Both the position numbers and the translations under genes were made by a program. Shown here piece after piece: positions 1-64,000 of a stretch of 64,000 nucleotides of DNA. The stretch's first letter is position 1; the number at the start of each line of letters is the position of its first letter. The notes beneath the pieces were generated by a model that saw only the letters and a program-made list of their open reading frames with translations, did no database searches and had not been told where the DNA came from. This DNA is from Buttiauxella sp. A111 (GTDB lineage: Bacteria > Pseudomonadota > Gammaproteobacteria > Enterobacterales > Enterobacteriaceae). The stretch is from assembly GCF_014189855.1 (NCBI RefSeq), contig NZ_BJFN01000004.1:62001-126000 (forward strand), written 5' to 3'.

Positions 1-1816
<1,816 letters not shown>

Positions 1817-1837
1817 GGAGATCTCCTTAGGGATTGG

Positions 1838-2083
1838 CCCTCACCCCAGCCCTCTCCCACAGGGAGAGGGGGGAAAAGAATGTTCCTCACTCAGACCCTC
1901 TATGAGGACAGAATGTCCCCTCTCCCACAGAGAAAGGGGGAAAAGAACGTTCCTCACTCAGGCCCTCTATGAGGACAGAATGTCCCCTCTCCCACAGAGA
2001 AAGGGGGAAAAGAATGTTCCTCACTCAGGCCCTCCATGAGGACAGAATGTCCCCTCTCCTGGGGGAGAGGGTTAGGATGAGGG
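1838..2083. repeat. BIME-like palindromic element with 67-bp tandem repeat
   Basis: Outer arms CCCTCACCCCAGCCCTCTCCC (first 20 bases from 1838) and its near-complement ending at 2083 form an imperfect inverted repeat. Between them a 67/68-bp unit occurs three times: TCTCCCACAG recurs at 1853, 1921 and 1988, and a fourth partial copy begins at 2055. Each unit carries the CTCTCCC...GAGAG/GAAAG arms, GTTCCTCACTCAG and GAGGACAGAATGTCCC. It lies between the ABC ATPase gene and the GH13 genes, so it is transcribed within the operon and may modulate expression of the hydrolases. Confidence 0.85.
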
Positions 2084-2112
2084 CCGGGATTAGAGCAAAA
2101 CGACACCACGAG

Positions 2113-2199
2113 CTATTTGAGTTTAATTTCAAGTCTTTCAGTATGGCGCATCACCCACGGTTCGCTACCGTAGCCGCTGACAATGTGAGGAACATCGTT
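2113..2199 (-). pseudogene. Decayed duplicate of the ABC ATPase 3' end
   Basis: Read on the minus strand this stretch encodes about 29 codons ending in TAG, including GYGSEPWVMRHTERLEI. The intact ATPase gene upstream has GYGSEPLVMRHTSRLEI in its C-terminal TOBE-like region. The DNA also matches closely (AGTATGGCGCATCAC and GGTTCGCTACCGTAGCCGC in both). Nothing of the N-terminal ATPase domain is seen beside it. This is most simply the scar of a former second ATPase gene or of a recombination event at this operon. Confidence 0.75.
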
Positions 2200-2349
2200 T
2201 ATTGCAACGTAGTGCAACGGTTTGATTTCCTCTGGAAAGCATCGCGCGTTCCCACGCTACGGGGCTGAGCTATTCGACACTCGGCAATACGTTCACCAAA
2301 CCGGTTTTGACCTTATTCCCGGTATAAATTGCCCCAGTGTTCCCCATAA

Positions 2350-2510
2350 GTCAGGGTGGCGTGGTCGGGAACCACGCCAGTGAGCGATCGCCGGGAGCGA
2401 ATCGCGAACGACCCTGAACGTTGGGGATAAGCTGGGGTTTACCGCGAAGCGGCAATTTAAAACCGGGCGCCGAGGTCGCCAGGAGGGTGGCGTAACCCTC
2501 CTGGCACGTT
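2350..2510. repeat. Hairpin-rich intergenic repeat
   Basis: Two strong stems are present: GGCGTGGT-cggga-ACCACGCC at 2358-2378, and an 11-bp perfect stem GCCAGGAGGGT/ACCCTCCTGGC with a 6-nt loop at 2478-2505; a weaker GCGA/TCGC pairing lies at 2384-2405. An open frame through it has low-complexity Arg/Pro-rich content and no ribosome site, so I do not call a gene. It resembles a dispersed enterobacterial intergenic repeat and sits immediately 3' of the ABC ATPase gene, where it could stabilise or process the mRNA. Confidence 0.55.
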
Positions 2511-2583
2511 CACCGTTAGCAGCGGTTACAGAGATAATCAGCCACACGGGTGAACGGGAAACCGCAGAATGACAGATATCACC

Positions 2584-3678
2584 CTAAACCCGAATAAACG
2601 CCCGCCCATCACTATTAAACAAATAACAACTCTCCGGCGGAAGCCGTAGGCCGATACGTCGGTCAGCCTGAATTTCAAGCCTGGAAGTATGGCGCATCAC
2701 TAATGGTTCGCTACCGTAGCCGCCGTTAACGTAGAGTAGTGTCTCGTTGCCCATTTGCTCGACAAACAGCACTTCACCTTCGATATCTGCCTGCGCCAGG
2801 TCGGTAATCTGGATATGTTCAGGGCGGATCCCCAGTTGCACCGCTTGCCCCTCCGGCACGCCTGCACCGTTTATCGGCAGTGTGACTTCCTGACGATTCT
2901 CAAGCCGGACGTCGCTGCGCAATGCGCTGCCGTGCGTTAACACGCCAGGTATCAGATTCATTTTGGGCGAGCCAATAAACTGTGCGACAAACATATTTGC
3001 CGGGCGGTCATATAGCTCAAGCGGCGTACCCACCTGCTCAATTTGCCCCTGATTTAACACCACTATGCGGTCAGCAAGCGTCATCGCCTCCACCTGATCG
3101 TGGGTGACGTACAAAATGGTGGCGTTAATTCTTTTGTGAAGTGCGGCAATTTCCATGCGCATTTGCACCCGCAGTGAAGCATCAAGATTGGAAAGCGGCT
3201 CATCAAATAAAAAGAGCCTTGGTTCGCGCACAATGGCACGACCAATGGCCACGCGCTGGCGCTGGCCGCCGGAGAGATCTTTTGGTCGCCGATCGAGCAA
3301 AGGCTCGAGCTGCAAAATTCGCGCACTTTCGCGCACTTTTTCGTCGATATCTTTTACTGGCAGCTTCGCCATCTCCAGCGCAAACGCCATGTTCTGGTAC
3401 ACCGTCATATGTGGGTAGAGCGCGTAAGACTGGAACACCATACCGATACCGCGCTCTGACGGTGAATCATCGTTCACACAAACGCCGTCGATGCGCATCT
3501 CTCCTGCGCTTATCTCCTCAAGACCTGCGACCATCCGCAGCAAGGTGGATTTCCCGCAACCGGACGGCCCGACCACCACCACAAACTCCCCACTGTTCAC
3601 TTCCAGATCGAGTGGTTTAATCACTTCCGACGTGCTGCCGTAGCGTTTTTGAATTTTATCGAGCACGAGTTGCGCCAT
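2584..3678 (-). CDS. ABC sugar importer ATP-binding protein (MalK/UgpC family)
   Basis: The energising subunit of a binding-protein-dependent sugar importer, 364 residues, on the inner face of the membrane. Walker A GPSGCGKST (residues 37-45), Q-loop VFQSYALYPHMTV (about 82-93), signature LSGGQ (135-139) and Walker B LFLFDE (155-160) are intact. The C-terminal ~120 residues form the TOBE/regulatory domain usual for MalK- and UgpC-type proteins. It starts 2 bp after the stop of the second permease gene and is followed by repeats and then the GH13 genes. The family can serve several importers, but its place here indicates this transporter. Confidence 0.96.
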   Translation of the reverse strand: MAQLVLDKIQKRYGSTSEVIKPLDLEVNSGEFVVVVGPSGCGKSTLLRMVAGLEEISAGEMRIDGVCVNDDSPSERGIGMVFQSYALYPHMTVYQNMAFALEMAKLPVKDIDEKVRESARILQLEPLLDRRPKDLSGGQRQRVAIGRAIVREPRLFLFDEPLSNLDASLRVQMRMEIAALHKRINATILYVTHDQVEAMTLADRIVVLNQGQIEQVGTPLELYDRPANMFVAQFIGSPKMNLIPGVLTHGSALRSDVRLENRQEVTLPINGAGVPEGQAVQLGIRPEHIQITDLAQADIEGEVLFVEQMGNETLLYVNGGYGSEPLVMRHTSRLEIQADRRIGLRLPPESCYLFNSDGRAFIRV

Positions 3679-3680
3679 GG

Positions 3681-4529
3681 TTATCCCTTAATCGCTCCGC
3701 TGGTAAGTCCGCTGACAATACGTTTCTGGAAGATGAGCACCAGTATGATAATCGGCAATGTCACCACCACCGACGCCGCCATAATGCTGCCCCACGGCAG
3801 CTCAAAAGTTGATGCGCCGCTGAACATACTGATTGCCACGGGTACGGTGCGTTTATCGCCGGAAATAATAAACGTCAGGGCAAACATGAATTCGTTCCAC
3901 GCGCCGATAAACGCCAGCAGCCCGGTGGTGACCAGTGCAGGAGCCAGAATCGGTGCGAACACGCGGCGAATAATGGTCCAGGTTTTCGCCCCATCCACAA
4001 TCGCCGCCTCCTCCAGCTCAACCGGAATCGACTTCATAAAAGTGGTCAGCACCCAGACGGTGAACGGCAGAGAAAAAGTGGTGTACGAAAGCACCAGAGC
4101 GCCGAGCGAGTCATAAAGTCCAAGAAAGCGCACCAGCTCAAACATGCCGGTTAGCACCGCTACCTGTGGGAACATCGACACGCACAGAATGGTGAACAGA
4201 AGGAATTTACGCCCACGAAACGGCACTCGCGCCAGCGCAAACGAGGCGGTGATCGCCACCAACAAGCAGATGCCCACAGTCACCGACGCCACCAGCACCG
4301 AATTAAGCAGACTGCGGGCGATGCCATTATCGACCAGCGCCACCACATAGTTATGCCAGTGATAACCACTGGGCAGATACGACGGTAAAAACAGCTCCTG
4401 CCCGGTGCGCAACGACGTCAGAATGGCGTAATAAAATGGGAAAACGCAGAACAGCACGGCGAGCGTTGCGCCTGCATAGATAACCAGATGGTGACCGAAT
4501 TTTCGTTGCCGACGCGTGGTTTTCATCAC
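3681..4529 (-). CDS. ABC sugar importer permease (MalG-like)
   Basis: An inner-membrane permease of 282 residues with about six hydrophobic segments. The conserved cytoplasmic EAA loop is visible as EEAAIVDGAKTWTIIRRVFAPILAP (only part quoted here: EEAAIVDGAKTW), the contact site for the ATPase. Length and the family-typical ending fit MalG/LacG/UgpE-type subunits. The start overlaps the 3' end of the partner permease by 4 bp (ATGA), which implies translational coupling and fixes the start. Its role is sugar translocation together with the permease upstream. Confidence 0.95.
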   Translation of the reverse strand: MMKTTRRQRKFGHHLVIYAGATLAVLFCVFPFYYAILTSLRTGQELFLPSYLPSGYHWHNYVVALVDNGIARSLLNSVLVASVTVGICLLVAITASFALARVPFRGRKFLLFTILCVSMFPQVAVLTGMFELVRFLGLYDSLGALVLSYTTFSLPFTVWVLTTFMKSIPVELEEAAIVDGAKTWTIIRRVFAPILAPALVTTGLLAFIGAWNEFMFALTFIISGDKRTVPVAISMFSGASTFELPWGSIMAASVVVTLPIIILVLIFQKRIVSGLTSGAIKG

Positions 4530-5443
4530 CGCTTCTCCTTTTCGTTCAAACGTGAAACGCGGATAAAGCAGGCTGCAATCCCCGCCACCATCATGAACAC
4601 CAGCACCGAGGCTGCCGAGCCGACGCCCATATCCTGATAGGAGATGATTTGCTCACGGGCATAACCGGAAACGGACATTGTCGCCTCGCTGTTGGAGGTC
4701 AGCACGAAAATCAAATCGAAGATGCGCATCGCGTCCATGATGCGGAAGATCAACGCCACAATCATGGCGGGCATGATTAGCGGTAGCGTGATGCGCTTAA
4801 ACCGCTGCCAGGCACTGGCGCCATCTACGCGTGCGGCTTCGTAAAGATCGGTGGGGATCAGTTGAAGGGCCGCCAGCAACATTAATGCCATAAACGGCGT
4901 GGTTTTCCAGACATCAGCAATTACCACCGCCCACATCGACAGCGACGGTTCAGCAATCCACGCCAGATGCGCCTGGTAACCGAATATTTTCGCCAACAAG
5001 TCGTTCACCACGCCGTACTGATCATGGAACATCCAACCCCACATTTTGGCGCTGACGATAGTCGGAATGGCCCACGGCACCAGGATCGCCGTACGCACCA
5101 GCCCCTGGCCTCGAAACTTCTGGTTCATCAGCAGTGCCAGCAGCATGCCAAATAGCAGTTCTAACCCTACAGACACCACGGTAAACCACAACGTGTTACC
5201 GACTGCCTGCCACCAAAGCGGATCAACCAGCACGCCGCGGCTGTCACCACCGTTTGCGGCGTAATAGTTTGCCAGCCCCACCATTTGGTACTCGGACGGG
5301 TTGTCGAGCATTGCATTGGTGAAACTGAAAAAGAAGGTGCGCACCAGCGGCCAACCCGCCGCCAGTGCAAGAAGTAAGAGTGCGGGCGCCACCAGTATCC
5401 ATGCGATACGGCGACGCCGCTGTTGGTAACCTGAGTGCGCCAA
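4526..5443 (-). CDS. ABC sugar importer permease (MalF/UgpA-like), TTG start
   Basis: The partner inner-membrane permease, 305 residues, with the EAA loop EAARVDGASAWQRFKRI about 100 residues from the C-terminus and a first membrane segment at about 13-35. The start is a TTG that directly follows the TAA stop of the binding-protein gene, with AAGGA about 10 nt upstream inside that gene. No ATG or GTG gives the full first membrane segment, so TTG is the best start and may lower permease yield relative to the binding protein. It overlaps the next permease by 4 bp. Confidence 0.94.
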   Translation of the reverse strand: MAHSGYQQRRRRIAWILVAPALLLLALAAGWPLVRTFFFSFTNAMLDNPSEYQMVGLANYYAANGGDSRGVLVDPLWWQAVGNTLWFTVVSVGLELLFGMLLALLMNQKFRGQGLVRTAILVPWAIPTIVSAKMWGWMFHDQYGVVNDLLAKIFGYQAHLAWIAEPSLSMWAVVIADVWKTTPFMALMLLAALQLIPTDLYEAARVDGASAWQRFKRITLPLIMPAMIVALIFRIMDAMRIFDLIFVLTSNSEATMSVSGYAREQIISYQDMGVGSAASVLVFMMVAGIAACFIRVSRLNEKEKR

Positions 5444-6709
5444 TTAATGCCAGTCCTTACCTTTGACGCGTTCCAGACGTTTTTCCAGATCCGCCACGGC
5501 AGTCTTGCCGTCACTGCCGCCATTGAGCACCTTAAAGGTCACGTTGAAAATGGCGTTAGAGACACGCGGGTACTGGCTTTTGGTTGCCGTTGCCGGACGC
5601 GGAACCGCATTGGCGAAAATCTCTTTAAACAGCGTCAGATGCGGCGCGGTTTCCAGCACCGCTTTGTCCTCATATAAGGCCGAGCGCGTCGGTGCGAAGC
5701 CAAGATATTTCAGCTGCATTTTCTGCGAGTCGGCGTCGGTGAGGATTTTCAGCAGCGCAATGGCCGCATCTTTGTTTTTGGTGTTCGCATTGATTGACCA
5801 CTGCCAACCGCCAAGTGCGTTGGCCGATTTGCCATCCGGCCCGGCAGGAAGTGGTGCGACGCCCACTTTGCCTTTCAGCGGGCTATCAGCCCCTTGTGAA
5901 AGCAAATAGGCGTAAGGCCAGTTGCGCATAAACAGCGCGTCGCCGTTCTGGAACACCGAACGCGATTCTTCTTCTTTGTAGCCTAACGCCCCTTTCGGGG
6001 TGATTTTCCCAATCCAGCCCGCCACCATATCCAGCGCGGCGGCGGCCTTCGGATTATTAATGGTCACGTTCCCTTTTTCGTCGATGAACGTGCCACCGCC
6101 GTAAGAATCAATCCATTCCAGCGCGTTACAGGTCAGCCCCTCATACGACTTACCCTGGAAGATCATGCCCCAGAAGTTTTTATGCCCGGCTTTGCGTTCT
6201 TCTTCCTGAATTTTGGTGGCGATACGCGTCAGGTCTTCCCAGGTTTTTGGCGGCTGTTCGTTGTATTTTTCCAGCAGATCTTTGCGGTAATAGAGCACAC
6301 CCGTATCGAGATAAGCCGGAACCGCTTTGACTTTGCCGTTCACCGTGTCGTTTGCCCATGGGCCGGGGAAGAAATCGCCTTTCATATCGGCAACCGCATC
6401 GGTCAAATCGAGCGTTTGCTTATCCAGCAGCCCCACCCAGATGGTATCGGACTGGAACAAATCGACTGCTTTCTCATCTTTGGCCGCAAACAATTGCTGA
6501 AGTAAAGCCAGCTTCTCGTCAGATGCTGCAGGAAACTCGATGAACTCCAGCTTGTTGCTGGTCTGCTTTTCAAAACGGTCTTTGACGTAGTTGCAGTATT
6601 CCTTACCGCCGGGGGAGATCGGACATTCCATACGCAGAGTATCGGCCAGCGCGGCATTAGAAACGCCCGCCAGCGCTAAGGTAATAAGACTTAACGTCAG
6701 CTTTTTCAT
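5444..6709 (-). CDS. ABC sugar importer periplasmic binding protein
   Basis: A periplasmic solute-binding protein of 421 residues (extracellular family 1, MalE-like). It has a Sec signal peptide: MKK, a hydrophobic core to about residue 17, and a likely cut after AALA (residue 22). Sequence such as VPAYLDTGVLYYRKDLLEKY and NALGGWQW is characteristic of the family's sugar-binding cleft. A strong ribosome site (AGAGGA) precedes the ATG at 6709. It is the first gene of the importer operon, as expected for the most abundant component. The ligand is unknown; an alpha-glucoside or disaccharide fits the downstream GH13 genes. Confidence 0.95.
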   Translation of the reverse strand: MKKLTLSLITLALAGVSNAALADTLRMECPISPGGKEYCNYVKDRFEKQTSNKLEFIEFPAASDEKLALLQQLFAAKDEKAVDLFQSDTIWVGLLDKQTLDLTDAVADMKGDFFPGPWANDTVNGKVKAVPAYLDTGVLYYRKDLLEKYNEQPPKTWEDLTRIATKIQEEERKAGHKNFWGMIFQGKSYEGLTCNALEWIDSYGGGTFIDEKGNVTINNPKAAAALDMVAGWIGKITPKGALGYKEEESRSVFQNGDALFMRNWPYAYLLSQGADSPLKGKVGVAPLPAGPDGKSANALGGWQWSINANTKNKDAAIALLKILTDADSQKMQLKYLGFAPTRSALYEDKAVLETAPHLTLFKEIFANAVPRPATATKSQYPRVSNAIFNVTFKVLNGGSDGKTAVADLEKRLERVKGKDWH

Positions 6710-6995
6710 TGTTTCCTCTTTTGTTCAGACCAAATCGGAGGGAGGTGAAAAAACAGCACACCATTCAAAAGGCTAGTTAATAACCAATCCATGCGGCAAC
6801 TTAGCACCCTAACCTTTGTACAAATTCTCGACGTGGTGCACGTATCGCTATTTTTTATTTCACTTTTGCGAGAGACACACTACGCGGCTCTGTTTTGATA
6901 CGGTTTGGGGCAATATCGCTATCGCCCCGTCAATACCGTGAGAAGAGAGAAGTGTGATGCAAAGATTGAGGGAGATGACACGCAGCTCGGGAGGC
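6710..6995. promoter_or_regulatory. Leader of the importer operon with hairpin and palindrome
   Basis: The 286-bp gap between the oxidoreductase gene and the binding-protein gene. It holds a hairpin (GGGGC...GCCCC arms, 6905-6932 region) after the upstream operon, without a clear T-run, and a palindrome ACGTGgtgCACGT at 6831-6843. The latter could be an operator for the importer promoter. I do not see a convincing -35/-10 pair, so the promoter itself is inferred from position only. Confidence 0.4.
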
Positions 6996-8111
6996 TCACC
7001 ACTCCAGCCATTCTCCGCCGCGTTGGCTACTTTCGCGTATTGCCTCAATGAATTTCATGCCGGAGATCCCCTGCTCAATACCCGGCAGCAAGGGCGCACT
7101 GCCGCCACGAATTTTGACGGCGGCTTCGCGGTAGATTTGCGCGAATCCTTCCAGATACCCTTCAGGATGCCCGGCAGGTGTTCGGCACTGGTGGCGCACT
7201 GAATCGTGGTTGTTCACCCCGTTTCGCGTGACAGTGTAACTGTTTCCGTGATGTGGATGGATTTCCAGAATTTCAGGCTGCTGCTGACGGAAGCTGATGC
7301 TCGCCCTGCTACCCACAATCCGCAGACGCAAATCGTTTTCAAAACCGGGTGCTACCTGGCTTGCCCATAAACGCCCTCTTGCACCATTGGCATAGCGCAT
7401 TTCGGCGTACACTTCATCATCCAGCACCCGCCCTGGAATACGGGTTAATAGTTCACCACGCACCACTTCGGGCTCCATACCACTGACAAACGCCGCCAGT
7501 TGCCAGGCATGAGTGCCAATATCCCCGATAGCCCCGGCACCCGCCATCGCAGGATTACCGCGCCAACTGGCTTGTTTGTTGTCAGTCAACTCAAGGCGGT
7601 CGTTCAGCCAATCCTGCAAATACTCCACTTCAATGGCACGAATATCGCCGATTTCGCTGTTGGCAATCCGCGCGCGGGCTTCGCGCACCATCGGCAGTGC
7701 GCTGTAGTTATGGGTGAGAATAAAGTGACGGCCAGTGGTTTCGATGACCTGCGCAAGCCCCCTTGCTTCGGCAAGCGTGACACCGAGCGGTTTATCGCAA
7801 ATCACGTGAATGCCGTGTTCCAGAAAAGCCTTTGCCACCGGAACGTGCAGGTGATTAGGCGTCACAATCGAGACCGCTTCGATGCCATCCGGGCGTGCGG
7901 ATTCGCGCAGCACCATCTCCTGCCAGCTTGCGTAACAGCGATCACTTTCGACAAACAACCCTGCGCCGCTGCGCTTTGCGACTTCAGGTGAAGACGAAAA
8001 CGCCCCGGCAACTAACTCAAACTGATCATCAAGCCGTGCGGCAATACGGTGTACGCCGCCAATAAACGAGCCTTCACCGCCACCGACCATACCTAAACGG
8101 ATACGTTTCAT
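6996..8111 (-). CDS. Gfo/Idh/MocA family oxidoreductase
   Basis: An NAD(P)-dependent sugar dehydrogenase of 371 residues. The N-terminal Rossmann motif is GMVGGGEGSFIG (residues 7-18), the second-strand end is VTPNHLHV, and the family hallmark CDKPLGVTLAEA carries the conserved EKP-type lysine. A C-terminal alpha/beta domain follows, with GDIGTHAWQ and HPEGYLEGF motifs. It is the last gene of the MFS-oxidoreductase-epimerase operon, 6 bp after its neighbour. E. coli YcjS, a related protein in a comparable ABC cluster, oxidises glucosides at C3; a similar 3-keto reaction here is an inference from family and context. Confidence 0.9.
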   Translation of the reverse strand: MKRIRLGMVGGGEGSFIGGVHRIAARLDDQFELVAGAFSSSPEVAKRSGAGLFVESDRCYASWQEMVLRESARPDGIEAVSIVTPNHLHVPVAKAFLEHGIHVICDKPLGVTLAEARGLAQVIETTGRHFILTHNYSALPMVREARARIANSEIGDIRAIEVEYLQDWLNDRLELTDNKQASWRGNPAMAGAGAIGDIGTHAWQLAAFVSGMEPEVVRGELLTRIPGRVLDDEVYAEMRYANGARGRLWASQVAPGFENDLRLRIVGSRASISFRQQQPEILEIHPHHGNSYTVTRNGVNNHDSVRHQCRTPAGHPEGYLEGFAQIYREAAVKIRGGSAPLLPGIEQGISGMKFIEAIRESSQRGGEWLEW

Positions 8112-8117
8112 GGTTAC

Positions 8118-9176
8118 TCACTCCTCCAGCCCGAGCATACGACGCACCGCAGATGTTTCACTTTTGCTGTTTGCGAAGTCGTCAAAGGCATAGTCGGCCA
8201 CCGGAATAATATGATCGACGATAAATTTGGCTCCTTCGCGCGCGCCCGCATCGCCTGATTTCAGGCAACACTCCCATTCAAGCGTAGCCCATCCGGCATA
8301 GTCATATTGAGCTAGTTTGCTGAAGATCCCCTTGAAGTTAATCTGCCCGTCGCCCAACGAACGGAAACGGCCTGCGCGGTCAATCCACGGCTGATAACCC
8401 GCGTATACGCCACTTTTTGCAGATGTTTGAAACTCAGCGTCTTTAACGTGGAAGGCTTTGATTCGCGCGTGGTAGTGGTCGATAAAACCGAGGTAATCCA
8501 TGTGTTGCAGCAACATATGGCTCGGGTCGTACAGAATATTGCAGCGCGGGTGGTTATCAACCAACGCCAGAAAACGCTCGAAGGTGACGCCATCGTGCAA
8601 GTCTTCGCCGGGATGTAACTCAAAACAAACGTCTACGCCCGCTTCATCGAAGCAATTTAAAATAGGCAACCAGCGGGCGGCTAATTCACGAAACGCCTCG
8701 TCAATCAGCTGTTCGTTACGCGGCGGCCACGGGTAAAAATAGGGCCAGGCCAGTGCCCCAGAAAAAGTGGCATGCGCTTTCAGGCCTAAATTTTGTGAAG
8801 CGCGTGCGGCCTGTTTCAGGCTATTCACCGCCCATTGCTGACGAGCGCTGGCATCGTGTGCCACTTCCGGTGGCGCAAACCCAGAAAATGCCGCGTCATA
8901 CGCCGGATGCACCGCAACCAGTTGCCCTTGCAGGTGAGTTGAAAGCTCGCTGATTTCCAGCCCACTTTTTGCCAACACAGCGCGAATTTCTGCGCAGTAT
9001 TCCAGGCTTTGTGCGGCTTTGGCGAGATCGAAAATATGCGGTAAGTGTGTGGGGACTTGTACGGCTTTATAACCCAGACCCGCAGCCCAGACGGCAAGGG
9101 AGTCCAGCGAATTAAACGGGGGGTTATCCGTAATAAACTGCGAAAGAAAAATGGATGGCCCTTTCAGGGTTTTCAT
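8118..9176 (-). CDS. Sugar isomerase/epimerase, xylose-isomerase-like TIM barrel
   Basis: A 352-residue protein of the AP-endonuclease-2/xylose-isomerase-like barrel family. The expected metal ligands lie in FELHPGEDLHDG, YDPSH, FHVKDAEF and TLEWEC. Such proteins act as epimerases or isomerases on keto-sugars; the E. coli counterpart in the ycj cluster (YcjR) is a C4 epimerase of 3-keto-glycosides. It is flanked on both sides by Gfo/Idh/MocA oxidoreductases, the same oxidation-epimerisation-reduction logic. Its 5' end lies against the 3' end of the upstream gene (sharing 9176), consistent with one transcript. Substrate not known. Confidence 0.9.
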   Translation of the reverse strand: MKTLKGPSIFLSQFITDNPPFNSLDSLAVWAAGLGYKAVQVPTHLPHIFDLAKAAQSLEYCAEIRAVLAKSGLEISELSTHLQGQLVAVHPAYDAAFSGFAPPEVAHDASARQQWAVNSLKQAARASQNLGLKAHATFSGALAWPYFYPWPPRNEQLIDEAFRELAARWLPILNCFDEAGVDVCFELHPGEDLHDGVTFERFLALVDNHPRCNILYDPSHMLLQHMDYLGFIDHYHARIKAFHVKDAEFQTSAKSGVYAGYQPWIDRAGRFRSLGDGQINFKGIFSKLAQYDYAGWATLEWECCLKSGDAGAREGAKFIVDHIIPVADYAFDDFANSKSETSAVRRMLGLEE

Positions 9177-10264
9177 TACAACATCTCCTTAATCATCACC
9201 GTGCGTTGTTCACGAACCGCGCGATCCGCCGCCAGCACCACGGCCAGGCTTTCAATCGCCTGCTGCTGATGAAGCGCCAAATCGCTATCGTCGTATATGG
9301 CACGGGCAAAAAACTGTTGTTCGAGTTGGCACAAGGCGAAGTGGTCAGGCTCATGGGTTGCCGTCACCCACTCATCCTTATGAGCAAACTCGCCCTGCGG
9401 ATTTAATTGGGCATGATGAATGCGTAACGACTCGGTACGCGTGTGCGCCTCGACATTCGCCGATTGCCCTTCACCCGCGGCTTCTCGCGCCACGATGGAC
9501 ACCGACCCCAGCGGGCCAATGACATCTTTAATAAAGAAGGCCGTTTGGCTCATCATCGGCCCCCAACCCGCTTCGTACCAGCCGACTGAACCGTCGGCAA
9601 AACGCACCTGAAGCTGGCCGTAGTTAAACTGCCCAAGGGGAATGTCGTCACTCAGGCGCGCGCCCACTGCGCTCACTGACAGCGGGCTGGATAGGGTCAT
9701 CTGGCACATCACATCAAGGTAATGCACGCCGCAATCGACGATGGGCGAAAGCGACTGCATCAACATTTTGTGCGTGTGCCAGGCGCTACCGCTGCTTTGC
9801 TGATTGAGGTTCATGCGCATAACCAACGGTTTGCCAAGCCCGTGTGACAGCGTAATAAACTGCTGCCAGACGGGGTGATGACGCAGGATGTAGCCGACCA
9901 CCAGTTTCTTGTCCGCAAGCTTTGCCGTCGCAACAACACGCTTTGCCCCGCTCACCGTTGTGGCAAGCGGTTTTTCAAGAAACACATGGCAACCGGCGGC
10001 AAGCGCCGTCAGCGCCAGCGCCTCATGGCTATCAGGCCAGGTGGCAATGCATACGGCATCAGCCTGAGTCTCTTTAATAGCCTGCTGCAAATTCTCGAAC
10101 AGCGGAATGTCGGCCCCCAACTGCGCTTTCAGGTGAGTTTTCGACTCCCCGCGGGCCACCAGCCCGCAGAGTGTAAACTCGTCCAAATGCTGATACGCAA
10201 GGCTGTGGGCGGCCCCCATATTTCCGCAGCCCACGACCAATACGCGCAGCGGCTTATTTGCCAT
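9176..10264 (-). CDS. Gfo/Idh/MocA family oxidoreductase (second)
   Basis: A second NAD(P)-dependent oxidoreductase, 362 residues, clearly distinct from the 371-residue one. It has the Rossmann motif VVGCGNMGAAH (residues 10-20), EKPLATTVSGAKR with the conserved Lys, and GVHYLDVMCQM in the C-terminal domain. Its start overlaps the end of the MFS gene by 11 bp. The pair of dehydrogenases around an epimerase suggests one oxidises and the other reduces a pathway intermediate; which does which cannot be read from sequence. Confidence 0.9.
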   Translation of the reverse strand: MANKPLRVLVVGCGNMGAAHSLAYQHLDEFTLCGLVARGESKTHLKAQLGADIPLFENLQQAIKETQADAVCIATWPDSHEALALTALAAGCHVFLEKPLATTVSGAKRVVATAKLADKKLVVGYILRHHPVWQQFITLSHGLGKPLVMRMNLNQQSSGSAWHTHKMLMQSLSPIVDCGVHYLDVMCQMTLSSPLSVSAVGARLSDDIPLGQFNYGQLQVRFADGSVGWYEAGWGPMMSQTAFFIKDVIGPLGSVSIVAREAAGEGQSANVEAHTRTESLRIHHAQLNPQGEFAHKDEWVTATHEPDHFALCQLEQQFFARAIYDDSDLALHQQQAIESLAVVLAADRAVREQRTVMIKEML

Positions 10265-11501
10265 TCTGCTCAGCCTCTTTGTAATTGAAAGTGAAGAAGA
10301 AGATGGCTGAAATCACTACAGCGGCAATCGCTGGCATCCACCAGAACTGCTGCCATTGCAACAAGCCTTCGGCACCCTTCGCCGTCACCGAGCGGTTAAA
10401 CACTGCGCCGCTGATTTGCGAACCTATCAGCATCCCTAAGCCATAGGTAAACAGCACTAACAGACTTTGTGCTTGCCCCTTCACTTTGTTCCCCGCCACT
10501 TTATCGGTGTAGATAAAGCCAATAACGAAGAAGAAGTCGTAACAAACCCCGTGCAAAATGATGCCGATGTAGATCATCCAACGGGTTTCTTCGGTGATCC
10601 CTAGCGCGAACATCGCATAGCGCAGGAACCACGACAACATACCGATCAGCAGCATCATCTTGATGCCAAGACGGCGGAAGAAGAACGGGATTAGCAGCAT
10701 AAACAGCAGTTCAGACATCTGCCCGAGCGCCATGACGCCGCTGACGTTTTCAAAACCGACCGCCGAAATAAACGGTGCGGCATAAGCGTAATAAGCGGCC
10801 AGCGGAATGGAGATCAGCGTGGCGCAGATGATAAACACCATAAAGTGGCGTTGCTTGAGTAGCGCGAACGCATCCGCACATAACAGGTCACGCATCGACA
10901 GCGGTTTGCCACGATCCGGCGCAGGCGTATTCGGTAGCGTAAAGCTGTAGATCCCCAACACCACGGAGGCAATGGCGGCCAGCGTGAAGATACCGGTGCT
11001 GTCTGAAAGCCCGCTGGTGCCGACAATCAAGCCCGCCACAATCCAGCCGATGGTGCCGAATGCACGCACCACCGGGAATCCTTTTTCACTGTTTGCCAGA
11101 CTATGGAATGCCACGTTGTTGCTCAGCGCGATGGTAGGCATATAGCAGAGCATGTAGGCGAAGATTATCCACAGCAGACCGCTCTGCCCACTTTCGAACA
11201 TGCCAGGCAGCCACCACAGCAACGCCGCGCCGACCAGGTGCAGTACGCCGAGCACTTTCTGCGAGGCGAAGAAGCGGTCAACCAACATGCCCAGAACAAA
11301 CGGCGATAAAATGGACGCAATCGGCCCGGTGGAATACGCATCGCCAATTAACGCGCTCAGGCCGTATTTGCCCATCACCACACCGAGGGTGACGTACCAG
11401 GCCCCCCAGACAAAAAACTCGAGAAACATCATTAACGACAGGCGTGGAATCACCCATTTATGGGTAACCACTTGTGCTCCAACAGCCGATTGAGAAGACA
11501 T
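10254..11501 (-). CDS. MFS transporter, nucleoside/sugar:H+ symporter type
   Basis: An inner-membrane transporter of 415 residues with about 12 hydrophobic segments, resembling the NupG/XapB/YegT group of the major facilitator superfamily (LSLMMFLEFFVWGAWYVTLG at the first segment and the LVDRFFASQKVLGVLH loop). It is the first gene of the oxidoreductase operon. It likely imports a sugar or glycoside, or exports a pathway product. Its start is about 165 bp from two LacI-type operators, with an ERIC element in between, so its mRNA would carry a long structured leader. Confidence 0.9.
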   Translation of the reverse strand: MSSQSAVGAQVVTHKWVIPRLSLMMFLEFFVWGAWYVTLGVVMGKYGLSALIGDAYSTGPIASILSPFVLGMLVDRFFASQKVLGVLHLVGAALLWWLPGMFESGQSGLLWIIFAYMLCYMPTIALSNNVAFHSLANSEKGFPVVRAFGTIGWIVAGLIVGTSGLSDSTGIFTLAAIASVVLGIYSFTLPNTPAPDRGKPLSMRDLLCADAFALLKQRHFMVFIICATLISIPLAAYYAYAAPFISAVGFENVSGVMALGQMSELLFMLLIPFFFRRLGIKMMLLIGMLSWFLRYAMFALGITEETRWMIYIGIILHGVCYDFFFVIGFIYTDKVAGNKVKGQAQSLLVLFTYGLGMLIGSQISGAVFNRSVTAKGAEGLLQWQQFWWMPAIAAVVISAIFFFTFNYKEAEQNGK

Positions 11502-11534
11502 AAATCCTCCACTACAGGTTGCATCATTTATAGG

Positions 11535-11660
<126 letters not shown>

Positions 11661-11665
11661 GTTTT

Positions 11666-11679
11666 TGTAATCGATTACA
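11666..11679. promoter_or_regulatory. LacI-family operator 1
   Basis: TGTAATCGATTACA is a perfect 14-bp palindrome with the central CG step typical of LacI/GalR operators. It lies between the divergent MFS and lacI-type genes, about 126 bp upstream of the regulator start. Confidence 0.75.
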
Positions 11680-11697
11680 TTCGCAGATCATTAAAAA

Positions 11698-11711
11698 TGT
11701 AATCGATTTCA
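11698..11711. promoter_or_regulatory. LacI-family operator 2
   Basis: TGTAATCGATTTCA differs from operator 1 at one base and is centred 32 bp away, about three helical turns, so two dimers would sit on the same face of the DNA. Together they are good candidates for control of the sugar operon and autoregulation. Confidence 0.7.
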
Positions 11712-11804
11712 GCGGGGTTACCATCATGCTGATGAATTATTTGGTAGTATCAATTCAATTATGGAATGTGGTTCACAATTCAACCGATCGTGCAAAGGAT
11801 CAAC

Positions 11805-12776
11805 ATGTCGATAGATAAAGTAGCGCGAATTGCGGGGGTTTCTACTGCGACTGTATCCCGTGTGCTGAACGGCAATCCTGCCGTGAAACCCGGCACGCGC
11901 GACAAAGTGCTGGCGGCGATCAAGGCGTGTGAGTATCAACCTAACCTGCTGGCGCGTCAGTTGCGAACCTCACGCAGCCGCATGCTGTTGGTGCTGGTGT
12001 CAAATATCACCAATCCCTTCTGCGCCCGCGTCGTGCGCGGCATTGAGGAAGAAGCGGAAAAGCACGGTTACCACATTCTGTTGTGTAATTCGGAATCCCG
12101 CCTGACCCGTGAATCGGCCTATTTGCGTCTGTTGAGCGGTAAAGTGGTCGACGGTGTTATCACCATGGATGCCATCAGTTGTTTGCCGGGGCTGACGACG
12201 TTAATCGGCGACTCGCCGTGGGTACAATGCGGCGAAGGCGATCCCGGTTATCGCGCCTCGTCGGTCACGATTGATAATTTTAAAGCGGCCGCCGCCGCAG
12301 TCGAGCACCTGACCAGCGCGGGTTACAAACGTATCGCCTTGATTAACGGCGATTTACGTTATCTCTATTCTCAGCAGCGGGAAGCGGGTTATCGCGCAGC
12401 CTGCGGCAAAAACTGGCAAGCCGTGGTGTATGCCGATGGCCTGGAATATCAGGCCGGAGTGCAAGCGATGGCGGAACTGTTTACCCTGCCAGAACCGCCT
12501 GATGCAGTTTTCGCCATTTCCGATGCGCTGGCGGGCGGCGCACTGCATTTCGCCCATGAACAGGGCCTGCGCGTACCTGAAGATGTCGCCATCATGGGCT
12601 TTGATGGCGTCCCTTTTGGCGCTGTCACCTTCCCTCCACTCACCACCATCGAACAGCCGATGCATCAACTCGGCGTGCGCAGCGTGCAGCTTCTGCTTGA
12701 GCGCATTGATAACCCGGAAGTGGAAACAGTGAATGAGATTCTGGAGTGGACGTTGGTCAGTCGGGGATCGGTATAA
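11805..12776 (+). CDS. LacI/GalR-family transcriptional regulator
   Basis: A 323-residue DNA-binding regulator. The N-terminal helix-turn-helix (MSIDKVARIAGVSTATVSRV, residues 1-20) and hinge helix region (NLLARQLRTS) are typical; the rest is a periplasmic-binding-protein-like effector domain. I use the ATG at 11805 because AGGA lies 5 nt upstream and the family starts directly with the HTH; an in-frame ATG at 11766 would add 13 residues. It is divergent from the MFS/oxidoreductase operon and faces two palindromic operators, so it most likely represses the sugar genes and responds to the imported sugar or a product. Confidence 0.94.
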   Translation: MSIDKVARIAGVSTATVSRVLNGNPAVKPGTRDKVLAAIKACEYQPNLLARQLRTSRSRMLLVLVSNITNPFCARVVRGIEEEAEKHGYHILLCNSESRLTRESAYLRLLSGKVVDGVITMDAISCLPGLTTLIGDSPWVQCGEGDPGYRASSVTIDNFKAAAAAVEHLTSAGYKRIALINGDLRYLYSQQREAGYRAACGKNWQAVVYADGLEYQAGVQAMAELFTLPEPPDAVFAISDALAGGALHFAHEQGLRVPEDVAIMGFDGVPFGAVTFPPLTTIEQPMHQLGVRSVQLLLERIDNPEVETVNEILEWTLVSRGSV

Positions 12777-12779
12777 TGT

Positions 12780-12806
12780 GTCGGATAGCGCTAGCGCTTA
12801 TCCGAC
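12780..12806. terminator. REP-like hairpin between convergent genes
   Basis: GTCGGATA and TATCCGAC flank a GCGCTAGCGC core, giving a long hairpin between the ends of the LacI-type gene and the SnoaL-like gene. There is no long T-run, so it may act as a REP element or a shared terminator. Confidence 0.6.
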
Positions 12807-12814
12807 ATTCAAAA

Positions 12815-13240
12815 TTATTTATAGTTAATAATCCCAACCTGCTTCGCCATAAATAATTCGTTTCGTTCAACGATTTCTTCTACCACTTTGCCTTCAGCAT
12901 TAAAGCGGAAATACGTTAACGCCGTCCATGTGACGTCTTTACCGTGAACATCAAATCCATGCCAGGTATTTGAGCCACGAGCGACATGTTTCAGATGCAC
13001 CACCACCACATCTTCAGTCACCACCTCTTTGCTGAAGGTAGTGGAAATAGATTCATAGCGATCAATAACATGCTCGGTTAACGCACGTTTAAAGTTTTCA
13101 ACTCCATGAATAGGCGCATCGCAATCAGGGCGGTGAATAATTACGTCTTGATCAAAATATTCCGTCACGCGCTGTGCATCTTTCCCATCGACGCAATATT
13201 TAAAGTATTTTTTTACCGTTTCCAGGTTATTCATCTTCAT
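12815..13240 (-). CDS. SnoaL/NTF2-like protein
   Basis: A small cytoplasmic protein of 141 residues with the SnoaL-like (NTF2) fold pattern: helix VKKYFKYCVDGKDAQRVTEYF, then DVIIHRPDCDAPIHGVENFKRAL, then beta-strands ending in FRFNAEGKVVEEIVERNEL. Members are small-molecule isomerases/cyclases or ligand-binding proteins; the reaction here is unknown. The ATG at 13240 has GGAG at suitable distance. It is divergent from a LysR-type regulator 102 bp away, which probably controls it. Confidence 0.8.
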   Translation of the reverse strand: MKMNNLETVKKYFKYCVDGKDAQRVTEYFDQDVIIHRPDCDAPIHGVENFKRALTEHVIDRYESISTTFSKEVVTEDVVVVHLKHVARGSNTWHGFDVHGKDVTWTALTYFRFNAEGKVVEEIVERNELFMAKQVGIINYK

Positions 13241-13342
13241 GTTTTACACTCCGCTTGGATTATTTAAATGGAGTCTAAGTCGGTTTGTGATATGCGTAAA
13301 TAGCATATATATTGCACGTGGTATTCATAAAACGGATAGCAC

Positions 13343-14278
13343 ATGAGACTCGATCGGCTGGAACGCTGGGCGACCGTGCGGCACTTTCGCCTGGCCATCG
13401 CCCTCTTTGAATATGGCAGCGTGCTTCACGCTTCACGCGCGTTAAATGTATCCCAACCCACTGCCAGTAAATTGCTGCAAGACCTTGAAGATGCCGTCGG
13501 TGCAAAGCTGTTTTTGCGAAACCGCCGAGGAGTGACGCCGACCGAGCTTGGCCGCGCTTTTGTTGATCGCAGTAAAATGGTGCTGGCTCAGCTTGACCAT
13601 GTTTCGCAGGCAATTAACGCCCTCGGCAAGGGGCATGCCGGGAGAGTGGCAATTGGCAGCGTGTTAACCGGCTCGAGCTATATCGTCCCGGCCGCCATTG
13701 CGCACCTTAGCGCGACCCGACCCGATATTCGGATAAAAATTGTAGACGGCGTCAGTGGTGAACTCGTCCCACGCCTGATATCCGGAGAACTGGATTTCTT
13801 AATTGGCCGATTATCCGATATTAGTTCCAGCGCCGTGGTGGCCCAGCAACCCCTATTTAGTGAAAGCGCCATGATCGTAGCCAGACGCGGTCATCCGCTG
13901 GAACAAAACCCCCATGCAACATTAGAAGCATTAAAAAAAGAGTCGTGGATTTTACCGCCACCTGAAACCACGTTACGCAAGCAATTCGATAACATTTTTA
14001 ATCATGAAAATATCGACCCACCCCACGCTTCCATTGAGACCGTTTCATTCTTCAATATATTGTGGCTATTAAAGAAAACTGACTTGTTGGGGATCCTCCC
14101 GCAATCTATCGTCACGGATGCGGCCTACAGGAATGATCTTGTTCAGCTTTCGTCATTTCCCCCTCTTGTGCTGGAGCAAATTGGAATTTCCCGGCTAATG
14201 GGCTCTGAATTGTCCCCCGCCGCCTCGGCGCTGGTGGAATCCATACGCAGCGTAATGGAGATCAACGTTGCAAGATAA
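13343..14278 (+). CDS. LysR-family transcriptional regulator
   Basis: A 311-residue LysR-type regulator. The N-terminal winged HTH is seen in GSVLHASRALNVSQPTASKLLQDLE (residues ~29-53) followed by GAKLFLRNRRGVTPTELG; the effector domain follows. It lies divergent from the SnoaL-like gene and upstream of an outer-membrane barrel gene in the same direction, so either or both may be targets. The inducer is not known. Confidence 0.92.
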   Translation: MRLDRLERWATVRHFRLAIALFEYGSVLHASRALNVSQPTASKLLQDLEDAVGAKLFLRNRRGVTPTELGRAFVDRSKMVLAQLDHVSQAINALGKGHAGRVAIGSVLTGSSYIVPAAIAHLSATRPDIRIKIVDGVSGELVPRLISGELDFLIGRLSDISSSAVVAQQPLFSESAMIVARRGHPLEQNPHATLEALKKESWILPPPETTLRKQFDNIFNHENIDPPHASIETVSFFNILWLLKKTDLLGILPQSIVTDAAYRNDLVQLSSFPPLVLEQIGISRLMGSELSPAASALVESIRSVMEINVAR

Positions 14279-14378
14279 ACGCTATGAATAAATTAACGCT
14301 TCTATAATAAATAGGATTGCGATTACCTTTATCTTATTGAGTATTCAGCATCTTGTTGAATGAGGGTATGAGAAGAAC

Positions 14379-15332
14379 ATGACGGTACAGGTTGCGCGCA
14401 GTTTTATTTTGTTCGTTGCGTTAATGCAGGCCAGTTCGGCGTGTTTCGCCGCGGCCGCCATTAACCCCAAAAAACACGCCGATTCGGTGCTCGCGCTAAT
14501 GAGTTACACCGTCTGGCCTGACATCACCGCCAGCGACCTGAATATCGGGAGCGGAGGTGGTGAGAAGCAAGCCCTTTCCATTACCCAATTCGGCGGCGGC
14601 GCGACCGTAAGCAAAGAAGTCCCTATCTACCTTGAAGGAACGATGGGTTACAGCCGTTATGACCCGCAATTTGTTCTGTCTGACGGTACTGAAACTCGCA
14701 AAATACCGACTAAATGGAACAGTCTTACCGCCACCGGGGGGATTGGCTGGGATTTCAGTCTCTATACCGATAAATGGGGGGGCAATCTGGTATTGCGTCC
14801 CATCGCCAATTTTATGCTGGGTACCATGGCCAGTGATTTACGTATTGGTAGCTATGTCTTCAAAAGGCGCACCAACGCAGATTTCGATTTTCTCAATGGT
14901 GGGCGACTCAATGCGTATGGGCTAGGCGGTTCGCTGATGCTCGATTATGAATTGTTCTCAAAGCCGCAGGATATCGATGTTGAGTTGCGCTATTCCAATA
15001 TGACCCTGCAAAGTTTCAGTGGCACTTCAGAAGCAGTCCAGGGCGAGGCCAACTCGCAAAATCTGGGGCTGTACCTGCGCCGCCGGGCGCCTATTTCCGA
15101 CTGGGAACTGCTCAATAAACCGCTACGTTATGTGATGGAAGGTGCACATACGGAATATCTGGGTGAACAGCGCGGCCAACTCGGGTTTAACAGCCTGTCG
15201 TCCGTTGGGTTAGGGTTAGAACTCGACAGCAGTGATTATGATGTGTTCATCACCCGCACGCGGCTCGTTGCCCGTTATATGTTCGGCAATAACACCAACG
15301 GTTACGGCGTAGGCCTGGCGATGAGTTTTTAA
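14379..15332 (+). CDS. Solitary outer-membrane autotransporter-like beta-barrel
   Basis: A 317-residue secreted protein with a signal peptide (cleavage near CFAAAA, residue ~25). The remainder alternates polar and hydrophobic residues, is rich in Gly, Tyr and aromatic girdle residues, and ends in GVGLAMSF with the C-terminal Phe recognised by the BAM machinery. It resembles autotransporter translocator barrels but has no passenger domain, matching the family described as solitary outer-membrane autotransporter barrels. Function unknown; a channel or a host-interaction barrel are both possible. Confidence 0.75.
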   Translation: MTVQVARSFILFVALMQASSACFAAAAINPKKHADSVLALMSYTVWPDITASDLNIGSGGGEKQALSITQFGGGATVSKEVPIYLEGTMGYSRYDPQFVLSDGTETRKIPTKWNSLTATGGIGWDFSLYTDKWGGNLVLRPIANFMLGTMASDLRIGSYVFKRRTNADFDFLNGGRLNAYGLGGSLMLDYELFSKPQDIDVELRYSNMTLQSFSGTSEAVQGEANSQNLGLYLRRRAPISDWELLNKPLRYVMEGAHTEYLGEQRGQLGFNSLSSVGLGLELDSSDYDVFITRTRLVARYMFGNNTNGYGVGLAMSF

Positions 15333-15342
15333 GTTCAGGAAA

Positions 15343-15369
15343 GGTGGATGTCGCTTACGCTCATCCACC
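15343..15369. terminator. REP-like hairpin
   Basis: GGTGGATG...CATCCACC with a TCGCTTACGCT loop lies between two convergent genes (barrel and phytase-like). No T-run follows; it resembles the REP palindromes seen elsewhere in the window. Confidence 0.6.
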
Positions 15370-15380
15370 CTGAGCATCCG

Positions 15381-16739
15381 CTACTTCAACGCTTCCGGCA
15401 ACTTAATCACCCACAGCTCGTTTTGCGATTCGGGTTTCTCCAGCGGTTTTAAGGCGATTTTAGTCGCGACTTCTTTACCGTCACGCGTCAAATGACCTTT
15501 GCCATCCACTTCATAATCGTCGGCTTTTGTATCCCCGGCATCCGGGTTTTCTAACACTGCTTGCAGGCCGAAGTCGTTGTCATTAATGATGGCGATCGTT
15601 TGGCTATCAATCAGTGTCATACCTTCGGCTTTCTCTTGCTGCCAGCCGAGTTTGCGCAGATCAACAACCTCTTTTTTCTCTGCCAATTTGATGCCACGTG
15701 CCGCCAATTGCGCCGCGTCATCAAATTCAGGTGCTTTTTCTTTATCGAAGGTACTCAGGTCACTTGCCTGGCGAAGATCGACCACATAAACCAGATTGCG
15801 CATCACTTTATTTTTATCGCCGCCCTGTTCGATGATCAGCAGGCGGTTATCGTCCAGCGCAACAATGTCACCAATTTTGGCGTCTTTGGCCTTCTTGTAG
15901 GCATCGACATCAATCGGGTAGCCATACATCTTGGTTTTACCCGTTTGCGGGTTGAAGCTCACCAGGCGAGTAAACTGCGCACTGTTTTTACTTTTACCGT
16001 CGATATCCAGCGTGCTTTGTACCGCCGCAATAATCCGCCCATCCGGCATCCGCGTAATACCTTCAAAACCACGGTTGGCCTGGCGCCATTTGAGAATGTT
16101 CGGCAAACCGCCCGCAACACCCTGCTCGCCTTGTTCTGCCTGCGGGCCGTACTTTTTGAGGATTTTCCCATTGCTGTCGATATTGATGATGAATGGGCCG
16201 TATTCATCGCACAGCCAGTAACCGCCGTTGCCGTCAGGCGTAATACCTTCGGTGTCCAGCCCGCGTTTGTCGCCTGACAATTGCTGCAAGGTATCGCTCA
16301 ACGCGATTTCATTCGTCGCGCCAATCAACCCTTCTGGCAGAGGCAAACCGCTGATGGGGCCGTTTTCGTCATGCAGCGCGTGGGCTTCTGTGGCCAGTGC
16401 TTTGCCATCGGCCACACGCAGGGTCATCATCAATGGGACATATTTCGGGTTGGCAAAAATTTTCGACTCTTTTTTACCTGATTTTGGCGAATCCGCATTC
16501 GGGCCGCGATCGGTCACGGTGGCGAAAACCAGCGTTTCCCCTTCTTTACCCACAAACTGTAAGCCTGATCCCACGCCAACCGGTAATCCATCCGGGAAAT
16601 TCGTGGCATACGCCCCCTGATATTCAACATGGTCACCCTGCGGAAATGTGACAACGTAACGGTCAACGTGCGGCTCCGCTGCCTGACTAGCCAGAGGTAA
16701 CAAAGCGGTCAGTAATAACGCAAAAGGTTTTAATTTCAT
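15381..16739 (-). CDS. Esterase-like activity of phytase family protein (exported)
   Basis: A periplasmic or secreted protein of 452 residues from the ATG at 16739. That start gives an ideal signal peptide (MKLKPFALLLTALLPLASQAA), whereas the upstream in-frame ATG at 16805 would bury it. The mature part carries repeated blade-like motifs such as DTEGITPDGNGGYWLCDEYGPF and GFEGITRMPDGRIIAAVQS, typical of the phytase-like beta-propeller family. Hydrolysis of a phosphoester or lipid ester is suggested by family name only. It is divergent from the chemoreceptor gene. Confidence 0.85.
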   Translation of the reverse strand: MKLKPFALLLTALLPLASQAAEPHVDRYVVTFPQGDHVEYQGAYATNFPDGLPVGVGSGLQFVGKEGETLVFATVTDRGPNADSPKSGKKESKIFANPKYVPLMMTLRVADGKALATEAHALHDENGPISGLPLPEGLIGATNEIALSDTLQQLSGDKRGLDTEGITPDGNGGYWLCDEYGPFIINIDSNGKILKKYGPQAEQGEQGVAGGLPNILKWRQANRGFEGITRMPDGRIIAAVQSTLDIDGKSKNSAQFTRLVSFNPQTGKTKMYGYPIDVDAYKKAKDAKIGDIVALDDNRLLIIEQGGDKNKVMRNLVYVVDLRQASDLSTFDKEKAPEFDDAAQLAARGIKLAEKKEVVDLRKLGWQQEKAEGMTLIDSQTIAIINDNDFGLQAVLENPDAGDTKADDYEVDGKGHLTRDGKEVATKIALKPLEKPESQNELWVIKLPEALK

Positions 16740-16924
16740 GATGTTCGCATCCGTCGTATTGGTCACCCATTTTGGTAAACGAGGTATAAAGCAACGATAT
16801 GACACAATTATGACTATTTTCTGATGTGATTATTTGTATGGCTAAACATCCCGCCCGCCTTGCCGATAACCCTTTTGTACTGGCTGAAACGAGTCAGATC
16901 TTTTTTTTAACACAAGGGTATCGT

Positions 16925-18463
16925 ATGTCAGTCAGACGTTTTTCGATTCTGGTTTTCAGCACATTGCTGATTATTTTCCTGGTCAGCACCGCATCAAACA
17001 TCTGGTCATTAACCCGCAGCAATCAATCTCTGGATAACGTAAACCGTGAGATCAACGTGGTGTTATCGGTGATCGACCCGATTAACCACAGCCGCACCAT
17101 GCGTGTTCGCGCAATAGAGGCGTTAGAGGAGCGTGAGCAAGGGTTGAACGAACAAGGACAGCAGGCGCTGGAAGGCGCGCAGGTCGTGCTGGGTAAGGCT
17201 AACTCTGCGTTTCAGGCTTATCTTGAAGCACCAAAACAACCGGGCGAACAGGTGCTGAGCGATGCTTATCAGAGTGCGTTTGTGAACTATCGTGAACAAG
17301 GTTTGCAACCTTTGCTGGATGCCGTCAAATCCAACGATGTCACGCGTGCTCGCACGCTGATGACATCCACCCTGCCACAACTGGATCGGCAGTTTGAGAT
17401 AACGCTGGATAAACTGCTGACGTTTCGTCAGCAACACGCGCAGCAACTGAATCAGGATGCACAAGACAGCTTCAAACAAAGCCTGATGAGCATCGCGATT
17501 TTTGCGCTGATCTTCGCCGTCATTCTTGGCGCAGTCTACTGGCTGCTGAAAAAACGGGTGCTGAACGAGCTGGATAAAGCGAAATCCCATTGCACGGAAA
17601 TCGCCAACGGCTTGCTGCATACGCCGATTGTCGCCACCGCCAAAGATGAAATTGGCGCGATGATGCGCGAGCTTGAGCAGATGCGTGTTTCTCTGGCAAA
17701 TATTATCGGCCAGGTGCGCGAGTCGAGCCAGACCGTGGCTTACGCTTCTGAAGAGATCGCCGCCGGGAACACCGATCTCTCCGCCCGTACCGAAGAACAG
17801 GCATCATCGTTGGGCGAAACCGCCGCCAGTATGGAACAGCTTACTGTTACGGTGAAACTGACTTCTGACCATTCTCACCAGACAAATAAACTGGCGAGTG
17901 GCATGTTAGTTGCGGCCAATGACGGTAATGAAATTGTCAGTGAAGTTATTGATTCAATGCGTAATATTGAATCGAGCTCCAGCAAGATCGATAACATCAT
18001 TAGCATCATCGAAGACATCGCTTTCCAGACCAATATTCTTGCGTTGAATGCGGCGGTAGAAGCCGCACGTGCTGGCGAACAAGGGCGTGGATTTGCCGTC
18101 GTCGCAAGCGAAGTGCGCAATCTGGCGCAACGTTCGTCGGTAGCCGCGAAAGAGATCAAAGAGTTGATTGAGCTTTCTGGCGAGCAGGTCAACATTGGTA
18201 GCAATCTGGTTAACCGCGCGGGCGAAAGCATGCAGCGTATTTCCAATGCGATTAAGCAAGTGACCAGTTTGATGGAAGAGATTGCGGTGTCTACCGGTGA
18301 GCAAAGCCGTGGCATCGAGCAAATCAACCAGGCCGTGGTGCAAATGGATGTGGTGACACAGCAGAACGCCGCGTTGGTAGAACAAGCTTCCGCGGCGGCC
18401 ATGTCGCTCAAAGAGCAGTCACAGGCGCTTAATGAAACCGTGGCGGTGTTTAAGCTCGCGTAA
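16925..18463 (+). CDS. Methyl-accepting chemotaxis protein
   Basis: An inner-membrane chemoreceptor of 512 residues from the ATG at 16925 (AAGGG upstream). It has an N-terminal membrane segment (about 6-27), a helical periplasmic four-helix-bundle sensor, a second membrane segment (about 190-210), a HAMP region, and a signalling domain. The hairpin tip [33 protein letters not shown] that contacts CheA/CheW is intact (start quoted: [19 protein letters not shown]). The protein ends in VFKLA without the NWETF-type pentapeptide, so it likely needs other receptors for efficient methylation. Ligand unknown. Confidence 0.94.
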
Positions 18464-18474
18464 AATCGGTAACA

Positions 18475-18505
18475 AGGGTGGATATTGCTGACGATCATCC
18501 ACCCT
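18475..18505. terminator. Shared hairpin between convergent genes
   Basis: AGGGTGGAT...ATCCACCCT forms a 9-bp stem between the chemoreceptor and the MetE-family gene. It has no long T-run, but its position suits a bidirectional stop or REP element. Confidence 0.6.
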
Positions 18506-18516
18506 GTATCCCCTCG

Positions 18517-19629
18517 TTACCAGACTTTCGCTGCAAGCTCCGTCACCAGACGCACTTTGTCCCATTGCTGTTCCGGTGTCAGGCTATTGCCCTCTTCTGT
18601 TGAAGCAAAACCACACTGTGGGCTCAGGCAGATTTGGTTGATATCGACAAATTTCGCGGCTTCTTGAATGCGCGCCTGAATCAACTGCGGATTTTCCAGC
18701 TCGCCATTTTTAGTGGTGATCAGGCCTAAAACTACCTGCTGATGGCCCGGACGCACAAAGCGCAAGGGTGCAAAATCACCGGAGCGATCGTTGTCATATT
18801 CAAGGAAAAAGGCATCGACGTTGACCGTACCAAACAGCACTTCAGCCACCGGCTCATATCCCCCTTCTGAAATCCACGTCGAGCGGAAATTGCCGCGGCA
18901 AACATGCAGGCCGACTTTCAAATCATCCGGTTTGGCTTCCAGCGCTTTATTCAGCACTTGTGCATAGATTTGTGCGAGTTGGTCCGGGTCATCACCACGC
19001 TCGCGGATCTCTTTACGCTGGGCGTCCGAACATAAATAGGCCCACACGGTGTCATCAAGTTGCAGATAACGGCAGCCTGCGGCGTAAAACGCCTGAATCG
19101 CATCGCGCCAGGTGGTAGCGAGATCGTCAAAATACGCCTTTAAATCAGGATATACCGTACTGTCGATAGCATTACGGCCACCACGGAAGTGCAACACACT
19201 TGGGCTAGGAATGGTCATTTTCGGCACGGCGTTGCCGCTGATACTTTTCAGATAGCGGAAATCGTCCAGCATAGGGTGTTCACCAAAACCCAGTTTGCCC
19301 ACAACCCGTACGCTATGCGCTTTGGTTTGCACACCGTTGAATTGAATGCCCTGTTCTGACTCGTAGCGTTCCACACCTTGCAGACCATCAAAAAAGTCAA
19401 AATGCCACCAGGCACGGCGGAACTCGCCATCCGTCACGACGTGCAGGCCGCAAGCGCATTGCTGTTCAACCGATGCGCGGATGGCGTCATCTTCTACTTT
19501 TCGCAACTGAACGGCGTCTATTTCACCCACGGCAAATGCCTGGCGGGCATTTTTAATGGTGGCAGGACGTAAAAAACTACCGACGATGTCGGCACGGAAT
19601 GGCGCTCGATGGGATAAAGACTGGGGCAT
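18517..19629 (-). CDS. Cobalamin-independent methionine synthase family protein (MetE C-terminal domain-like)
   Basis: A 370-residue cytoplasmic protein with only the catalytic, zinc-binding half of MetE. Expected zinc ligands appear in GLHVCRGN (His, Cys), FFLEYD (Glu) and LSPQCGFAS (Cys). Relatives act as methyltransferases to homocysteine or related thiols, but short forms like this lack the folate-binding N-terminal domain and the methyl donor is uncertain. A palindrome resembling two MetJ boxes lies 64-79 bp upstream of the start, which supports a methionine-pathway role. Confidence 0.9.
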   Translation of the reverse strand: MPQSLSHRAPFRADIVGSFLRPATIKNARQAFAVGEIDAVQLRKVEDDAIRASVEQQCACGLHVVTDGEFRRAWWHFDFFDGLQGVERYESEQGIQFNGVQTKAHSVRVVGKLGFGEHPMLDDFRYLKSISGNAVPKMTIPSPSVLHFRGGRNAIDSTVYPDLKAYFDDLATTWRDAIQAFYAAGCRYLQLDDTVWAYLCSDAQRKEIRERGDDPDQLAQIYAQVLNKALEAKPDDLKVGLHVCRGNFRSTWISEGGYEPVAEVLFGTVNVDAFFLEYDNDRSGDFAPLRFVRPGHQQVVLGLITTKNGELENPQLIQARIQEAAKFVDINQICLSPQCGFASTEEGNSLTPEQQWDKVRLVTELAAKVW

Positions 19630-19692
19630 GTGATTTCTCCGCTGACCCGGCTAACTGATTTAGCGAGGTGATAATTCATTATTTGAACATTT

Positions 19693-19708
19693 AGCCATCT
19701 GGATGGCT
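19693..19708. promoter_or_regulatory. Candidate MetJ box pair
   Basis: AGCCATCTGGATGGCT is a perfect inverted repeat made of two adjacent 8-mers. They match the MetJ consensus AGACGTCT at about 6 and 5 of 8 positions. It sits upstream of the MetE-family gene, where repression by MetJ with S-adenosylmethionine would make sense. Confidence 0.5.
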
Positions 19709-19870
19709 ATCTTATGAAGTGGAGAATGGCAGATGCAGTGCATGTGGGCAAACGACGTTCTTTCATGAATATTGAAAATAATTCATGTTGTTAAGACAAT
19801 GTGAAGTGTAAGTTGATCTACGTCACAGTTTGCCGTTAAATATGCTGTCCTGTTTTTGAGCCTCCCAATT

Positions 19871-20788
19871 ATGATTGTTCGTCCGCAGCAACACTGGTTA
19901 ATCCGCTTATTTGTCTGGCATGGTTCGGTTCTACAAAAAATCTATTCACGCCTGCTGTTGAATGTCGCGCTCTCGATTAGCGTGATTTTCTTTCTACCGT
20001 GGTATGAAACACTCGGCATAAAACTCACCATCGCCCCCTTCAGTATTCTTGGTGTCGCAATAGCGATATTTTTGGGTTTCAGAAATAGCGTCTGCTACGC
20101 CCGTTTTAACGAGGCCCGTACGCTGTGGGGGCAACTGGCTATCACTCAGCGTTCGTTATTACGCGAGACAAAAAGCCTGCTGGGCAGCAATGAAAGCCAG
20201 ATAACGGCTTTTGTGAATTTGCAGATTGCGTTTTGCCATGCGCTACGGCTGACATTACGAAAGCGCCCGGTAGATGAGACGCTGAAGAAATACCTGTCCA
20301 GCGATGACTTACAGTGGGTGAGTCAAAGCCATGGACCATGCAATCGTATATTGCTGCTGATGGGGGACTGGTTAGCCGATAAGCGCAAACAGGGCCTGAT
20401 TTCCGACGTCGTGTGGAGCAGTCTGAATCATCATCTTAACGATCTTTCGACGGTTGCCGGAGGCTGTGAGCGCATTGCCGGTACGCCAATACCGTTCGCC
20501 TATACGCTTATTCTGCATCGTACTGTCTATCTGTTTTGTATCATGCTGCCGTTTGCGCTGGTGACCGACCTGCATTACATGACGCCATTTTTGTCGGTGT
20601 TTATTTCGTATACCTTTATTTCGCTCGACACTCTGGCAGAAGAGCTGGAAGAGCCGTTTGGCACGGAAGACAATGACCTGCCGCTGGATGCCATTTGCAA
20701 CACCATTGAGCGGGATTTACACGATATGGATGAGAGCGAGCAATTACCCGAGAAGTTGCGCCCGAACCGCCATTATAAACTCAGTTAA
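19871..20788 (+). CDS. yneE: Bestrophin-family membrane protein YneE
   Basis: An inner-membrane protein of 305 residues from the ATG at 19871 (MIVRPQQHWLIRL), the start that matches E. coli YneE; an in-frame TTG 15 bp upstream is less likely. The bestrophin pattern is clear: membrane segments near 30-75, then FLGFRNSVCYARFNEARTLWG, with two more hydrophobic segments near 205-245. Bacterial bestrophins form pentameric cation or anion channels. It stands alone between the MetE-family gene and the DUF1993 gene. Confidence 0.93.
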   Translation: MIVRPQQHWLIRLFVWHGSVLQKIYSRLLLNVALSISVIFFLPWYETLGIKLTIAPFSILGVAIAIFLGFRNSVCYARFNEARTLWGQLAITQRSLLRETKSLLGSNESQITAFVNLQIAFCHALRLTLRKRPVDETLKKYLSSDDLQWVSQSHGPCNRILLLMGDWLADKRKQGLISDVVWSSLNHHLNDLSTVAGGCERIAGTPIPFAYTLILHRTVYLFCIMLPFALVTDLHYMTPFLSVFISYTFISLDTLAEELEEPFGTEDNDLPLDAICNTIERDLHDMDESEQLPEKLRPNRHYKLS

Positions 20789-20837
20789 CGGGCGCATTTC
20801 CTTCGGATTAAACCCAAGCTACTTCAGGATGCAGGGT

Positions 20838-21341
20838 TTAGAAGATCGGGCCGACAAAATCACGCTTCCCTAGCGGCACGCCTGCCTGACGCAGAATGTC
20901 GTAAGCCGTAGTGAAGTGGAAATAGAAGTTCGGCGTGGCAAATTTATACACATAGTTGCGGGCGGTGAAACGCAATTCATGCTCGCGTGCCTTCACCACG
21001 ATTGGGCGCTCGTCGTCGCCATCGAGTTGCGCATCGGTAATGCCTTTCATGAACTCAACCGTTGCGGCAATGCGAGCCTGAAGCTGCGCGATCGTCGTTT
21101 CAGTATCTTCCATTACCGGCGCTTCAATGTCGGCCAGGCGTGCAACGGCACGTTTCGCCATATCCGTGGTGATTTGTACCTGACGCACCAGCGGGTACAT
21201 GTCTGGCGCAAGTGCGGCCTGCAACAGACTTTCTTCAGATTTGTTGTTCTCTTTCGCCCAAACAGCCGCTTTTTCAAGAATGGCGGACAGGTTGCTCAAA
21301 CCGAGGATGAACTGCGCATTGGTTTCGCTATAAATCGACAT
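20838..21341 (-). CDS. DUF1993 family protein
   Basis: A soluble all-helical protein of 167 residues. The pattern LAPDMYPLVRQVQITTDMAKRAVARL, the AREHELRFTARNYVYKFATPNFYFHFTTAYDILR block (short quote: FATPNFYFHFTTAYDIL) and a C-terminal GxxLGKRDFVGPI are characteristic of DUF1993, a DinB-like four-helix bundle. No catalytic function is established. It is transcribed alone, convergent with yneE. Confidence 0.85.
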   Translation of the reverse strand: MSIYSETNAQFILGLSNLSAILEKAAVWAKENNKSEESLLQAALAPDMYPLVRQVQITTDMAKRAVARLADIEAPVMEDTETTIAQLQARIAATVEFMKGITDAQLDGDDERPIVVKAREHELRFTARNYVYKFATPNFYFHFTTAYDILRQAGVPLGKRDFVGPIF

Positions 21342-21419
21342 TGTTACTTCCTTTAATCATCACAAAAGTGAAGCCCAGATTACACTCAGTTAGCGTCCTG
21401 CGGGTAGCAGATTCACCAC

Positions 21420-21809
21420 TCAGGCAAAGCTAAATCCCTCATCAGCCCAACCCGTAATTCCGCCAATCATTATTTTCACCGGACGCCCCAAACGCGCCAG
21501 TTTAAGCGCTGCGCGGTCGGCACCGTTACAATGTGGCCCGGCGCAGTAAACCACAAATAACGTATCCGCAGGCCATTCACTCATGCGCTCAGCAGACATA
21601 TCCCGATGGCGTAAATGCAGCGCCCCTGGAATATGGCGACGGGCAAAGGCTTCCGGTGAGCCCACGACATGCAGCAGGACGAAATCCATGTCTTCTTCTT
21701 TCATCGCACTGTGAACATCATCGCAATCTGTTTCGAGGCACAGACGCTGGAAGAAATGAGCGGCGGCGATTTCAGGACTTGCAGCGGGAAAATCAGTAAC
21801 GTAACTCAT
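21420..21809 (-). CDS. Rhodanese-like sulfurtransferase
   Basis: A single-domain rhodanese of 129 residues. HIPGALHLRHRDM is the family motif before the active-site loop, and the loop itself is YCAGPHCNGA with Cys89 as the likely persulfide-forming residue and a second Cys94. GGITGWADEGF closes the domain. It is divergent from an FtrA-type regulator gene 123 bp away, an arrangement that suggests it is the regulator's target. It probably moves sulfane sulfur to a thiol or cyanide acceptor. Confidence 0.9.
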   Translation of the reverse strand: MSYVTDFPAASPEIAAAHFFQRLCLETDCDDVHSAMKEEDMDFVLLHVVGSPEAFARRHIPGALHLRHRDMSAERMSEWPADTLFVVYCAGPHCNGADRAALKLARLGRPVKIMIGGITGWADEGFSFA

Positions 21810-21931
21810 AGTGATTCCTCATGATGGTGAATGAATAGTGCTGAGTTATCACTATAGAGCGCGGGGTGTGTCTTGACGTGTGGCATAAATGACAGATAAC
21901 GTGAAGATCATGACAATCGCCTGGGGCACTC

Positions 21932-22912
21932 ATGCAAAACCCTCTTGTTGTCGCACTGGCGTATGACGGCCTGTGCACCTTTGAATTTGGTGTGGTTGTG
22001 GAAGTCTTCGGCCTGCCACGCCCGGAAATGGGCGAAAACTGGTATCGCTTTGCGGTCGCAGGAATCGAGCCCGGAGAACTTAAAGCGACCGGCGGGATCC
22101 GGTTGGCGGTGGACGGCGGTCTGTCTCTACTGGCACAAGCCGGAACGATTGTTGTACCTGGCTGGCGTGGAGCCGACGAACCCGTTCCCGAGGAATTATG
22201 CGAGGCACTACGCGCGGCACATTTGCGCGGTGCGCGAGTGATGTCGATTTGCTCCGGCGTGTTTGTGCTGGCCGCCGCTGGCTTGCTTAACGGTTTACAG
22301 GCTTCAACCCATTGGCGTTATACCGAAAAACTGCAACAGCGCTACCCAGAAATTCAGGTGATGCCGGATGTGTTGTATATCGATAACGGTTCGGTGCTGA
22401 CCTCCGCAGGCAGTGCGGCGGGTATTGATTTAAGTCTGTATCTGGTACGGCGAGATTACGGCCAACTGGCCGCCAATAGCGTGGCTCGCAGGCTGGTTGT
22501 GCCACCGCATCGCGTCGGCGGCCAGGCGCAGTTTATCGAACAGCCGGTGCCTGTCGCTTATGAAAGCCAGCGCCTCAGCCCGCTGTTTGATTATCTGCAA
22601 AGCCATCTTGCCGATGAGCATACCGTTGAGTCGCTGGCGGCTTTTACCGGCATGAGCCCGAGAACGTTTTTACGTCGTTTTTCCGCGACAACCGGCACTA
22701 CGCCTTCACGTTGGTTGCTCAATATGCGCCTGACACGTTGCCGTGATTTACTGGAAAGCAGCACGCTGTCAATTGACGAAATTGCCGAACGTGTTGGTTT
22801 TGGGAGTACCGCCACATTGCGCCACCATTTCCGCGCTAAGTTATCAACAACGCCTGTTGCCTACCGTAAGACATTTACTTCAGGTAACGAAAAAATGATT
22901 ACCTCACGCTAA
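21932..22912 (+). CDS. ftrA: FtrA-type transcriptional regulator (DJ-1/PfpI plus AraC domains)
   Basis: A 326-residue regulator of the GlxA/FtrA type. Residues ~6-180 form a DJ-1/PfpI-like domain with a nucleophile-elbow-like SICSGVFVLAAAGLL, and residues ~220-320 form an AraC-type double HTH (SLAAFTGMSPRTFLRRFSATTG and IDEIAERVGFGSTATLRHHF). These proteins bind DNA through the AraC part; the PfpI part senses a small molecule. It is divergent from a rhodanese gene, its likely target. The gene name rests on family resemblance. Confidence 0.85.
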   Translation: MQNPLVVALAYDGLCTFEFGVVVEVFGLPRPEMGENWYRFAVAGIEPGELKATGGIRLAVDGGLSLLAQAGTIVVPGWRGADEPVPEELCEALRAAHLRGARVMSICSGVFVLAAAGLLNGLQASTHWRYTEKLQQRYPEIQVMPDVLYIDNGSVLTSAGSAAGIDLSLYLVRRDYGQLAANSVARRLVVPPHRVGGQAQFIEQPVPVAYESQRLSPLFDYLQSHLADEHTVESLAAFTGMSPRTFLRRFSATTGTTPSRWLLNMRLTRCRDLLESSTLSIDEIAERVGFGSTATLRHHFRAKLSTTPVAYRKTFTSGNEKMITSR

Positions 22913-22975
22913 ACAACGTGATAGAGATAACGGCATTATTTTGAAATTGAGCAGATGAATTTATCTGGAGTTGAA

Positions 22976-23326
22976 ATGCGTAAATTGAATGTGTTGTTTT
23001 TTTCCGCGGCCCTGATGGCCGGTACTTTGCCAATGGCGTTCACAGCTAACGCCGAAAATGCGCCAGGCGCATCCCCTGCTGGGCAAACTTCTTCTTTTGA
23101 AATCACAGAGTTCCATGCAGATTACAAGCCATTCAAAATTGGCGACATCGTGCCGGATTTATACCGCACTAAGCCTTATCAGATTGATGCCTGGCAAATC
23201 AGACACCTGCCAGCGCCAGAGGCCGGGAGCCACTGGACATATATGGGCGGGAACTATGTGTTGATTACTGACGCAGAAGGGAAAATTTTACGCGCCATGA
23301 ATGGCGATATTTTCTACGGGCACTAA
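22976..23326 (+). CDS. RcnB-like periplasmic protein
   Basis: A small exported protein of 116 residues from the ATG at 22976, chosen because GGAG lies 5 nt upstream and it opens a signal peptide (MRKLNVLFFSAALMAGTLP, cut near TANA). The mature part follows the RcnB pattern: FKIGDIVPDLYRTKPYQI, then W...LPAPEAGSHWTYMGGNYVLI, then a Gly-containing C-terminus. RcnB helps nickel/cobalt homeostasis in the periplasm in E. coli; no rcnA efflux gene is next to this copy, so its role is uncertain. Confidence 0.8.
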   Translation: MRKLNVLFFSAALMAGTLPMAFTANAENAPGASPAGQTSSFEITEFHADYKPFKIGDIVPDLYRTKPYQIDAWQIRHLPAPEAGSHWTYMGGNYVLITDAEGKILRAMNGDIFYGH

Positions 23327-23345
23327 TTTTTTTGAAGCACTAAAA

Positions 23346-23380
23346 GAAAAAACCCTGACGCAACGCCAGGGTTTATTTTT
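23346..23380. terminator. Bidirectional intrinsic terminator
   Basis: AAACCCTG and CAGGGTTT flank a short loop and are followed by TATTTTT on the plus strand and preceded by an A-run, so it can stop both the RcnB-like gene and the convergent small exported-protein gene. Confidence 0.8.
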
Positions 23381-23397
23381 CACTCACTCAACTCACA

Positions 23398-23691
23398 TCA
23401 GAACCAGCACGTCGTGCCGTTATCCGCCTGACTTCCCCCCGTTGAAGCACAAGTTGGCAGACGTTTACCGTCATGGGTAATCATCGGCGTTTTGCTCTTA
23501 TGGGCCACAGTATGTTTTTGATTCTGCGCTTTGCTTTTGTTGACATTGCAGCTGCCATCCGCCTCGGAAACTTGCGTACAACCGGAATGCTCAAGTTTGG
23601 CGCGGTAAGAGGCAGAAATTGCGAATGCCGGAGAAACCGTTCCTGCGACCAGTGCAGTGGTTAACAGTGCAAGGATAATCTTTTTCATCAT
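23398..23691 (-). CDS. Small exported cysteine-containing protein of unknown function
   Basis: A 97-residue protein with a clear signal peptide (MMKKIILALLTTALVAGTV, cut near PAFA). The mature part of about 72 residues is Lys/Ser/Thr-rich with four cysteines (SGCTQ, GSCNV, PTCAS, TTCWF), which could form two disulfides in the periplasm. I do not recognise the family. It is a single gene with its own upstream region and a shared terminator downstream. Confidence 0.8.
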   Translation of the reverse strand: MMKKIILALLTTALVAGTVSPAFAISASYRAKLEHSGCTQVSEADGSCNVNKSKAQNQKHTVAHKSKTPMITHDGKRLPTCASTGGSQADNGTTCWF

Positions 23692-23999
23692 TAACTCTCT
23701 TTTCTAAATATTATGAGTAAAACAGTGCCCCTGTTTTACATTGTGTTTGCTATATCCTTGCAGGCCCTCATTCCCGGAATGCTGTCTTGCTCGTTGGCAA
23801 GTCCATTGGGCAGGCTGCGATTCTGTCTACTTACATTCATAGCGTAAATGATCAAGAGGTGAAGTATTGCGTTGAATCAACCCCGGTTGAAACATCGTCG
23901 TCCCCAGGAGTTGTCTGATTGAATAATGACGGTGGGTTACAAATACGCTGAAGGGATGAACGAAAAAGCCCAGCACCAATGGATGCCGGGCCAGATTTA
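23692..23999. other. Non-coding gap
   Basis: A 308-bp gap containing the promoter side of the small exported protein gene and, at its right end, the terminator of the next gene. No other gene, repeat or RNA structure stands out. Confidence 0.6.
23969..23994 (-). terminator. Intrinsic terminator
   Basis: On the minus strand GCCCGGCA and TGCTGGGC pair with one mismatch around a short loop and are followed by TTTTT, directly 3' of the 97-residue hypothetical gene. Confidence 0.8.
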
Positions 24000-24293
24000 T
24001 TACGCGGTACGCATCGCTTTAATCTTCGAGTAACCGTACTCAAAAATCATGTCAGTGGTACACATAAAGACAATCACATCACCCGACCCGCATTCTTCCA
24101 GCGTTTCGTTTAATTCCGCATCAAACTCTTTCGACAGTTGCGGCATCAACATCTGCATGTCGCCTGGATAATCTTCATCTTCGTCTGCTGGCATATCTTC
24201 AATTTTTGAACCGCGCACCACATAAACCAACACGTTTTTGTCGTTGAACACGATTGGTGCACGCAGATGCTTGCCCGTAGGATGCTTAGCCAT
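24000..24293 (-). CDS. Hypothetical protein, acidic
   Basis: A soluble 97-residue protein, not recognised. It has an acidic central patch (MPADEDEDYPGDM) and a C-terminal half LNETLEECGSGDVIVFMCTTD with two cysteines, suggesting a small alpha/beta fold. It has a proper terminator and a start at MAKHPTGKH preceded by an A/G-rich stretch (AAAAAGGGTAAC), so it is very likely expressed. It is divergent from the GFA-family gene. Confidence 0.75.
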   Translation of the reverse strand: MAKHPTGKHLRAPIVFNDKNVLVYVVRGSKIEDMPADEDEDYPGDMQMLMPQLSKEFDAELNETLEECGSGDVIVFMCTTDMIFEYGYSKIKAMRTA

Positions 24294-24431
24294 TTTGTTA
24301 CCCTTTTTCTTTATGCTGGAAATTTGGCGCTATCCTCGCAAAAGATGATGCGAAAAGACAGCCTCAGTGTAATGACAAGCCGTCGTTACCCACTAAGCTT
24401 GTCGGATATCAAAACTGAAACTGAGGTTAGT

Positions 24432-24842
24432 ATGAATCAAAAAATGGCTGCGAAATGTCACTGTGGTGCCGTCGCCTTTACCGTGGAACTCACCGATGGA
24501 TTTAATACCATTCGCCGCTGTAACTGCTCATTTTGCCGCATGCGCGGTGCGATCGCAGTCTCAGCTCCGCTCTCTGGTATCGACGTTACCAAGGGCAAAG
24601 ATAAACTGACTGAATACCGCTTTAACACCGGCGAAGCGGTGCATTTTTTCTGTTCCGTATGCGGGATTTACACCTTCCACCAACGCCGTTCCAACCCCGA
24701 ACAATACGGCGTTAACGTTGCCTGCATCGAAGGGGTTTCTCCGTTTGATTTCCCTAAGGTCACCGTTATGGAGGGTGCTCATCATCCGAAAGATGGCGGG
24801 GGTGGCGTGGCGGGGTATTTGACCTTTACAACAACACCATAA
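24432..24842 (+). CDS. GFA/CENP-V family zinc protein
   Basis: A 136-residue protein from the ATG at 24432 (GAGG 6 nt upstream). The zinc-binding cysteines of the glutathione-dependent formaldehyde-activating fold are present: KCHCGAV, CNCSFCRMRGA and FFCSVCGIY. Family members bind glutathione adducts or other small substrates, and many have no demonstrated activity. It is a single gene that ends at a hairpin shared with the DUF2157 gene. Confidence 0.88.
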   Translation: MNQKMAAKCHCGAVAFTVELTDGFNTIRRCNCSFCRMRGAIAVSAPLSGIDVTKGKDKLTEYRFNTGEAVHFFCSVCGIYTFHQRRSNPEQYGVNVACIEGVSPFDFPKVTVMEGAHHPKDGGGGVAGYLTFTTTP

Positions 24843-24848
24843 GTCGGG

Positions 24849-24872
24849 TGAGGATACCCATCGGTATCCTCA
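24849..24872. terminator. Hairpin between convergent genes
   Basis: TGAGGATACC-catc-GGTATCCTCA is a perfect 10-bp stem between the GFA and DUF2157 genes, suited to stop transcription from both sides although the T-run is weak. Confidence 0.7.
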
Positions 24873-24879
24873 TTAAGGA

Positions 24880-25902
24880 CTAACGCCCTTCCCCAATTCG
24901 CCAAATTTTCTCCGCGTAGCGACCAACCAGCGCCAGCGAGATGGCAAGCAACAGGAAGAAAATCACTTTGTTGGTGCCGTCCCAGAACAGTTCGAAATAT
25001 CGCGTGTAGAGATTAATGCCGAGAAAAGTTAACCCGAACCCACGCAGCATGCCATCGTCGGTTTTCAGGCTTATCCAGATGCACGCCACTGCCGCCAACG
25101 CAAACAGCAAAGACCAGTGCAACAGTTCAATTTGGCGCACGCTCTGCCAGATATCGACATCGTAATTGCCAAATATCGACAAAATCCACAGCGCGATAAA
25201 CAGATACAGCAGCCCCATCGCTTTGCTGACGTTAAATAAATTGCGCTGCTGTAATGGCGTTTTAAGTAAATAACAGGCCGCCAGCAGCACGGCTCCGAAT
25301 AACACAAATCGAATCGGGTAGTTCATGCCGAGCCAATATGCCCCCCATCCCGAAGCATAGCCCGTTGAGGAGCCGAAGAAGCTGCCTAATGCCAGCAGAC
25401 AAAAAAGCCAGATAAGCCCCGAACGCGCCAGGTAGCCCATCACGCCATAAATCGCACAGCCCAGTAAAAATAGCGGAGCGACATTCCCGCTGCCGTTGTC
25501 CAGCGCCATGCCGACCTGCGATAAACTGAGCGCGGTGAATAACACGCCGAGGAACACGATCGCCTCATTGCTGTAGCGTTTTCCCGGTGTGCGTTTTTGG
25601 CGCTGAAAACCCCACGCGTAAAAAGCCATGGCTATTATCGCCAGAATAATGGCGCGGGTGGCATAGCCAAAATTAAACAGCAACGCCAACAGATATTCAT
25701 CGGCGACCAGACTTCCGATGGCGATAATCACGCAAGCCAGCGCTACCCAGAAGGCGTAGCGGCTCATACGTTGCCAGTCAAAAAATTGCACCGAGAGATG
25801 TTGTTGCAGCCGCTGTTGTTCAGCCGCATCGATGACCCCTTCCTGACGCCAACCTTCCAGGGTGCGCTGGACGATCTTTTCCTGTTTGCGTGTTACTTTC
25901 AT
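24880..25902 (-). CDS. DUF2157 integral membrane protein
   Basis: A 340-residue inner-membrane protein. The N-terminal soluble stretch (about 1-45) has the DUF2157 pattern: TLEGWRQEGVIDAAEQQRLQQHL, followed by about ten hydrophobic segments. No transport or enzymatic motif is visible, and the family function is unknown. It is a single gene ending at a shared hairpin. Confidence 0.85.
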   Translation of the reverse strand: MKVTRKQEKIVQRTLEGWRQEGVIDAAEQQRLQQHLSVQFFDWQRMSRYAFWVALACVIIAIGSLVADEYLLALLFNFGYATRAIILAIIAMAFYAWGFQRQKRTPGKRYSNEAIVFLGVLFTALSLSQVGMALDNGSGNVAPLFLLGCAIYGVMGYLARSGLIWLFCLLALGSFFGSSTGYASGWGAYWLGMNYPIRFVLFGAVLLAACYLLKTPLQQRNLFNVSKAMGLLYLFIALWILSIFGNYDVDIWQSVRQIELLHWSLLFALAAVACIWISLKTDDGMLRGFGLTFLGINLYTRYFELFWDGTNKVIFFLLLAISLALVGRYAEKIWRIGEGR

Positions 25903-26003
25903 AAGGTTTTCCTGACCTGATTCCTGGCGTCACGTTACAACATTTTGTCGTAACCTAAGACAGGACACTTTCTGATTAGTGAATTTTAGCCGAGGATAAA
26001 CCG

Positions 26004-26765
26004 ATGCAGGACTGGAACCCCGCTCTCTATTTGCAGTTTGAAGCCGAACGCACCCGCCCGGCAGCTGAATTGGCCGCACGACTCAAGCACCCTGGTGCGC
26101 AACATGTTTCTGATTTGGGTTGTGGCCCCGGTAACAGCACCGCACTGTTGTGTAAAGCGTTCCCACAAGCGACGGTCACGGGCGTTGATAACTCCCCGGC
26201 GATGCTGGAAAAAGCGCGAACCGCTTTGCCTGATTGCCAGTTTGTGAACGCGGATGTGGCGCTATGGCAGCCTGAGGTGAAGCAAGATGTCATTTATGCT
26301 AATGCGTCTTTGCAATGGTTGGGCGACCATGCAACGCTGTTTCCACATCTTGCCGCACAACTCGCCGACAACGGAGTTTTAGCGGTACAAATGCCGGATA
26401 ACTGGCAAGAGCCGACACACACACTGATGCGCCAGGTGGCTGCTGAGTTGGGTAGACCGGATTCAGGACGCGAAGCATTACTGGACGCACAAGAGTATTA
26501 CGATGTGCTGGCACAATCAGGATGCACGGTGGATATCTGGCGGACCACCTATTTCCACGTGATGCCGTCTGCGCGAGCGATTATTGACTGGCTTAGTTCC
26601 ACCGGTTTGCGCCCGTATCTCGCAAACCTTGATAACATTCAACAGCAGGCGTTTCTTGAGCGTTATCACGCATTTTTACAGAAAGCCTATCCGCCACAAT
26701 CCGATGGCAATGTGCTGATGTTGTTCCCGCGTCTGTTTATTGTGGCGCGGAAAGCATCGGCCTGA
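26004..26765 (+). CDS. tam: Trans-aconitate 2-methyltransferase
   Basis: A 253-residue class I SAM-dependent methyltransferase. Motif [10 protein letters not shown] (about residues 37-45), motif II acid [15 protein letters not shown], and the family-typical [15 protein letters not shown] and [12 protein letters not shown] are present; all match E. coli Tam, which methylates trans-aconitate, a by-product that inhibits the citrate cycle. The start [13 protein letters not shown] is the family start. It is a single gene. Confidence 0.94.
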
Positions 26766-26777
26766 TGCCCTTCTGAG

Positions 26778-26808
26778 GCAGCGTTTCGACTTCACGCCAA
26801 AACGCTGC
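26778..26808. terminator. Hairpin between tam and the PACE gene
   Basis: GCAGCGTTT and AAACGCTGC form a 9-bp stem between these convergent genes, followed on the plus strand by ACTGTTATTTT. Confidence 0.75.
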
Positions 26809-26812
26809 ACTG

Positions 26813-27253
26813 TTATTTTGTGGAAACGGCCTGCCCCTGATACCAGCGGACACGCAATGTGTCGAAGGCCCAGTTATAAATCACGCTATACGGCAGGAAG
26901 AACAGGAAGAAACCAATCTCGACCATAAACGCCTGAAGCAGGGTAATGTCGAGCATCCAGGCAGCTATCGGCAAGCCGATCAGGATAAAGCCCCCTTCAA
27001 ACCCTACGGCGTGCGCCACACGCAACGGCATTCGGCGCTTTTGGCCAACGGGGAAAAACTTATCGAAACCTGCGTTATAAATCATGTTCCATACCATCGC
27101 GACGGTCGACAGCATAATTGACAGCGCGCCCATCTGGAACAGCGGCTTATCCATAATCCAGGCCGCTACTGGCGCACAAATCGCAATCGCGATAACTTCG
27201 AAACCCACCGCATGCACGATGCGTTCGGCAAATGTTCTTTTTTGAGATTGCAT
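26813..27253 (-). CDS. PACE-family multidrug efflux transporter
   Basis: A 146-residue inner-membrane protein made of two tandem repeats of the bacterial transmembrane pair domain. Each starts with RxxHAVGFE: ERIVHAVGFEVIAIAI near residue 10 and RVAHAVGFEGGFILIG near residue 78, with WNMIYNAGFDKFFP and YNWAFDTLR as the conserved pair. Proteobacterial antimicrobial-compound efflux pumps such as AceI export biocides or polyamines by proton exchange. It is divergent from a LysR gene 106 bp away, like aceI/aceR, so substrate-induced expression is likely. The substrate is not known. Confidence 0.9.
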   Translation of the reverse strand: MQSQKRTFAERIVHAVGFEVIAIAICAPVAAWIMDKPLFQMGALSIMLSTVAMVWNMIYNAGFDKFFPVGQKRRMPLRVAHAVGFEGGFILIGLPIAAWMLDITLLQAFMVEIGFFLFFLPYSVIYNWAFDTLRVRWYQGQAVSTK

Positions 27254-27359
27254 AATCCACTCCAGACTCAGTCATAACATTGTGACTATGTCGCACATTG
27301 TCATCGATATTAGTGGTAGAATAAAGTCATTAACCATCGATAAAAACGATACATGCAGA

Positions 27360-28229
27360 ATGATGAAATACTCTCCTGAATCCCTCGAAGCGTTTCTGCA
27401 AGCGGTTGAAACCGGCTCGTTCTCTGCGGCGGCTCGCAAACTTAAAAAGAGCCAGTCAACGGTGAGCAGTGCGATTGCCAATCTGGAAGCCGATCTCGGC
27501 TTGACGCTGTTTGACCGCCAGAGCCGACAGCCAATGCTGACCGAGCAGGGTAAGCACATTTTGCCGTACATCCAGTCGATTATGGCGGCAAGCGAGCGGC
27601 TCAATGAAGCCTCGGTGCGCCTGGGCTCAGATGTGGAACCGCGCCTGAGTTTTGTGCTGTCTGATGTCTGGCAAACGGCGCATCACGAATCCATTCTCCA
27701 GCGTTTTTCGCAACGCTTCCCGGATATCGAATTTGAATGCCTGATTGCCGAAGATGAAGACGTTATCGACCTGATTCAGATTGGCCGGGCGCACGTTGGC
27801 GTGTTGCGTGTGCAGCCACGTTACCCGGTTGATGTCAGCGTGGCGCGTTTGCAGGTCGGTGCAGAAATGGCCATTTTTATTCATCGACAGCATCCGTTAG
27901 CCCAATTGAAAACCGTTGAAATGGACAGTTTGCAGACGGTCCGTCAACTTCGTCTGAGCACATTTACTGATCCAACACGTAATAAAAGCGGCGGCCCGAT
28001 GTGGTCTTCACCGTCGTTGTTGATGCTGCTGGAAATGGCGGAACAAGGGTTTGGCTGGGGGATTTTACCGCGTTGGTTGGTTAAGCAGTTTGGACACAAT
28101 ATTTTGCAGGAGCTGCCTGTTGCAGGCTGGCCACAGCGCATTGAAGTTGATGTTATCTGGTCAAATAAAACGCCCCCAGGACTTGCAGGGCGTTGGATGA
28201 TCGATCAGTTGCGGATGCAGGAAGGCTAA
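27360..28229 (+). CDS. LysR-family transcriptional regulator
   Basis: A 289-residue LysR regulator. I start at the ATG at 27360 because LysR proteins begin about five residues before the first HTH helix (ESLEAFLQAVETGSFSAAAR); an in-frame ATG at 27282 would add 26 unusual residues. HTH: FSAAARKLKKSQSTVSSAIANLE. The effector domain spans about 90-289. Divergent from the PACE pump gene, it is probably that pump's activator. Confidence 0.92.
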   Translation: MMKYSPESLEAFLQAVETGSFSAAARKLKKSQSTVSSAIANLEADLGLTLFDRQSRQPMLTEQGKHILPYIQSIMAASERLNEASVRLGSDVEPRLSFVLSDVWQTAHHESILQRFSQRFPDIEFECLIAEDEDVIDLIQIGRAHVGVLRVQPRYPVDVSVARLQVGAEMAIFIHRQHPLAQLKTVEMDSLQTVRQLRLSTFTDPTRNKSGGPMWSSPSLLMLLEMAEQGFGWGILPRWLVKQFGHNILQELPVAGWPQRIEVDVIWSNKTPPGLAGRWMIDQLRMQEG

Positions 28230-28234
28230 GAAGG

Positions 28235-30199
28235 TTATTTCTTCTGCTTCGGTAAGGTCTTTAACAACTCATCCGGGCTGATAGACGCCACCACATCGCT
28301 GCCCGGCAATGGCATTTTGAGGATGTGGTTCTTCATTTTGCCAATGACGTGCATCTCGCACGGCCGGCAGTCAAATTTCAGCGTCAACACTTCATCCTGA
28401 TGCACCAGTTGCATCGGGGATGCTTTCCAGCTTTTCACTGAACCTTTCGCCTGTTTCGGGCACAAGTTGAAGGCAAAACGCAGGCAATGCTTGGTGATCA
28501 TCACCGGCACATCGCCCTTCTCTTCGTGCGCTTCATACGCAGCGTCAATCAATTTCACGCCGTAACGCTGATAAAACTCACGCGCTTTGTGGTTGTAAAC
28601 GTTCGCCAGAAACGTGAGATGCTCTTCCGGATAGACAGGTGCCGGTACGCTCACCGCTTTACGGCTGCCACGTTGGTACTGCTGCAAACGCGCGTCACTC
28701 AGTTCATCAATCGCTTCGCGGCGTAACTGGTTAAGCTGGCTGTTGGGGATAAATAGTGCTGCCGGTAAATTCAGATCAACTTTGCGCGCCTGGTACATTG
28801 TCTGCCCCAGTTTTGCCAGGCTGTCACGCAGGTTGGCATAGGCTTTTTCAGGGTTATTCGCCACGTCAAACTGCCCTTCCAGCGTTTTGCTGACGCTGAC
28901 GCCCTCTTCACTGGTAATGGTCAGAACCAGCTGTTCTTGCCAGCCGCTAAGTTCCAGATCCACCGCAATTCGACGTTCGCTGGACGTTTTAGTCAGCGCC
29001 TGTTGCCAGTTGTGATCAAGGTTGCGGTTCAGCGGATGATTCGGACGCACGTTTTTCAGGGTTTCCGGCATCTCGTTTGGCCAGACGCGGTACTGATTTT
29101 TACCAGTTTTCTCCACCGTATTGGCGCGGAAACCTACAATTTCACGCTTAATCAACACATTCAGACCATCGCCGTTGGTCAAAGAGTCCGTGACATTTAC
29201 ATCGAGGAAATCTTTACCCACTTTCAGCACTTCGCCCACTGGCAGGCCGATATATTTAGGCGAATCAAACGCGCCGATATCAATTTTACGCTCGTTAACA
29301 AAGTAATCGGTGCTACCGCGATGGAAGGTTTTATCCGGCGAAGGGATAAAGAAATGCGACGTCACACCCGCTGACGCGCGAACTAAATCCGTGCGCTGCT
29401 CCATTAATTCATCGAGCAACTGGCGGTAATACGAGGTGATGTTTTTCACATAGCTCATATCCTTGTAGCGCCCTTCAATCTTGAAGGAACGCACACCCGC
29501 ATCAACCAGTGCCGCCAGGTTGGCGCTCTGGTCATTATCTTTCATCGACAGCAAGTGCTTTTCATAGGCGACAACGCGGCCTTGATCGTCTTTGAGCGTG
29601 TACGGTAAACGGCATGCCTGGGAACAATCACCACGGTTTGCACTACGCCCGGTCTGAGCGTGTGAAATATTGCATTGGCCGGAATACGCCACACACAACG
29701 CGCCGTGGATAAAGAATTCAATGGTGGCATCGACGTTTTCGTGAATGGCGCGAATTTGGTTGAGGTTCAGTTCGCGAGCCAGCACGATTTGCGAGAAACC
29801 AACATCAGAAAGAAACTTCGCTTTTTCTACGCTACGAATATCGCACTGGGTACTGGCGTGCAATTCAATCGGCGGCAGATCCATTTCCAACACGCCCATG
29901 TCCTGCACAATCAGCGCGTCAACACCCACCTGATACAGGTCGTGGATCATCCGGCGAGCGGGTTCAAGCTCGTTGTCATGCAAAATGGTGTTGAGCGTAA
30001 CGAAAATCTTCGCCCCATAACGATGGGCAAACGGCACCAGTTCTGCAAGATCTTGCAGGCTGTTACCGGCATTATGGCGAGCGCCAAAGCCAGGCCCGCC
30101 GATGTAAACCGCATCCGCACCATGCAAAATAGCTTCGCGGGCGATGGCGGTGTCACGGGCTGGACTGAGTAGTTCGAGATGATTGGCGTGCAGGCGCAT
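28235..30199 (-). CDS. rlhA: 23S rRNA C2501 hydroxylation protein RlhA (U32 family)
   Basis: A 654-residue protein matching E. coli RlhA (formerly YdcP) in length and motifs. It has the U32 signature and cysteines (FIHGALCVAYSGQCNISHAQ and NRGDCSQACRLPY), ELLSPARDTAIAREAILHGADAVYIGG at the N-terminus, and a C-terminal Cys pair region (CLRFAFNLCP, DCRPCEMHV). The protein is needed for hydroxylation of cytidine 2501 of 23S rRNA, probably through an Fe-S or metal site. It is a single gene, followed by the LysR gene on the other strand. Confidence 0.95.
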   Translation of the reverse strand: MRLHANHLELLSPARDTAIAREAILHGADAVYIGGPGFGARHNAGNSLQDLAELVPFAHRYGAKIFVTLNTILHDNELEPARRMIHDLYQVGVDALIVQDMGVLEMDLPPIELHASTQCDIRSVEKAKFLSDVGFSQIVLARELNLNQIRAIHENVDATIEFFIHGALCVAYSGQCNISHAQTGRSANRGDCSQACRLPYTLKDDQGRVVAYEKHLLSMKDNDQSANLAALVDAGVRSFKIEGRYKDMSYVKNITSYYRQLLDELMEQRTDLVRASAGVTSHFFIPSPDKTFHRGSTDYFVNERKIDIGAFDSPKYIGLPVGEVLKVGKDFLDVNVTDSLTNGDGLNVLIKREIVGFRANTVEKTGKNQYRVWPNEMPETLKNVRPNHPLNRNLDHNWQQALTKTSSERRIAVDLELSGWQEQLVLTITSEEGVSVSKTLEGQFDVANNPEKAYANLRDSLAKLGQTMYQARKVDLNLPAALFIPNSQLNQLRREAIDELSDARLQQYQRGSRKAVSVPAPVYPEEHLTFLANVYNHKAREFYQRYGVKLIDAAYEAHEEKGDVPVMITKHCLRFAFNLCPKQAKGSVKSWKASPMQLVHQDEVLTLKFDCRPCEMHVIGKMKNHILKMPLPGSDVVASISPDELLKTLPKQKK

Positions 30200-30670
30200 A
30201 GTGAATTTGTTTTCTGTGTTATGGGCGAAAGGCCGCTATTGTAGTCAGATTGGGCCTGCAATGCGATTCCTTCTTACCTTTCGATAACCCTCACGTCTTT
30301 CTGGAAATGGATAAATCCTAAAAAACGTTATTTTCATTACCTGCGCACTTTCATTCGGATATTTAAATAAATAAAAGTAAAGGAGTTGTAATTAATCCGA
30401 CGAAAGCACAATGATATTTGCCAATGAGTTTATATAAAAAATAACAAAAATAATCTGAAAATGTCATTTCGATATAACAAATCAAAGTTGTTGTTTTTTA
30501 AATCATAAAAATCAATAAGTTAAAGCAGTTAAAAACACCAGGTCAGACCTCTTCTTTTGGCGTGACAACTCAAATACGATGCAGCCCATACATCAGGGGA
30601 TACATCAGACCCACTATTTCCTGATGCAGAAACTCAGTCATTATTAATAATAATTTATAGGTACACCGCT
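30200..30670. other. AT-rich gap of unknown content
   Basis: A 471-bp stretch, markedly AT-rich, between the divergent rlhA and lipoprotein genes. It presumably holds both promoters. I see no open frame with a ribosome site, no strong palindrome and no RNA family. Confidence 0.5.
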
Positions 30671-30961
30671 ATGAAATTGATGATAAGCAAAGGCTGTATT
30701 GCTGTAATTGTATTGTCTCTCGGCCTGACAGGATGCGGAATGGATAATATGACGCCCACTCAACAAGCGTTGTTGGCAGGTAGCGCCGCGGCGGCCGTAG
30801 GTGGCATTGCGTACGGTATTCATAAAAAACATGAAGCGGATAAAGAAAAACACAAACACGACGACAAAAATGATAATGACGATAACGATGACAATTCACG
30901 CCATGCCCACCGCTATCATAATGAGCAATGTTACGACCGCTATGGCGACTGGCGCTGTTAA
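30671..30961 (+). CDS. Small lipoprotein with His/Asp/Lys-rich tail
   Basis: A 96-residue putative lipoprotein. The signal sequence ends in the lipobox LTGC (Cys about residue 22), so it would be anchored in the envelope. A glycine/alanine-rich hydrophobic stretch (ALLAGSAAAAVGGIAYGI) follows, then a low-complexity tail rich in His, Asp, Asn and Lys (KHKHDDKNDNDDNDDN), and a Cys-containing end (QCYDRYGDWRC). The tail could bind metal ions. Not recognised by family. Confidence 0.78.
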   Translation: MKLMISKGCIAVIVLSLGLTGCGMDNMTPTQQALLAGSAAAAVGGIAYGIHKKHEADKEKHKHDDKNDNDDNDDNSRHAHRYHNEQCYDRYGDWRC

Positions 30962-31007
30962 GACGCCGCCTTCAAGATTCTTTTTCTAACCCCCGCGTGA
31001 GGTATTT

Positions 31008-31047
31008 CATTGCCACATCCAAAGAGAGAAGCTCTTGTGTGGCAATG
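31008..31047. repeat. Long inverted repeat
   Basis: CATTGCCACA and TGTGGCAATG are a perfect 10-bp inverted repeat, with an inner AGAG/CTCT pairing. It lies 3' of the lipoprotein gene and upstream of the GGDEF-EAL gene; with no T-run it may be a weak terminator or a binding site. Confidence 0.5.
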
Positions 31048-31195
31048 TCATTAGTCTTAATAATGATTAACGGAGAGAGTGTTTTATAACATAAGGTTTT
31101 AATTTATAGTTGCACGGAGAAATAGTTTCACTACGTAATAACATTAACATTATTGTAGTAATACCATAAAAACCACGCAGCTTAGATGAATAAAA

Positions 31196-33133
31196 ATGAT
31201 AAAAAAAATAGATTACTCAAAGCTTTACCAGTCAGAAGGCACTAAGCTGTTATACAATAATTCGTTACCTGGCATTCTGATTACCTTTATTGCCTCAACC
31301 GTGCTTGCTTTCACTTTTGTCGACAGAAACGATTTTCAGGAAAAAACGACCTGGTGGCTGGTGATGACCTTGATCTTAGCCATACGGACTATTGATTCAA
31401 GGATGTGGACAAAAAGCCAAACCGAGGGAAACCCAAAAACCTGGTTGCTCCGATTTTCATGCGGTTGTTTACTCAGCGCTGTGATGTGGAGCGTCTATGC
31501 GGTTGTGTTCTACCCGACATTTTCTATTGAAGAATTGAGCACCACCAATGTCATTCTCGCCGCAATGGCCGGCGGTGCCAGCAGCCTGCTTTCTGCAAGT
31601 CTCCTGCTCGCGTCGCTATACAACATTATTATCCTGATGCCGATGTCAATCTTGCTCATGATGCAGCCTGAACAATATAAATTTAATCTTGGCAGCCTGG
31701 GTATTTGCTTCACAGTAATAATGATTATCTCATCTGCGCGCTCCGCAAATTATATTAAAGAAGCCATTTTATTGCGCTCCAGGAATAAAAAACTCGTCTC
31801 ACGCATGGAAGAAACCATTCGTATAAGAACCGAGGAAGTGTATGAGATTTCAAATAAAGACGCGTTAACCGGTTTATACAATCGCACGGCTTTTTTATCC
31901 GCAGTCGTTCGCGTAGAGCAAGACTTTAAGCAACATCATATCGAGGGGTTTTCAATATTCTTTATCGATCTGGATGGCTTTAAAAATATTAATGATACGC
32001 TCGGCCACAATGCCGGCGACAGCGTGTTGGTGAATATCAGTGACCGGCTTAAAAGCTGTAACGCTGCCGACACGTTGATGTGCCGCTGGGGTGGTGATGA
32101 GTTTATCCTGCTGGTGAAAGAGAGCCGACATCAGGCAATCAGCGCTCTCGCGCAGCAAATTACAAACACCCTTTCGTTGCCGATTGACGTAGGCGGCCAA
32201 ACTATCACTCTGAACGCGACCATTGGTATTGCGATCTGCCCAGAGCACGGCACTTCGATGACACGTCTTATTCAACTGGCTGATATCGCTATGTATTCGC
32301 AAAAAGACAAATATCCTGAACGCGTTGCTTTTTATAATCTCGATCTGGAACACAATCTGCTGCGTAAAATCATGCTCAACGAGGCGTTAAAAGGGGCTCT
32401 TGAGCGGCAGGAATGTCGTCTTGTGTATCAGCCCATTGTCGACTCCGCAGGCCAGATTGTCAGTTTTGAAGCCTTGATGCGCTGGCGTTATCAAGACCAG
32501 GAAATCTCGCCGGTTGAATTTATCCCGTTGATGGAGCAAAGCGGTCGCATCGTCGAAGTCGGTATTTGGGTATTGGAAGAAGCCTGTAAGACGTTGGCGA
32601 AGATGCGCCAATGCAATGCAGATATTTGCATGTGCGTGAATATTTCACTCATTCAGTTTTATGATAAAGGCTTTGTTAATCACGTTAAGCGGGTTATCGA
32701 ACAATACGCAATACCCGGACATTTGCTGCATCTGGAAGTGACGGAATCGATATTCCGCTCCGACCAAATGCAAATTAACCAAATAGTGAGCCAGTTGCAG
32801 CAGTGCGGCGTGAAGTTATCTATCGATGATTTCGGAACGGGTTATTCGAGTCTTTCCGTTATCCAGAATATGAATATCGATTACATTAAAATCGACCGTT
32901 CCTTTATTCAGCATATTGAACAAAAGGGTTTGTCTATTGTGCAGGCGGTGATGAATATGTCCAAAAGCCTCAACTTTATGGTGATTGCTGAAGGCGTGGA
33001 AACGTATAAACAGCGCCAAATACTTGAACAATGCGGTATCCCCTATATGCAGGGTTACTATTTTTCCCGTCCGATGGAGCAATCGGAGGCGTGGAATTAT
33101 CTCACCGCCGCGTCCAGTGAAATCCAGTATTAA
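31196..33133 (+). CDS. GGDEF-EAL cyclic-di-GMP enzyme with membrane sensor
   Basis: A 645-residue inner-membrane signalling protein. About six membrane segments fill residues 20-195, then a GGDEF domain with DALTGLYNRTAF and an intact GGDEF motif at about 299-303, and an EAL domain with EAL at about 425-427, DDFGTGYSSL and KIDRSF. Both catalytic motifs look active, so it may make or degrade c-di-GMP according to its membrane signal. It is a single gene followed by an ERIC element. Confidence 0.94.
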   Translation: MIKKIDYSKLYQSEGTKLLYNNSLPGILITFIASTVLAFTFVDRNDFQEKTTWWLVMTLILAIRTIDSRMWTKSQTEGNPKTWLLRFSCGCLLSAVMWSVYAVVFYPTFSIEELSTTNVILAAMAGGASSLLSASLLLASLYNIIILMPMSILLMMQPEQYKFNLGSLGICFTVIMIISSARSANYIKEAILLRSRNKKLVSRMEETIRIRTEEVYEISNKDALTGLYNRTAFLSAVVRVEQDFKQHHIEGFSIFFIDLDGFKNINDTLGHNAGDSVLVNISDRLKSCNAADTLMCRWGGDEFILLVKESRHQAISALAQQITNTLSLPIDVGGQTITLNATIGIAICPEHGTSMTRLIQLADIAMYSQKDKYPERVAFYNLDLEHNLLRKIMLNEALKGALERQECRLVYQPIVDSAGQIVSFEALMRWRYQDQEISPVEFIPLMEQSGRIVEVGIWVLEEACKTLAKMRQCNADICMCVNISLIQFYDKGFVNHVKRVIEQYAIPGHLLHLEVTESIFRSDQMQINQIVSQLQQCGVKLSIDDFGTGYSSLSVIQNMNIDYIKIDRSFIQHIEQKGLSIVQAVMNMSKSLNFMVIAEGVETYKQRQILEQCGIPYMQGYYFSRPMEQSEAWNYLTAASSEIQY

Positions 33134-33199
33134 CGTGCAGATTTTTCAATATACACCAGGCTGTTGTTAACGGTTTGTAATGTTATAGTCCCGTGACGC

Positions 33200-33326
33200 T
33201 ATACCCAAAATAATTCGAGTTGCTTAAAGGCGGCAAGGGAAAGAGTCCCGATGAGCTTACTCTGGTAAGTGATTCGGGCGATTGAGCACAGCCAACGCAT
33301 AAGCAGCTCGAAGTATGACGGGTATA
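33200..33326. repeat. ERIC element (second copy)
   Basis: Starts TATACCCAAAATAATTCGAG, contains GAGCTTACTCTGGTAAGTGA and ends GAAGTATGACGGGTAT, the same layout as the element at 11535-11660. It lies immediately upstream of ydcO and would be in its leader mRNA. Confidence 0.93.
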
Positions 33327-33344
33327 TAACAAAAAAGGGAAAAA

Positions 33345-34511
33345 ATGCGCACGTTAACCATTCCGTTACCCACGATTTTAACCGGGTTTGTCGCCGTATT
33401 AGTCGGCTACGCAAGTTCAGCTGCAATCATCTGGCAGGCCGCTGAAGCCGCGGGTGCTAACCCAATGCAAATCGCGGGTTGGCTCACGATGCTGGGAATT
33501 GGCATGGGTATCAGTACCCTGGTGCTGACGATTTGGTATCGCACGCCGATTCTCACCGCCTGGTCGACGCCTGGTGCCGCGTTACTCGCCACCAGCTTAC
33601 CGGGGCATTCGCTGAACGAAGCCGTTGGGGTATTTATCTTCGCTTCGTTTTTAATTCTGCTCTGCGGCGCGACCGGTTTGTTTGCTCGCTTAATGCGACT
33701 GATCCCTTCGACATTATCGGCCGCCATGCTCGCGGGTATCCTGCTGCGATTTGGCCTTGATGCCTTTACGTCATTGCAGGGCAATTTTTTACTCGGCGTG
33801 AGTATGCTGCTTGGCTGGTTGTTGGCAAAAGCCTGGGCACCGCGTTATGCCGTCGTCGTTGCCATGGTTGTCGGCCTGCTGGTGTGCGTGATGAGCGGCA
33901 ATCTGCAGAACGGCAGCGTGCCCGTTGCGATGGTGATGCCTGAATTTACGGCTCCGCACTTTTCGCTCGGCAGCATGCTCGGTATCGGTATTCCCTTCTT
34001 TCTCGTCACGATGGCATCACAAAATGCGCCCGGTGTGGCGACGCTGAAAGCCTCTGGTTTTGACGTCCCTGTCTCACCGCTGATTGTCGTCACCGCCGCC
34101 ATTGCCCTGTTACTGGCTCCGTTTGGCGTATTTTCAGTTTGTATTGCTGCGATAACCGCCGCAATTTGCCAGGGGGCGGAAGCTCATCCTGATCCTTCAA
34201 AGCGCTGGCTTGCCGCAGCGGCTGCGGGAGTATTTTATTTGCTGGCGGGTATTTTTGGCGGCTCAATAACGACGTTGCTCACCGCTCTCCCGGTTGCTTA
34301 CATCCACACTCTGGCGGGTCTGGCATTACTCAGCACCATTGCCGGAAGCCTGTACCAGGCGTTAAACCATGAACGAGAGCGCGATGCCGCGATAGTGACC
34401 TTTTTAGTCACGGCATCCGGGGTCAATTTATTGGGGATCGGTTCTGCTTTTTGGGGGCTGGTTGCGGGCGGAATGTGTTACGCGGTGTTCTCACTTTCCC
34501 GCCGCGCGTAG
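33345..34511 (+). CDS. ydcO: Benzoate/H+ symporter family protein YdcO
   Basis: A 388-residue inner-membrane transporter of the BenE family with about 12 hydrophobic segments, close to E. coli YdcO in family motifs (YASSAAIIWQAA, WSTPGAALL, FLVTMASQNAPG, AAICQGAEAHPDPSKRW). BenE-type proteins import benzoate; the YdcO substrate is unproven. Its 3' end overlaps the convergent AraC-type gene by 21 bp. The gene order with rlhA and ydcL is conserved with E. coli. Confidence 0.93.
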   Translation: MRTLTIPLPTILTGFVAVLVGYASSAAIIWQAAEAAGANPMQIAGWLTMLGIGMGISTLVLTIWYRTPILTAWSTPGAALLATSLPGHSLNEAVGVFIFASFLILLCGATGLFARLMRLIPSTLSAAMLAGILLRFGLDAFTSLQGNFLLGVSMLLGWLLAKAWAPRYAVVVAMVVGLLVCVMSGNLQNGSVPVAMVMPEFTAPHFSLGSMLGIGIPFFLVTMASQNAPGVATLKASGFDVPVSPLIVVTAAIALLLAPFGVFSVCIAAITAAICQGAEAHPDPSKRWLAAAAAGVFYLLAGIFGGSITTLLTALPVAYIHTLAGLALLSTIAGSLYQALNHERERDAAIVTFLVTASGVNLLGIGSAFWGLVAGGMCYAVFSLSRRA

Positions 34512-35363
34512 CTGCGAAGGTGTCACACCAAACGAGGCCTTAAAGCGATTGCTGAAATGGCTTGCGGAGCTAAACCCGCAAGCCATCGCAATATCGGTAA
34601 GCGTTAACGGGCTATTTTTCACCAGGTTTTCGGCGCGCAGCATGCGACGCTGCATCACATATTGATGAGGAGCGAGTTGTGTGGATTGCTTGAACATTCG
34701 TGCAAAATGAAACTCGCTCAAACCGGCTTCCAGCGCCAGTTCGGTCAGCGTTAAGGGTTCGCTAAGATGCTGTTCAATATAGGCCTGGATATTACGTAAC
34801 ACTGCGGGTGCCAGCCCTCCACGGACATTCGGCAAGCGCCATTGCACGTTGCTGTAGGTCTGAATCAAATGCGTCAGTAACAATGTTGACGCCGTGCTAA
34901 GCGTTAGATGGTTCGCCCGTTGTTGCCAGTCGCTACTTAACAGAAAATGGCGATACAACTGCGTGATGCGCGGGTCCTCACTGAAGATTTTCTCATCAAG
35001 CTGAATAGACGCCGGACTTCGATCCCAGATTTGCTCCGCAATGCCGCGCAAATGCGCATCCGTGCAATACAGATGTACAAACGAAAAATGATTGCGGATA
35101 TCCCAGGTCGTTTCGACATCTTGTGGCATCAGGCAAAACCGGTCTGGCCCGCCGCCGTTTTTCCAGCCGGATAAGGTTTTATGATAGGTTTCCTGGCCCT
35201 CATTCACATACATGCTCAACGTATGGTGATCGCTGCATTGCGTTACACGATCAAGGCTGTTTGACCACGCCGACAATTGGATGCCCGAACCCAGCTGCAC
35301 GTTATCTTCCAACACGGCATTGTGCTGGCGAAGATTTTCAAAAGCGTTATACGGCTGGGTCAT
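34491..35363 (-). CDS. AraC-family transcriptional regulator
   Basis: A 290-residue regulator with a C-terminal AraC-type double HTH: TELALEAGLSEFHFARMFKQSTQLAPHQYV and TDIAMACGFSSASHFSNRFKASFGVTP (short quotes: LSEFHFARMFK, CGFSSASHFSNRFK). The N-terminal ~180 residues are the sensor part. It is divergent from an EamA-type exporter gene, a common arrangement in which such regulators control the exporter. It overlaps ydcO tail to tail. Confidence 0.92.
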   Translation of the reverse strand: MTQPYNAFENLRQHNAVLEDNVQLGSGIQLSAWSNSLDRVTQCSDHHTLSMYVNEGQETYHKTLSGWKNGGGPDRFCLMPQDVETTWDIRNHFSFVHLYCTDAHLRGIAEQIWDRSPASIQLDEKIFSEDPRITQLYRHFLLSSDWQQRANHLTLSTASTLLLTHLIQTYSNVQWRLPNVRGGLAPAVLRNIQAYIEQHLSEPLTLTELALEAGLSEFHFARMFKQSTQLAPHQYVMQRRMLRAENLVKNSPLTLTDIAMACGFSSASHFSNRFKASFGVTPSQLRAAGK

Positions 35364-35550
35364 CGCGAAATACCATCAAAGTTCAGAAGTGCCAGTTTAA
35401 GTAGTGCGCAGGTCTGTTACCAGATTTAAAGCATGACAAAAGTCTGGCAGGTAAAAAAACCGCAAGAATATGCAAGCCGCGCAAGCAAATGAAAGCATGC
35501 GATTGTGCATTCGCCGATACTCCCCCCTATCAGTTTGGGGAGACAAAAAC

Positions 35551-36456
35551 ATGAATGCGTTACTTTATATTTCTGTGGTGGTGATTTGGGGGACGACCTG
35601 GCTTGCTATCTATATGCAGCAAGGCGTGGTCTCAGTGCCCGTTTCAATTTTCTGGCGTTTTGCCGTGGCGGCGGTGGTGATGCTGGTCGTGCTGCGTTCA
35701 TTGGGGCGTTTACGTCGAATCAGCTTGCGGGATCACCTCTTCTGTATGCTACAAGGCGGCTGTGTTTTCGGCTTCAACTTCGTCTGTTTTTATCATGCTG
35801 CGGCATACATCAGCTCAGGGCTGGAGTCGGTGATTTTTTCCATGGCGGTACTGTTTAACGCGGTCAATAGCATGATTTTCTTCCGTCAGCGCCCTCATAA
35901 AAACTTGCTGCCCGCAGCGGCACTCGGCATTTCTGGGGTAGTCGCGCTGTTCTGGCACGATCTGGTCGCCACACAACTGGCGCCCTCACTGCTGTTAGGC
36001 ATCGGATTAAGTGCGCTCGGCACGTTTGGGTTTTCGCTCGGTAATATGATAAGCGCTCGCCATCAACGCCGTGGTCTGGAGACACTGTCGACCAATACCT
36101 ACGCCATGTTTTATGGCACCGTCATTATGGGCGTACTGGCCATCCTGCGTGGCGATTCATTTATGCCCGAGTTCACACTGCGCTATATGGGCTCACTGTT
36201 CTATCTGGCGATTTTCGGCTCGGTGATTGCCTTCGGTGCCTATTTCACGCTCGTTGGGCGCATCGGTGCCAGTCAGGCGGCTTACAGTACTCTGCTGTTC
36301 CCGCTCGTCGCGCTCACTCTTTCGACCCTTTATGAAGGCTATGTCTGGCACAGTAACGCCATTATCGGGCTGGTGATGATTCTGCTTGGCAATTTGGTGA
36401 TGTTTTCAAAACCGGGGATGTTTAACTTCCTGACCGGACGCAAACGCACCGCGTAA
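35551..36456 (+). CDS. EamA/DMT-family transporter
   Basis: A 301-residue inner-membrane transporter with ten predicted hydrophobic segments in two EamA repeats (VVIWGTTWLAIYMQQGVVSVPV near the start; ISGVVALFWHDL between). I start at the ATG at 35551 because GGGGAG lies 8 nt upstream and the first membrane segment begins at once. Members export amino acids or other metabolites. Probably regulated by the divergent AraC-type gene. Confidence 0.92.
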   Translation: MNALLYISVVVIWGTTWLAIYMQQGVVSVPVSIFWRFAVAAVVMLVVLRSLGRLRRISLRDHLFCMLQGGCVFGFNFVCFYHAAAYISSGLESVIFSMAVLFNAVNSMIFFRQRPHKNLLPAAALGISGVVALFWHDLVATQLAPSLLLGIGLSALGTFGFSLGNMISARHQRRGLETLSTNTYAMFYGTVIMGVLAILRGDSFMPEFTLRYMGSLFYLAIFGSVIAFGAYFTLVGRIGASQAAYSTLLFPLVALTLSTLYEGYVWHSNAIIGLVMILLGNLVMFSKPGMFNFLTGRKRTA

Positions 36457-36461
36457 GAATG

Positions 36462-36485
36462 AAAAAGGGAGCTAAGCTCCCTTTC
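36462..36485. terminator. Bidirectional terminator
   Basis: AAAGGGAGC-taa-GCTCCCTTT is a perfect stem flanked by A- and T-rich DNA between the convergent EamA and ydcL genes. Confidence 0.85.
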
Positions 36486-36503
36486 GCATCACGGGTATCG
36501 TCG

Positions 36504-37172
36504 TTAAATCTGGTTGGTATCGAATACGGTGGCATCGGCTGCCAGGTCATCAATCACCTGCTTGAGGGTGTCAACCGTCATCGTAGCCCCTTCGTTGTTC
36601 AAATTTTTACCTTCGCCCTTGCGCACCACACGCATCACCGGTTTATTGGTGGCCGCATCGATCAACTCAGCCTCGTAATAGAGGTTGGTGTTCATGGTAC
36701 GGTGGCCCGTTGCCGCTTGCGTGCCGGCTACAACCAACGCGATTGGCACAACTTCATAGAATTGCAGGCCTTCTTTAGAGCAATCCACAGCAGTAATTGC
36801 ACTGCGGAAAATCAAACTGTGCGGGCCGGGTTTCGCCACCAGTGGCTTACGAGACTCCGCCACAGCTTTAAGTTTGGTGTTGGTGTAGTCCAACAACGCC
36901 GCCAGTGTTTTTTCGCCAATTTGAGTTGACGGTTTTGGCTCTGGATAATAGATGACGGAATGGTAAACAACACTGTCGTATTGGCTTCCTTTAAAGTCAG
37001 GGTCGACCCAACGCATAATGGTTTTACCCGATCCCGATGTCGTTTTCTGTAGCTCAGAATAATCTTTTAAAAACCCCGAATATTTTTCAGGTGCTGGTAC
37101 CGAAGAAGCACAACCCACTAACGCGAATATTCCGGCCAGGTAAGCCGCTTTAAAACATATTGTTAGCTTCAT
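36504..37172 (-). CDS. ydcL: DUF3313 lipoprotein YdcL
   Basis: A 222-residue envelope lipoprotein: the signal peptide ends in LVGC (Cys21), followed by the DUF3313 pattern (KYSGFLKDYSEL, RWVDPDFKGSQYDSVV, YYPEPKPSTQIG, SLIFRSAITAVD). It matches E. coli YdcL in length and motifs and keeps its place next to tehB. Function unknown; E. coli YdcL is reported as a lipoprotein. Confidence 0.93.
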   Translation of the reverse strand: MKLTICFKAAYLAGIFALVGCASSVPAPEKYSGFLKDYSELQKTTSGSGKTIMRWVDPDFKGSQYDSVVYHSVIYYPEPKPSTQIGEKTLAALLDYTNTKLKAVAESRKPLVAKPGPHSLIFRSAITAVDCSKEGLQFYEVVPIALVVAGTQAATGHRTMNTNLYYEAELIDAATNKPVMRVVRKGEGKNLNNEGATMTVDTLKQVIDDLAADATVFDTNQI

Positions 37173-37366
37173 TAAAATTCCCTTTAAATTTCAAATAAGT
37201 GCGCGTGTTATAGCAATAAAAAGGAAAATCATAAAAGCTGAAAAATGCTAATTACTTAAAAATAAACCTTGCTGGTTAATATTTTTTTATTATCCTTATG
37301 AGAGCAATAATTATTTTACATGCATGATCTAATATATATATTAACTACAAATAATAAGGATTAAAC

Positions 37367-37759
37367 ATGATACCTCATCTGCGCATTGCACGACCGGTCA
37401 CCGACCTCGCTCAAAGTAAAGAGATGTACTGTCTGGGGTTAGGTTTGCAGGATCTCGGGGGCTTTCACGAACACGATGGCTTCAGCGGCATTATGCTGGG
37501 GCGCGACGATTTAAGCTGGCATCTGGAATTTACCGTTTGCCACCGTCATCCGGTCGAACCTTCTGCCACCGTGGACGATCTGTTAGTGCTTTATTATCCA
37601 GATAACGCGCAATGGCAAAAAACCTGCCAGCAAATGTTGGAGGCAGGTTTTTTGACCATTAATAGTTTCAATCCGTACTGGGATGTCGCCGGACGAACAT
37701 TTATTGATAACGACGGTTATCGCGTTGTGCTACAAAACCGCGCGTGGCCTGCGGTTTAA
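37367..37759 (+). CDS. Glyoxalase/bleomycin-resistance (VOC) fold protein
   Basis: A 130-residue protein with the paired beta-alpha-beta-beta-beta VOC pattern: [31 protein letters not shown] at the start and [17 protein letters not shown] at the end (short quotes: [30 protein letters not shown]). Members bind metal and act on small molecules or sequester drugs; no specific role can be read. Its 3' end overlaps the tehB remnant by 4 bp in the opposite direction. Confidence 0.87.
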
Positions 37760-38178
37760 ATTTTGCGTGCCAGCATAGTGGCAAAACGTAATTTAATGCG
37801 ATTGCCTTGTTCATCGGTTTTATGCAACTCGCCGACATCTTCGTTGTATTTAATCAATTCCCAACCGGCATAATAATTACGCAGTTCACCTTCGACAAAG
37901 GCAAAAGGGAAACCGACAGTACAAGGGAAGTCCTTGGTATCCATTGCGGCGACAATCAGGTTATAGCCCCCTGCTTTGGTGCAACGCTGCATATCAGCAA
38001 TCAACCCGGGGATGGTGTTGCGTTCCAAAAACATCATCACCACGGTCGAAAGAATGAAATCGTACTCACCTTCAATCTGTAATGCGTTCAGATCGACCAC
38101 ATCAGTAATGATGTTTTTCAGCCCTTCCGCTTCAATAATCTTATTCAGGTTGCTGATGCTCATCTGGTTTTTATCCCA
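37756..38178 (-). pseudogene. tehB: tehB 3' fragment (split by prophage)
   Basis: The C-terminal ~140 codons of the tellurite-resistance methyltransferase TehB, including [46 protein letters not shown]. The 5' part, with the SAM-binding GCGSGRNS, is 23.5 kb away at 61631-61846 because a prophage is inserted between them. Upstream of the junction the frame continues into phage DNA; an in-frame ATG at 38163 could start a 135-residue C-terminal half, which would lack the SAM site. TehB activity is expected to be lost in the lysogen. Confidence 0.93.
38166..38178. other. attL core
   Basis: GGTTTTTATCCCA is identical to 61669-61681 at the other end of the prophage; with one mismatch the match extends to 22 bp (TGCTCATC also shared). 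It lies inside tehB codons for WDKN(Q/P)MS. Confidence 0.88.
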
Positions 38179-38213
38179 AGCGTTATTGATATATTACAAC
38201 CACCTGCATCAAC

Positions 38214-38235
38214 ATGGGGTGCTCCATGGGGTACT
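38214..38235. repeat. Integrase arm-type repeats, left end
   Basis: TGGGGTGCT at 38215-38223 and TGGGGTACT at 38227-38235 are direct repeats 12 bp apart, 49 bp or so inside attL. The same motif recurs at the right end (61524, 61536, 61580), as expected for integrase arm-binding sites. Confidence 0.7.
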
Positions 38236-38247
38236 GACCAGCGAAAA

Positions 38248-38270
38248 AAAAGCCCCAAATAGGGGCTTAT
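38248..38270 (-). terminator. Terminator of the phage accessory operon
   Basis: On the minus strand AAGCCCCTATTTGGGGCTTTTTTTT: a 7-bp GC-rich stem followed by eight Ts, right after the PrtN-like gene. Confidence 0.92.
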
Positions 38271-38524
38271 TTCGGATAAAAGACGGCGTGCTCATCCCGT
38301 GCTTTTCGCCGTTGGTTGTCGATATGCTCCGCTAAATCCTGGAGGTGAATCAGGCGCGGGGCTTTCTGCGTATCACCCAACCGGAAGGAGGGCAGCGGCA
38401 GTTTTCCCACAGCCGCTTTTTCCTCCGCCGTGCGTGGTTTCAATCCCAGATACTTCTCCGAAATGTCGGCCAGTGCAGGTGTTACAGTTTCAAACTCTGC
38501 CATGAGTAAAAAGAAGGTATTCAT
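38267..38524 (-). CDS. PrtN-like pyocin/prophage activator
   Basis: An 85-residue protein from the ATG at 38524. MNTFFLLMAEFE at the N-terminus, then LPLPSFRLGDTQKAPRLIHLQDLAEHIDNQRRKA (short quote: RLIHLQDLAEHIDNQR) is the pattern of the PrtN family, whose founding member activates pyocin genes in Pseudomonas. It is the last gene of the accessory operon. It is the best candidate for a positive regulator of the virion genes and could replace the missing repressor-type switch; related small proteins also act as excisionase-like factors, so a role in excision is possible. Confidence 0.82.
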   Translation of the reverse strand: MNTFFLLMAEFETVTPALADISEKYLGLKPRTAEEKAAVGKLPLPSFRLGDTQKAPRLIHLQDLAEHIDNQRRKARDEHAVFYPK

Positions 38525-38861
38525 TCGGTTCTCTGTAGCTCCCGTAATACCATCCGTCCGAATCCTTTCGCAGATAGATGCGCTCTTCCGTGTCAATTCG
38601 GCGCATTGCTGGCTTACCGATTGCAAAACCACGACTTCGACCCTTGCCCAGCGCCAGGGATAATTTCATCTCATCCCCCGGCGCACCCTTCACACGAATC
38701 AGACCTTTTTCTTCGTCCAACTCCAGAAAGAAACGATCTGTTTCGACCTCCACCCTGTTGGATAAATAGCCACGAACACCACCGTTTGCATTCCATTTGA
38801 ACCGGACGTAGGGGGCGCGACCTCTCTCCCAGTCAGGCGTCACTACATTCGTAAACCCCAT
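38490..38861 (-). CDS. Phage protein of unknown function
   Basis: A 123-residue soluble protein, mostly beta-strand by pattern, with basic and Gly-rich stretch LALGKGRSRGFAIGKPAMRR. The ATG at 38861 overlaps the stop of the upstream gene (TGATG), so translation is coupled. Its 3' end overlaps the PrtN-like start by 35 bp. Not recognised. Confidence 0.75.
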   Translation of the reverse strand: MGFTNVVTPDWERGRAPYVRFKWNANGGVRGYLSNRVEVETDRFFLELDEEKGLIRVKGAPGDEMKLSLALGKGRSRGFAIGKPAMRRIDTEERIYLRKDSDGWYYGSYREPNEYLLFTHGRV

Positions 38862-39241
38862 CACGTAACTCCTTGCGGAGTAATGGCGCGGCGGGCGCTA
38901 ACATTCTGCGCCTCCAGTTCTCCGCGCTTTAATTTAATCTTCCCACTAGCTCCGAAAACTTTGTGAATTGAGTACCCCAGCCACACCCGCTTGCAGCGCT
39001 CGAAAATGTCGTCATGTGGCACCAGGTGGGCGGCGGACTTATGGTAATAACTCCGGGTCATCCCCTGCCCTTCAGACTGGTGAATCAACACAGCGCCGTT
39101 TTCAACCAACCGCCGAACTAAGTGGTCGATGCGTACAACCCTCTCACCCACAAGGCGAGAAACTCCGACCATTGTTATCCCTGGATTTGCCATAATTACC
39201 GCCTCGCAAGCGTTGCGGAGTGGTGACGGTGCGGCCCTCAT
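38861..39241 (-). CDS. Phage winged-helix-like protein
   Basis: A 126-residue protein whose first half reads as a winged helix: ANPGITMVGVSRLVGERVVRIDHLVRRLVENG, followed by a wing-like QSEGQGMTRSYYHK (short quotes: MVGVSRLVGERVVRIDHLV, GQGMTRSYYH). The start is fixed by a 4-bp ATGA overlap with the upstream gene. It could be a DNA-binding regulator of this operon; no target is visible. Confidence 0.72.
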   Translation of the reverse strand: MRAAPSPLRNACEAVIMANPGITMVGVSRLVGERVVRIDHLVRRLVENGAVLIHQSEGQGMTRSYYHKSAAHLVPHDDIFERCKRVWLGYSIHKVFGASGKIKLKRGELEAQNVSARRAITPQGVT

Positions 39242-39711
39242 TCTGGAATCAACCCCGCTACATAACCCGGCGTTTTAATCTCGTTTTGAAGTTCTACGAA
39301 CAGAGAAGACAACCAAGCTGGAGCGGCGCGGTGATTGCCGTTGCTGTCTGCCATTGGATTATTTACCCCAACAAGCTGAATCAGCGCGGCCTCAATGCGG
39401 CTCGTTTGCATGGCGGCGACCTCCTCTAGATCTGCGGCGTAATACTCCGGTGGCGGGCAGTCGTCAGCGCAAACAGTTTGGGCGGCATTCGGGCAGTGAC
39501 CGCAACCACTAGCCACGGCGTCCAGGTCGCCAGCCTCAAAAGGGCGTTTAACTTCAGTGACCTGCGGGGCTGCCTTATCGTCTGGCATTTCATCGAACCA
39601 CTTGACCCAGGCATCAACAAAACCTGGCGGCAAAGCCTTATCCATTGAAACATCAAAGCAACGACCCATCAGTCGGTTACGTGTAATGCCGCGTACTGTT
39701 TTTTCTTCCAT
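39238..39711 (-). CDS. Phage protein of unknown function, Cys cluster
   Basis: A 157-residue soluble protein. A central cluster CGHCPNAAQTVCADDC could bind zinc. The ATG at 39711 has GGAGAC 8 nt upstream. It lies between overlapping accessory genes, so it belongs to the same transcript. No family recognised; it resembles the variable hypothetical genes of lambdoid early regions. Confidence 0.75.
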   Translation of the reverse strand: MEEKTVRGITRNRLMGRCFDVSMDKALPPGFVDAWVKWFDEMPDDKAAPQVTEVKRPFEAGDLDAVASGCGHCPNAAQTVCADDCPPPEYYAADLEEVAAMQTSRIEAALIQLVGVNNPMADSNGNHRAAPAWLSSLFVELQNEIKTPGYVAGLIPE

Positions 39712-39712
39712 G

Positions 39713-40141
39713 TTAAAAAGTCTCCGTTCTTACGTTTACTGCGTTTTCAACAGCTACCTGCGCGGCGGTTGACACATCCAGGCGCTGGGCCTCCTGGTTC
39801 CAGTCGGTCATGCTTTCGCGCTCTTTTTCGATGATCTTCATAGCTGCGTGGAAACGTGGGCGGGAAAGTCCGCGCCCGTTCTTAAAGATATCCAAACAGG
39901 AAGCAATGAAGCGATGTTCCGCTTCGGTCTTGCCATGTGTCTGGATACGGTCACGCAGACCGGAGGCGATGCCACGAAGCTGGATAATTTGCGCATTCTG
40001 CCCAGCAATAAAACCTTCCTTGTTGTGCAATTCGATGCGTAATGCAGCCCTTTCTTTTGATGACTGATTTAGTTGGCTGCGCAGTTCGTCAACCAGTTCT
40101 TCTAGAGCTATGGCTTTGCGGTTAAATAAATTCTTGAACAT
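39713..40141 (-). CDS. Phage coiled-coil protein of unknown function
   Basis: A 142-residue protein from the ATG at 40141 (GGAAGG upstream), beginning MFKNLFNRKAIALEEL and continuing as a long heptad-rich helix (LVDELRSQLNQSSKERAALRIELHNKE). The end DWNQEAQRLDVSTAAQVAVE is also helical. It may oligomerise; no family recognised. The start overlaps the preceding small gene by 20 bp. Confidence 0.78.
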   Translation of the reverse strand: MFKNLFNRKAIALEELVDELRSQLNQSSKERAALRIELHNKEGFIAGQNAQIIQLRGIASGLRDRIQTHGKTEAEHRFIASCLDIFKNGRGLSRPRFHAAMKIIEKERESMTDWNQEAQRLDVSTAAQVAVENAVNVRTETF

Positions 40142-40334
40142 CGTTATTACCTTCCGTTGTTGTGTCTGTCTTCCCTGCGCGGCGAAACGCTGCAAATGAA
40201 TAGGTTGTGTTGCGCGTGGTCGGCCTAGCCAGGTCTTCCACTGGGGCGCGGACGTGGGCGACGTTGTTGTAAAGCGCCTCCGCCTGATACCCATTGAGCC
40301 AAAAAGCTCTGTTAGGCTGTAACCGACTCACCAC
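40122..40334 (-). CDS. Small phage protein, GTG start
   Basis: A possible 70-residue protein starting at the GTG at 40334, with an AGGGGG box a few bases upstream. It overlaps the preceding 66-residue gene by 23 bp and the following coiled-coil gene by 20 bp, a spacing that fits coupled translation. Basic and Thr-rich near the end (KTDTTTEGNND). No family recognised; less certain than its neighbours. Confidence 0.5.
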   Translation of the reverse strand: MVSRLQPNRAFWLNGYQAEALYNNVAHVRAPVEDLARPTTRNTTYSFAAFRRAGKTDTTTEGNNDVQEFI

Positions 40335-40512
40335 CCCATACCCCCTGTAGAGCGCTGATTGATGCCTGTTCGCGCTGATTTATTTCCCTGTCTAGCTCGC
40401 GGTTAGCGTGTCGATTAAATCCGGAGTCCTGGCGGTTCCACTCCCTCAAATCCTTGAGTTCTTCCAGTGACATAGCGCGAATTAACCGCATGAAAGTACC
40501 TGGCATTTCCAT
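40312..40512 (-). CDS. Small phage protein of unknown function
   Basis: A 66-residue charged, helical protein (MRLIRAMSLEELKDLREWNR, then REINQREQASISALQ). It starts directly after the stop of the Ref-like nuclease gene (TAAATG), so it is cotranslated with it. No family recognised. Confidence 0.65.
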   Translation of the reverse strand: MEMPGTFMRLIRAMSLEELKDLREWNRQDSGFNRHANRELDREINQREQASISALQGVWGGESVTA

Positions 40513-40809
40513 TTATAGATTTTCCGTTGTCAGTGCTAAAAGTTCGCGCTCTGTTCCATACGCCACGACGAATGACCGCCGCCCTGTATTCCCATGAATG
40601 GCGATTTTTCTCGCCTTCCGGTCATCAACCCGATGATGTCCCGGACACAAACAAAGAACCTCCAGCCAGCTCGCCCGCTGCGCTGCACCCTGCCCCTCCC
40701 TTATGTGATGAATCTCGCCAGGCGTGAACCACTCACCCGATTGAACGAAGCAAGCCACACACCCCAACTCCGCAACCTTGTTAACGTGTTCACGCTCCGC
40801 CTTTTTCAT
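40513..40809 (-). CDS. Ref-like HNH-type nuclease (phage recombination function)
   Basis: A 98-residue protein with the compact HNH/Ref pattern: EHVNKVAELGCVACFVQ (Cys pair), GEIHHIREGQGAAQRAS, LCLCPGHHRV and a terminal YGTERELLAL. Phage P1 Ref is a RecA-dependent nuclease that enhances recombination; similar small versions occur in many prophages. Its ATG overlaps the stop of a tiny membrane-protein gene (GCATGA). Whether RecA is needed here is not shown. Confidence 0.82.
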   Translation of the reverse strand: MKKAEREHVNKVAELGCVACFVQSGEWFTPGEIHHIREGQGAAQRASWLEVLCLCPGHHRVDDRKARKIAIHGNTGRRSFVVAYGTERELLALTTENL

Positions 40810-40922
40810 GCGCCGACCGTCAGCACGGCTTCAAGCGCAACCCACACAACAAACTTGAACGCGACACCAAACAGGCCCCAACCAAACACCAGAAAAGCAA
40901 CCAGACCCAAGGCGTTTTTCAT
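40806..40922 (-). CDS. 38-residue single-span membrane protein
   Basis: A very short gene locked on both sides by 4-bp ATGA overlaps (with the 92-residue gene upstream and the Ref-like gene downstream). The product, MKNALGLVAFLVFGWGLFG..., is almost one hydrophobic helix. Such position-conserved tiny membrane proteins in phages include inhibitors and lysis helpers; function here unknown. Confidence 0.7.
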   Translation of the reverse strand: MKNALGLVAFLVFGWGLFGVAFKFVVWVALEAVLTVGA

Positions 40923-41197
40923 GTCTTAACCCTCACCAGAAAGGCACCGCGCCCCGTTATGTCCTGCGCCCAGGGTAGCTTCCTTGCCCCCCATCGGCGG
41001 CGGTCATAACTCACTTTGCAAGGGGCCGGGTCCGTCAGGTCGTAACGGATCACCCCATGGGCCGTGGACTTCTGAACCTGGTAACCGACCCGCAAACCAA
41101 CCTCACTTGCTCCCATCCGACAGCCGTACACCCGTGCAACAGGCACCCCGTTTCGCAGTACCACGGCAATCCTTGACCTTTTATTTATTCCCTGCAC
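40919..41197 (-). CDS. Phage protein of unknown function, basic
   Basis: A 92-residue Arg-rich, mostly beta-strand protein (RIAVVLRNGVPVARVYGCR, then KVSYDRRRWGARKLPWAQD). It overlaps the 101-residue gene upstream by 17 bp and the tiny membrane gene downstream by 4 bp. Not recognised. Confidence 0.7.
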   Translation of the reverse strand: MQGINKRSRIAVVLRNGVPVARVYGCRMGASEVGLRVGYQVQKSTAHGVIRYDLTDPAPCKVSYDRRRWGARKLPWAQDITGRGAFLVRVKT

Positions 41198-41486
41198 TTG
41201 TAATCATTCCCTTCACTGCGTTGCGTAGAGCGTCAATGCTCACTTCAAATGTGTTGCACCAGTTGGTGAACTCCGTTTTTTTCCCCAGCAACAGGCCGGA
41301 CAACGTGGCCTGCTCGCGTATGGTTAGCGGGCGAGCACGAAACTTGTTTTCTTCAGTTTTATGCATTCTGACCTTTGCCTTGATGCGATCCAGTGAGACA
41401 CCGTAATCAAAACAAGACCTGCGGAATTCGCGGTCATGGAAGCCTAAAAAAGTCAGTAAGGCTTCGCGTTCGGCTTTCTTTAACAT
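41181..41486 (-). CDS. Phage protein, possible HTH
   Basis: A 101-residue helical protein (LLTFLGFHDREFRRSCFDYGVSLDRIKAKVRMH, then LTIREQATLSGLLLGKKTEF) that could hold a helix-turn-helix in its second half. It overlaps both neighbours by a few bases. No family recognised. Confidence 0.7.
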   Translation of the reverse strand: MLKKAEREALLTFLGFHDREFRRSCFDYGVSLDRIKAKVRMHKTEENKFRARPLTIREQATLSGLLLGKKTEFTNWCNTFEVSIDALRNAVKGMITSAGNK

Positions 41487-41641
41487 TGATACTGCTCCTT
41501 AAACGTCAATTCATTCGCGGCAAGTAACCACGCATCCCCCCAGCCCTGCGGGTCGCGGCGCATTAAACGCACCGCCGCCCGTTCGAATCGCTCCAGTTGC
41601 TCACGGCTGCAATGCCCGAACTGGAGGAAGTACCGATTCAT
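41480..41641 (-). CDS. Small phage protein of unknown function
   Basis: A 53-residue charged helical protein (MNRYFLQFGHCSREQLERFE, then DAWLLAANELTFKE). The ATG at 41641 overlaps the stop of the 169-residue gene (4 bp) and its end overlaps the next start by 7 bp. Not recognised. Confidence 0.7.
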   Translation of the reverse strand: MNRYFLQFGHCSREQLERFERAAVRLMRRDPQGWGDAWLLAANELTFKEQYQC

Positions 41642-42147
41642 GCAAAATAGGCCCACTGCTGGCGGCAACTCACGCATGCATCCACATACACAGCGCCACA
41701 CTCTTCGGGCGGGTAAGTCACGAAACCGCCGAACCACAACCCCAGCGCAGTCTCCTTCAGAGCCTTGAAGTCCTCGCCAAACTTCTCTTTCACTCCCGAC
41801 CCAATGGACTTCAGACGTTGGGATTCGGTGTACTCGTCGTAACCGCAATCACTCACTTGCTGGCGCTCATCAATAATCAGGTCAATGGCGGCGTCAATTT
41901 CCAGTGCTTCAGCGTGGGCCGCTTCAACCTCACCCATTGCAATCAGTTGAGCGGATACGCGCTGAAGGTCAGCAACAATCGCATTCTTGCGTTTGTAATT
42001 TGTTGGGAAGTCGTACACAGCAGCCAAACCCAGAACCTGCACGGTGCAATTCCATTCCGTCAGTGTGTCCGCCATTGTTTTGCTGTTGATTTCTTTGGTC
42101 AGGTCGTTAGCCAGGGCAATCAATGTGATTCGTGCTGCTGCGTTCAT
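41638..42147 (-). CDS. First gene of phage accessory operon, unknown function
   Basis: A 169-residue protein, helical with a long acidic middle (GEVEAAHAEALEIDAAIDLI) and a Cys-containing end (CGAVYVDACVSCRQQ). The ATG at 42147 has AGGA 8 nt upstream, better than the in-frame ATG ten codons earlier. A promoter and a palindrome lie just upstream. Not recognised. Confidence 0.75.
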   Translation of the reverse strand: MNAAARITLIALANDLTKEINSKTMADTLTEWNCTVQVLGLAAVYDFPTNYKRKNAIVADLQRVSAQLIAMGEVEAAHAEALEIDAAIDLIIDERQQVSDCGYDEYTESQRLKSIGSGVKEKFGEDFKALKETALGLWFGGFVTYPPEECGAVYVDACVSCRQQWAYFA

Positions 42148-42169
42148 TTTCTCATTCCTATACGAGACT

Positions 42170-42226
42170 GTACCCATACGGTACTGCGCGGAATGAATAT
42201 TAAAACGAGATAAGGCATTGTGTCTT
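42170..42226 (-). promoter_or_regulatory. Promoter and operator-like palindrome of phage accessory operon
   Basis: On the minus strand a -35 like AAGACA (42226-42221), an 18-bp spacer and a -10 TAATAT (42202-42197) precede the accessory operon. A perfect inverted repeat GTACC-catac-GGTAC at 42170-42184 lies just downstream of the expected start point, a classic operator position. Confidence 0.5.
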
Positions 42227-42281
42227 GAGGTTTTAGTGCTATTTACACTTATATGTATAAGAGACTATTTATGTAAAGAAA

Positions 42282-42303
42282 AAGGACTCCGTAGAGTCCT
42301 TAT
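42282..42303 (-). terminator. Terminator of serine recombinase gene
   Basis: AAGGACTC-tacg-GAGTCCTT followed by TTTCTTT on the minus strand, 4 bp past the recombinase stop. Confidence 0.88.
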
Positions 42304-42306
42304 TTA

Positions 42307-42936
42307 TTATGTGGTTTCACGCTTTGTTTTTTGTAACACCTTGAAGACAGTGCTCCGCCCCATCCCAAGCGTTTTTACAATATCCTCAATTTTCCAACCT
42401 GCATTTCTCAGTTCGATTACCTGGCGGTGTTTTTCGTGGTTCGCCTGCTTACCTGGATAGCGCCCCAACTCTTTAGCCTTGCGTATACCTTCAGTCTGTC
42501 GGCGTCGACGATCCTCGTAATCCTTGCGGGCTATTGCTGCGAGCATATCCAGCAATAAAGAGTTAATTAACTCCATCATTCTCCCGCTGAAGTCGTCCGT
42601 CGTGGCGTTGACCATTGCCCAAGAGGTAGGAAGGTCCAAGGCCACTATCTTCACCCCCTTATCGGAAATGATGCGGCGGAGTTTTTCCCAGTCGGCGGTT
42701 CTCATGCGGGAAAGGCGGTCGACCTGTTCCAGTAGGATAACGTCGCCTGGTTCGCAATTTTCCAGCATTCGGAAAAGCTCAGGCCTGTCCAGTACCGCGC
42801 CGCTTTCATTTTCCACGTACCAACCAGAAATTCGAAAGCCCTGGGATTTTGCAAAATCCTTCAGGGCCTTTTCTGCCCGCATTGCGTCCTGCTCTTTCGT
42901 TGATGCTCTCATGTACGCATTAATAACCATCGTCAT
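42307..42936 (-). CDS. Serine recombinase (resolvase/invertase family)
   Basis: A 209-residue small serine recombinase. The catalytic Ser12 sits in YMRASTKEQ, LLEQVDRLSRMR is the conserved arginine helix, and the C-terminal HTH is KIEDIVKTLGMGRSTVFKVL. Such enzymes invert or resolve DNA between two crossover sites. No inverted pair of recombination sites is obvious around the fibre gene, so its target is unknown; it might act elsewhere or be a cargo gene. It has its own terminator. Confidence 0.92.
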   Translation of the reverse strand: MTMVINAYMRASTKEQDAMRAEKALKDFAKSQGFRISGWYVENESGAVLDRPELFRMLENCEPGDVILLEQVDRLSRMRTADWEKLRRIISDKGVKIVALDLPTSWAMVNATTDDFSGRMMELINSLLLDMLAAIARKDYEDRRRRQTEGIRKAKELGRYPGKQANHEKHRQVIELRNAGWKIEDIVKTLGMGRSTVFKVLQKTKRETT

Positions 42937-42989
42937 GATAAAAAGTCTCCTTTATCTGGGTAACATTGATACACGGTCCAATATACAAC

Positions 42990-43025
42990 AAACCGCCTTT
43001 ATCATGTGGACTAAAGGCGGTTCTT
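42990..43025. terminator. Terminator between exported-protein and recombinase genes
   Basis: AACCGCCTTT...AAAGGCGGTT, a 10-bp stem with A/T-rich flanks, ends the unit of the small exported protein. Confidence 0.85.
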
Positions 43026-43068
43026 TTTAAATGGGTCTATTAGGCATACCTAAAGCGGACTGTTCACC

Positions 43069-43341
43069 TCATCGCTTAACCACTCGTTGCGCTTGTCCTT
43101 CCGAATTGTCGTCGTGGTTAATGACCGTCCCGTCATCACAGATTGTCAGGGCATCGCCCGCTAACCAAAACATCACATCACCCGCGCTGTAACTGTCGAA
43201 GTCGATAAGGTGTCCTGAGTCGGTAGAGATCCAAGCGCCGTCCTGGTCGACTTTTTTAACAAACACCTCGCCGACACACTGTTTTGCACTTGCGCCACCA
43301 GCAACGGACGCTAACAGCAATCCCATAATTAATTTTTTCAT
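43069..43341 (-). CDS. Small exported phage protein
   Basis: A 90-residue protein with a signal peptide (MKKLIMGLLLASVAGGASA) and a mature part of about 71 residues rich in Asp with one Cys pair (KQCVGEV, ICDDGT). It could be a superinfection-exclusion or envelope-altering product; that is inference from its export and position outside the virion operon. Its ATG overlaps the stop of the 44-residue membrane gene. Confidence 0.75.
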   Translation of the reverse strand: MKKLIMGLLLASVAGGASAKQCVGEVFVKKVDQDGAWISTDSGHLIDFDSYSAGDVMFWLAGDALTICDDGTVINHDDNSEGQAQRVVKR

Positions 43342-43472
43342 TTCTTCCGTGCTCTGTTTTCCATTTCAATCCCGATGAAAAGACTACCCCAGCCCCAGAC
43401 CCCAGCAATCACGCACAAAGCAGCAAATGTGACCGCGACCGCTTTCAGTAAAAACCAAACATCGATATACAT
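43338..43472 (-). CDS. 44-residue single-span membrane protein
   Basis: A short gene from the ATG at 43472, coupled to the next gene by a 4-bp ATGA overlap. The product begins MYIDVWFLLKAVAVTFAALC and is one hydrophobic helix with a charged tail (MENRARKK). A holin-like or exclusion role is possible; nothing proves it. Confidence 0.65.
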   Translation of the reverse strand: MYIDVWFLLKAVAVTFAALCVIAGVWGWGSLFIGIEMENRARKK

Positions 43473-43496
43473 TTACCGCCCCGACCCATAAAAAAA

Positions 43497-43526
43497 GAGG
43501 AGACTCAATATATAGAGACTCCCTTC
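43497..43526 (-). terminator. Terminator of the virion operon
   Basis: GGAGTCTC-type stem with a single A-A mismatch and a run of seven Ts (minus strand), directly after the fibre gene. Confidence 0.75.
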
Positions 43527-43562
43527 TTTGTCTTTATGCTTATCGTGCTAAACGAGGCTTTG

Positions 43563-44828
43563 CTACATTGGACCAACTGCGGGGACAACCCTTGCTGCGG
43601 CGGTCGCGGCCTCCTCCGCCAGCTTGCGGGCTTCGGTTACCTCCATTCGCGCCACCAGCGCAGAATGCTGCGCCTCAGTGATTACCCCGATTTCTAACAG
43701 TTCGGTGTAAACGTCACGACGTACCATTGTGTTAGCGTCGTGTCGGTGCCATGCCGCGTTATTGCCGGAATACGACGTTCTGATAGTGATTGAGCCTGTC
43801 GTGTCGTTGGTTACCATTTGCGTGGCAAAGGAGCCACCAACCCAGGATAAAAACGTACCGTATCCGCCACCAGGCGAGGCATTACCAATGCCGTTTCCGT
43901 CGTCGTATTGCCTCACCTCCATATAGCCATTGGCACGAACCGACCCAGGGTCGTTAATGTAGCTAATGCCGTTATAGTCAATGTACGCCGTGTTTCCGGC
44001 GTAATGTGCGTGGCCTGCCCGCCATGCGCCCCAAGTTCCGTCGTCGCCATTTCGCCACCTGGCGTACTGGCACCCCGAAACATAGCCGCTGTACGGCATC
44101 ATAGTCTGGTGTTGATAGCCGCCGTTTAACGTGCCATACGTTGAGAGAACCCCGTTTAAACCAATGCCGTTATATGTGCCCGCATACATAAAGATTGATG
44201 CGTTAATGGGTGCGGTGTTTGCGTCGGTTCCAAACTGGTTGCCCCCGCCGTCAGTGCGCAGTGCGTAGGGAAGCAATGAAACAAACGGGTCGCCCAGTTG
44301 CGCCAACCCTGTAAGCTGCTGCGCCTGCCCACCGTCAGTGAAATACAGCTTCTTGCCGGAGTGACTCACAAAGCCATTGGATTGACAGCAAAGTGTTGCC
44401 CCAATATCCGACCAGATGGCGACACTATTCGAAGCGTCAGGCACCCCGACGCCGCCCTGATATCCCGCGTCCAGTGAACCCCAAAACCGAATGTAATTGG
44501 CTTGCGCGGCGTCAGCTTGCTCCAGTTGCAGGCCAAAGGATTTATCCGCCGCCGTCCTGATAACAATCGTTCCCTTGATGTATTTATACCCATTAGGGCG
44601 CTCGTTCATCAGTGAGACAATGGCGGTTTGCGCCTGCTCAATTTTGGTTAGCTCCGCTTCGATAAGCTTTGCGAACTCGTGACGGTTTGCGGGTACGTTG
44701 ATTCGCGGGGCGCGGTACACCTGCGGCGCGGCTTTTGTCACCTGGCTTTCGGTATTGGTTGCGGTAGCGGCTGCGGCGCGGGTCGCGGCGTCCAGTTTCT
44801 GGCGGCGCTTGCTTTCTTCTGGTGTCAT
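43563..44828 (-). CDS. Phage tail fibre / receptor-binding protein
   Basis: A 421-residue fibre-like protein. The N-terminal ~100 residues are helical and Ala-rich, suited to attach to the virion; the middle is Gly/Asn/Tyr-rich beta (ADAAQANYIRFWG, GTLNGGYQHQTMMPYSG, RWRNGDDGTWGAWR), typical of fibre shafts and tips; a charged helix ends it. It overlaps the upstream gene by 4 bp and is the last virion gene, the usual place for a variable receptor-binding gene. Confidence 0.82.
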   Translation of the reverse strand: MTPEESKRRQKLDAATRAAAATATNTESQVTKAAPQVYRAPRINVPANRHEFAKLIEAELTKIEQAQTAIVSLMNERPNGYKYIKGTIVIRTAADKSFGLQLEQADAAQANYIRFWGSLDAGYQGGVGVPDASNSVAIWSDIGATLCCQSNGFVSHSGKKLYFTDGGQAQQLTGLAQLGDPFVSLLPYALRTDGGGNQFGTDANTAPINASIFMYAGTYNGIGLNGVLSTYGTLNGGYQHQTMMPYSGYVSGCQYARWRNGDDGTWGAWRAGHAHYAGNTAYIDYNGISYINDPGSVRANGYMEVRQYDDGNGIGNASPGGGYGTFLSWVGGSFATQMVTNDTTGSITIRTSYSGNNAAWHRHDANTMVRRDVYTELLEIGVITEAQHSALVARMEVTEARKLAEEAATAAARVVPAVGPM

Positions 44829-46543
44829 TCGCCCGAATCCTCGTGATAGATAGTCAATGCGGAAGGAATGGCACCACGTCCGAATAACTCCATTCTAAAG
44901 GCGTGGCATTGCCCTTCGGTCATCCATGTTTGGCGGCGCTCATCCACCAGCGACGCGAGGTCTTGTCTTTCCCAGTAGTATCCCGCGTCGGGTGATTCCG
45001 CGCCTGCGGTGGAAATAGACAGGGCATCAGCGCCGCGCCCGCGCAGCTCCGTTTTTGTGATGATTTGGCGCAACCCGTCGTTTAGGTCGATGGCCTTTCG
45101 CTCGATGTAGCAATGAAGGTCTTGCTCTTGCATTGCCCAGGTGCTTCCACTGAAAACGTGACGGCTTTCTTTGTAGCCGTTGTTTAGGTAGTAAATGCCG
45201 CCCGCCGCACAACTCCCAACCATAGCGCCCTGCGCGATTTTCAATTGCCCGCCGCCCCATTCTTCGGTGTCAGCGTCCCAGGCGTACGCGGCATCGTCCC
45301 AGCGTTCGGCGGACTCATCGCCAGGCGCAAGCGGGACAATAGCGGCGTCATAGATATAGGGCAGGGATTTTCGCCCCCACGTTTCAGCAATGTAGTTATA
45401 TGTGAGGCACTGGGTTTTAGCGCAATCGTCCGCGAGTTGGTCGGTGCCTTTGGTCATTACCCATACTTCGTTAAGCTCTGGATAGTTGACCACGCGAACC
45501 GCGCCAGGCATTGGATTTACTACCACCTCTGCGAGCCAGTCACGAACAACACCCTCCGCCAGTGATTCCCAGCGCACGGAGTCATGACGCACAAAATCAT
45601 TGCCCGTGAAAATGTAGTTATAGCCTTTGGCGTTGACCGCGCAAGAAAGGTCTTGCGCCCCAAGGTCGGAGTAAATGCGCTTGACGATAAACGGGCTGTT
45701 AGCGTTGCCGGAGGGCGTAAGGGCGAAGGTTTCGCGCTCCGTGTAAACGTAGAGCGTCCCGCCATTGTCGCAAGCGTCAATGATTTGTGAGTCGGTGCCT
45801 AAATCCATCCAGCCCGCGATTCCGTCAATCGTGGCGGCGGCATACTCAGGAGGTACGCGGTTAGCGGCTGTGTCGTCCCAGTTAATCGGGAAGGCGTTCT
45901 GCTGCGTGAATCCAGACCAGCGAACGCGGGCGGGGTACGGCTGCGAAATCCCCGCACCGTCCTCTTCGACCGTGTTAAGCATTAACAGGCGGTTGCCGAA
46001 GGCTACCATTTTGCGGCATGACCACTCGCGGGTAACAACAACCTGGTCACCTCCGGTCTGCTCGCCAAAGCCTGGCAGCGTGCTGAATGTCGTCCAATCG
46101 TACTGTTTGCCCTGCGGCGCTTGTCCAGCCATGCCGAAAAACGGGCAATTGTTAATTTGGCCTTTGTACATTGTCCAAGGCGTTTGAGGCCATGCGACGT
46201 GTGACAGGTATTTGTAATCCGGTGTATCCATGTTCTGGACATAGAACGACACAACCACCTCTTGCGTTTCAGTTGTGGCGGCGTGGCACGTGTACACCTG
46301 GCGGGCTTTGGCGCTGTATGCGTCAAATAAAATTGGCTGCACCAGATAGGCGGCATGGCTCTGCGCCGTGGCGGTCACGTCCGTTTGGTAATACGGCTCT
46401 TTTTTGCTGCCTAAGCACTGCTCAATCTCACGACCTGCAAAGCGGACGTTCAGGGCGTCGGTTAGTGCGTTGAGCGGCATTTCTACGGGGTCGGCGTCAA
46501 ACACAATCCCGACCGCACCCAGTTTATTAATCATTGTTTTCAT
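44825..46543 (-). CDS. Phage tail hub / nozzle-like protein
   Basis: A 572-residue soluble protein of repeated beta-strand pattern with aromatic residues, resembling beta-propeller tail or DNA-stabilisation proteins of podoviruses (such as P22 gp10 or T7 gp12). Examples: MVAFGNRLLMLNTVEEDG, GGTLYVYTERETFALTP, NYPELNEVWVMTKG. It lies between two fibre-type genes at the end of the virion operon, as a tail component would. Confidence 0.7.
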   Translation of the reverse strand: MKTMINKLGAVGIVFDADPVEMPLNALTDALNVRFAGREIEQCLGSKKEPYYQTDVTATAQSHAAYLVQPILFDAYSAKARQVYTCHAATTETQEVVVSFYVQNMDTPDYKYLSHVAWPQTPWTMYKGQINNCPFFGMAGQAPQGKQYDWTTFSTLPGFGEQTGGDQVVVTREWSCRKMVAFGNRLLMLNTVEEDGAGISQPYPARVRWSGFTQQNAFPINWDDTAANRVPPEYAAATIDGIAGWMDLGTDSQIIDACDNGGTLYVYTERETFALTPSGNANSPFIVKRIYSDLGAQDLSCAVNAKGYNYIFTGNDFVRHDSVRWESLAEGVVRDWLAEVVVNPMPGAVRVVNYPELNEVWVMTKGTDQLADDCAKTQCLTYNYIAETWGRKSLPYIYDAAIVPLAPGDESAERWDDAAYAWDADTEEWGGGQLKIAQGAMVGSCAAGGIYYLNNGYKESRHVFSGSTWAMQEQDLHCYIERKAIDLNDGLRQIITKTELRGRGADALSISTAGAESPDAGYYWERQDLASLVDERRQTWMTEGQCHAFRMELFGRGAIPSALTIYHEDSGE

Positions 46544-46581
46544 GATTCACCTGATAAAAAAGCGCCCGAAGGCGCTGTGGT

Positions 46582-47394
46582 TTATGCGATGCGTTCCCAG
46601 ATGTAGTAACCGGTTCGCGGTGGCATAAAGGCGTCACCTGCTGCGTCAGTGCCTGCGCCGACTGTGATTGTGCCTGTTACGTCGTGGCTGTGGTCACCCG
46701 CCGCCCCCGTCCAATCCGCCAACATCCCGCCATTGCTGGACGATGACCCCTGAATGGTTTGCATCCCCTCCTGGTCTGAAGGGTTCGCGGGCATTTGGTG
46801 GCTGTGACTACCGCCGCCGCCCGTAGCCAAATCCCATGTTGGGGTGTGCGCGATAATGTGCGACGGGTGAACGCGAACGAATCCGGCGTTCCATCCGGCG
46901 TTAGTGTGAATCGGTGCGCCGTAGGTATCCGTCGTGTCACCAATTCCGCAAATCATGCCGTGCTTATGCTCCCAGGTGCCAAAGCCCAGCCAGGCGAACG
47001 GGCTGTTTGAGTTGGTCGTGATAATGACGGAGCCGACGGGGTAAAACAGGTTAATGACCTGACCCCAGTTGATTAGCGTTGCGTTCGCTACCGTAGACAT
47101 ATGTTGCGCAGTGTGAGAGCCGCCCAGCATTGGCACATAGTTGTCATTGGCCTCGTTGGTTACGCTAAATTGCTCTGGCACCCCCTCCGCTGCGGCGTAG
47201 TAGCGGATTTGCCGCCCGATTTTAGTCAGGTTGCTAAACGGCGCATCAAGCGCAACGTCAGCCTGCGGAAAGGTGTTTTGAAGCACCTGCTTAATGATTC
47301 GCAAATGGTCGTCGCCGTCGCGCTGCGGGTCGGTGGCTAAAGGCCATTCGGGGACTAAATCGGAAATCAGCACGGGGCTAGTTTCTAATGGCAT
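46582..47394 (-). CDS. Phage tail fibre with collar-like domain
   Basis: A 270-residue protein. The N-terminal part (DGDDHLRIIKQVLQNTFPQA) is typical of phage fibre attachment segments. The core YPVGSVIITTNSNSPFAWLG and GTWEHKHGMICGIGDTTD is the tail-collar pattern; a His-rich loop (GGGGSHSHQMP, DHSHDV) and PPRTGYYIWERIA end it, as in short fibres that bind metal ions. It overlaps the small membrane gene upstream by 17 bp. Confidence 0.82.
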   Translation of the reverse strand: MPLETSPVLISDLVPEWPLATDPQRDGDDHLRIIKQVLQNTFPQADVALDAPFSNLTKIGRQIRYYAAAEGVPEQFSVTNEANDNYVPMLGGSHTAQHMSTVANATLINWGQVINLFYPVGSVIITTNSNSPFAWLGFGTWEHKHGMICGIGDTTDTYGAPIHTNAGWNAGFVRVHPSHIIAHTPTWDLATGGGGSHSHQMPANPSDQEGMQTIQGSSSSNGGMLADWTGAAGDHSHDVTGTITVGAGTDAAGDAFMPPRTGYYIWERIA

Positions 47395-47659
47395 CTTGTT
47401 TACCCTCTAGGCGGTCAAGACGTTTTTCAGTGTCGGCGTTAACTAGCTCTTGCGCTGCGGTTGAAAGCTCCAGCTTTGTGAGTAGTTTTTGGTTTTCCTT
47501 TCCGGTTGCGCCGTTCTCTTCGATTGTTTTAGCAATGGCATCGACCCGCTCGCCGTAGCGCCCCAGCGTTCCCGCCATTGTGAGCATAGAGATAACGACG
47601 CCGGAGCCGACAAGGGTTAATAGCCAGTGAGGTTTAGAAGGTGCGGATTCCTGCGACAT
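47378..47659 (-). CDS. Phage membrane-anchored coiled-coil protein
   Basis: A 93-residue protein from the ATG at 47659 (GGGGTG 5 nt upstream): a short N-terminal tail, one membrane segment (WLLTLVGSGVVISMLTMAG), then a heptad-rich helix (LLTKLELSTAAQELVNADTEKRLDRLEG). A holin-like or lysis-timing role is possible, and it is the only candidate of that kind in the virion operon; it could equally be a tail or ejection helper. It overlaps neighbours on both sides. Confidence 0.65.
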   Translation of the reverse strand: MSQESAPSKPHWLLTLVGSGVVISMLTMAGTLGRYGERVDAIAKTIEENGATGKENQKLLTKLELSTAAQELVNADTEKRLDRLEGKQDAIRN

Positions 47660-48221
47660 TCTGCACCCCCGCGCCACTCTTGAATTTCTCGAATTGCATG
47701 TTCAAATTGCTGATTTCCGTAGCGGCGAGGCCTGCCCAAGCTTGCGCGGCCTTGCTGTCGCGGGTGAACACACCCAATACAGAGAGCGCCTGCCATAACA
47801 AGGCGTTTTCGGCTTCTTTGGTGTAGGCGTTTTCTTGCTGCATATCGGCGAGGCGCTGCGGCTTGTTCCATCCGGTCAAGTCGATTAATGCGGGGGCGAC
47901 GATTTCCATGTTTGCGCCAACGATGGCATAAGCGCGGGACTCATCCACCAGCAACCGCCGTTGTACGATTTCGTCATAGCCCATCAATAGCCCGACCTGC
48001 CCATTAATGAGGACTTGCTCAAGCTCCATAATGGTTAGGGGAATTGACAGGCCGTCAGCGTTTACTTGCTTCGTGACGGTCATAGACGGAACGCGAAGGT
48101 TCCCATCCAGATGCGTTTCGGCTGCTCGAATGAACGCGGGGATTTGCGCCAGTGTCTTCTGGTCTGTTCGACCGGAAAACGCCTGGACCGCTTTCTTTAA
48201 CTCTGCGTAAGTTGTAGGCAT
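47634..48221 (-). CDS. Head-tail adaptor-like protein
   Basis: A 195-residue helical protein: MPTTYAELKKAVQAFSGRTD, AQIPAFIRAAETHLDGNLRV and ENALLWQALSVLGVFTRDSKAA fit the gp6-like head-tail connector/adaptor family of podoviruses. It lies downstream of the capsid gene and before the fibre genes, the usual place of connector genes. Confidence 0.7.
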   Translation of the reverse strand: MPTTYAELKKAVQAFSGRTDQKTLAQIPAFIRAAETHLDGNLRVPSMTVTKQVNADGLSIPLTIMELEQVLINGQVGLLMGYDEIVQRRLLVDESRAYAIVGANMEIVAPALIDLTGWNKPQRLADMQQENAYTKEAENALLWQALSVLGVFTRDSKAAQAWAGLAATEISNLNMQFEKFKSGAGVQNVAGIRTF

Positions 48222-48275
48222 GGTCTACCTCGAAATCTAAGCCAGCCCGAAAGCCAGCTTTTTCCAGTGCCGAAA

Positions 48276-48551
48276 TTAGGCGTATTTCAGTGTCTTTTTT
48301 TCGCTACGAAGCACCGAACAAATGCGGCGAATAACCTCGCCTTCTGGCGTGTCGGGAGTTGGTCGCCCGGTAAGAACCATGACGATATAGTCCACAATTT
48401 TCCCCTGGTCTTCAGGCTGAAGCGCATCCCACTCTGGCTGGGGTTCTTTGGTCAACGCTTCGCGTAGGGCGGTTACGCCTGCGTAGCAAATCTGGGCAAT
48501 GGTTGAAACTTCGAGGGATAGTTTTGCGGTCACTTGCGGATTCCTTATCAC
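48276..48551 (-). CDS. Small phage protein in virion operon
   Basis: A 91-residue helical protein (STIAQICYAGVTALREALTK, then IVDYIVMVLTGRPTP) between the capsid/Ig gene and the adaptor gene. No family recognised; position suggests a head or connector accessory role. Confidence 0.7.
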   Translation of the reverse strand: MIRNPQVTAKLSLEVSTIAQICYAGVTALREALTKEPQPEWDALQPEDQGKIVDYIVMVLTGRPTPDTPEGEVIRRICSVLRSEKKTLKYA

Positions 48552-48581
48552 AAAAAAGGGCGCGTCATGCGCCCTTGTGGG

Positions 48582-49010
48582 TTATTTGGCTTTTTTTGCC
48601 TTCTTTGGCGCTTTCGCTTCAGTTGCCATCACTGGTTGGTAATGACTCGCCATTACTGGAGGCGTTAGTGCTGTTTCAACACTCGCCATCATTACCGCAG
48701 TGACCGTTAAGGTCGCTTGCCCGCTTACGTTATTAGCAAGGCTGTCGGTGACTGACATCGTTACTGCGTAACTACCCGCCGCCGTTGGGGTTCCAGTAAT
48801 CGCGCCCGTTTGCGCGTTAATGGTTAGGCCCAATGCGCCGCCACTTGCCGTCATGCTCCATACTTTAGAGTAGGAGCCATCGTCGGCATCAACCAGTGTT
48901 GCCACTGCTGTTTGGTTGTAGGCGGTTCCAACCGTTGCGCTTGTCAGGGCTGCAACGGTCACGGTTTTAATTACGCTGCCACGAAAGGGACGATTGCTGC
49001 GGACGACCAT
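48582..49010 (-). CDS. Ig-like domain extension of the capsid (-1 frame)
   Basis: An open frame of 142 codons in the -1 frame relative to the capsid gene, overlapping its last 13 codons. It encodes a putative Ig (cadherin/He_PIG-like) domain (TVGTAYNQTAVATLVDADDG, GLTINAQTGAITGTPTAAGS) and a Lys/Ala tail. The first ATG (49010) lies just after a -1 frame stop and has no ribosome site, so independent initiation is poor. A -1 slip at the heptamer 48983-48989 would give a capsid fusion of about 446 residues; such Ig extensions on phage heads are known to arise this way. Confidence 0.8.
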   Translation of the reverse strand: MVVRSNRPFRGSVIKTVTVAALTSATVGTAYNQTAVATLVDADDGSYSKVWSMTASGGALGLTINAQTGAITGTPTAAGSYAVTMSVTDSLANNVSGQATLTVTAVMMASVETALTPPVMASHYQPVMATEAKAPKKAKKAK

Positions 49011-49921
49011 GGGTTACGGTGTCGTAGACCTAAGTCGACGTGCATCACCAACTTTTTAAAGTCACCCTGCTTGCCTGCAACGTCAGTGATAGGAGCGCGA
49101 AAAAGTGGGGATTCCCAGTCCTTGCTGTTGAACAGATAAACGGTGTTTGCTGGCATATGGCGGTTGTAGATAACGCGGACAGTTTGGCCCAGTGCGTCGG
49201 TAATGGTATTTACCTCAACAGTGATTTTGGTCGCGTTGTCACCTTCGAACATACGAAGACGGCTAGTCCCTTCCATTGCGCCGGAGATCACATCAGACAT
49301 AGTTTCGGAACACATCAAGACTTCAGGCTTGCCGCCAGTGGTCCACAGAGCCGCCATGCCCGCGAAAATTTCAACAAGCGTTGGCTTTGCGCCTGCGGCT
49401 TCGATGTAAGTCACGGTGCCTGTCAGCGGATCACCTTCAATAGTAACGCCGCCATCAATAGAGGAAATCATAGACGCATAACCGCCCAGTTTGCGTGGAG
49501 AAACACCTTTGACTTCGGCTTTGGTAGCGCCGTTATTTAGGAATGAGTGCTCAATATCACGCTTCAGTTCTGAGGCTTTTTTAGTGGTCTGGTACTCAGA
49601 TTCTTTACCGCGACCCCATGCGGCCTGGGCGTCAGCGTCGCCAGTTACCAGAACGGCCTTGCCCATTTTTTGCGTATAACCGACCATAGGAATGGTTGGC
49701 GCGAAAGTGTCGTCCAAGTCGTTGAAGTTGAAACCTTCAAACAGAGCGTTATTCGGGTCTACTGGTGCGTCGCTATCAGTCTGCCATTCGAATTTGGCGT
49801 TGCCCGTTGCCGCCTTTCCAATCATTGCCTGGAATGGATATTCATCGGGGGAAATATTAGAGATCCAATCGGCAAAGGATTGTTTGACGCCGTTAAGTTC
49901 GTAGGAATTGAGTTGTGGCAT
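48971..49921 (-). CDS. Major capsid protein (SU10-like, DUF5309 type)
   Basis: A 316-residue HK97-fold-type capsid protein of the SU10 family: NISPDEYPFQAMIGKAATGN, FEWQTDSDAPVDPNNALFEG and MGKAVLVTGDADAQAAWGRG are family features. Start MPQLNSYELNG with GGAAG upstream. The last codons contain C CCT TTC, a perfect -1 slippery heptamer 12 nt before the stop, leading into an Ig-like domain frame. Most particles would carry the 316-residue form with a minority of the extended form. Confidence 0.9.
   Translation of the reverse strand: MPQLNSYELNGVKQSFADWISNISPDEYPFQAMIGKAATGNAKFEWQTDSDAPVDPNNALFEGFNFNDLDDTFAPTIPMVGYTQKMGKAVLVTGDADAQAAWGRGKESEYQTTKKASELKRDIEHSFLNNGATKAEVKGVSPRKLGGYASMISSIDGGVTIEGDPLTGTVTYIEAAGAKPTLVEIFAGMAALWTTGGKPEVLMCSETMSDVISGAMEGTSRLRMFEGDNATKITVEVNTITDALGQTVRVIYNRHMPANTVYLFNSKDWESPLFRAPITDVAGKQGDFKKLVMHVDLGLRHRNPWSSAAIVPFVAA
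48983..48989 (-). promoter_or_regulatory. Slippery heptamer for -1 frameshift
   Basis: Minus-strand C CCT TTC in the capsid frame (P-site Pro CCU can re-pair as CCC, A-site Phe UUC as UUU). The capsid stop is 12 nt beyond it. A perfect 8-bp hairpin, ACCGTTGC/GCAACGGT, begins about 23 nt downstream, farther than the usual 5-9 nt, so its help is uncertain. Confidence 0.7.
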
Positions 49922-50040
49922 TTTTTAAGGCTTCCATTTGATACTAAAAAGAGCGCTCCATTCCTTGCGCCTTTTGTGCTGCTTTTTAGTTAACAGGATT
50001 TTGTGCCACCATGTAAAACCATGACAGCACAAAAAGCTAA

Positions 50041-51966
50041 CTACTGACTTGAATCCACCCCCAATAGTGCCTCGATATCATCCACTAAATCAGGGTTCTG
50101 GTTTGCAACCACCAGCAAGCGGATAACGTTCTGGGCGTATTCTGGGTCCGTTGCTGTACTGGTCAGGAATCGTTTTGCGGCGGCTGCAAATTCTGGATTC
50201 GTCAGGGCCTTCGCCGCCATCCGGTCAAAGACAAGGCCAGATACAATCTGCTTGCCCATATCCACTGTAGAACGGTCCAGGAATCGGCGCGGGTTGTTCA
50301 TGATGTGGGTTGCGCTGTTCGAATGGTTTCCCGCTGCGTAATACATTTTCATGCGATCGGAAATCAAAGCGAGGTCAGCAAGGTCGCCGGAATGACCAGC
50401 CCCAACCAACTCCCCAATGCCGTCTTTTTCCAGCTTGTTCCAGTTCGTCAGGAATCTGGCTGCACTGAATTGCGCGCCCTCGCTTCCTGCGGTCCCTGCG
50501 GATTCGCGCCCAGCACGGAGGATGTATTCACCTTTGATTTTACCTCTCACCCCTTCAGGCATAAGCGATAGCAACAGCTTCAGCTTATCCACTCCCAGCC
50601 CGCCGATATTGTTGGCGCTCGCTTTACCAAAGATTGCAGCATACAAAGCGCCATCACCTTGCGTGTCAAACAGTCGGCTGAGTCCCTTTTCATTCTGGGC
50701 AAACTTCGCCCATTCTTCCGTTGCCTTGTTGTATCTGGCGTACACCCCAAAGGCGGCGCGGTCATTTAGTTGTTGGCGAATGTCGCCATCAATGGCGCTG
50801 CGGAGTCGCAATAACTGCTGCTCGTCGGCTTTCTTCAGGCCCATGCCCAGGTCAATCAGCATGTTATCAATAGCCATTTTTGCACCAATAGCCCCCTCTA
50901 GTGTCATGCCGTCTTTTGCTTGTTCATTCAACATCTTACTAACACTGCGGAGTTCGGGCGCGACCAACATTTTAGCCATTGCTTTGTTATCACGGGCCAC
51001 ACGGGTCAGTTCGTGGATTGCTTCACGCACCTGCGGCATTTGGATGCGGAAATTACCTGCGGCGCGATAAACGTCCTGATAATTTCGGGTCCCGGCGTCG
51101 CGCCCCTCTTTCAGGAAGTTTTCCCAGGCTTCACGGATTGATGCGCCAGTCTCCTGCGGGGTTGCGTCAGCACGTGCACCAACGGCCTTGACCAAATTGT
51201 CATGGAATTTTTGGAGCGCCTCCTGGTTTGCGTCGTTGAATCGGCGCATGGTTCCGCCGCCCATCGCCGTCCCTTCCAATGCTCGTTCTCTGGTTAATGC
51301 GAATTTGTTTTTGGTCTTCATACCGTATGACGGTGTAAAGCCTTCAACATTCGCCGCCGCAAGGTCTAATTGCCCATCGTCTGCACCGCGCATTTTGCGG
51401 GCGATAGCCGCCGCCCATTTCGGAATCATAGCGTTTAAACCGACATTTAATCCCGCATCGACTCCGGTCTGAGTCAGGCTAATTTCCCCTGTATCTGCCA
51501 GTTGAGCACCCAATGACGACGCCACACCATCCGCCGCCCACATCCCGTATTTATTGCCAATCTTCCTAACCACTGGAGCGGCAAGGCGCGAAGCCCCCAC
51601 ACCACCAGCCAGCGCTGGCGCAAGGTCGCCCGTCAATTCACCAGCCTTGAACGCCAGGGAATTGCGGGTTTTGACGCCATCGGCAAGGCGGGACGGTTCG
51701 TAGGTCCCGTCACCAATACCAAACTGGTTACCCAGCCAACTGAATCCTGATTTTAAATGGTTCGCTCCCGTATCAATTGCGGTGTATAGGGACTTGTCGA
51801 AACCGTCGCTGAAGTCTTCAACCATGCCCGTTTCTTTCGGCAACGGTTTAAACTTCGGGGCGGACTCAATTTCCTTAATCCAGGCTGCGATTGCTTTTGC
51901 ATCTTCAGTGTTTCCAGCTTCGTGGGCTGCTGCCAGCATCTTCCAAAGTTCTTCTACGGTTGGCAT
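50041..51966 (-). CDS. Large ejection / internal virion protein
   Basis: A 641-residue protein from the ATG at 51966 (TGATG coupling with the upstream gene). The N-terminal helix MPTVEELWKMLAAAHEAGNTEDAKAIAAW is the repeat-like start found on podovirus DNA-ejection proteins. An Ala/Gly-rich amphipathic stretch (about 100-160: LTGDLAPALAGGVGASRLAAP) could enter a membrane, and the rest is helical. It is the last of the ejection-type genes before the capsid gene. No lytic transglycosylase motif is seen. Confidence 0.75.
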   Translation of the reverse strand: MPTVEELWKMLAAAHEAGNTEDAKAIAAWIKEIESAPKFKPLPKETGMVEDFSDGFDKSLYTAIDTGANHLKSGFSWLGNQFGIGDGTYEPSRLADGVKTRNSLAFKAGELTGDLAPALAGGVGASRLAAPVVRKIGNKYGMWAADGVASSLGAQLADTGEISLTQTGVDAGLNVGLNAMIPKWAAAIARKMRGADDGQLDLAAANVEGFTPSYGMKTKNKFALTRERALEGTAMGGGTMRRFNDANQEALQKFHDNLVKAVGARADATPQETGASIREAWENFLKEGRDAGTRNYQDVYRAAGNFRIQMPQVREAIHELTRVARDNKAMAKMLVAPELRSVSKMLNEQAKDGMTLEGAIGAKMAIDNMLIDLGMGLKKADEQQLLRLRSAIDGDIRQQLNDRAAFGVYARYNKATEEWAKFAQNEKGLSRLFDTQGDGALYAAIFGKASANNIGGLGVDKLKLLLSLMPEGVRGKIKGEYILRAGRESAGTAGSEGAQFSAARFLTNWNKLEKDGIGELVGAGHSGDLADLALISDRMKMYYAAGNHSNSATHIMNNPRRFLDRSTVDMGKQIVSGLVFDRMAAKALTNPEFAAAAKRFLTSTATDPEYAQNVIRLLVVANQNPDLVDDIEALLGVDSSQ

Positions 51967-53213
51967 CACTTCAGCTCCCCATAGGTTTCCATAAGCTGTT
52001 GCTTATAAGACATATTCGGATTACCCGCCTTGTCTGTTGCTGGCATTTCTTGCGCCTGCTGCTGGCGCGACGATCCAGACAACTTCGACACATCTTGTCC
52101 GCCCAAATAGGCCATTGGTTCCAAAATACCACCAGCCTCCGCTTCAGAGTCCGCACCACGGCCCCGCATGAATTCAAACTTCTGTTGGATTACCTCCGCC
52201 TCATCGCCATAAAGGGGCATGTATTGGGCGCGAGCAATCTCCCACTCGTTTTCTGTTACGGCTGCGCCGGAGTCTTTGCGGACGATAGCGGCAATAACAT
52301 CTGAGAGGGCGTTAACGTAGCGTTGTTCGCTGGCATCCAGTCCCATTGATGCAATTGAACCAGTCCCGATTGCTTTTGTAATCTCTCCCACGCGTCCTGG
52401 GTCGATTTGCCCTTGTAGAGACTCCACCACATCCAGCCCACGGTAAATACGGTTTGCGAACGCCGCGGCTTTGCGCTGCCCGTCCGTTGCTTTCATCATG
52501 GCCTTTTGCGCCTGTTGACGGGCGTTAGGTGCGGATGGGTCGAACATTACGGGGTTTCGCTGCGCCAGTGCCATGCGGTTGCGGGCGTCCAAGCTCTCAC
52601 GACGGAAAGACATTGTTTCCCCGTGGATTTGTTCGCGCTGGCTGCGGTTCGCGGCCTGGTTATATTCGCGGGACCGTAGGGACTCGTCGCGGTAGTCACT
52701 GTTTTCGTCAAAGCGGCGTTGGCCTTCAATAAAGTTACGGTCACTTGTTCGGGTCTGCTCTTTGAATCGGCGCTCACTAAGCATGTCGTCGCGCTCCTGA
52801 TTCAGGATTTCCTGATTACCGTCTTCGTAGTAAGCCAGAATTGCCTGGGCGGAGTAACCCTTCTTCGCCATGTCCGGTACATGCTCCCCACGCTTGCGCA
52901 GTGCGTGTCCGTAGTCATGAATAGCAATGGCTCCAAGCAAGCCACCAGTAAGCGCCGCGCCAGCGTCTTTGGTCGTTAGACCAACAATCAGGGCGGTCAT
53001 GAATGAACCAACCCACATTTGTTTGTTGATTTCCTTCGGGGTCGGCGGGGTAACAAGGTCCTTTGGTCTTGCGGCGTCCCAGGCGCTTTCATCCTGATAA
53101 AATGGCGGTAAGGTGCTTGTCAGTTGGCTGTCGACAAGCTGGAGCGGTTGCGCGGCCTGGACGTTCGATAACGCGTCTTCAGTCTGTAATTGTTGGTCTA
53201 ATTCCGTTTTCAT
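51966..53213 (-). CDS. Ejection / internal virion protein
   Basis: A 415-residue protein with a long Gln/Arg/Glu-rich helix in the middle (about 150-215: NQAANRSQREQIHGETMSF), a Gly/Ala membrane-like patch near 75-95 (FMTALIVGLTTKDAGAALTG) and a flexible end. The composition fits phage proteins injected with the DNA. It is coupled to both neighbours by short overlaps. Confidence 0.68.
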   Translation of the reverse strand: MKTELDQQLQTEDALSNVQAAQPLQLVDSQLTSTLPPFYQDESAWDAARPKDLVTPPTPKEINKQMWVGSFMTALIVGLTTKDAGAALTGGLLGAIAIHDYGHALRKRGEHVPDMAKKGYSAQAILAYYEDGNQEILNQERDDMLSERRFKEQTRTSDRNFIEGQRRFDENSDYRDESLRSREYNQAANRSQREQIHGETMSFRRESLDARNRMALAQRNPVMFDPSAPNARQQAQKAMMKATDGQRKAAAFANRIYRGLDVVESLQGQIDPGRVGEITKAIGTGSIASMGLDASEQRYVNALSDVIAAIVRKDSGAAVTENEWEIARAQYMPLYGDEAEVIQQKFEFMRGRGADSEAEAGGILEPMAYLGGQDVSKLSGSSRQQQAQEMPATDKAGNPNMSYKQQLMETYGELK

Positions 53214-53704
53214 TCGTCACCCCCTGCGACCTTGTTACTTTTTGACGCCTTTTCTACGGCTTCAGCGAAAGTTGTGGCCGTTTTTGCTGCCCCGGTGATC
53301 TTGCCCCCTTGCCATGCCTCTTCAAACGATTCTAGAGCGAACTGATAAAGGATTTCCTTTGCTCGTTGCGTTGAGATTTCCCCAGACATTGCCTTATCAA
53401 TTGTTTCCTGAATGTATGGGTCCAGGTGTTCCGCTTTGTACTTGAACGCGGGGTAAGACTCGACAAGTCGCTCCGGCGACATTGAGCCTTCAAAATTCAT
53501 GTAATGCGGCTGTTCGTAAGCTGGCGTTGGCTTTTGATGCCAGGTCACGCCGTCCGCGTTGGGGTTGTAGCCAGGGCGATAACCTTCCTGCGCTGCCCAT
53601 TCGCGTTTCACTGGGTCGTTAATAGCTTCGGCGGATGGGGCCGCCTTAATGCGCCCCGCCAGGTCATCATACTGGGCAAACATTGCCCCGAATTGTTCGC
53701 GCAT
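53210..53704 (-). CDS. Phage internal virion / ejection accessory protein
   Basis: A 164-residue soluble helical protein (MREQFGAMFAQYDDLAGRIK, then LDPYIQETIDKAMSGEISTQ). The ATG at 53704 is used; a TTG two codons earlier is possible. It ends in a 4-bp overlap with the 415-residue gene. No clear family; grouped with ejection proteins by context. Confidence 0.65.
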   Translation of the reverse strand: MREQFGAMFAQYDDLAGRIKAAPSAEAINDPVKREWAAQEGYRPGYNPNADGVTWHQKPTPAYEQPHYMNFEGSMSPERLVESYPAFKYKAEHLDPYIQETIDKAMSGEISTQRAKEILYQFALESFEEAWQGGKITGAAKTATTFAEAVEKASKSNKVAGGDE

Positions 53705-53706
53705 TC

Positions 53707-54030
53707 TCAAAAGAGGTTACTCCACTGATTCAGGTTATCTAATGGGGATTGACTTGCAGCCTTGCCAATCATTTGCGGAACTTGCATGGCGCTTGACGCA
53801 TTGCCCGCAACGGGTTTTGCGCTGGCACTGGCTGTTGGGCCGCGACCACTGCCCGCCTTTTGTCCGGTTACCTTCAGAATCTGGGGCAAGGCATTTTGTA
53901 GGCCCTTGCTCCACCACTCGCCGGAGGAGGTCGCCGCCGTCGTCGCGCGTGGGTCCGCCACAACTTCCCCGACCGCCTCGCCAATACCAACCGCCTCCAT
54001 TGCTCCAGTAAACCAACTCGCCATGCCCAT
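53707..54030 (-). CDS. Small virion protein, Ala/Gly/Ser-rich
   Basis: A 107-residue protein from the ATG at 54030, which overlaps the stop of the 284-residue gene (TGATG). It begins MGMASWFTGAMEAVGIGEAV and ends DNLNQWSNLF; both ends are amphipathic and the middle is low-complexity. Similar small Ala/Gly proteins accompany ejection proteins; not further identified. Confidence 0.65.
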   Translation of the reverse strand: MGMASWFTGAMEAVGIGEAVGEVVADPRATTAATSSGEWWSKGLQNALPQILKVTGQKAGSGRGPTASASAKPVAGNASSAMQVPQMIGKAASQSPLDNLNQWSNLF

Positions 54031-54884
54031 CAGAACCACCCATTTTGTTTATCAGTTTCGGTTTCGGTGCTGCTTTCGGTCTTCAGTCCCGCGCCCGGCA
54101 TTGTCACCGCCATAAGCGCCGCCATATCAATCCATTCTAAATTGCTGTTAATCATGTCGTTTTTACGGTTGTTATCCAGAACACTCTGGTTGTAGAACAT
54201 CTCAAACAGACCCGCGTTAAACATGTTTTTAGTACCGGAGGAAATCAGATCACCACCAGCGCCCGCAATACCTTTGCCCGTTTGTAGCAGGTTTTGATTC
54301 AAGCCCAGCGCGGCGGAAAGTGCGTCCGTAGTCAGGCCGATGGCACCGCCCAGCACATCCGCCTGCATCCCGGCAATTCCAGCGGTCATGGCGTTCGCAC
54401 CACTAGCAAGAATTGCGTTCGTAGAGTTTTCGGCGTTGCTGCTATTCATCACTGCGCCGTTACTCATTGTGCTTTGTGCGGAGGTTCCGAAGGCCGCGCC
54501 CATGCTCGCGTAAACATCATCCTGAATTGCAGCGGCCTGGCTTTCCATGAACGGGCTGGCGGCCCCCATGATGCCGGACACACCACTAGCGAAAGCCTCT
54601 TTCGTTCCGCCGTTTAATGCGCCCTGCATCCAGGCGATAGAGTCGGACATAAGCCCGCCCCCTTTCTGGACTAACGATTTACCCGCATCAATAGCCCCGC
54701 CGTTCCCATAGGACTCCAGCGCTTTTTGCATCGCTGGCGGCATTTCGGCAATGATGGATTCTTTGTAATCAATCGTGGGATTCGACTCGATAAAATCAAT
54801 CATGACCGGACTGAGATACTCATACAGCCAGCTTTCGTTGCTGCTGCTACTGTTACTGCTGCTGTCGCTGTTTGCCCTTGCCAT
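54030..54884 (-). CDS. Ejection-type virion protein, low complexity
   Basis: A 284-residue protein rich in Ala, Gly, Ser and Met, with a Ser/Asn-rich N-terminus and repeated amphipathic stretches (GGGLMSDSIAWMQGALNGG, ANAMTAGIAGMQADVLGGAI). This composition is typical of DNA-ejection proteins such as P22 gp7/gp20. It shares one base with the scaffold gene (TAATG). The exact role is inferred. Confidence 0.7.
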   Translation of the reverse strand: MARANSDSSSNSSSSNESWLYEYLSPVMIDFIESNPTIDYKESIIAEMPPAMQKALESYGNGGAIDAGKSLVQKGGGLMSDSIAWMQGALNGGTKEAFASGVSGIMGAASPFMESQAAAIQDDVYASMGAAFGTSAQSTMSNGAVMNSSNAENSTNAILASGANAMTAGIAGMQADVLGGAIGLTTDALSAALGLNQNLLQTGKGIAGAGGDLISSGTKNMFNAGLFEMFYNQSVLDNNRKNDMINSNLEWIDMAALMAVTMPGAGLKTESSTETETDKQNGWF

Positions 54885-55759
54885 TACTTACCACCCCACA
54901 GGGATTGCATCCATTCACTGCTGCCCGCCTGCGCGGTTTCCTTGACCTTCGGCGGAGTTGCAGCCGTGGTCCCCTTTCCGGTCTTAATGACCTTTTTGGT
55001 CTGCTGCTGAAGTTTTGCCGCTGCGGTTTCGCGCTGGCTGCGGTAGGCGTAGGCATCCTTCAAGATTTCCATAAATGCTGGACTTACCACGTCCGCAAAT
55101 TGGTCCATATTCATGACACCTTGAACAATGCCCTGGGCCTGCTTCATGTTGTCAGCGGTCCATCCGCGTTTTACTAATTGCGTTGCGACGTTCGCGGCGT
55201 TCTGGCGGCGGGCGTTGCTTAATGCCTGCTGGCGTTTCGCTTCAGTCTGCTGGGCTGCGGCTTCTAACATGCCTTTGCGGGTCTGGGCCTGCTGCAATGA
55301 TTGGTGGGCTAACTGGTAATCCTGCGCATTGAGTTGCCCGGACGCCAGCGCCCGCTGTAGCTCCTCAATTTGCTTGTCTGTTTCAGTGACCGCCATCGCC
55401 TGAAATCGGGCGGCCTGGTCGTGAAACTGTTTAATGTTGTCCACAAGTGGCGCAATGGACTGGCTGAAAGCTTCGTTTGTGTTGTGGTGCTTCAGTGCTG
55501 CGGTTACTTGCTCCGCTGTGTACTCTGCGCCGTCGAACTGGTAGATGCTTTCGCCGTTGCCAGCGCTGCTCTCATCCCCTGGGCTAAGGTCGGATTGACT
55601 AGCGTCGTCAGTTGTTTTGTCTGGCTGTTGTGCTTCGCTGCGGTTTTCGTCGCCTTCGTTGACTTCTGGCGCTGGCGTTGCATCTCGAAAGAGGGCCGCA
55701 ACGTCGAAGGCGGTAGACTGGCTGGATACATTCGGCTGATTGTCATTTTGAACTGTCAC
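54884..55759 (-). CDS. Scaffolding-like protein
   Basis: A 291-residue protein with an acidic, disordered first third (NEGDENRSEAQQPDKTTDDA), a long Gln/Ala-rich helix (about 120-180: LQQAQTRKGMLEAAAQQTEA) and a basic C-terminus ending SEWMQSLWGGK. This is the layout of phage scaffolding proteins, and it lies directly after the portal gene. Confidence 0.75.
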   Translation of the reverse strand: MTVQNDNQPNVSSQSTAFDVAALFRDATPAPEVNEGDENRSEAQQPDKTTDDASQSDLSPGDESSAGNGESIYQFDGAEYTAEQVTAALKHHNTNEAFSQSIAPLVDNIKQFHDQAARFQAMAVTETDKQIEELQRALASGQLNAQDYQLAHQSLQQAQTRKGMLEAAAQQTEAKRQQALSNARRQNAANVATQLVKRGWTADNMKQAQGIVQGVMNMDQFADVVSPAFMEILKDAYAYRSQRETAAAKLQQQTKKVIKTGKGTTAATPPKVKETAQAGSSEWMQSLWGGK

Positions 55760-55826
55760 TTAAAGCGCTCCTTTGGTGGGTAAGTGGCCCGAATCCGTGG
55801 GCCGTCTTTTTTAGCAAATCACAAAA

Positions 55827-57863
55827 TTACTCTGTTGTGCGAGTCTGAGCGGCTTCCTCTTCGTCGTTGTTATCTTCGATTACCTTTGCGGCCTCCAGTG
55901 TCTGGGCCTTGTTTGTCGCGTCGATATCAGCCACCAGCTTCAGCTTGTCCAGGTCGATTCCCTCCATAATCTCCTCAATTTCAGCCAGGACTTTAGCCGC
56001 TTCGTTCAATTTTTTCTGAGTGTCAGCGGTACTGTCCTGAACCTTCGCTTCCGCAAGCTTCGTTGTCGCAATGGCGTGGCGTAGTTGGCAAAGCGCCATG
56101 ACCGCCTGCAACTTCTGTTGTTGCTCTGAAGGTTTCGGCATCTCTGAAGGCGGCGTAATGTATCGGGACACGTCTTCGCCATTGGTCACGGCGCGGAGGT
56201 AGTCGGCGAAAATCGTGTATTTGTTTTCCTCCGTGAAGTTCGCGGGCAAGGTTCCTGTCTGGGCTGCGGACTGATAGCACTGGAGCACGTTTAACGCGGC
56301 GTTAGCCCGATCACCTGCGGACTTGATGTCCACCTTCAGCCCGATGTCGTCACGAAGAACCTTAAACGGGATGGACTGCCCTTCGATATCAAGAACGGAC
56401 CCAATTTCCTGCGCAACCAACAAGAAAATTCGGTAAGCAGGTTTGACGAATGTTTCCGCAAACACCTTTGCAATGCTGTTTTCGTTAATCTCGTCTTTTG
56501 CCTGGGTCAGCGCGATAGCCACGCCGGACTGTTGAACCTTTTGGGCTGCTTCCGCTGCTGATTGACCCGCACTACCCAACCGAGCGGCCTCAACATCATT
56601 CTGAAACTCACCCGCTAAAATCTGCATAGCTTGCGGGACGTCTGGAGTTGGTAAGCGGTTAATGCTGCCCTTCTGTTTGGTCAAGTACACCTTGCCTGGC
56701 TGCGTTCTATCGTTGAGCGCTGCTTTTGCCTGCGGGGTCAGCATACTGTCGACAATTTCAACGTCAGGATAAGCCGCGAAGTCTGCGCTACGCTGGATAG
56801 AGCGGCGGGCGCGGGTCGTGTTTTCCTGCGCTGATTTGGTGCGATCATACAAGCTTTCACCGTGGGCGCTGTTAGGGACAACGGACATTGCCCCCCAGAT
56901 TAACGGGCAATATGGCACCTCTTCGTGCATCACGTAGGCGCTGTCAGTAGTCACAACGTGGTAAAGCTTTTCATCTGCGGAGTTGTAACACCCGCGCCAG
57001 TAGTGGTGAAACACGGTAATGATGTTGTTTAGCTCTTCCGAAGCACACACCGCCATTTCTTCCGTTGCCTGCGCATTAAGGTTTCCAGTGACTAACATCG
57101 ACGTGTCGAGGCTGCGCCCGTTGTTGGTGTCCACATCGTTAGCGTTCACGACAGTTTCACGCTTATAGCCGCGTTTGATTGCTGCGGCATTGGTCAGCTC
57201 TTCCGCATAGGCGCAATAGTTAGCGGTCTGCGGACAAACAGCGCGGGGCGACAAAAAGAAATCCTTGAACGGAATCAGGTCAATTACTGGAAACTTGAAC
57301 GTGTGAACACCTTGCTGCCAGCCAGTTGCGGTTGGGCCATCTTCTCCGTCTTCAAATTTCAGACTCGACTCAATGCTATAACCTGCGGTTTCCAACATTT
57401 TTTGGTCTGTCAGAACTTGCTGGGCGGGTGCGACGTCGTAGGTGTATTTTTCTGACTTTGTTACCTTTTCGTCATAGCCAACCAACCCTGCCTGATTGCC
57501 ACTAATCAGGACCTCTTTCAGCGCCAAATAAATCTTAATTTCCCAGTCAGCAATCCCCAGCGCCATAGCGTGAACAGCGCGGGTTACGGCTGAAGCTAGT
57601 TTGTTTTCGGACTTCGCGTCCTTTGTGAAAGCCACTGGCGCTTTCTGGTCATCGGTAAAGATAGCCACCAGCGAAGGATGGACGGATTCAAAAGATTCCA
57701 TCATTACCTGCCGGGCGGCAACGTCACCAGGAGCCAGGATTTCCGGTAATTCCCCGCGATAGAATCCCCATGCTTTGGCGTAGCGGTCCGCCAGTTCGGT
57801 TTGGCGGGTTACGGCTGCGTCTTTGTGGCGCATCACTTCGGTGTAAAGTTCTTGTTTGTTCAT
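55827..57863 (-). CDS. Phage portal protein
   Basis: A 678-residue portal of the podovirus type: GFYRGELPEILAPGDVAARQ, FPVIDLIPFKDFFLSPRA, FHHYWRGCYNSADEKLYHVV, PNSAHGESLYDRTKSAQENT and a long C-terminal helix for the barrel. It overlaps the terminase gene by 4 bp. The dodecameric ring it forms docks the motor and starts head assembly. Confidence 0.88.
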   Translation of the reverse strand: MNKQELYTEVMRHKDAAVTRQTELADRYAKAWGFYRGELPEILAPGDVAARQVMMESFESVHPSLVAIFTDDQKAPVAFTKDAKSENKLASAVTRAVHAMALGIADWEIKIYLALKEVLISGNQAGLVGYDEKVTKSEKYTYDVAPAQQVLTDQKMLETAGYSIESSLKFEDGEDGPTATGWQQGVHTFKFPVIDLIPFKDFFLSPRAVCPQTANYCAYAEELTNAAAIKRGYKRETVVNANDVDTNNGRSLDTSMLVTGNLNAQATEEMAVCASEELNNIITVFHHYWRGCYNSADEKLYHVVTTDSAYVMHEEVPYCPLIWGAMSVVPNSAHGESLYDRTKSAQENTTRARRSIQRSADFAAYPDVEIVDSMLTPQAKAALNDRTQPGKVYLTKQKGSINRLPTPDVPQAMQILAGEFQNDVEAARLGSAGQSAAEAAQKVQQSGVAIALTQAKDEINENSIAKVFAETFVKPAYRIFLLVAQEIGSVLDIEGQSIPFKVLRDDIGLKVDIKSAGDRANAALNVLQCYQSAAQTGTLPANFTEENKYTIFADYLRAVTNGEDVSRYITPPSEMPKPSEQQQKLQAVMALCQLRHAIATTKLAEAKVQDSTADTQKKLNEAAKVLAEIEEIMEGIDLDKLKLVADIDATNKAQTLEAAKVIEDNNDEEEAAQTRTTE

Positions 57864-59500
57864 CCTGCAAAAGCTCCCATTGCTTGCGCGTAATCGTTGA
57901 TTGCTGCGTATGCGACGTCCTGTCGTTTCTTGCGTTTGGCGCTGCTCATCGCTTCGCCGTCGTCCCTAACCCGTATCGCTGCAATTCGCATTGCGTCCAG
58001 GAAATGGTTGTTTTTGTCTGCGGGGATGGTCCGTTGACCACGCTTAACCCATTGGTAAAGCTGAAATTCCTTGAGCAAGCCTAGGCAGTTGCTAAAGATT
58101 TTCAACTCCCCATCCTGGAACCACTGCGCCAGCAAGTTAATGGACCCGACCAGGCTGCGGCGATTCGCCTCCAGTGGCGCAAGGTCTGGGGGGATCTCGA
58201 AGTTTTCATGATGTACGTTCGCGCCCTTCTCCCTCATGATTTCGGCGCGGGTCTGCTGTGTTCCTGGCTGAATGCCGTTACCGTCATGCGGGGACTTGAC
58301 CACAATTCCAGGTAAGCCCAGCCCTTCAAAATCTAACTCGCCGTTAGTCGCTTCGTGCCAGTCGTTAGGCGCTGCGCCAACAATCTTTGCTGCCATATAG
58401 TCAGGCATATGGCTGTTCGCGTAGTGGTCGCGGTCCTGCTCGCTACTCCATTCGGTGAAAATGTATTTCTTCCCGTCGTCTGGGTTCATAGCCACGCTAA
58501 CCACAATTGATGGGTCACTAATGCCCGAATAGCCAAAGTCGAGGGCGGACAATACAAGCCAGTGGTCTGGAATCTCAAAGGCCGCGACGGTCACCTGTTC
58601 CGGTGCATATGGATAGATAGCGCCGCTGCCCATGACAGGGATTCCAAGACTTCTCATTTTCCGCTGATAGTAGGGAATACGGGCCAATAGTGACTTTTTG
58701 ACCTCTTCGGTCAGGTGGGGCGCGTCGTCCCAGGTCGCGTTTTGAAAGTAAATCTCTCCGGTGGCGTCATCACGACATTGAGCGTAGAAGTCCGTCGCCC
58801 CAACTTCGGGGGTTGCAGTACAAGCAATACAGCCCTTAGTGGTTGTAGTACGTGTCGTACATTGGGCAATGATTTCAAGCTCTCTTTCGGACTGCTCATC
58901 AACCCAGGCAAAGACGATTGATTGACCCATGTAGACTGTCTCGTCCTGAGTTGCAGAATAAAAATGAATCTCACTTTCCACCCCTGAAGCGTGTCTAACA
59001 CGCAATGAAATTAACGATTCGCCACGCCTAACGATGGAATCCCACACAATCAACTCGCGCGGAATTGACCCGGTGCCGTAAGCGTTCGTGTTCCTAGCGT
59101 CATTGGTTCCAATCAACTCCTTTTGCAGGACCTTGCGCGTTGAGTCCGAGGAAATACCCACGGCCCACAACGTGCCAGCCTCACAACGGAAGCCGCGCCA
59201 CCACGCTGGATATAGTCCGGTTGCGTGATAGGCAAATTCATGCGCCGCACCGTATGTCTTGCCGATACGGTTAGCGGCGGACAGGTAGCGAAGCAGAAAG
59301 CTGGACCCACTTTCGAACCATTTGACCTGGTAGTCATACGGCTGGAACAAGTCCCATTTAAAGTATTTGTTGAAGTGCTGCGCCATTCGAACAACATGGG
59401 GATGCGCCTTAATTGCCGCCTTGCCTGCGCGGGCTAATGCCTTTGCTGCTTCGCGGACCTTCTGGCGTTTCTCGAAGCCATCCAGCGTTAGCACGGTCAC
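57860..59500 (-). CDS. Terminase large subunit
   Basis: A 546-residue packaging motor. The ATPase part has a deviant Walker A, SAANRIGKTYGAA (about residue 74), the TGLYPAWWRG loop, and Walker B VFAWVDEQSE; the nuclease part has ALDFGYSG and HFLDAMR with catalytic acids. It overlaps the small-subunit-position gene and the portal gene by 4 bp each. Confidence 0.95.
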   Translation of the reverse strand: MTVLTLDGFEKRQKVREAAKALARAGKAAIKAHPHVVRMAQHFNKYFKWDLFQPYDYQVKWFESGSSFLLRYLSAANRIGKTYGAAHEFAYHATGLYPAWWRGFRCEAGTLWAVGISSDSTRKVLQKELIGTNDARNTNAYGTGSIPRELIVWDSIVRRGESLISLRVRHASGVESEIHFYSATQDETVYMGQSIVFAWVDEQSERELEIIAQCTTRTTTTKGCIACTATPEVGATDFYAQCRDDATGEIYFQNATWDDAPHLTEEVKKSLLARIPYYQRKMRSLGIPVMGSGAIYPYAPEQVTVAAFEIPDHWLVLSALDFGYSGISDPSIVVSVAMNPDDGKKYIFTEWSSEQDRDHYANSHMPDYMAAKIVGAAPNDWHEATNGELDFEGLGLPGIVVKSPHDGNGIQPGTQQTRAEIMREKGANVHHENFEIPPDLAPLEANRRSLVGSINLLAQWFQDGELKIFSNCLGLLKEFQLYQWVKRGQRTIPADKNNHFLDAMRIAAIRVRDDGEAMSSAKRKKRQDVAYAAINDYAQAMGAFAG

Positions 59501-59991
59501 TTGCCAAACTCCTCAAGAATTCCGTCCAGTTCGTGGTCGTCAATCAGGAAGGTGTCGTTCTCATCCAGAACAACGGGGCCGGATGTCATGACCTGCGGGG
59601 CGGACTTGATTGTTTGAATCATGCCTTGTAACGCAATGGCCCTTTCTGTTGCTTTGGCCTTTGGGTTGTTAAGCACTGCGATGATTTGAGCGCCTACCCC
59701 CCCAACCGATTCAAAGGCGGCAAGGTCCCTTTGCGCACTGATAGCGCGGGCTGCTGCTGCCTGGCTGTTTTGGAATGCCGCCAGTTGCTGGAAGTGTTTG
59801 GCCTTTGGTTTTGCGCCTGGTGGAAGGAATCCGAGCGCCCTCATCAATCTTGTTTGTTCTTGAACTGCTCTTTTGCTTGCGGTCAGCCTGTCCTTTGCTG
59901 CATCCGCCTGCATTTCTGCGCGTGTTGCCACTCGACTGTACTCCCTAGTGAGTGCGTTTTTCTTTAAAAACCAGGCCAGCGAATAAGGCAA
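59497..59991 (-). CDS. Putative terminase small subunit
   Basis: A 164-residue helical protein (EYSRVATRAEMQADAAKDRL, AISAQRDLAAFESVGGVGAQ, acidic C-terminus) directly upstream of and overlapping the large terminase gene. Position and size suit a small terminase subunit, but the sequence itself does not show a clear DNA-binding fold, so the call rests mainly on context. It is the first virion gene. Confidence 0.65.
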   Translation of the reverse strand: MPYSLAWFLKKNALTREYSRVATRAEMQADAAKDRLTASKRAVQEQTRLMRALGFLPPGAKPKAKHFQQLAAFQNSQAAAARAISAQRDLAAFESVGGVGAQIIAVLNNPKAKATERAIALQGMIQTIKSAPQVMTSGPVVLDENDTFLIDDHELDGILEEFGK

Positions 59992-60445
59992 ATCCCTGCC
60001 ATCCAGGAAGCAAGACGTAAAAAGACATAGTTCGACCCAAAGGCCAAACTACGCCAGACGTTGAACGCACAACCGCGCCCCTCATGCCTTCCGAGGTTTT
60101 CTAACGTCCTTTTCACTCCGGCTACCGCTAACCGTGTTTCGGATTACTGGAATTTTAGCGCCTACGGTCACGCCGTCCGGTGTTCCAGTCTGTTGGCCCT
60201 CCGCACTGTTGCGAACTCAATCACGCGTCGGATAGTTACAAAGCCCCCAGGACACACCGCCCCGCTGCGACGTTCGACAATAGCGGGATTCCCTTACCCC
60301 AGACTTCCCAACCCCCCGCGTCAGCGGGGAAAAGTGCATATCTGAAGCTCTAGCGCCCAATGGTTAGGGCGCCAGCAAGAGTTGTATCTCTTTTTTAGGA
60401 TTACATGACGTGGGCGGGGTGCTGCCAATCTGACAGCACGGATTG
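59992..60445. other. Structured non-coding region upstream of the virion operon
   Basis: A 454-bp stretch between the integrase and terminase genes. It contains several GC-rich stems: CCCCGC-gtca-GCGGGG near 60315, GCGCCC-aatggtta-GGGCGC near 60356-60375, and GTGCTG/CAGCAC near 60420-60440 behind the integrase. A plus-strand open frame of 94 codons (60061-60345) has no good ribosome site. It is a likely seat of the virion promoter and possibly a regulatory RNA. Confidence 0.5.
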
Positions 60446-61522
60446 CTAAAGCGGGGTCTTTTTGGCGGTTAGCTCGTCAAAGCGTTCGTGAAGGGTTTCG
60501 GGGTACATTTCGCGGTAAACAGTCCACAAAGTTTTCAATGACTTATGTCCCGTAACCTGAGCAACCTCTTCAACCGTAAATCCGTATTCAAAGAGGCGAC
60601 TCGCCCCCTCACGACGGGCGTCATGTAAGCGAATATCAGGGATGTTTAGCTTGTGTTTTATATCCTGGAAAAGCTGGCTCATGGTCTTAGGGTTGACCGG
60701 GAATATAAATTCAGGGGTTCGGGGCTGGCGCTGGACTATATTCCACGCCTCACCCAGCAGCGGAACAACCATGTGATTCCCCTGTTTCTTGCGCGGGTCT
60801 TTGCGGTCACGCACCAGGATAGACCGGGTTTCTGTGTTCAGGTCATCCCACCGGATGCGACACACCTCGCCCAGTCTCATGCATGACCAGATAGAGAACT
60901 CAAACAAATCATCATAGCGATTGCCCAAGCGCGAGCGGCGAGCATGAAGGGCTAAAACTTCGTGAAGCCTGACATATTCCTCCCGGCTTATTCTGCGGTT
61001 GCGGGTGTTCGATTTTGTCAGGACGTTGAGTCGTTGCAGGTAAATCCATGCGGCGCGGTACTCATCCACCAGCGCCTTTTCTCCATAGAACGGAAGCGCT
61101 ACATCCAGCGCGGTCTTAACATACGAAAGTTCCGTAGCGACGGTTGACCCGGACACCTTCGCCCGTCGCGTCCTGGCGAACTCTACCCAGCGGGACATTG
61201 TTAGCTCAACCAGAGGAAAATCGACGATAGAGTATCGTTTTACCATGCCTAGTCGACCAATCTTGTCTGCCCCCTTTTTCATATTCGGATCTGCTAGATA
61301 GCGGTCTATTAGCTCGCCCAGGGTCATTCCCTTTTTCTTTACTGTTACGCCGCTCTCCAGTTCCGCCACGCGGTGAGCGCCCCATGCCTTCGCTTGCGCC
61401 TGGCGGGGAAAGGTTTTTGATTCGCGGTGAACGTATACGCCACCCTCTTTAATCCCAACCGTGACGCGGTATCGAGCAACACCTAGCGAGGTCGTTCTTT
61501 TTTCGACTGTGTAAAAGGCCAT
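60446..61522 (-). CDS. Prophage tyrosine integrase
   Basis: A 358-residue tyrosine recombinase: N-terminal arm-binding domain (about 1-60), a core-binding SAM-like region (GMTLGELIDRYLADPNMKKG), and the catalytic domain with Arg in SCMRLGEVCRI, the HxxR in HDARREGASRL, TGHKSLKTLW and the Tyr in WTVYREMYPETL. AGGGAG lies 8 nt before the ATG at 61522. It is adjacent to attR, as usual, and acts on the 13-bp core in tehB. Confidence 0.95.
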   Translation of the reverse strand: MAFYTVEKRTTSLGVARYRVTVGIKEGGVYVHRESKTFPRQAQAKAWGAHRVAELESGVTVKKKGMTLGELIDRYLADPNMKKGADKIGRLGMVKRYSIVDFPLVELTMSRWVEFARTRRAKVSGSTVATELSYVKTALDVALPFYGEKALVDEYRAAWIYLQRLNVLTKSNTRNRRISREEYVRLHEVLALHARRSRLGNRYDDLFEFSIWSCMRLGEVCRIRWDDLNTETRSILVRDRKDPRKKQGNHMVVPLLGEAWNIVQRQPRTPEFIFPVNPKTMSQLFQDIKHKLNIPDIRLHDARREGASRLFEYGFTVEEVAQVTGHKSLKTLWTVYREMYPETLHERFDELTAKKTPL

Positions 61523-61523
61523 G

Positions 61524-61588
61524 TGGGGGACTCCCTGGGGGACTGAACAACGGGAAATATAGTAAAACCCGGTTAAATATGGGGTGCT
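61524..61588. repeat. Integrase arm-type repeats, right end
   Basis: TGGGGGACT at 61524-61532 and 61536-61544 (12 bp apart) and TGGGGTGCT at 61580-61588. They match the pair at the left end, giving consensus TGGGGNRCT on both arms. Confidence 0.7.
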
Positions 61589-61630
61589 GCGGGTCGCAAT
61601 TTCACCACATGGCTGTGTAACTTACTGAAT

Positions 61631-61846
61631 TTAAAGAAAGGAAAAAAGAGGGGTGTTTTTGCTCATCGGGTTTTTATCCCAGGCTGTCACATCAAACCCT
61701 TTTTGATTCAGATACAGACTATTGCGCCCACTGCCGCAGCCGAGATCTAACGTTTTTCCTGGCGGGACGATCGTTACCGCATTCAGTACTTCGGAATGGG
61801 TACGCGTTAAACCGTATTTCTCGGTGTAATAATTTTCAGAAGCCAT
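61631..61846 (-). pseudogene. tehB: tehB 5' fragment (split by prophage)
   Basis: The N-terminal ~60 codons of TehB with [20 protein letters not shown] and the SAM-binding [12 protein letters not shown], then continuing across the att core into phage DNA for about 11 non-native residues (KNTPLFSFL) to a stop at 61631. Translation starts 1 bp after the tehA stop, with AGGA upstream. The remaining part of the gene is at 37756-38178. Confidence 0.93.
61669..61681. other. attR core
   Basis: GGTTTTTATCCCA, identical to attL; TGCTCATC just before it is also shared after one mismatch. Confidence 0.88.
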
Positions 61847-61847
61847 C

Positions 61848-62837
61848 TTAATTTGTCCTTTTTGCAGGCCGTTCACTACACAACAGGAATTTACCCTGAT
61901 AAAGCAGAACAATCGTGCGCAGTAACAACAGGCCAATAATAATATTGGTGAAGATAAATAGCGGCAACGCAATGGCGGTAAAAAGTCCGTCATTACTGCT
62001 GTGGCTCAGATGCAACGCGGTGGTAGCAAGGGCCGAAATACCAAACGAGAAGCTCCAGAACGACGCGTTAAATGGCTGCGACAAATACCAGGGTATCAGG
62101 CGCAACGTAAACAGCAGTTGCAGCAGTCCATAACCAAACAGCATTTTGGCGAAGAAATCCGGGTTTCCACCGTTAACACTCAGGTAAGCATTACACGCCA
62201 CCAGCGCCGGAGCGAGCTGAATACCTAATGATGAACGCGTGGGAGCGGGCAACTCACCGCCACTTCGCAAACGCTGCAAAATCGCAGGTTCCAGACTCAA
62301 CCAGGAAAACACCCCCGCCCCGAAGAATAAAATCCCAAGGTCATGATACCCCAACGCTCCGCAAGCCATGGCACTGATGAAATTATTTGCGACTGTCGGC
62401 AAATAAAGGCCGGGCGTGGTGTCACTCGCCGGAAGACGGCCTCGCCACAGTCCCGCACTTTGCCAGGCAGCGTAAATCAATTGCACCAACGCGCCGAAGG
62501 CAAACAACCCTACAGCAAGAGGACGAATATAAGGCTCAACTGCGATCGCAACCAGCATCGTGGTTGCAGGGAACAAGCTGACAAAGCTCCCCTTTAAACT
62601 GTGGTTAGCTTCTTCGAGAACGCTCTGCGGATATTTCACCAGACGCATAATAAAAGCCGCTGCCAATGCCAGCCAGATGGCAATCGCCAGGCTCTCTAAC
62701 GCATCACCAATGACTGGCGATACCGACCAGACTTTAGCGGCATAACGCCACGCGAAACCCATGCCGATAACGCCAAGGACGATACCAAAATACCCTGCCG
62801 GGAGATTTAGCATGGTACGAATTGCTGACTTATTCAT
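61848..62837 (-). CDS. tehA: Tellurite resistance/dicarboxylate transporter TehA
   Basis: A 329-residue inner-membrane protein with ten hydrophobic helices of the TDT/SLAC1 fold. [20 protein letters not shown] near the start and the pore-type helices match TehA. TehA is an anion-channel-like protein linked to tellurite resistance and works with TehB, whose gene follows 1 bp later. The phage leaves tehA intact but without a functional partner. Confidence 0.94.
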
Positions 62838-62957
62838 TAATTTGAAATCTTAAAATTTATTTTAGATCGTATTTTATGCGAATGCGCGTCAGAACGCCAT
62901 CTGGGGATTTACCTGCTACGTTTTAAGCAGAGTCTGGAAAACACTGAGGCGAATCGG

Positions 62958-63887
62958 ATGAACAAGTATCAGCTAACGGGTGATGCGAGGCTACATGATT
63001 ATCTGATTGATGGAAAAAAGCAGCAGGTCAAACTGTGGCAGGTCATGGCACTTTGTGATTTCGCCGATGTTAAAGCCGGGCAACTAGGCGGGTGGATTGA
63101 AAACGAAGACAATCTCAGTCAGCACGGCCATTGCTGGATATATGGCAGCGAATGCGTGGTTTATGGCGGCTCAAGTGTCGCTGATGATGCGCAAATTCAC
63201 GGCAGCTCTACCCTATGCCACCAGGCACACGTCAGCGGAAAAAGTTTCGTGGAACAATCACTGATCAGCGGTGAATGCCATATTTTCGATGCTGCTCGCA
63301 TTCTGAATGGCAGCCAGATCATTGCCGTTCGCGGGCTGACCGCCGACGAAGACCAGTTACTGAAAATTTATGGAAACGCCACGGTTAACGCTTCCCGCGT
63401 GGTGCATCAGGCACAAATTTTTGGCCATGCCATCGTTAACAATGCTTTTATTGAACATCGTGCTGAAGTCTTCGGCCATGCCGTTCTGGAAGGCAACGAC
63501 GAGAACAATATCTGGGTTTGCGACTGTGCTCGTGTTTTTGATAATGCACGAATTATTGCCGGGCGCGGTGACGACCAAATCCCAACAATTCGATACTCCT
63601 CGCAAGTTTATGGTAACGCGCTGATTGAAGGTGATTGCGTCTTAAAGCACCAGGTGAATATTTTCGATGACGCCACGCTTATCGGCGGGCCTATTCAGCT
63701 AGACAACCAGGTGCAAATCTACGGGCAGGCGCGCGTTACCGGCAATGTGCTCATCGAGAATAATGTGCAGATTTACGATAAAGCCGCCGTTGACGGGCTG
63801 GGCGGCGAACTCATTCATATTCGCGGAATTAAAGATATTAACGGCGAACAACGTATTACGCGTTCACCGTTCTATGGGTTGTTTTAA
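62958..63887 (+). CDS. ydcK: Putative enzyme/acyltransferase-like YdcK
   Basis: A 309-residue protein with left-handed beta-helix-type repeats (NATVNASRVVHQAQIFGHA, VNIFDDATLIGGPIQLDN, VQIYGQARVTGNVLIE), matching YdcK of E. coli in length, motifs and position between tehA and rimL. Activity is unproven; the fold is shared with acyltransferases. Divergent from tehA. Confidence 0.92.
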   Translation: MNKYQLTGDARLHDYLIDGKKQQVKLWQVMALCDFADVKAGQLGGWIENEDNLSQHGHCWIYGSECVVYGGSSVADDAQIHGSSTLCHQAHVSGKSFVEQSLISGECHIFDAARILNGSQIIAVRGLTADEDQLLKIYGNATVNASRVVHQAQIFGHAIVNNAFIEHRAEVFGHAVLEGNDENNIWVCDCARVFDNARIIAGRGDDQIPTIRYSSQVYGNALIEGDCVLKHQVNIFDDATLIGGPIQLDNQVQIYGQARVTGNVLIENNVQIYDKAAVDGLGGELIHIRGIKDINGEQRITRSPFYGLF

Positions 63888-63910
63888 GAAAGGCGTTCGG
63901 ATGAAACAAT

Positions 63911-64000
63911 TTATTCCACACTGCCTACAATCCGCCCATAAATATTCTGGTCATGAAACTCGCCGTTTAAAAATTCGGCTTGCTTCAGACAACCTTCAAG
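63911..64000 (-). CDS. rimL: Ribosomal-protein serine acetyltransferase RimL, C-terminal end
   Basis: The last 29 codons before TAA at 63911, cut by the window edge. The visible end LEGCLKQAEFLNGEFHDQN...YGRIVGSVE matches the GNAT C-terminus of RimL, which acetylates the N-terminus of ribosomal protein L12. Convergent with ydcK, as in E. coli. Confidence 0.9.
   Translation of the reverse strand, partial: LEGCLKQAEFLNGEFHDQNIYGRIVGSVE

Follow-up and report, generated by a model that had tools for sequence, protein, structure and literature searches.

Organization of the head genes in the prophage

The DNA analysed here is a stretch of 64,000 nucleotides from Buttiauxella sp. A111 (the window), and it carries a prophage whose genes lie on the minus strand at about 38-62 kb. 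The portal, capsid and adaptor genes were all assigned by Pfam to the SU10 kind. The capsid reading frame matched the Pfam family SU10_MCP with an E-value of 8.3e-54 (183.5 bits, cut-off 24.1) and PHROG 1328 (major head protein) with an E-value of 1.2e-55. The 642- and 415-residue products encoded next to it matched nothing in Pfam or PHROG at E 0.01. The capsid gene was present in two of the 12 genomes of the genus, that of the window and G009, and was absent from G099, the sole other genome of the window's species. No DNA relative was found in the E. coli set. Three distant capsid matches were seen on Sinorhizobium plasmids.

Table 1. Coordinates of the head genes, predicted recoding elements and selected prophage genes in the window
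Feature	Position	Strand	Basis or remark
Integrase	60446-61522	-	
Terminase	57860-59500	-	
Two genes, 642 and 415 aa	50041-53213	-	Directly upstream of capsid gene, in the place expected for scaffold
Major capsid protein, SU10 type, 316 aa (short product)	48971..49921	-	Pfam and PHROG matches
First ATG of the Ig-like frame	49008..49010	-	
Putative slippery heptamer C CCT TTC	48983..48989	-	Sequence; in capsid (zero) frame
Hairpin, perfect 8-bp stem ACCGTTGC/GCAACGGT	48931..48959	-	Sequence; 23 nt past heptamer
Predicted -1 extension: Ig-like domain and lysine-rich tail, 133 aa past heptamer, and stop	48582..48982	-	He_PIG, model, third-position excess
Terminator-like hairpin and T run	48556..48576	-	Stem and T run scan; directly past Ig stop
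Small gene, 85 aa	48276..48533	-	GTG 48533 placed by alignment; ORF list gives 48551
Second putative slippery heptamer A AAA AAG	48294..48300	-	Sequence
Predicted -1 extension of small gene	48055..48293	-	About 24 codons past small-gene stop conserved; rest overlaps adaptor gene
SU10-type adaptor protein	47634..48221	-	Pfam SU10_adaptor, E 2.8e-9; start overlaps second extension
DNA invertase	42307-42936	-	

The capsid protein ends with ...RNPWSSAAIVPFVAA*, and the 3' end of its gene reads ATC GTC CCT TTC GTG GCA GCG TAA. The heptamer C CCT TTC has the X XXY YYZ form, and the zero and -1 frames overlap there. Across 20 ORFs of the region, in-frame heptamers of this form occupied 15 of 6193 codon positions (0.24% per codon). 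Two of these 15 were located within 15 nt of a stop, namely CCCTTTC in the capsid gene and AAAAAAG in the next gene. A preliminary description of this DNA had proposed a programmed -1 frameshift that fuses the capsid to an Ig-like domain at a perfect slippery heptamer, 12 nt before the capsid stop. The heptamer in the capsid frame was confirmed, but the distance was not, as 9 nt separate its end from the TAA at 48973-48971 and 12 are reached only by counting the stop codon. The Ig-like frame is the -1 frame, is closed just upstream by a TAA at 49016-49014 and opens with an ATG devoid of an SD-like motif, all as described previously. Recounting gave 313 + 133 = 446 residues for the product of a slip, in agreement with the approximate length predicted before.

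The -1 extension in the window and in close relatives

Assignment of the extension as Ig-like was based on a profile match above the curated cut-off and on a beta-sandwich-type fold, both of which were found in the window. The extension matched Pfam He_PIG with an E-value of 1.3e-10 (42 bits, cut-off 24), and its predicted structure was an all-strand sandwich of eight strands with a mean pLDDT of 80, the tail being mostly below 50. The top Foldseek match of this model in the PDB was a fragment of SraP (E 3.4e-4, TM about 0.5), and phi29 head chains were also among the first matches (E 1.2e-3 and up). A search of BFVD returned 17 matches at E <=0.001, several of them named as Ig, BIG2 or PKD phage proteins.

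Eight distinct close relatives with 59-77% capsid identity were compared with the window after identical stretches had been merged (L002, L006, L014, L015, L017, L018, L007 and L019). L006, from genome G009, belongs to the same genus as the window genome and, counted from the start of the capsid gene, is identical to L008 for 1700 bases. The split arrangement, consisting of a -1 extension and a heptamer at homologous codons, was present in the window and in seven of the eight relatives. The capsid end carries CCCTTTC in the window, L002, L006 and L014, and the homologous codons carry CCCAAAA in L015, CCCAAAG in L019 and GGGAAAG in L018 and L007. The last two are 96% identical and not independent; the fraction of identical codons at their same-residue sites was 0.92. 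Codon identity at CCT TTC alone was considered as a statistic and discarded as weak, since 44-60% of the same-residue sites share codons anyway among the close loci. The capsid gene of L019 has an internal reading-frame break at about 3300-3403, due either to decay or to a sequencing error, which makes this locus weaker evidence than the others.

Two types of extension were distinguished. In the five aligned type-A extensions (window, L006, L014, L015 and L019) the residues Ser-His-Tyr and a Val three residues further on are invariant, and in the window they are part of the SHYQPV of the lysine-rich tail. For type B (L002, L018 and L007), an Ig nature is suggested by a sub-threshold Big_3_2 match in L002 (E 0.03), with none in L007, and the model of the L002 domain had a pLDDT of 57. 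Differences at codon positions 1/2/3 in the -1 frame, summed over pairs, amounted to 466/425/772 in type A and to 113/98/168 in type B, and the window-L006 pair had a dN of 0.24 and a dS of 1.05. This third-position excess together with the dN and dS values indicated that the frame past the heptamer is read as protein.

The eighth relative, L017, has the capsid and a type-B domain in a single open frame (3919-4365), with C CCA AAG still in frame. A -1 slip at this CCCAAAG would terminate ten residues on and yield a short form, swapping the frames in which the plain and the extended product are read; L017 may also be an assembly error, because it is represented by a single metagenomic contig. 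This in-frame fusion, as well as the broken capsid frame of L019, could be taken to mean that the split arrangement of the window is a decayed or mis-sequenced fusion without function. However, the same -1 relation was found in eight close-clade loci from isolates and metagenomes, the genomes of L006 and L007 consist of one or two contigs, and the protein-level constraint on the extension speaks against decay. We consider such an origin highly improbable.

The comparison of L002 with L014 pointed to an exchange of extensions. Their DNA is 89% identical over L002 positions 2946 to 5940, and the heptamer of L002 ends at 5939. Past the heptamer the extension is of type B in L002 and of type A in L014, and the two sequences become similar again at L002 position 6300, before the small gene. 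In this one pair the slippery site is likely an exchange seam, to within the few bases that local alignment resolves. The boundary suggests that such domains are mobile as cassettes joined at a fixed seam, the slippery site.

Distribution of the capsid site and comparison with known systems

A capsid match was found in 285 phage records, of which 17 were picked for diversity and examined together with the nine close loci (26 loci). Thirteen of the 26 combine a -1 extension with a canonical heptamer; these are eight close-clade loci as well as phiEco32, KBNP1711, WFI101126, 3H10_20 and 009. LAh_6 (L023, near 3931) and TacPo2 (L024, near 3904) have an Ig-type -1 extension in which GGTAAAG replaces the heptamer, and one locus, L017, is fused in frame. 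The other ten lack an extension of this kind, and their final 150 nt contain no heptamer. Three of these ten, 7-11 (L010), BUCT695 (L030) and A24 (L009), carry a tandem second capsid gene. In 7-11 and BUCT695 this gene has a Big_2 domain in frame; the match in A24 was sub-threshold.

Among viral contigs, the best 80 of at least 586 capsid matches represented 78 distinct loci; 76 were examined, the other two being close relatives counted already. A heptamer at most 90 nt from the stop together with an open -1 frame was present in three of the 76 loci among these best 80 matches, all of Kuravirus type with an Ig extension. Eight others from the same best matches had a -1 frame of at least 60 codons, which, as judged by eye, corresponds either to the following gene, itself equipped with a start, or to a frame left open in GC-rich sequence. 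L115, L116 and L120 lack an Ig-type extension and a usable heptamer; L116 retains GGGAAAG, but there the -1 frame stays open for nine codons only. In the pooled set, a canonical heptamer was present in 13 of 15 loci with an Ig-type -1 extension, and a usable heptamer in 0 of 86 loci without one (Fisher test, 1.3e-14, with kinship ignored). L120 was included in the Fisher tests, even though it has a broken small gene and a junction closely similar to the one in L115.

Alternatively, the Ig-like protein could be made alone, either from the ATG at 49010 (142 residues) or by termination and re-initiation at a GTG near the capsid stop. An ATG or GTG is present at this place in all eight close-clade loci, with an additional TTG further upstream in the -1 frame of L006; the Ig ORF lends itself to annotation as a gene, and phiEco32 has a separate annotated Ig gene. 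However, this ATG or GTG is an out-of-frame reading of conserved Asn-Pro-Trp codons (Asn-Met-Trp in L014), and in the window the two GTGs that follow the ATG in the Ig frame likewise lack an SD-like motif. Over 14 loci no listed start was preceded by such a motif, except for one GTG in KBNP1711 (AGGA), and 3H10_20 and 009 have no ATG, GTG or TTG start within the stretch examined. Moreover, the -1 peptide from the start to the heptamer was by eye not conserved, whereas the peptide past the heptamer is. Independent synthesis of the Ig-like protein thus appears improbable.

The preliminary description had also drawn attention to a hairpin about 23 nt past the heptamer. The 8-bp stem exists, but a stimulatory role found no backing, since the 65 nt after the heptamer were no more stably folded than their dinucleotide-shuffled versions (z -0.58) and the stem is not conserved, similar ones being present only in L006 and L014. 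The usual spacing between heptamer and stimulator is 5-9 nt, which is shorter than the 23 nt seen here. The hairpin is probably not the stimulator in the window and was rejected as a general one. Over the 12 capsid junctions that were folded, z ranged from -4.4 (L014) to +1.5, and only L014 was clearly below its shuffles. No SD-like element was noticed by eye in the 22 nt upstream of the junctions. According to passages of PMC5009743, stimulatory signals are common but not obligatory and seem dispensable for some tailed-phage shifts. With regard to the terminator-like hairpin past the Ig stop, five such sites were observed on both strands of the region against 3.5 expected, a count not above chance.

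The heptamers CCCAAAG and GGGAAAG of the relatives are named as highly shift-prone in E. coli in the part of PMC5009743 devoted to such sites. CCCTTTC is not among the heptamers named in that part, and in a mycovirus a +1 slip is proposed at CCCTTTC/CCCUUUC in the passage concerned of PMC9029208; both points count against a -1 shift in the window. The lack of a conserved stimulator also stands against it, as do LAh_6 and TacPo2, whose -1 Ig extensions lack a canonical heptamer. On balance, a programmed -1 ribosomal frameshift at the capsid end is very probably the best explanation of the arrangement. The earlier proposal gained support from the heptamer and -1 frame in relatives, the protein-like evolution of the extension and the published equivalents described below. 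We infer from the sequence comparison that the long fusion is made in this prophage.

According to this explanation, most ribosomes would stop at the TAA and release the 316-residue capsid protein. A minority would slip back by one base at C CCT TTC, the Pro codon CCU re-pairing on CCC and the Phe codon UUC on UUU, and would continue in the -1 frame through the Ig-like domain and the lysine-rich tail, giving a capsid protein of 446 residues that bears them at its C-terminus. This long form would enter heads and presumably display the Ig-like domain on them. For other phages, slip frequencies of about 3.5% (lambda) and about 10% (T3/T7) are quoted in a passage of PMC9965538; for the window, a low frequency is what we infer.

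Frameshifted Ig-bearing capsids had been said to be known from other phages, and they are indeed published in the same capsid family with mass-spectrometric support. In the relevant sections of PMC7881722, Privateer has GGGAAAG in its capsid gene, two gel bands and a minor capsid protein identified by mass spectrometry, and the frameshifted product is stated to have been seen in phiEco32 and SU10. YF01 has GGGAAAG and a -1 Ig extension, and the -1 frame of SU10 closes early, as given in the corresponding part of PMC9965538. The account of the SU10 head by cryo-EM in PMC9509320 is of a head without density for the Ig protein gp10, which counts against the present explanation, although the -1 frame of SU10 closes early. 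Like the window, the phiEco32-like phages Privateer and YF01 have a capsid of the SU10_MCP family, a heptamer near the capsid stop and a -1 Ig-like extension, and in phiEco32 the heptamer is separated from the stop by 9 nt as well. In contrast, the phiEco32-like phages are lytic and use GGGAAAG, whereas the window has CCCTTTC in an integrated prophage (GGGAAAG occurs in its relatives L018 and L007), and phiEco32 and 3H10_20 have Big_2 or I-set domains instead of He_PIG.

Outside this family, T3/T7 gene 10 and Lactobacillus phage A2 form a minor capsid protein by a -1 frameshift, with Ig-like extensions in T3 and A2, in different phages and capsid genes from those of the window (examples in PMC5009743). 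The low-frequency -1 slip in the phage morphogenesis gene that produces lambda G-GT, treated in the same source, resembles that proposed here; G-GT, unlike the capsid subunit of the window, is a tail chaperone absent from mature virions. The phages 7-11, BUCT695 and A24 resemble the window in that a plain capsid protein is accompanied by an Ig-bearing one from the same family, but these are encoded by two genes, with Big_2 in frame in the second (sub-threshold in A24) and no heptamer. The lambda G-GT site is presumably GGGAAAG, the same heptamer as in L018 and L007.

This kind of frameshift is thus already known in the capsid family. New here are the CCCTTTC heptamer, for which literature searches found no published case as a -1 site (also as CCCUUUC), the likely exchange seam and the putative second site described below. 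The range of the known capsid frameshift would grow beyond lytic podoviruses to include a group of integrated Enterobacteriaceae prophages, and one capsid family would reach a plain and an Ig-bearing capsid by several routes, namely -1 frameshift, tandem duplication (7-11, BUCT695 and, weakly, A24) and in-frame fusion that retains the heptamer (L017).

A second candidate frameshift site in the next gene

A further -1 frameshift, distinct from the first and absent from the preliminary description, seems to operate in the next gene. Its small protein ends with SEKKTLKYA*, and AAAAAAG lies 15 nt before the stop. In six loci the -1 extension shows the pattern LIxxLxKAGxxxGxDxxxDH, with AAAAAAG as the heptamer in the window, L003 and L019 and CCCAAAG in L002, L014 and L015; both are listed as E. 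coli shift-prone sites in the passage on such heptamers in PMC5009743. In L018, L115 and L116 the two lysines are encoded by AAG AAG or AAG AAA without a heptamer, the -1 frame past the stop has 15, 15 and 13 codons, respectively, and the pattern is incomplete. L120 was counted in the test of the second site too; without it, six loci with the site stand against three that lack it. Over 15 pairs, the first 24 codons of the second extension had 94/63/165 changes at positions 1/2/3, and no start codon is common to the six extensions. The end of the second product is uncertain, because, some 24 codons on, the frame runs into the adaptor gene and becomes variable in length.

The seven A in a row at this site in the window and L003 would also suit slippage of the RNA polymerase, by which the frames would be joined in the transcript and not by the ribosome. 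Such slippage is very unlikely at either site, as the capsid heptamers contain runs of identical bases of three or four only and the second site is CCCAAAG in three of the six loci. A stem about 20-30 nt downstream of the second site was found in all six loci, with z values of -2.7 in the window, -3.0 in L019 and -1.1 to -1.8 in the other four. A terminator-like stem with a T run lies nearby in L115 and L116, so that a stem of this kind could account for part of the DNA conservation.

No relatives of the small protein were found in the phage set, and its match to PHROG 5154 was weak (E 0.005-0.02), as were the other matches. Weak matches in 30 genomes besides that of the window (E 6.9e-5 to 1e-3) fell almost without exception within long reading frames of reduced genomes; their length and score led us to regard them as spurious.

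Taken together, we find it fairly likely that the head operon contains two back-to-back programmed -1 frameshifts. The CCCTTTC site, without a conserved stimulator, would add an exchangeable cassette, Ig-like in the window and, for at least one pair of phages, delimited at the heptamer. The second site would add a conserved segment that overlaps the adaptor start, perhaps coupling the dosage of the small protein to adaptor translation. The second site would give an uncharacterised gene of the head operon a testable two-product design, and both long products would escape ordinary gene calling.
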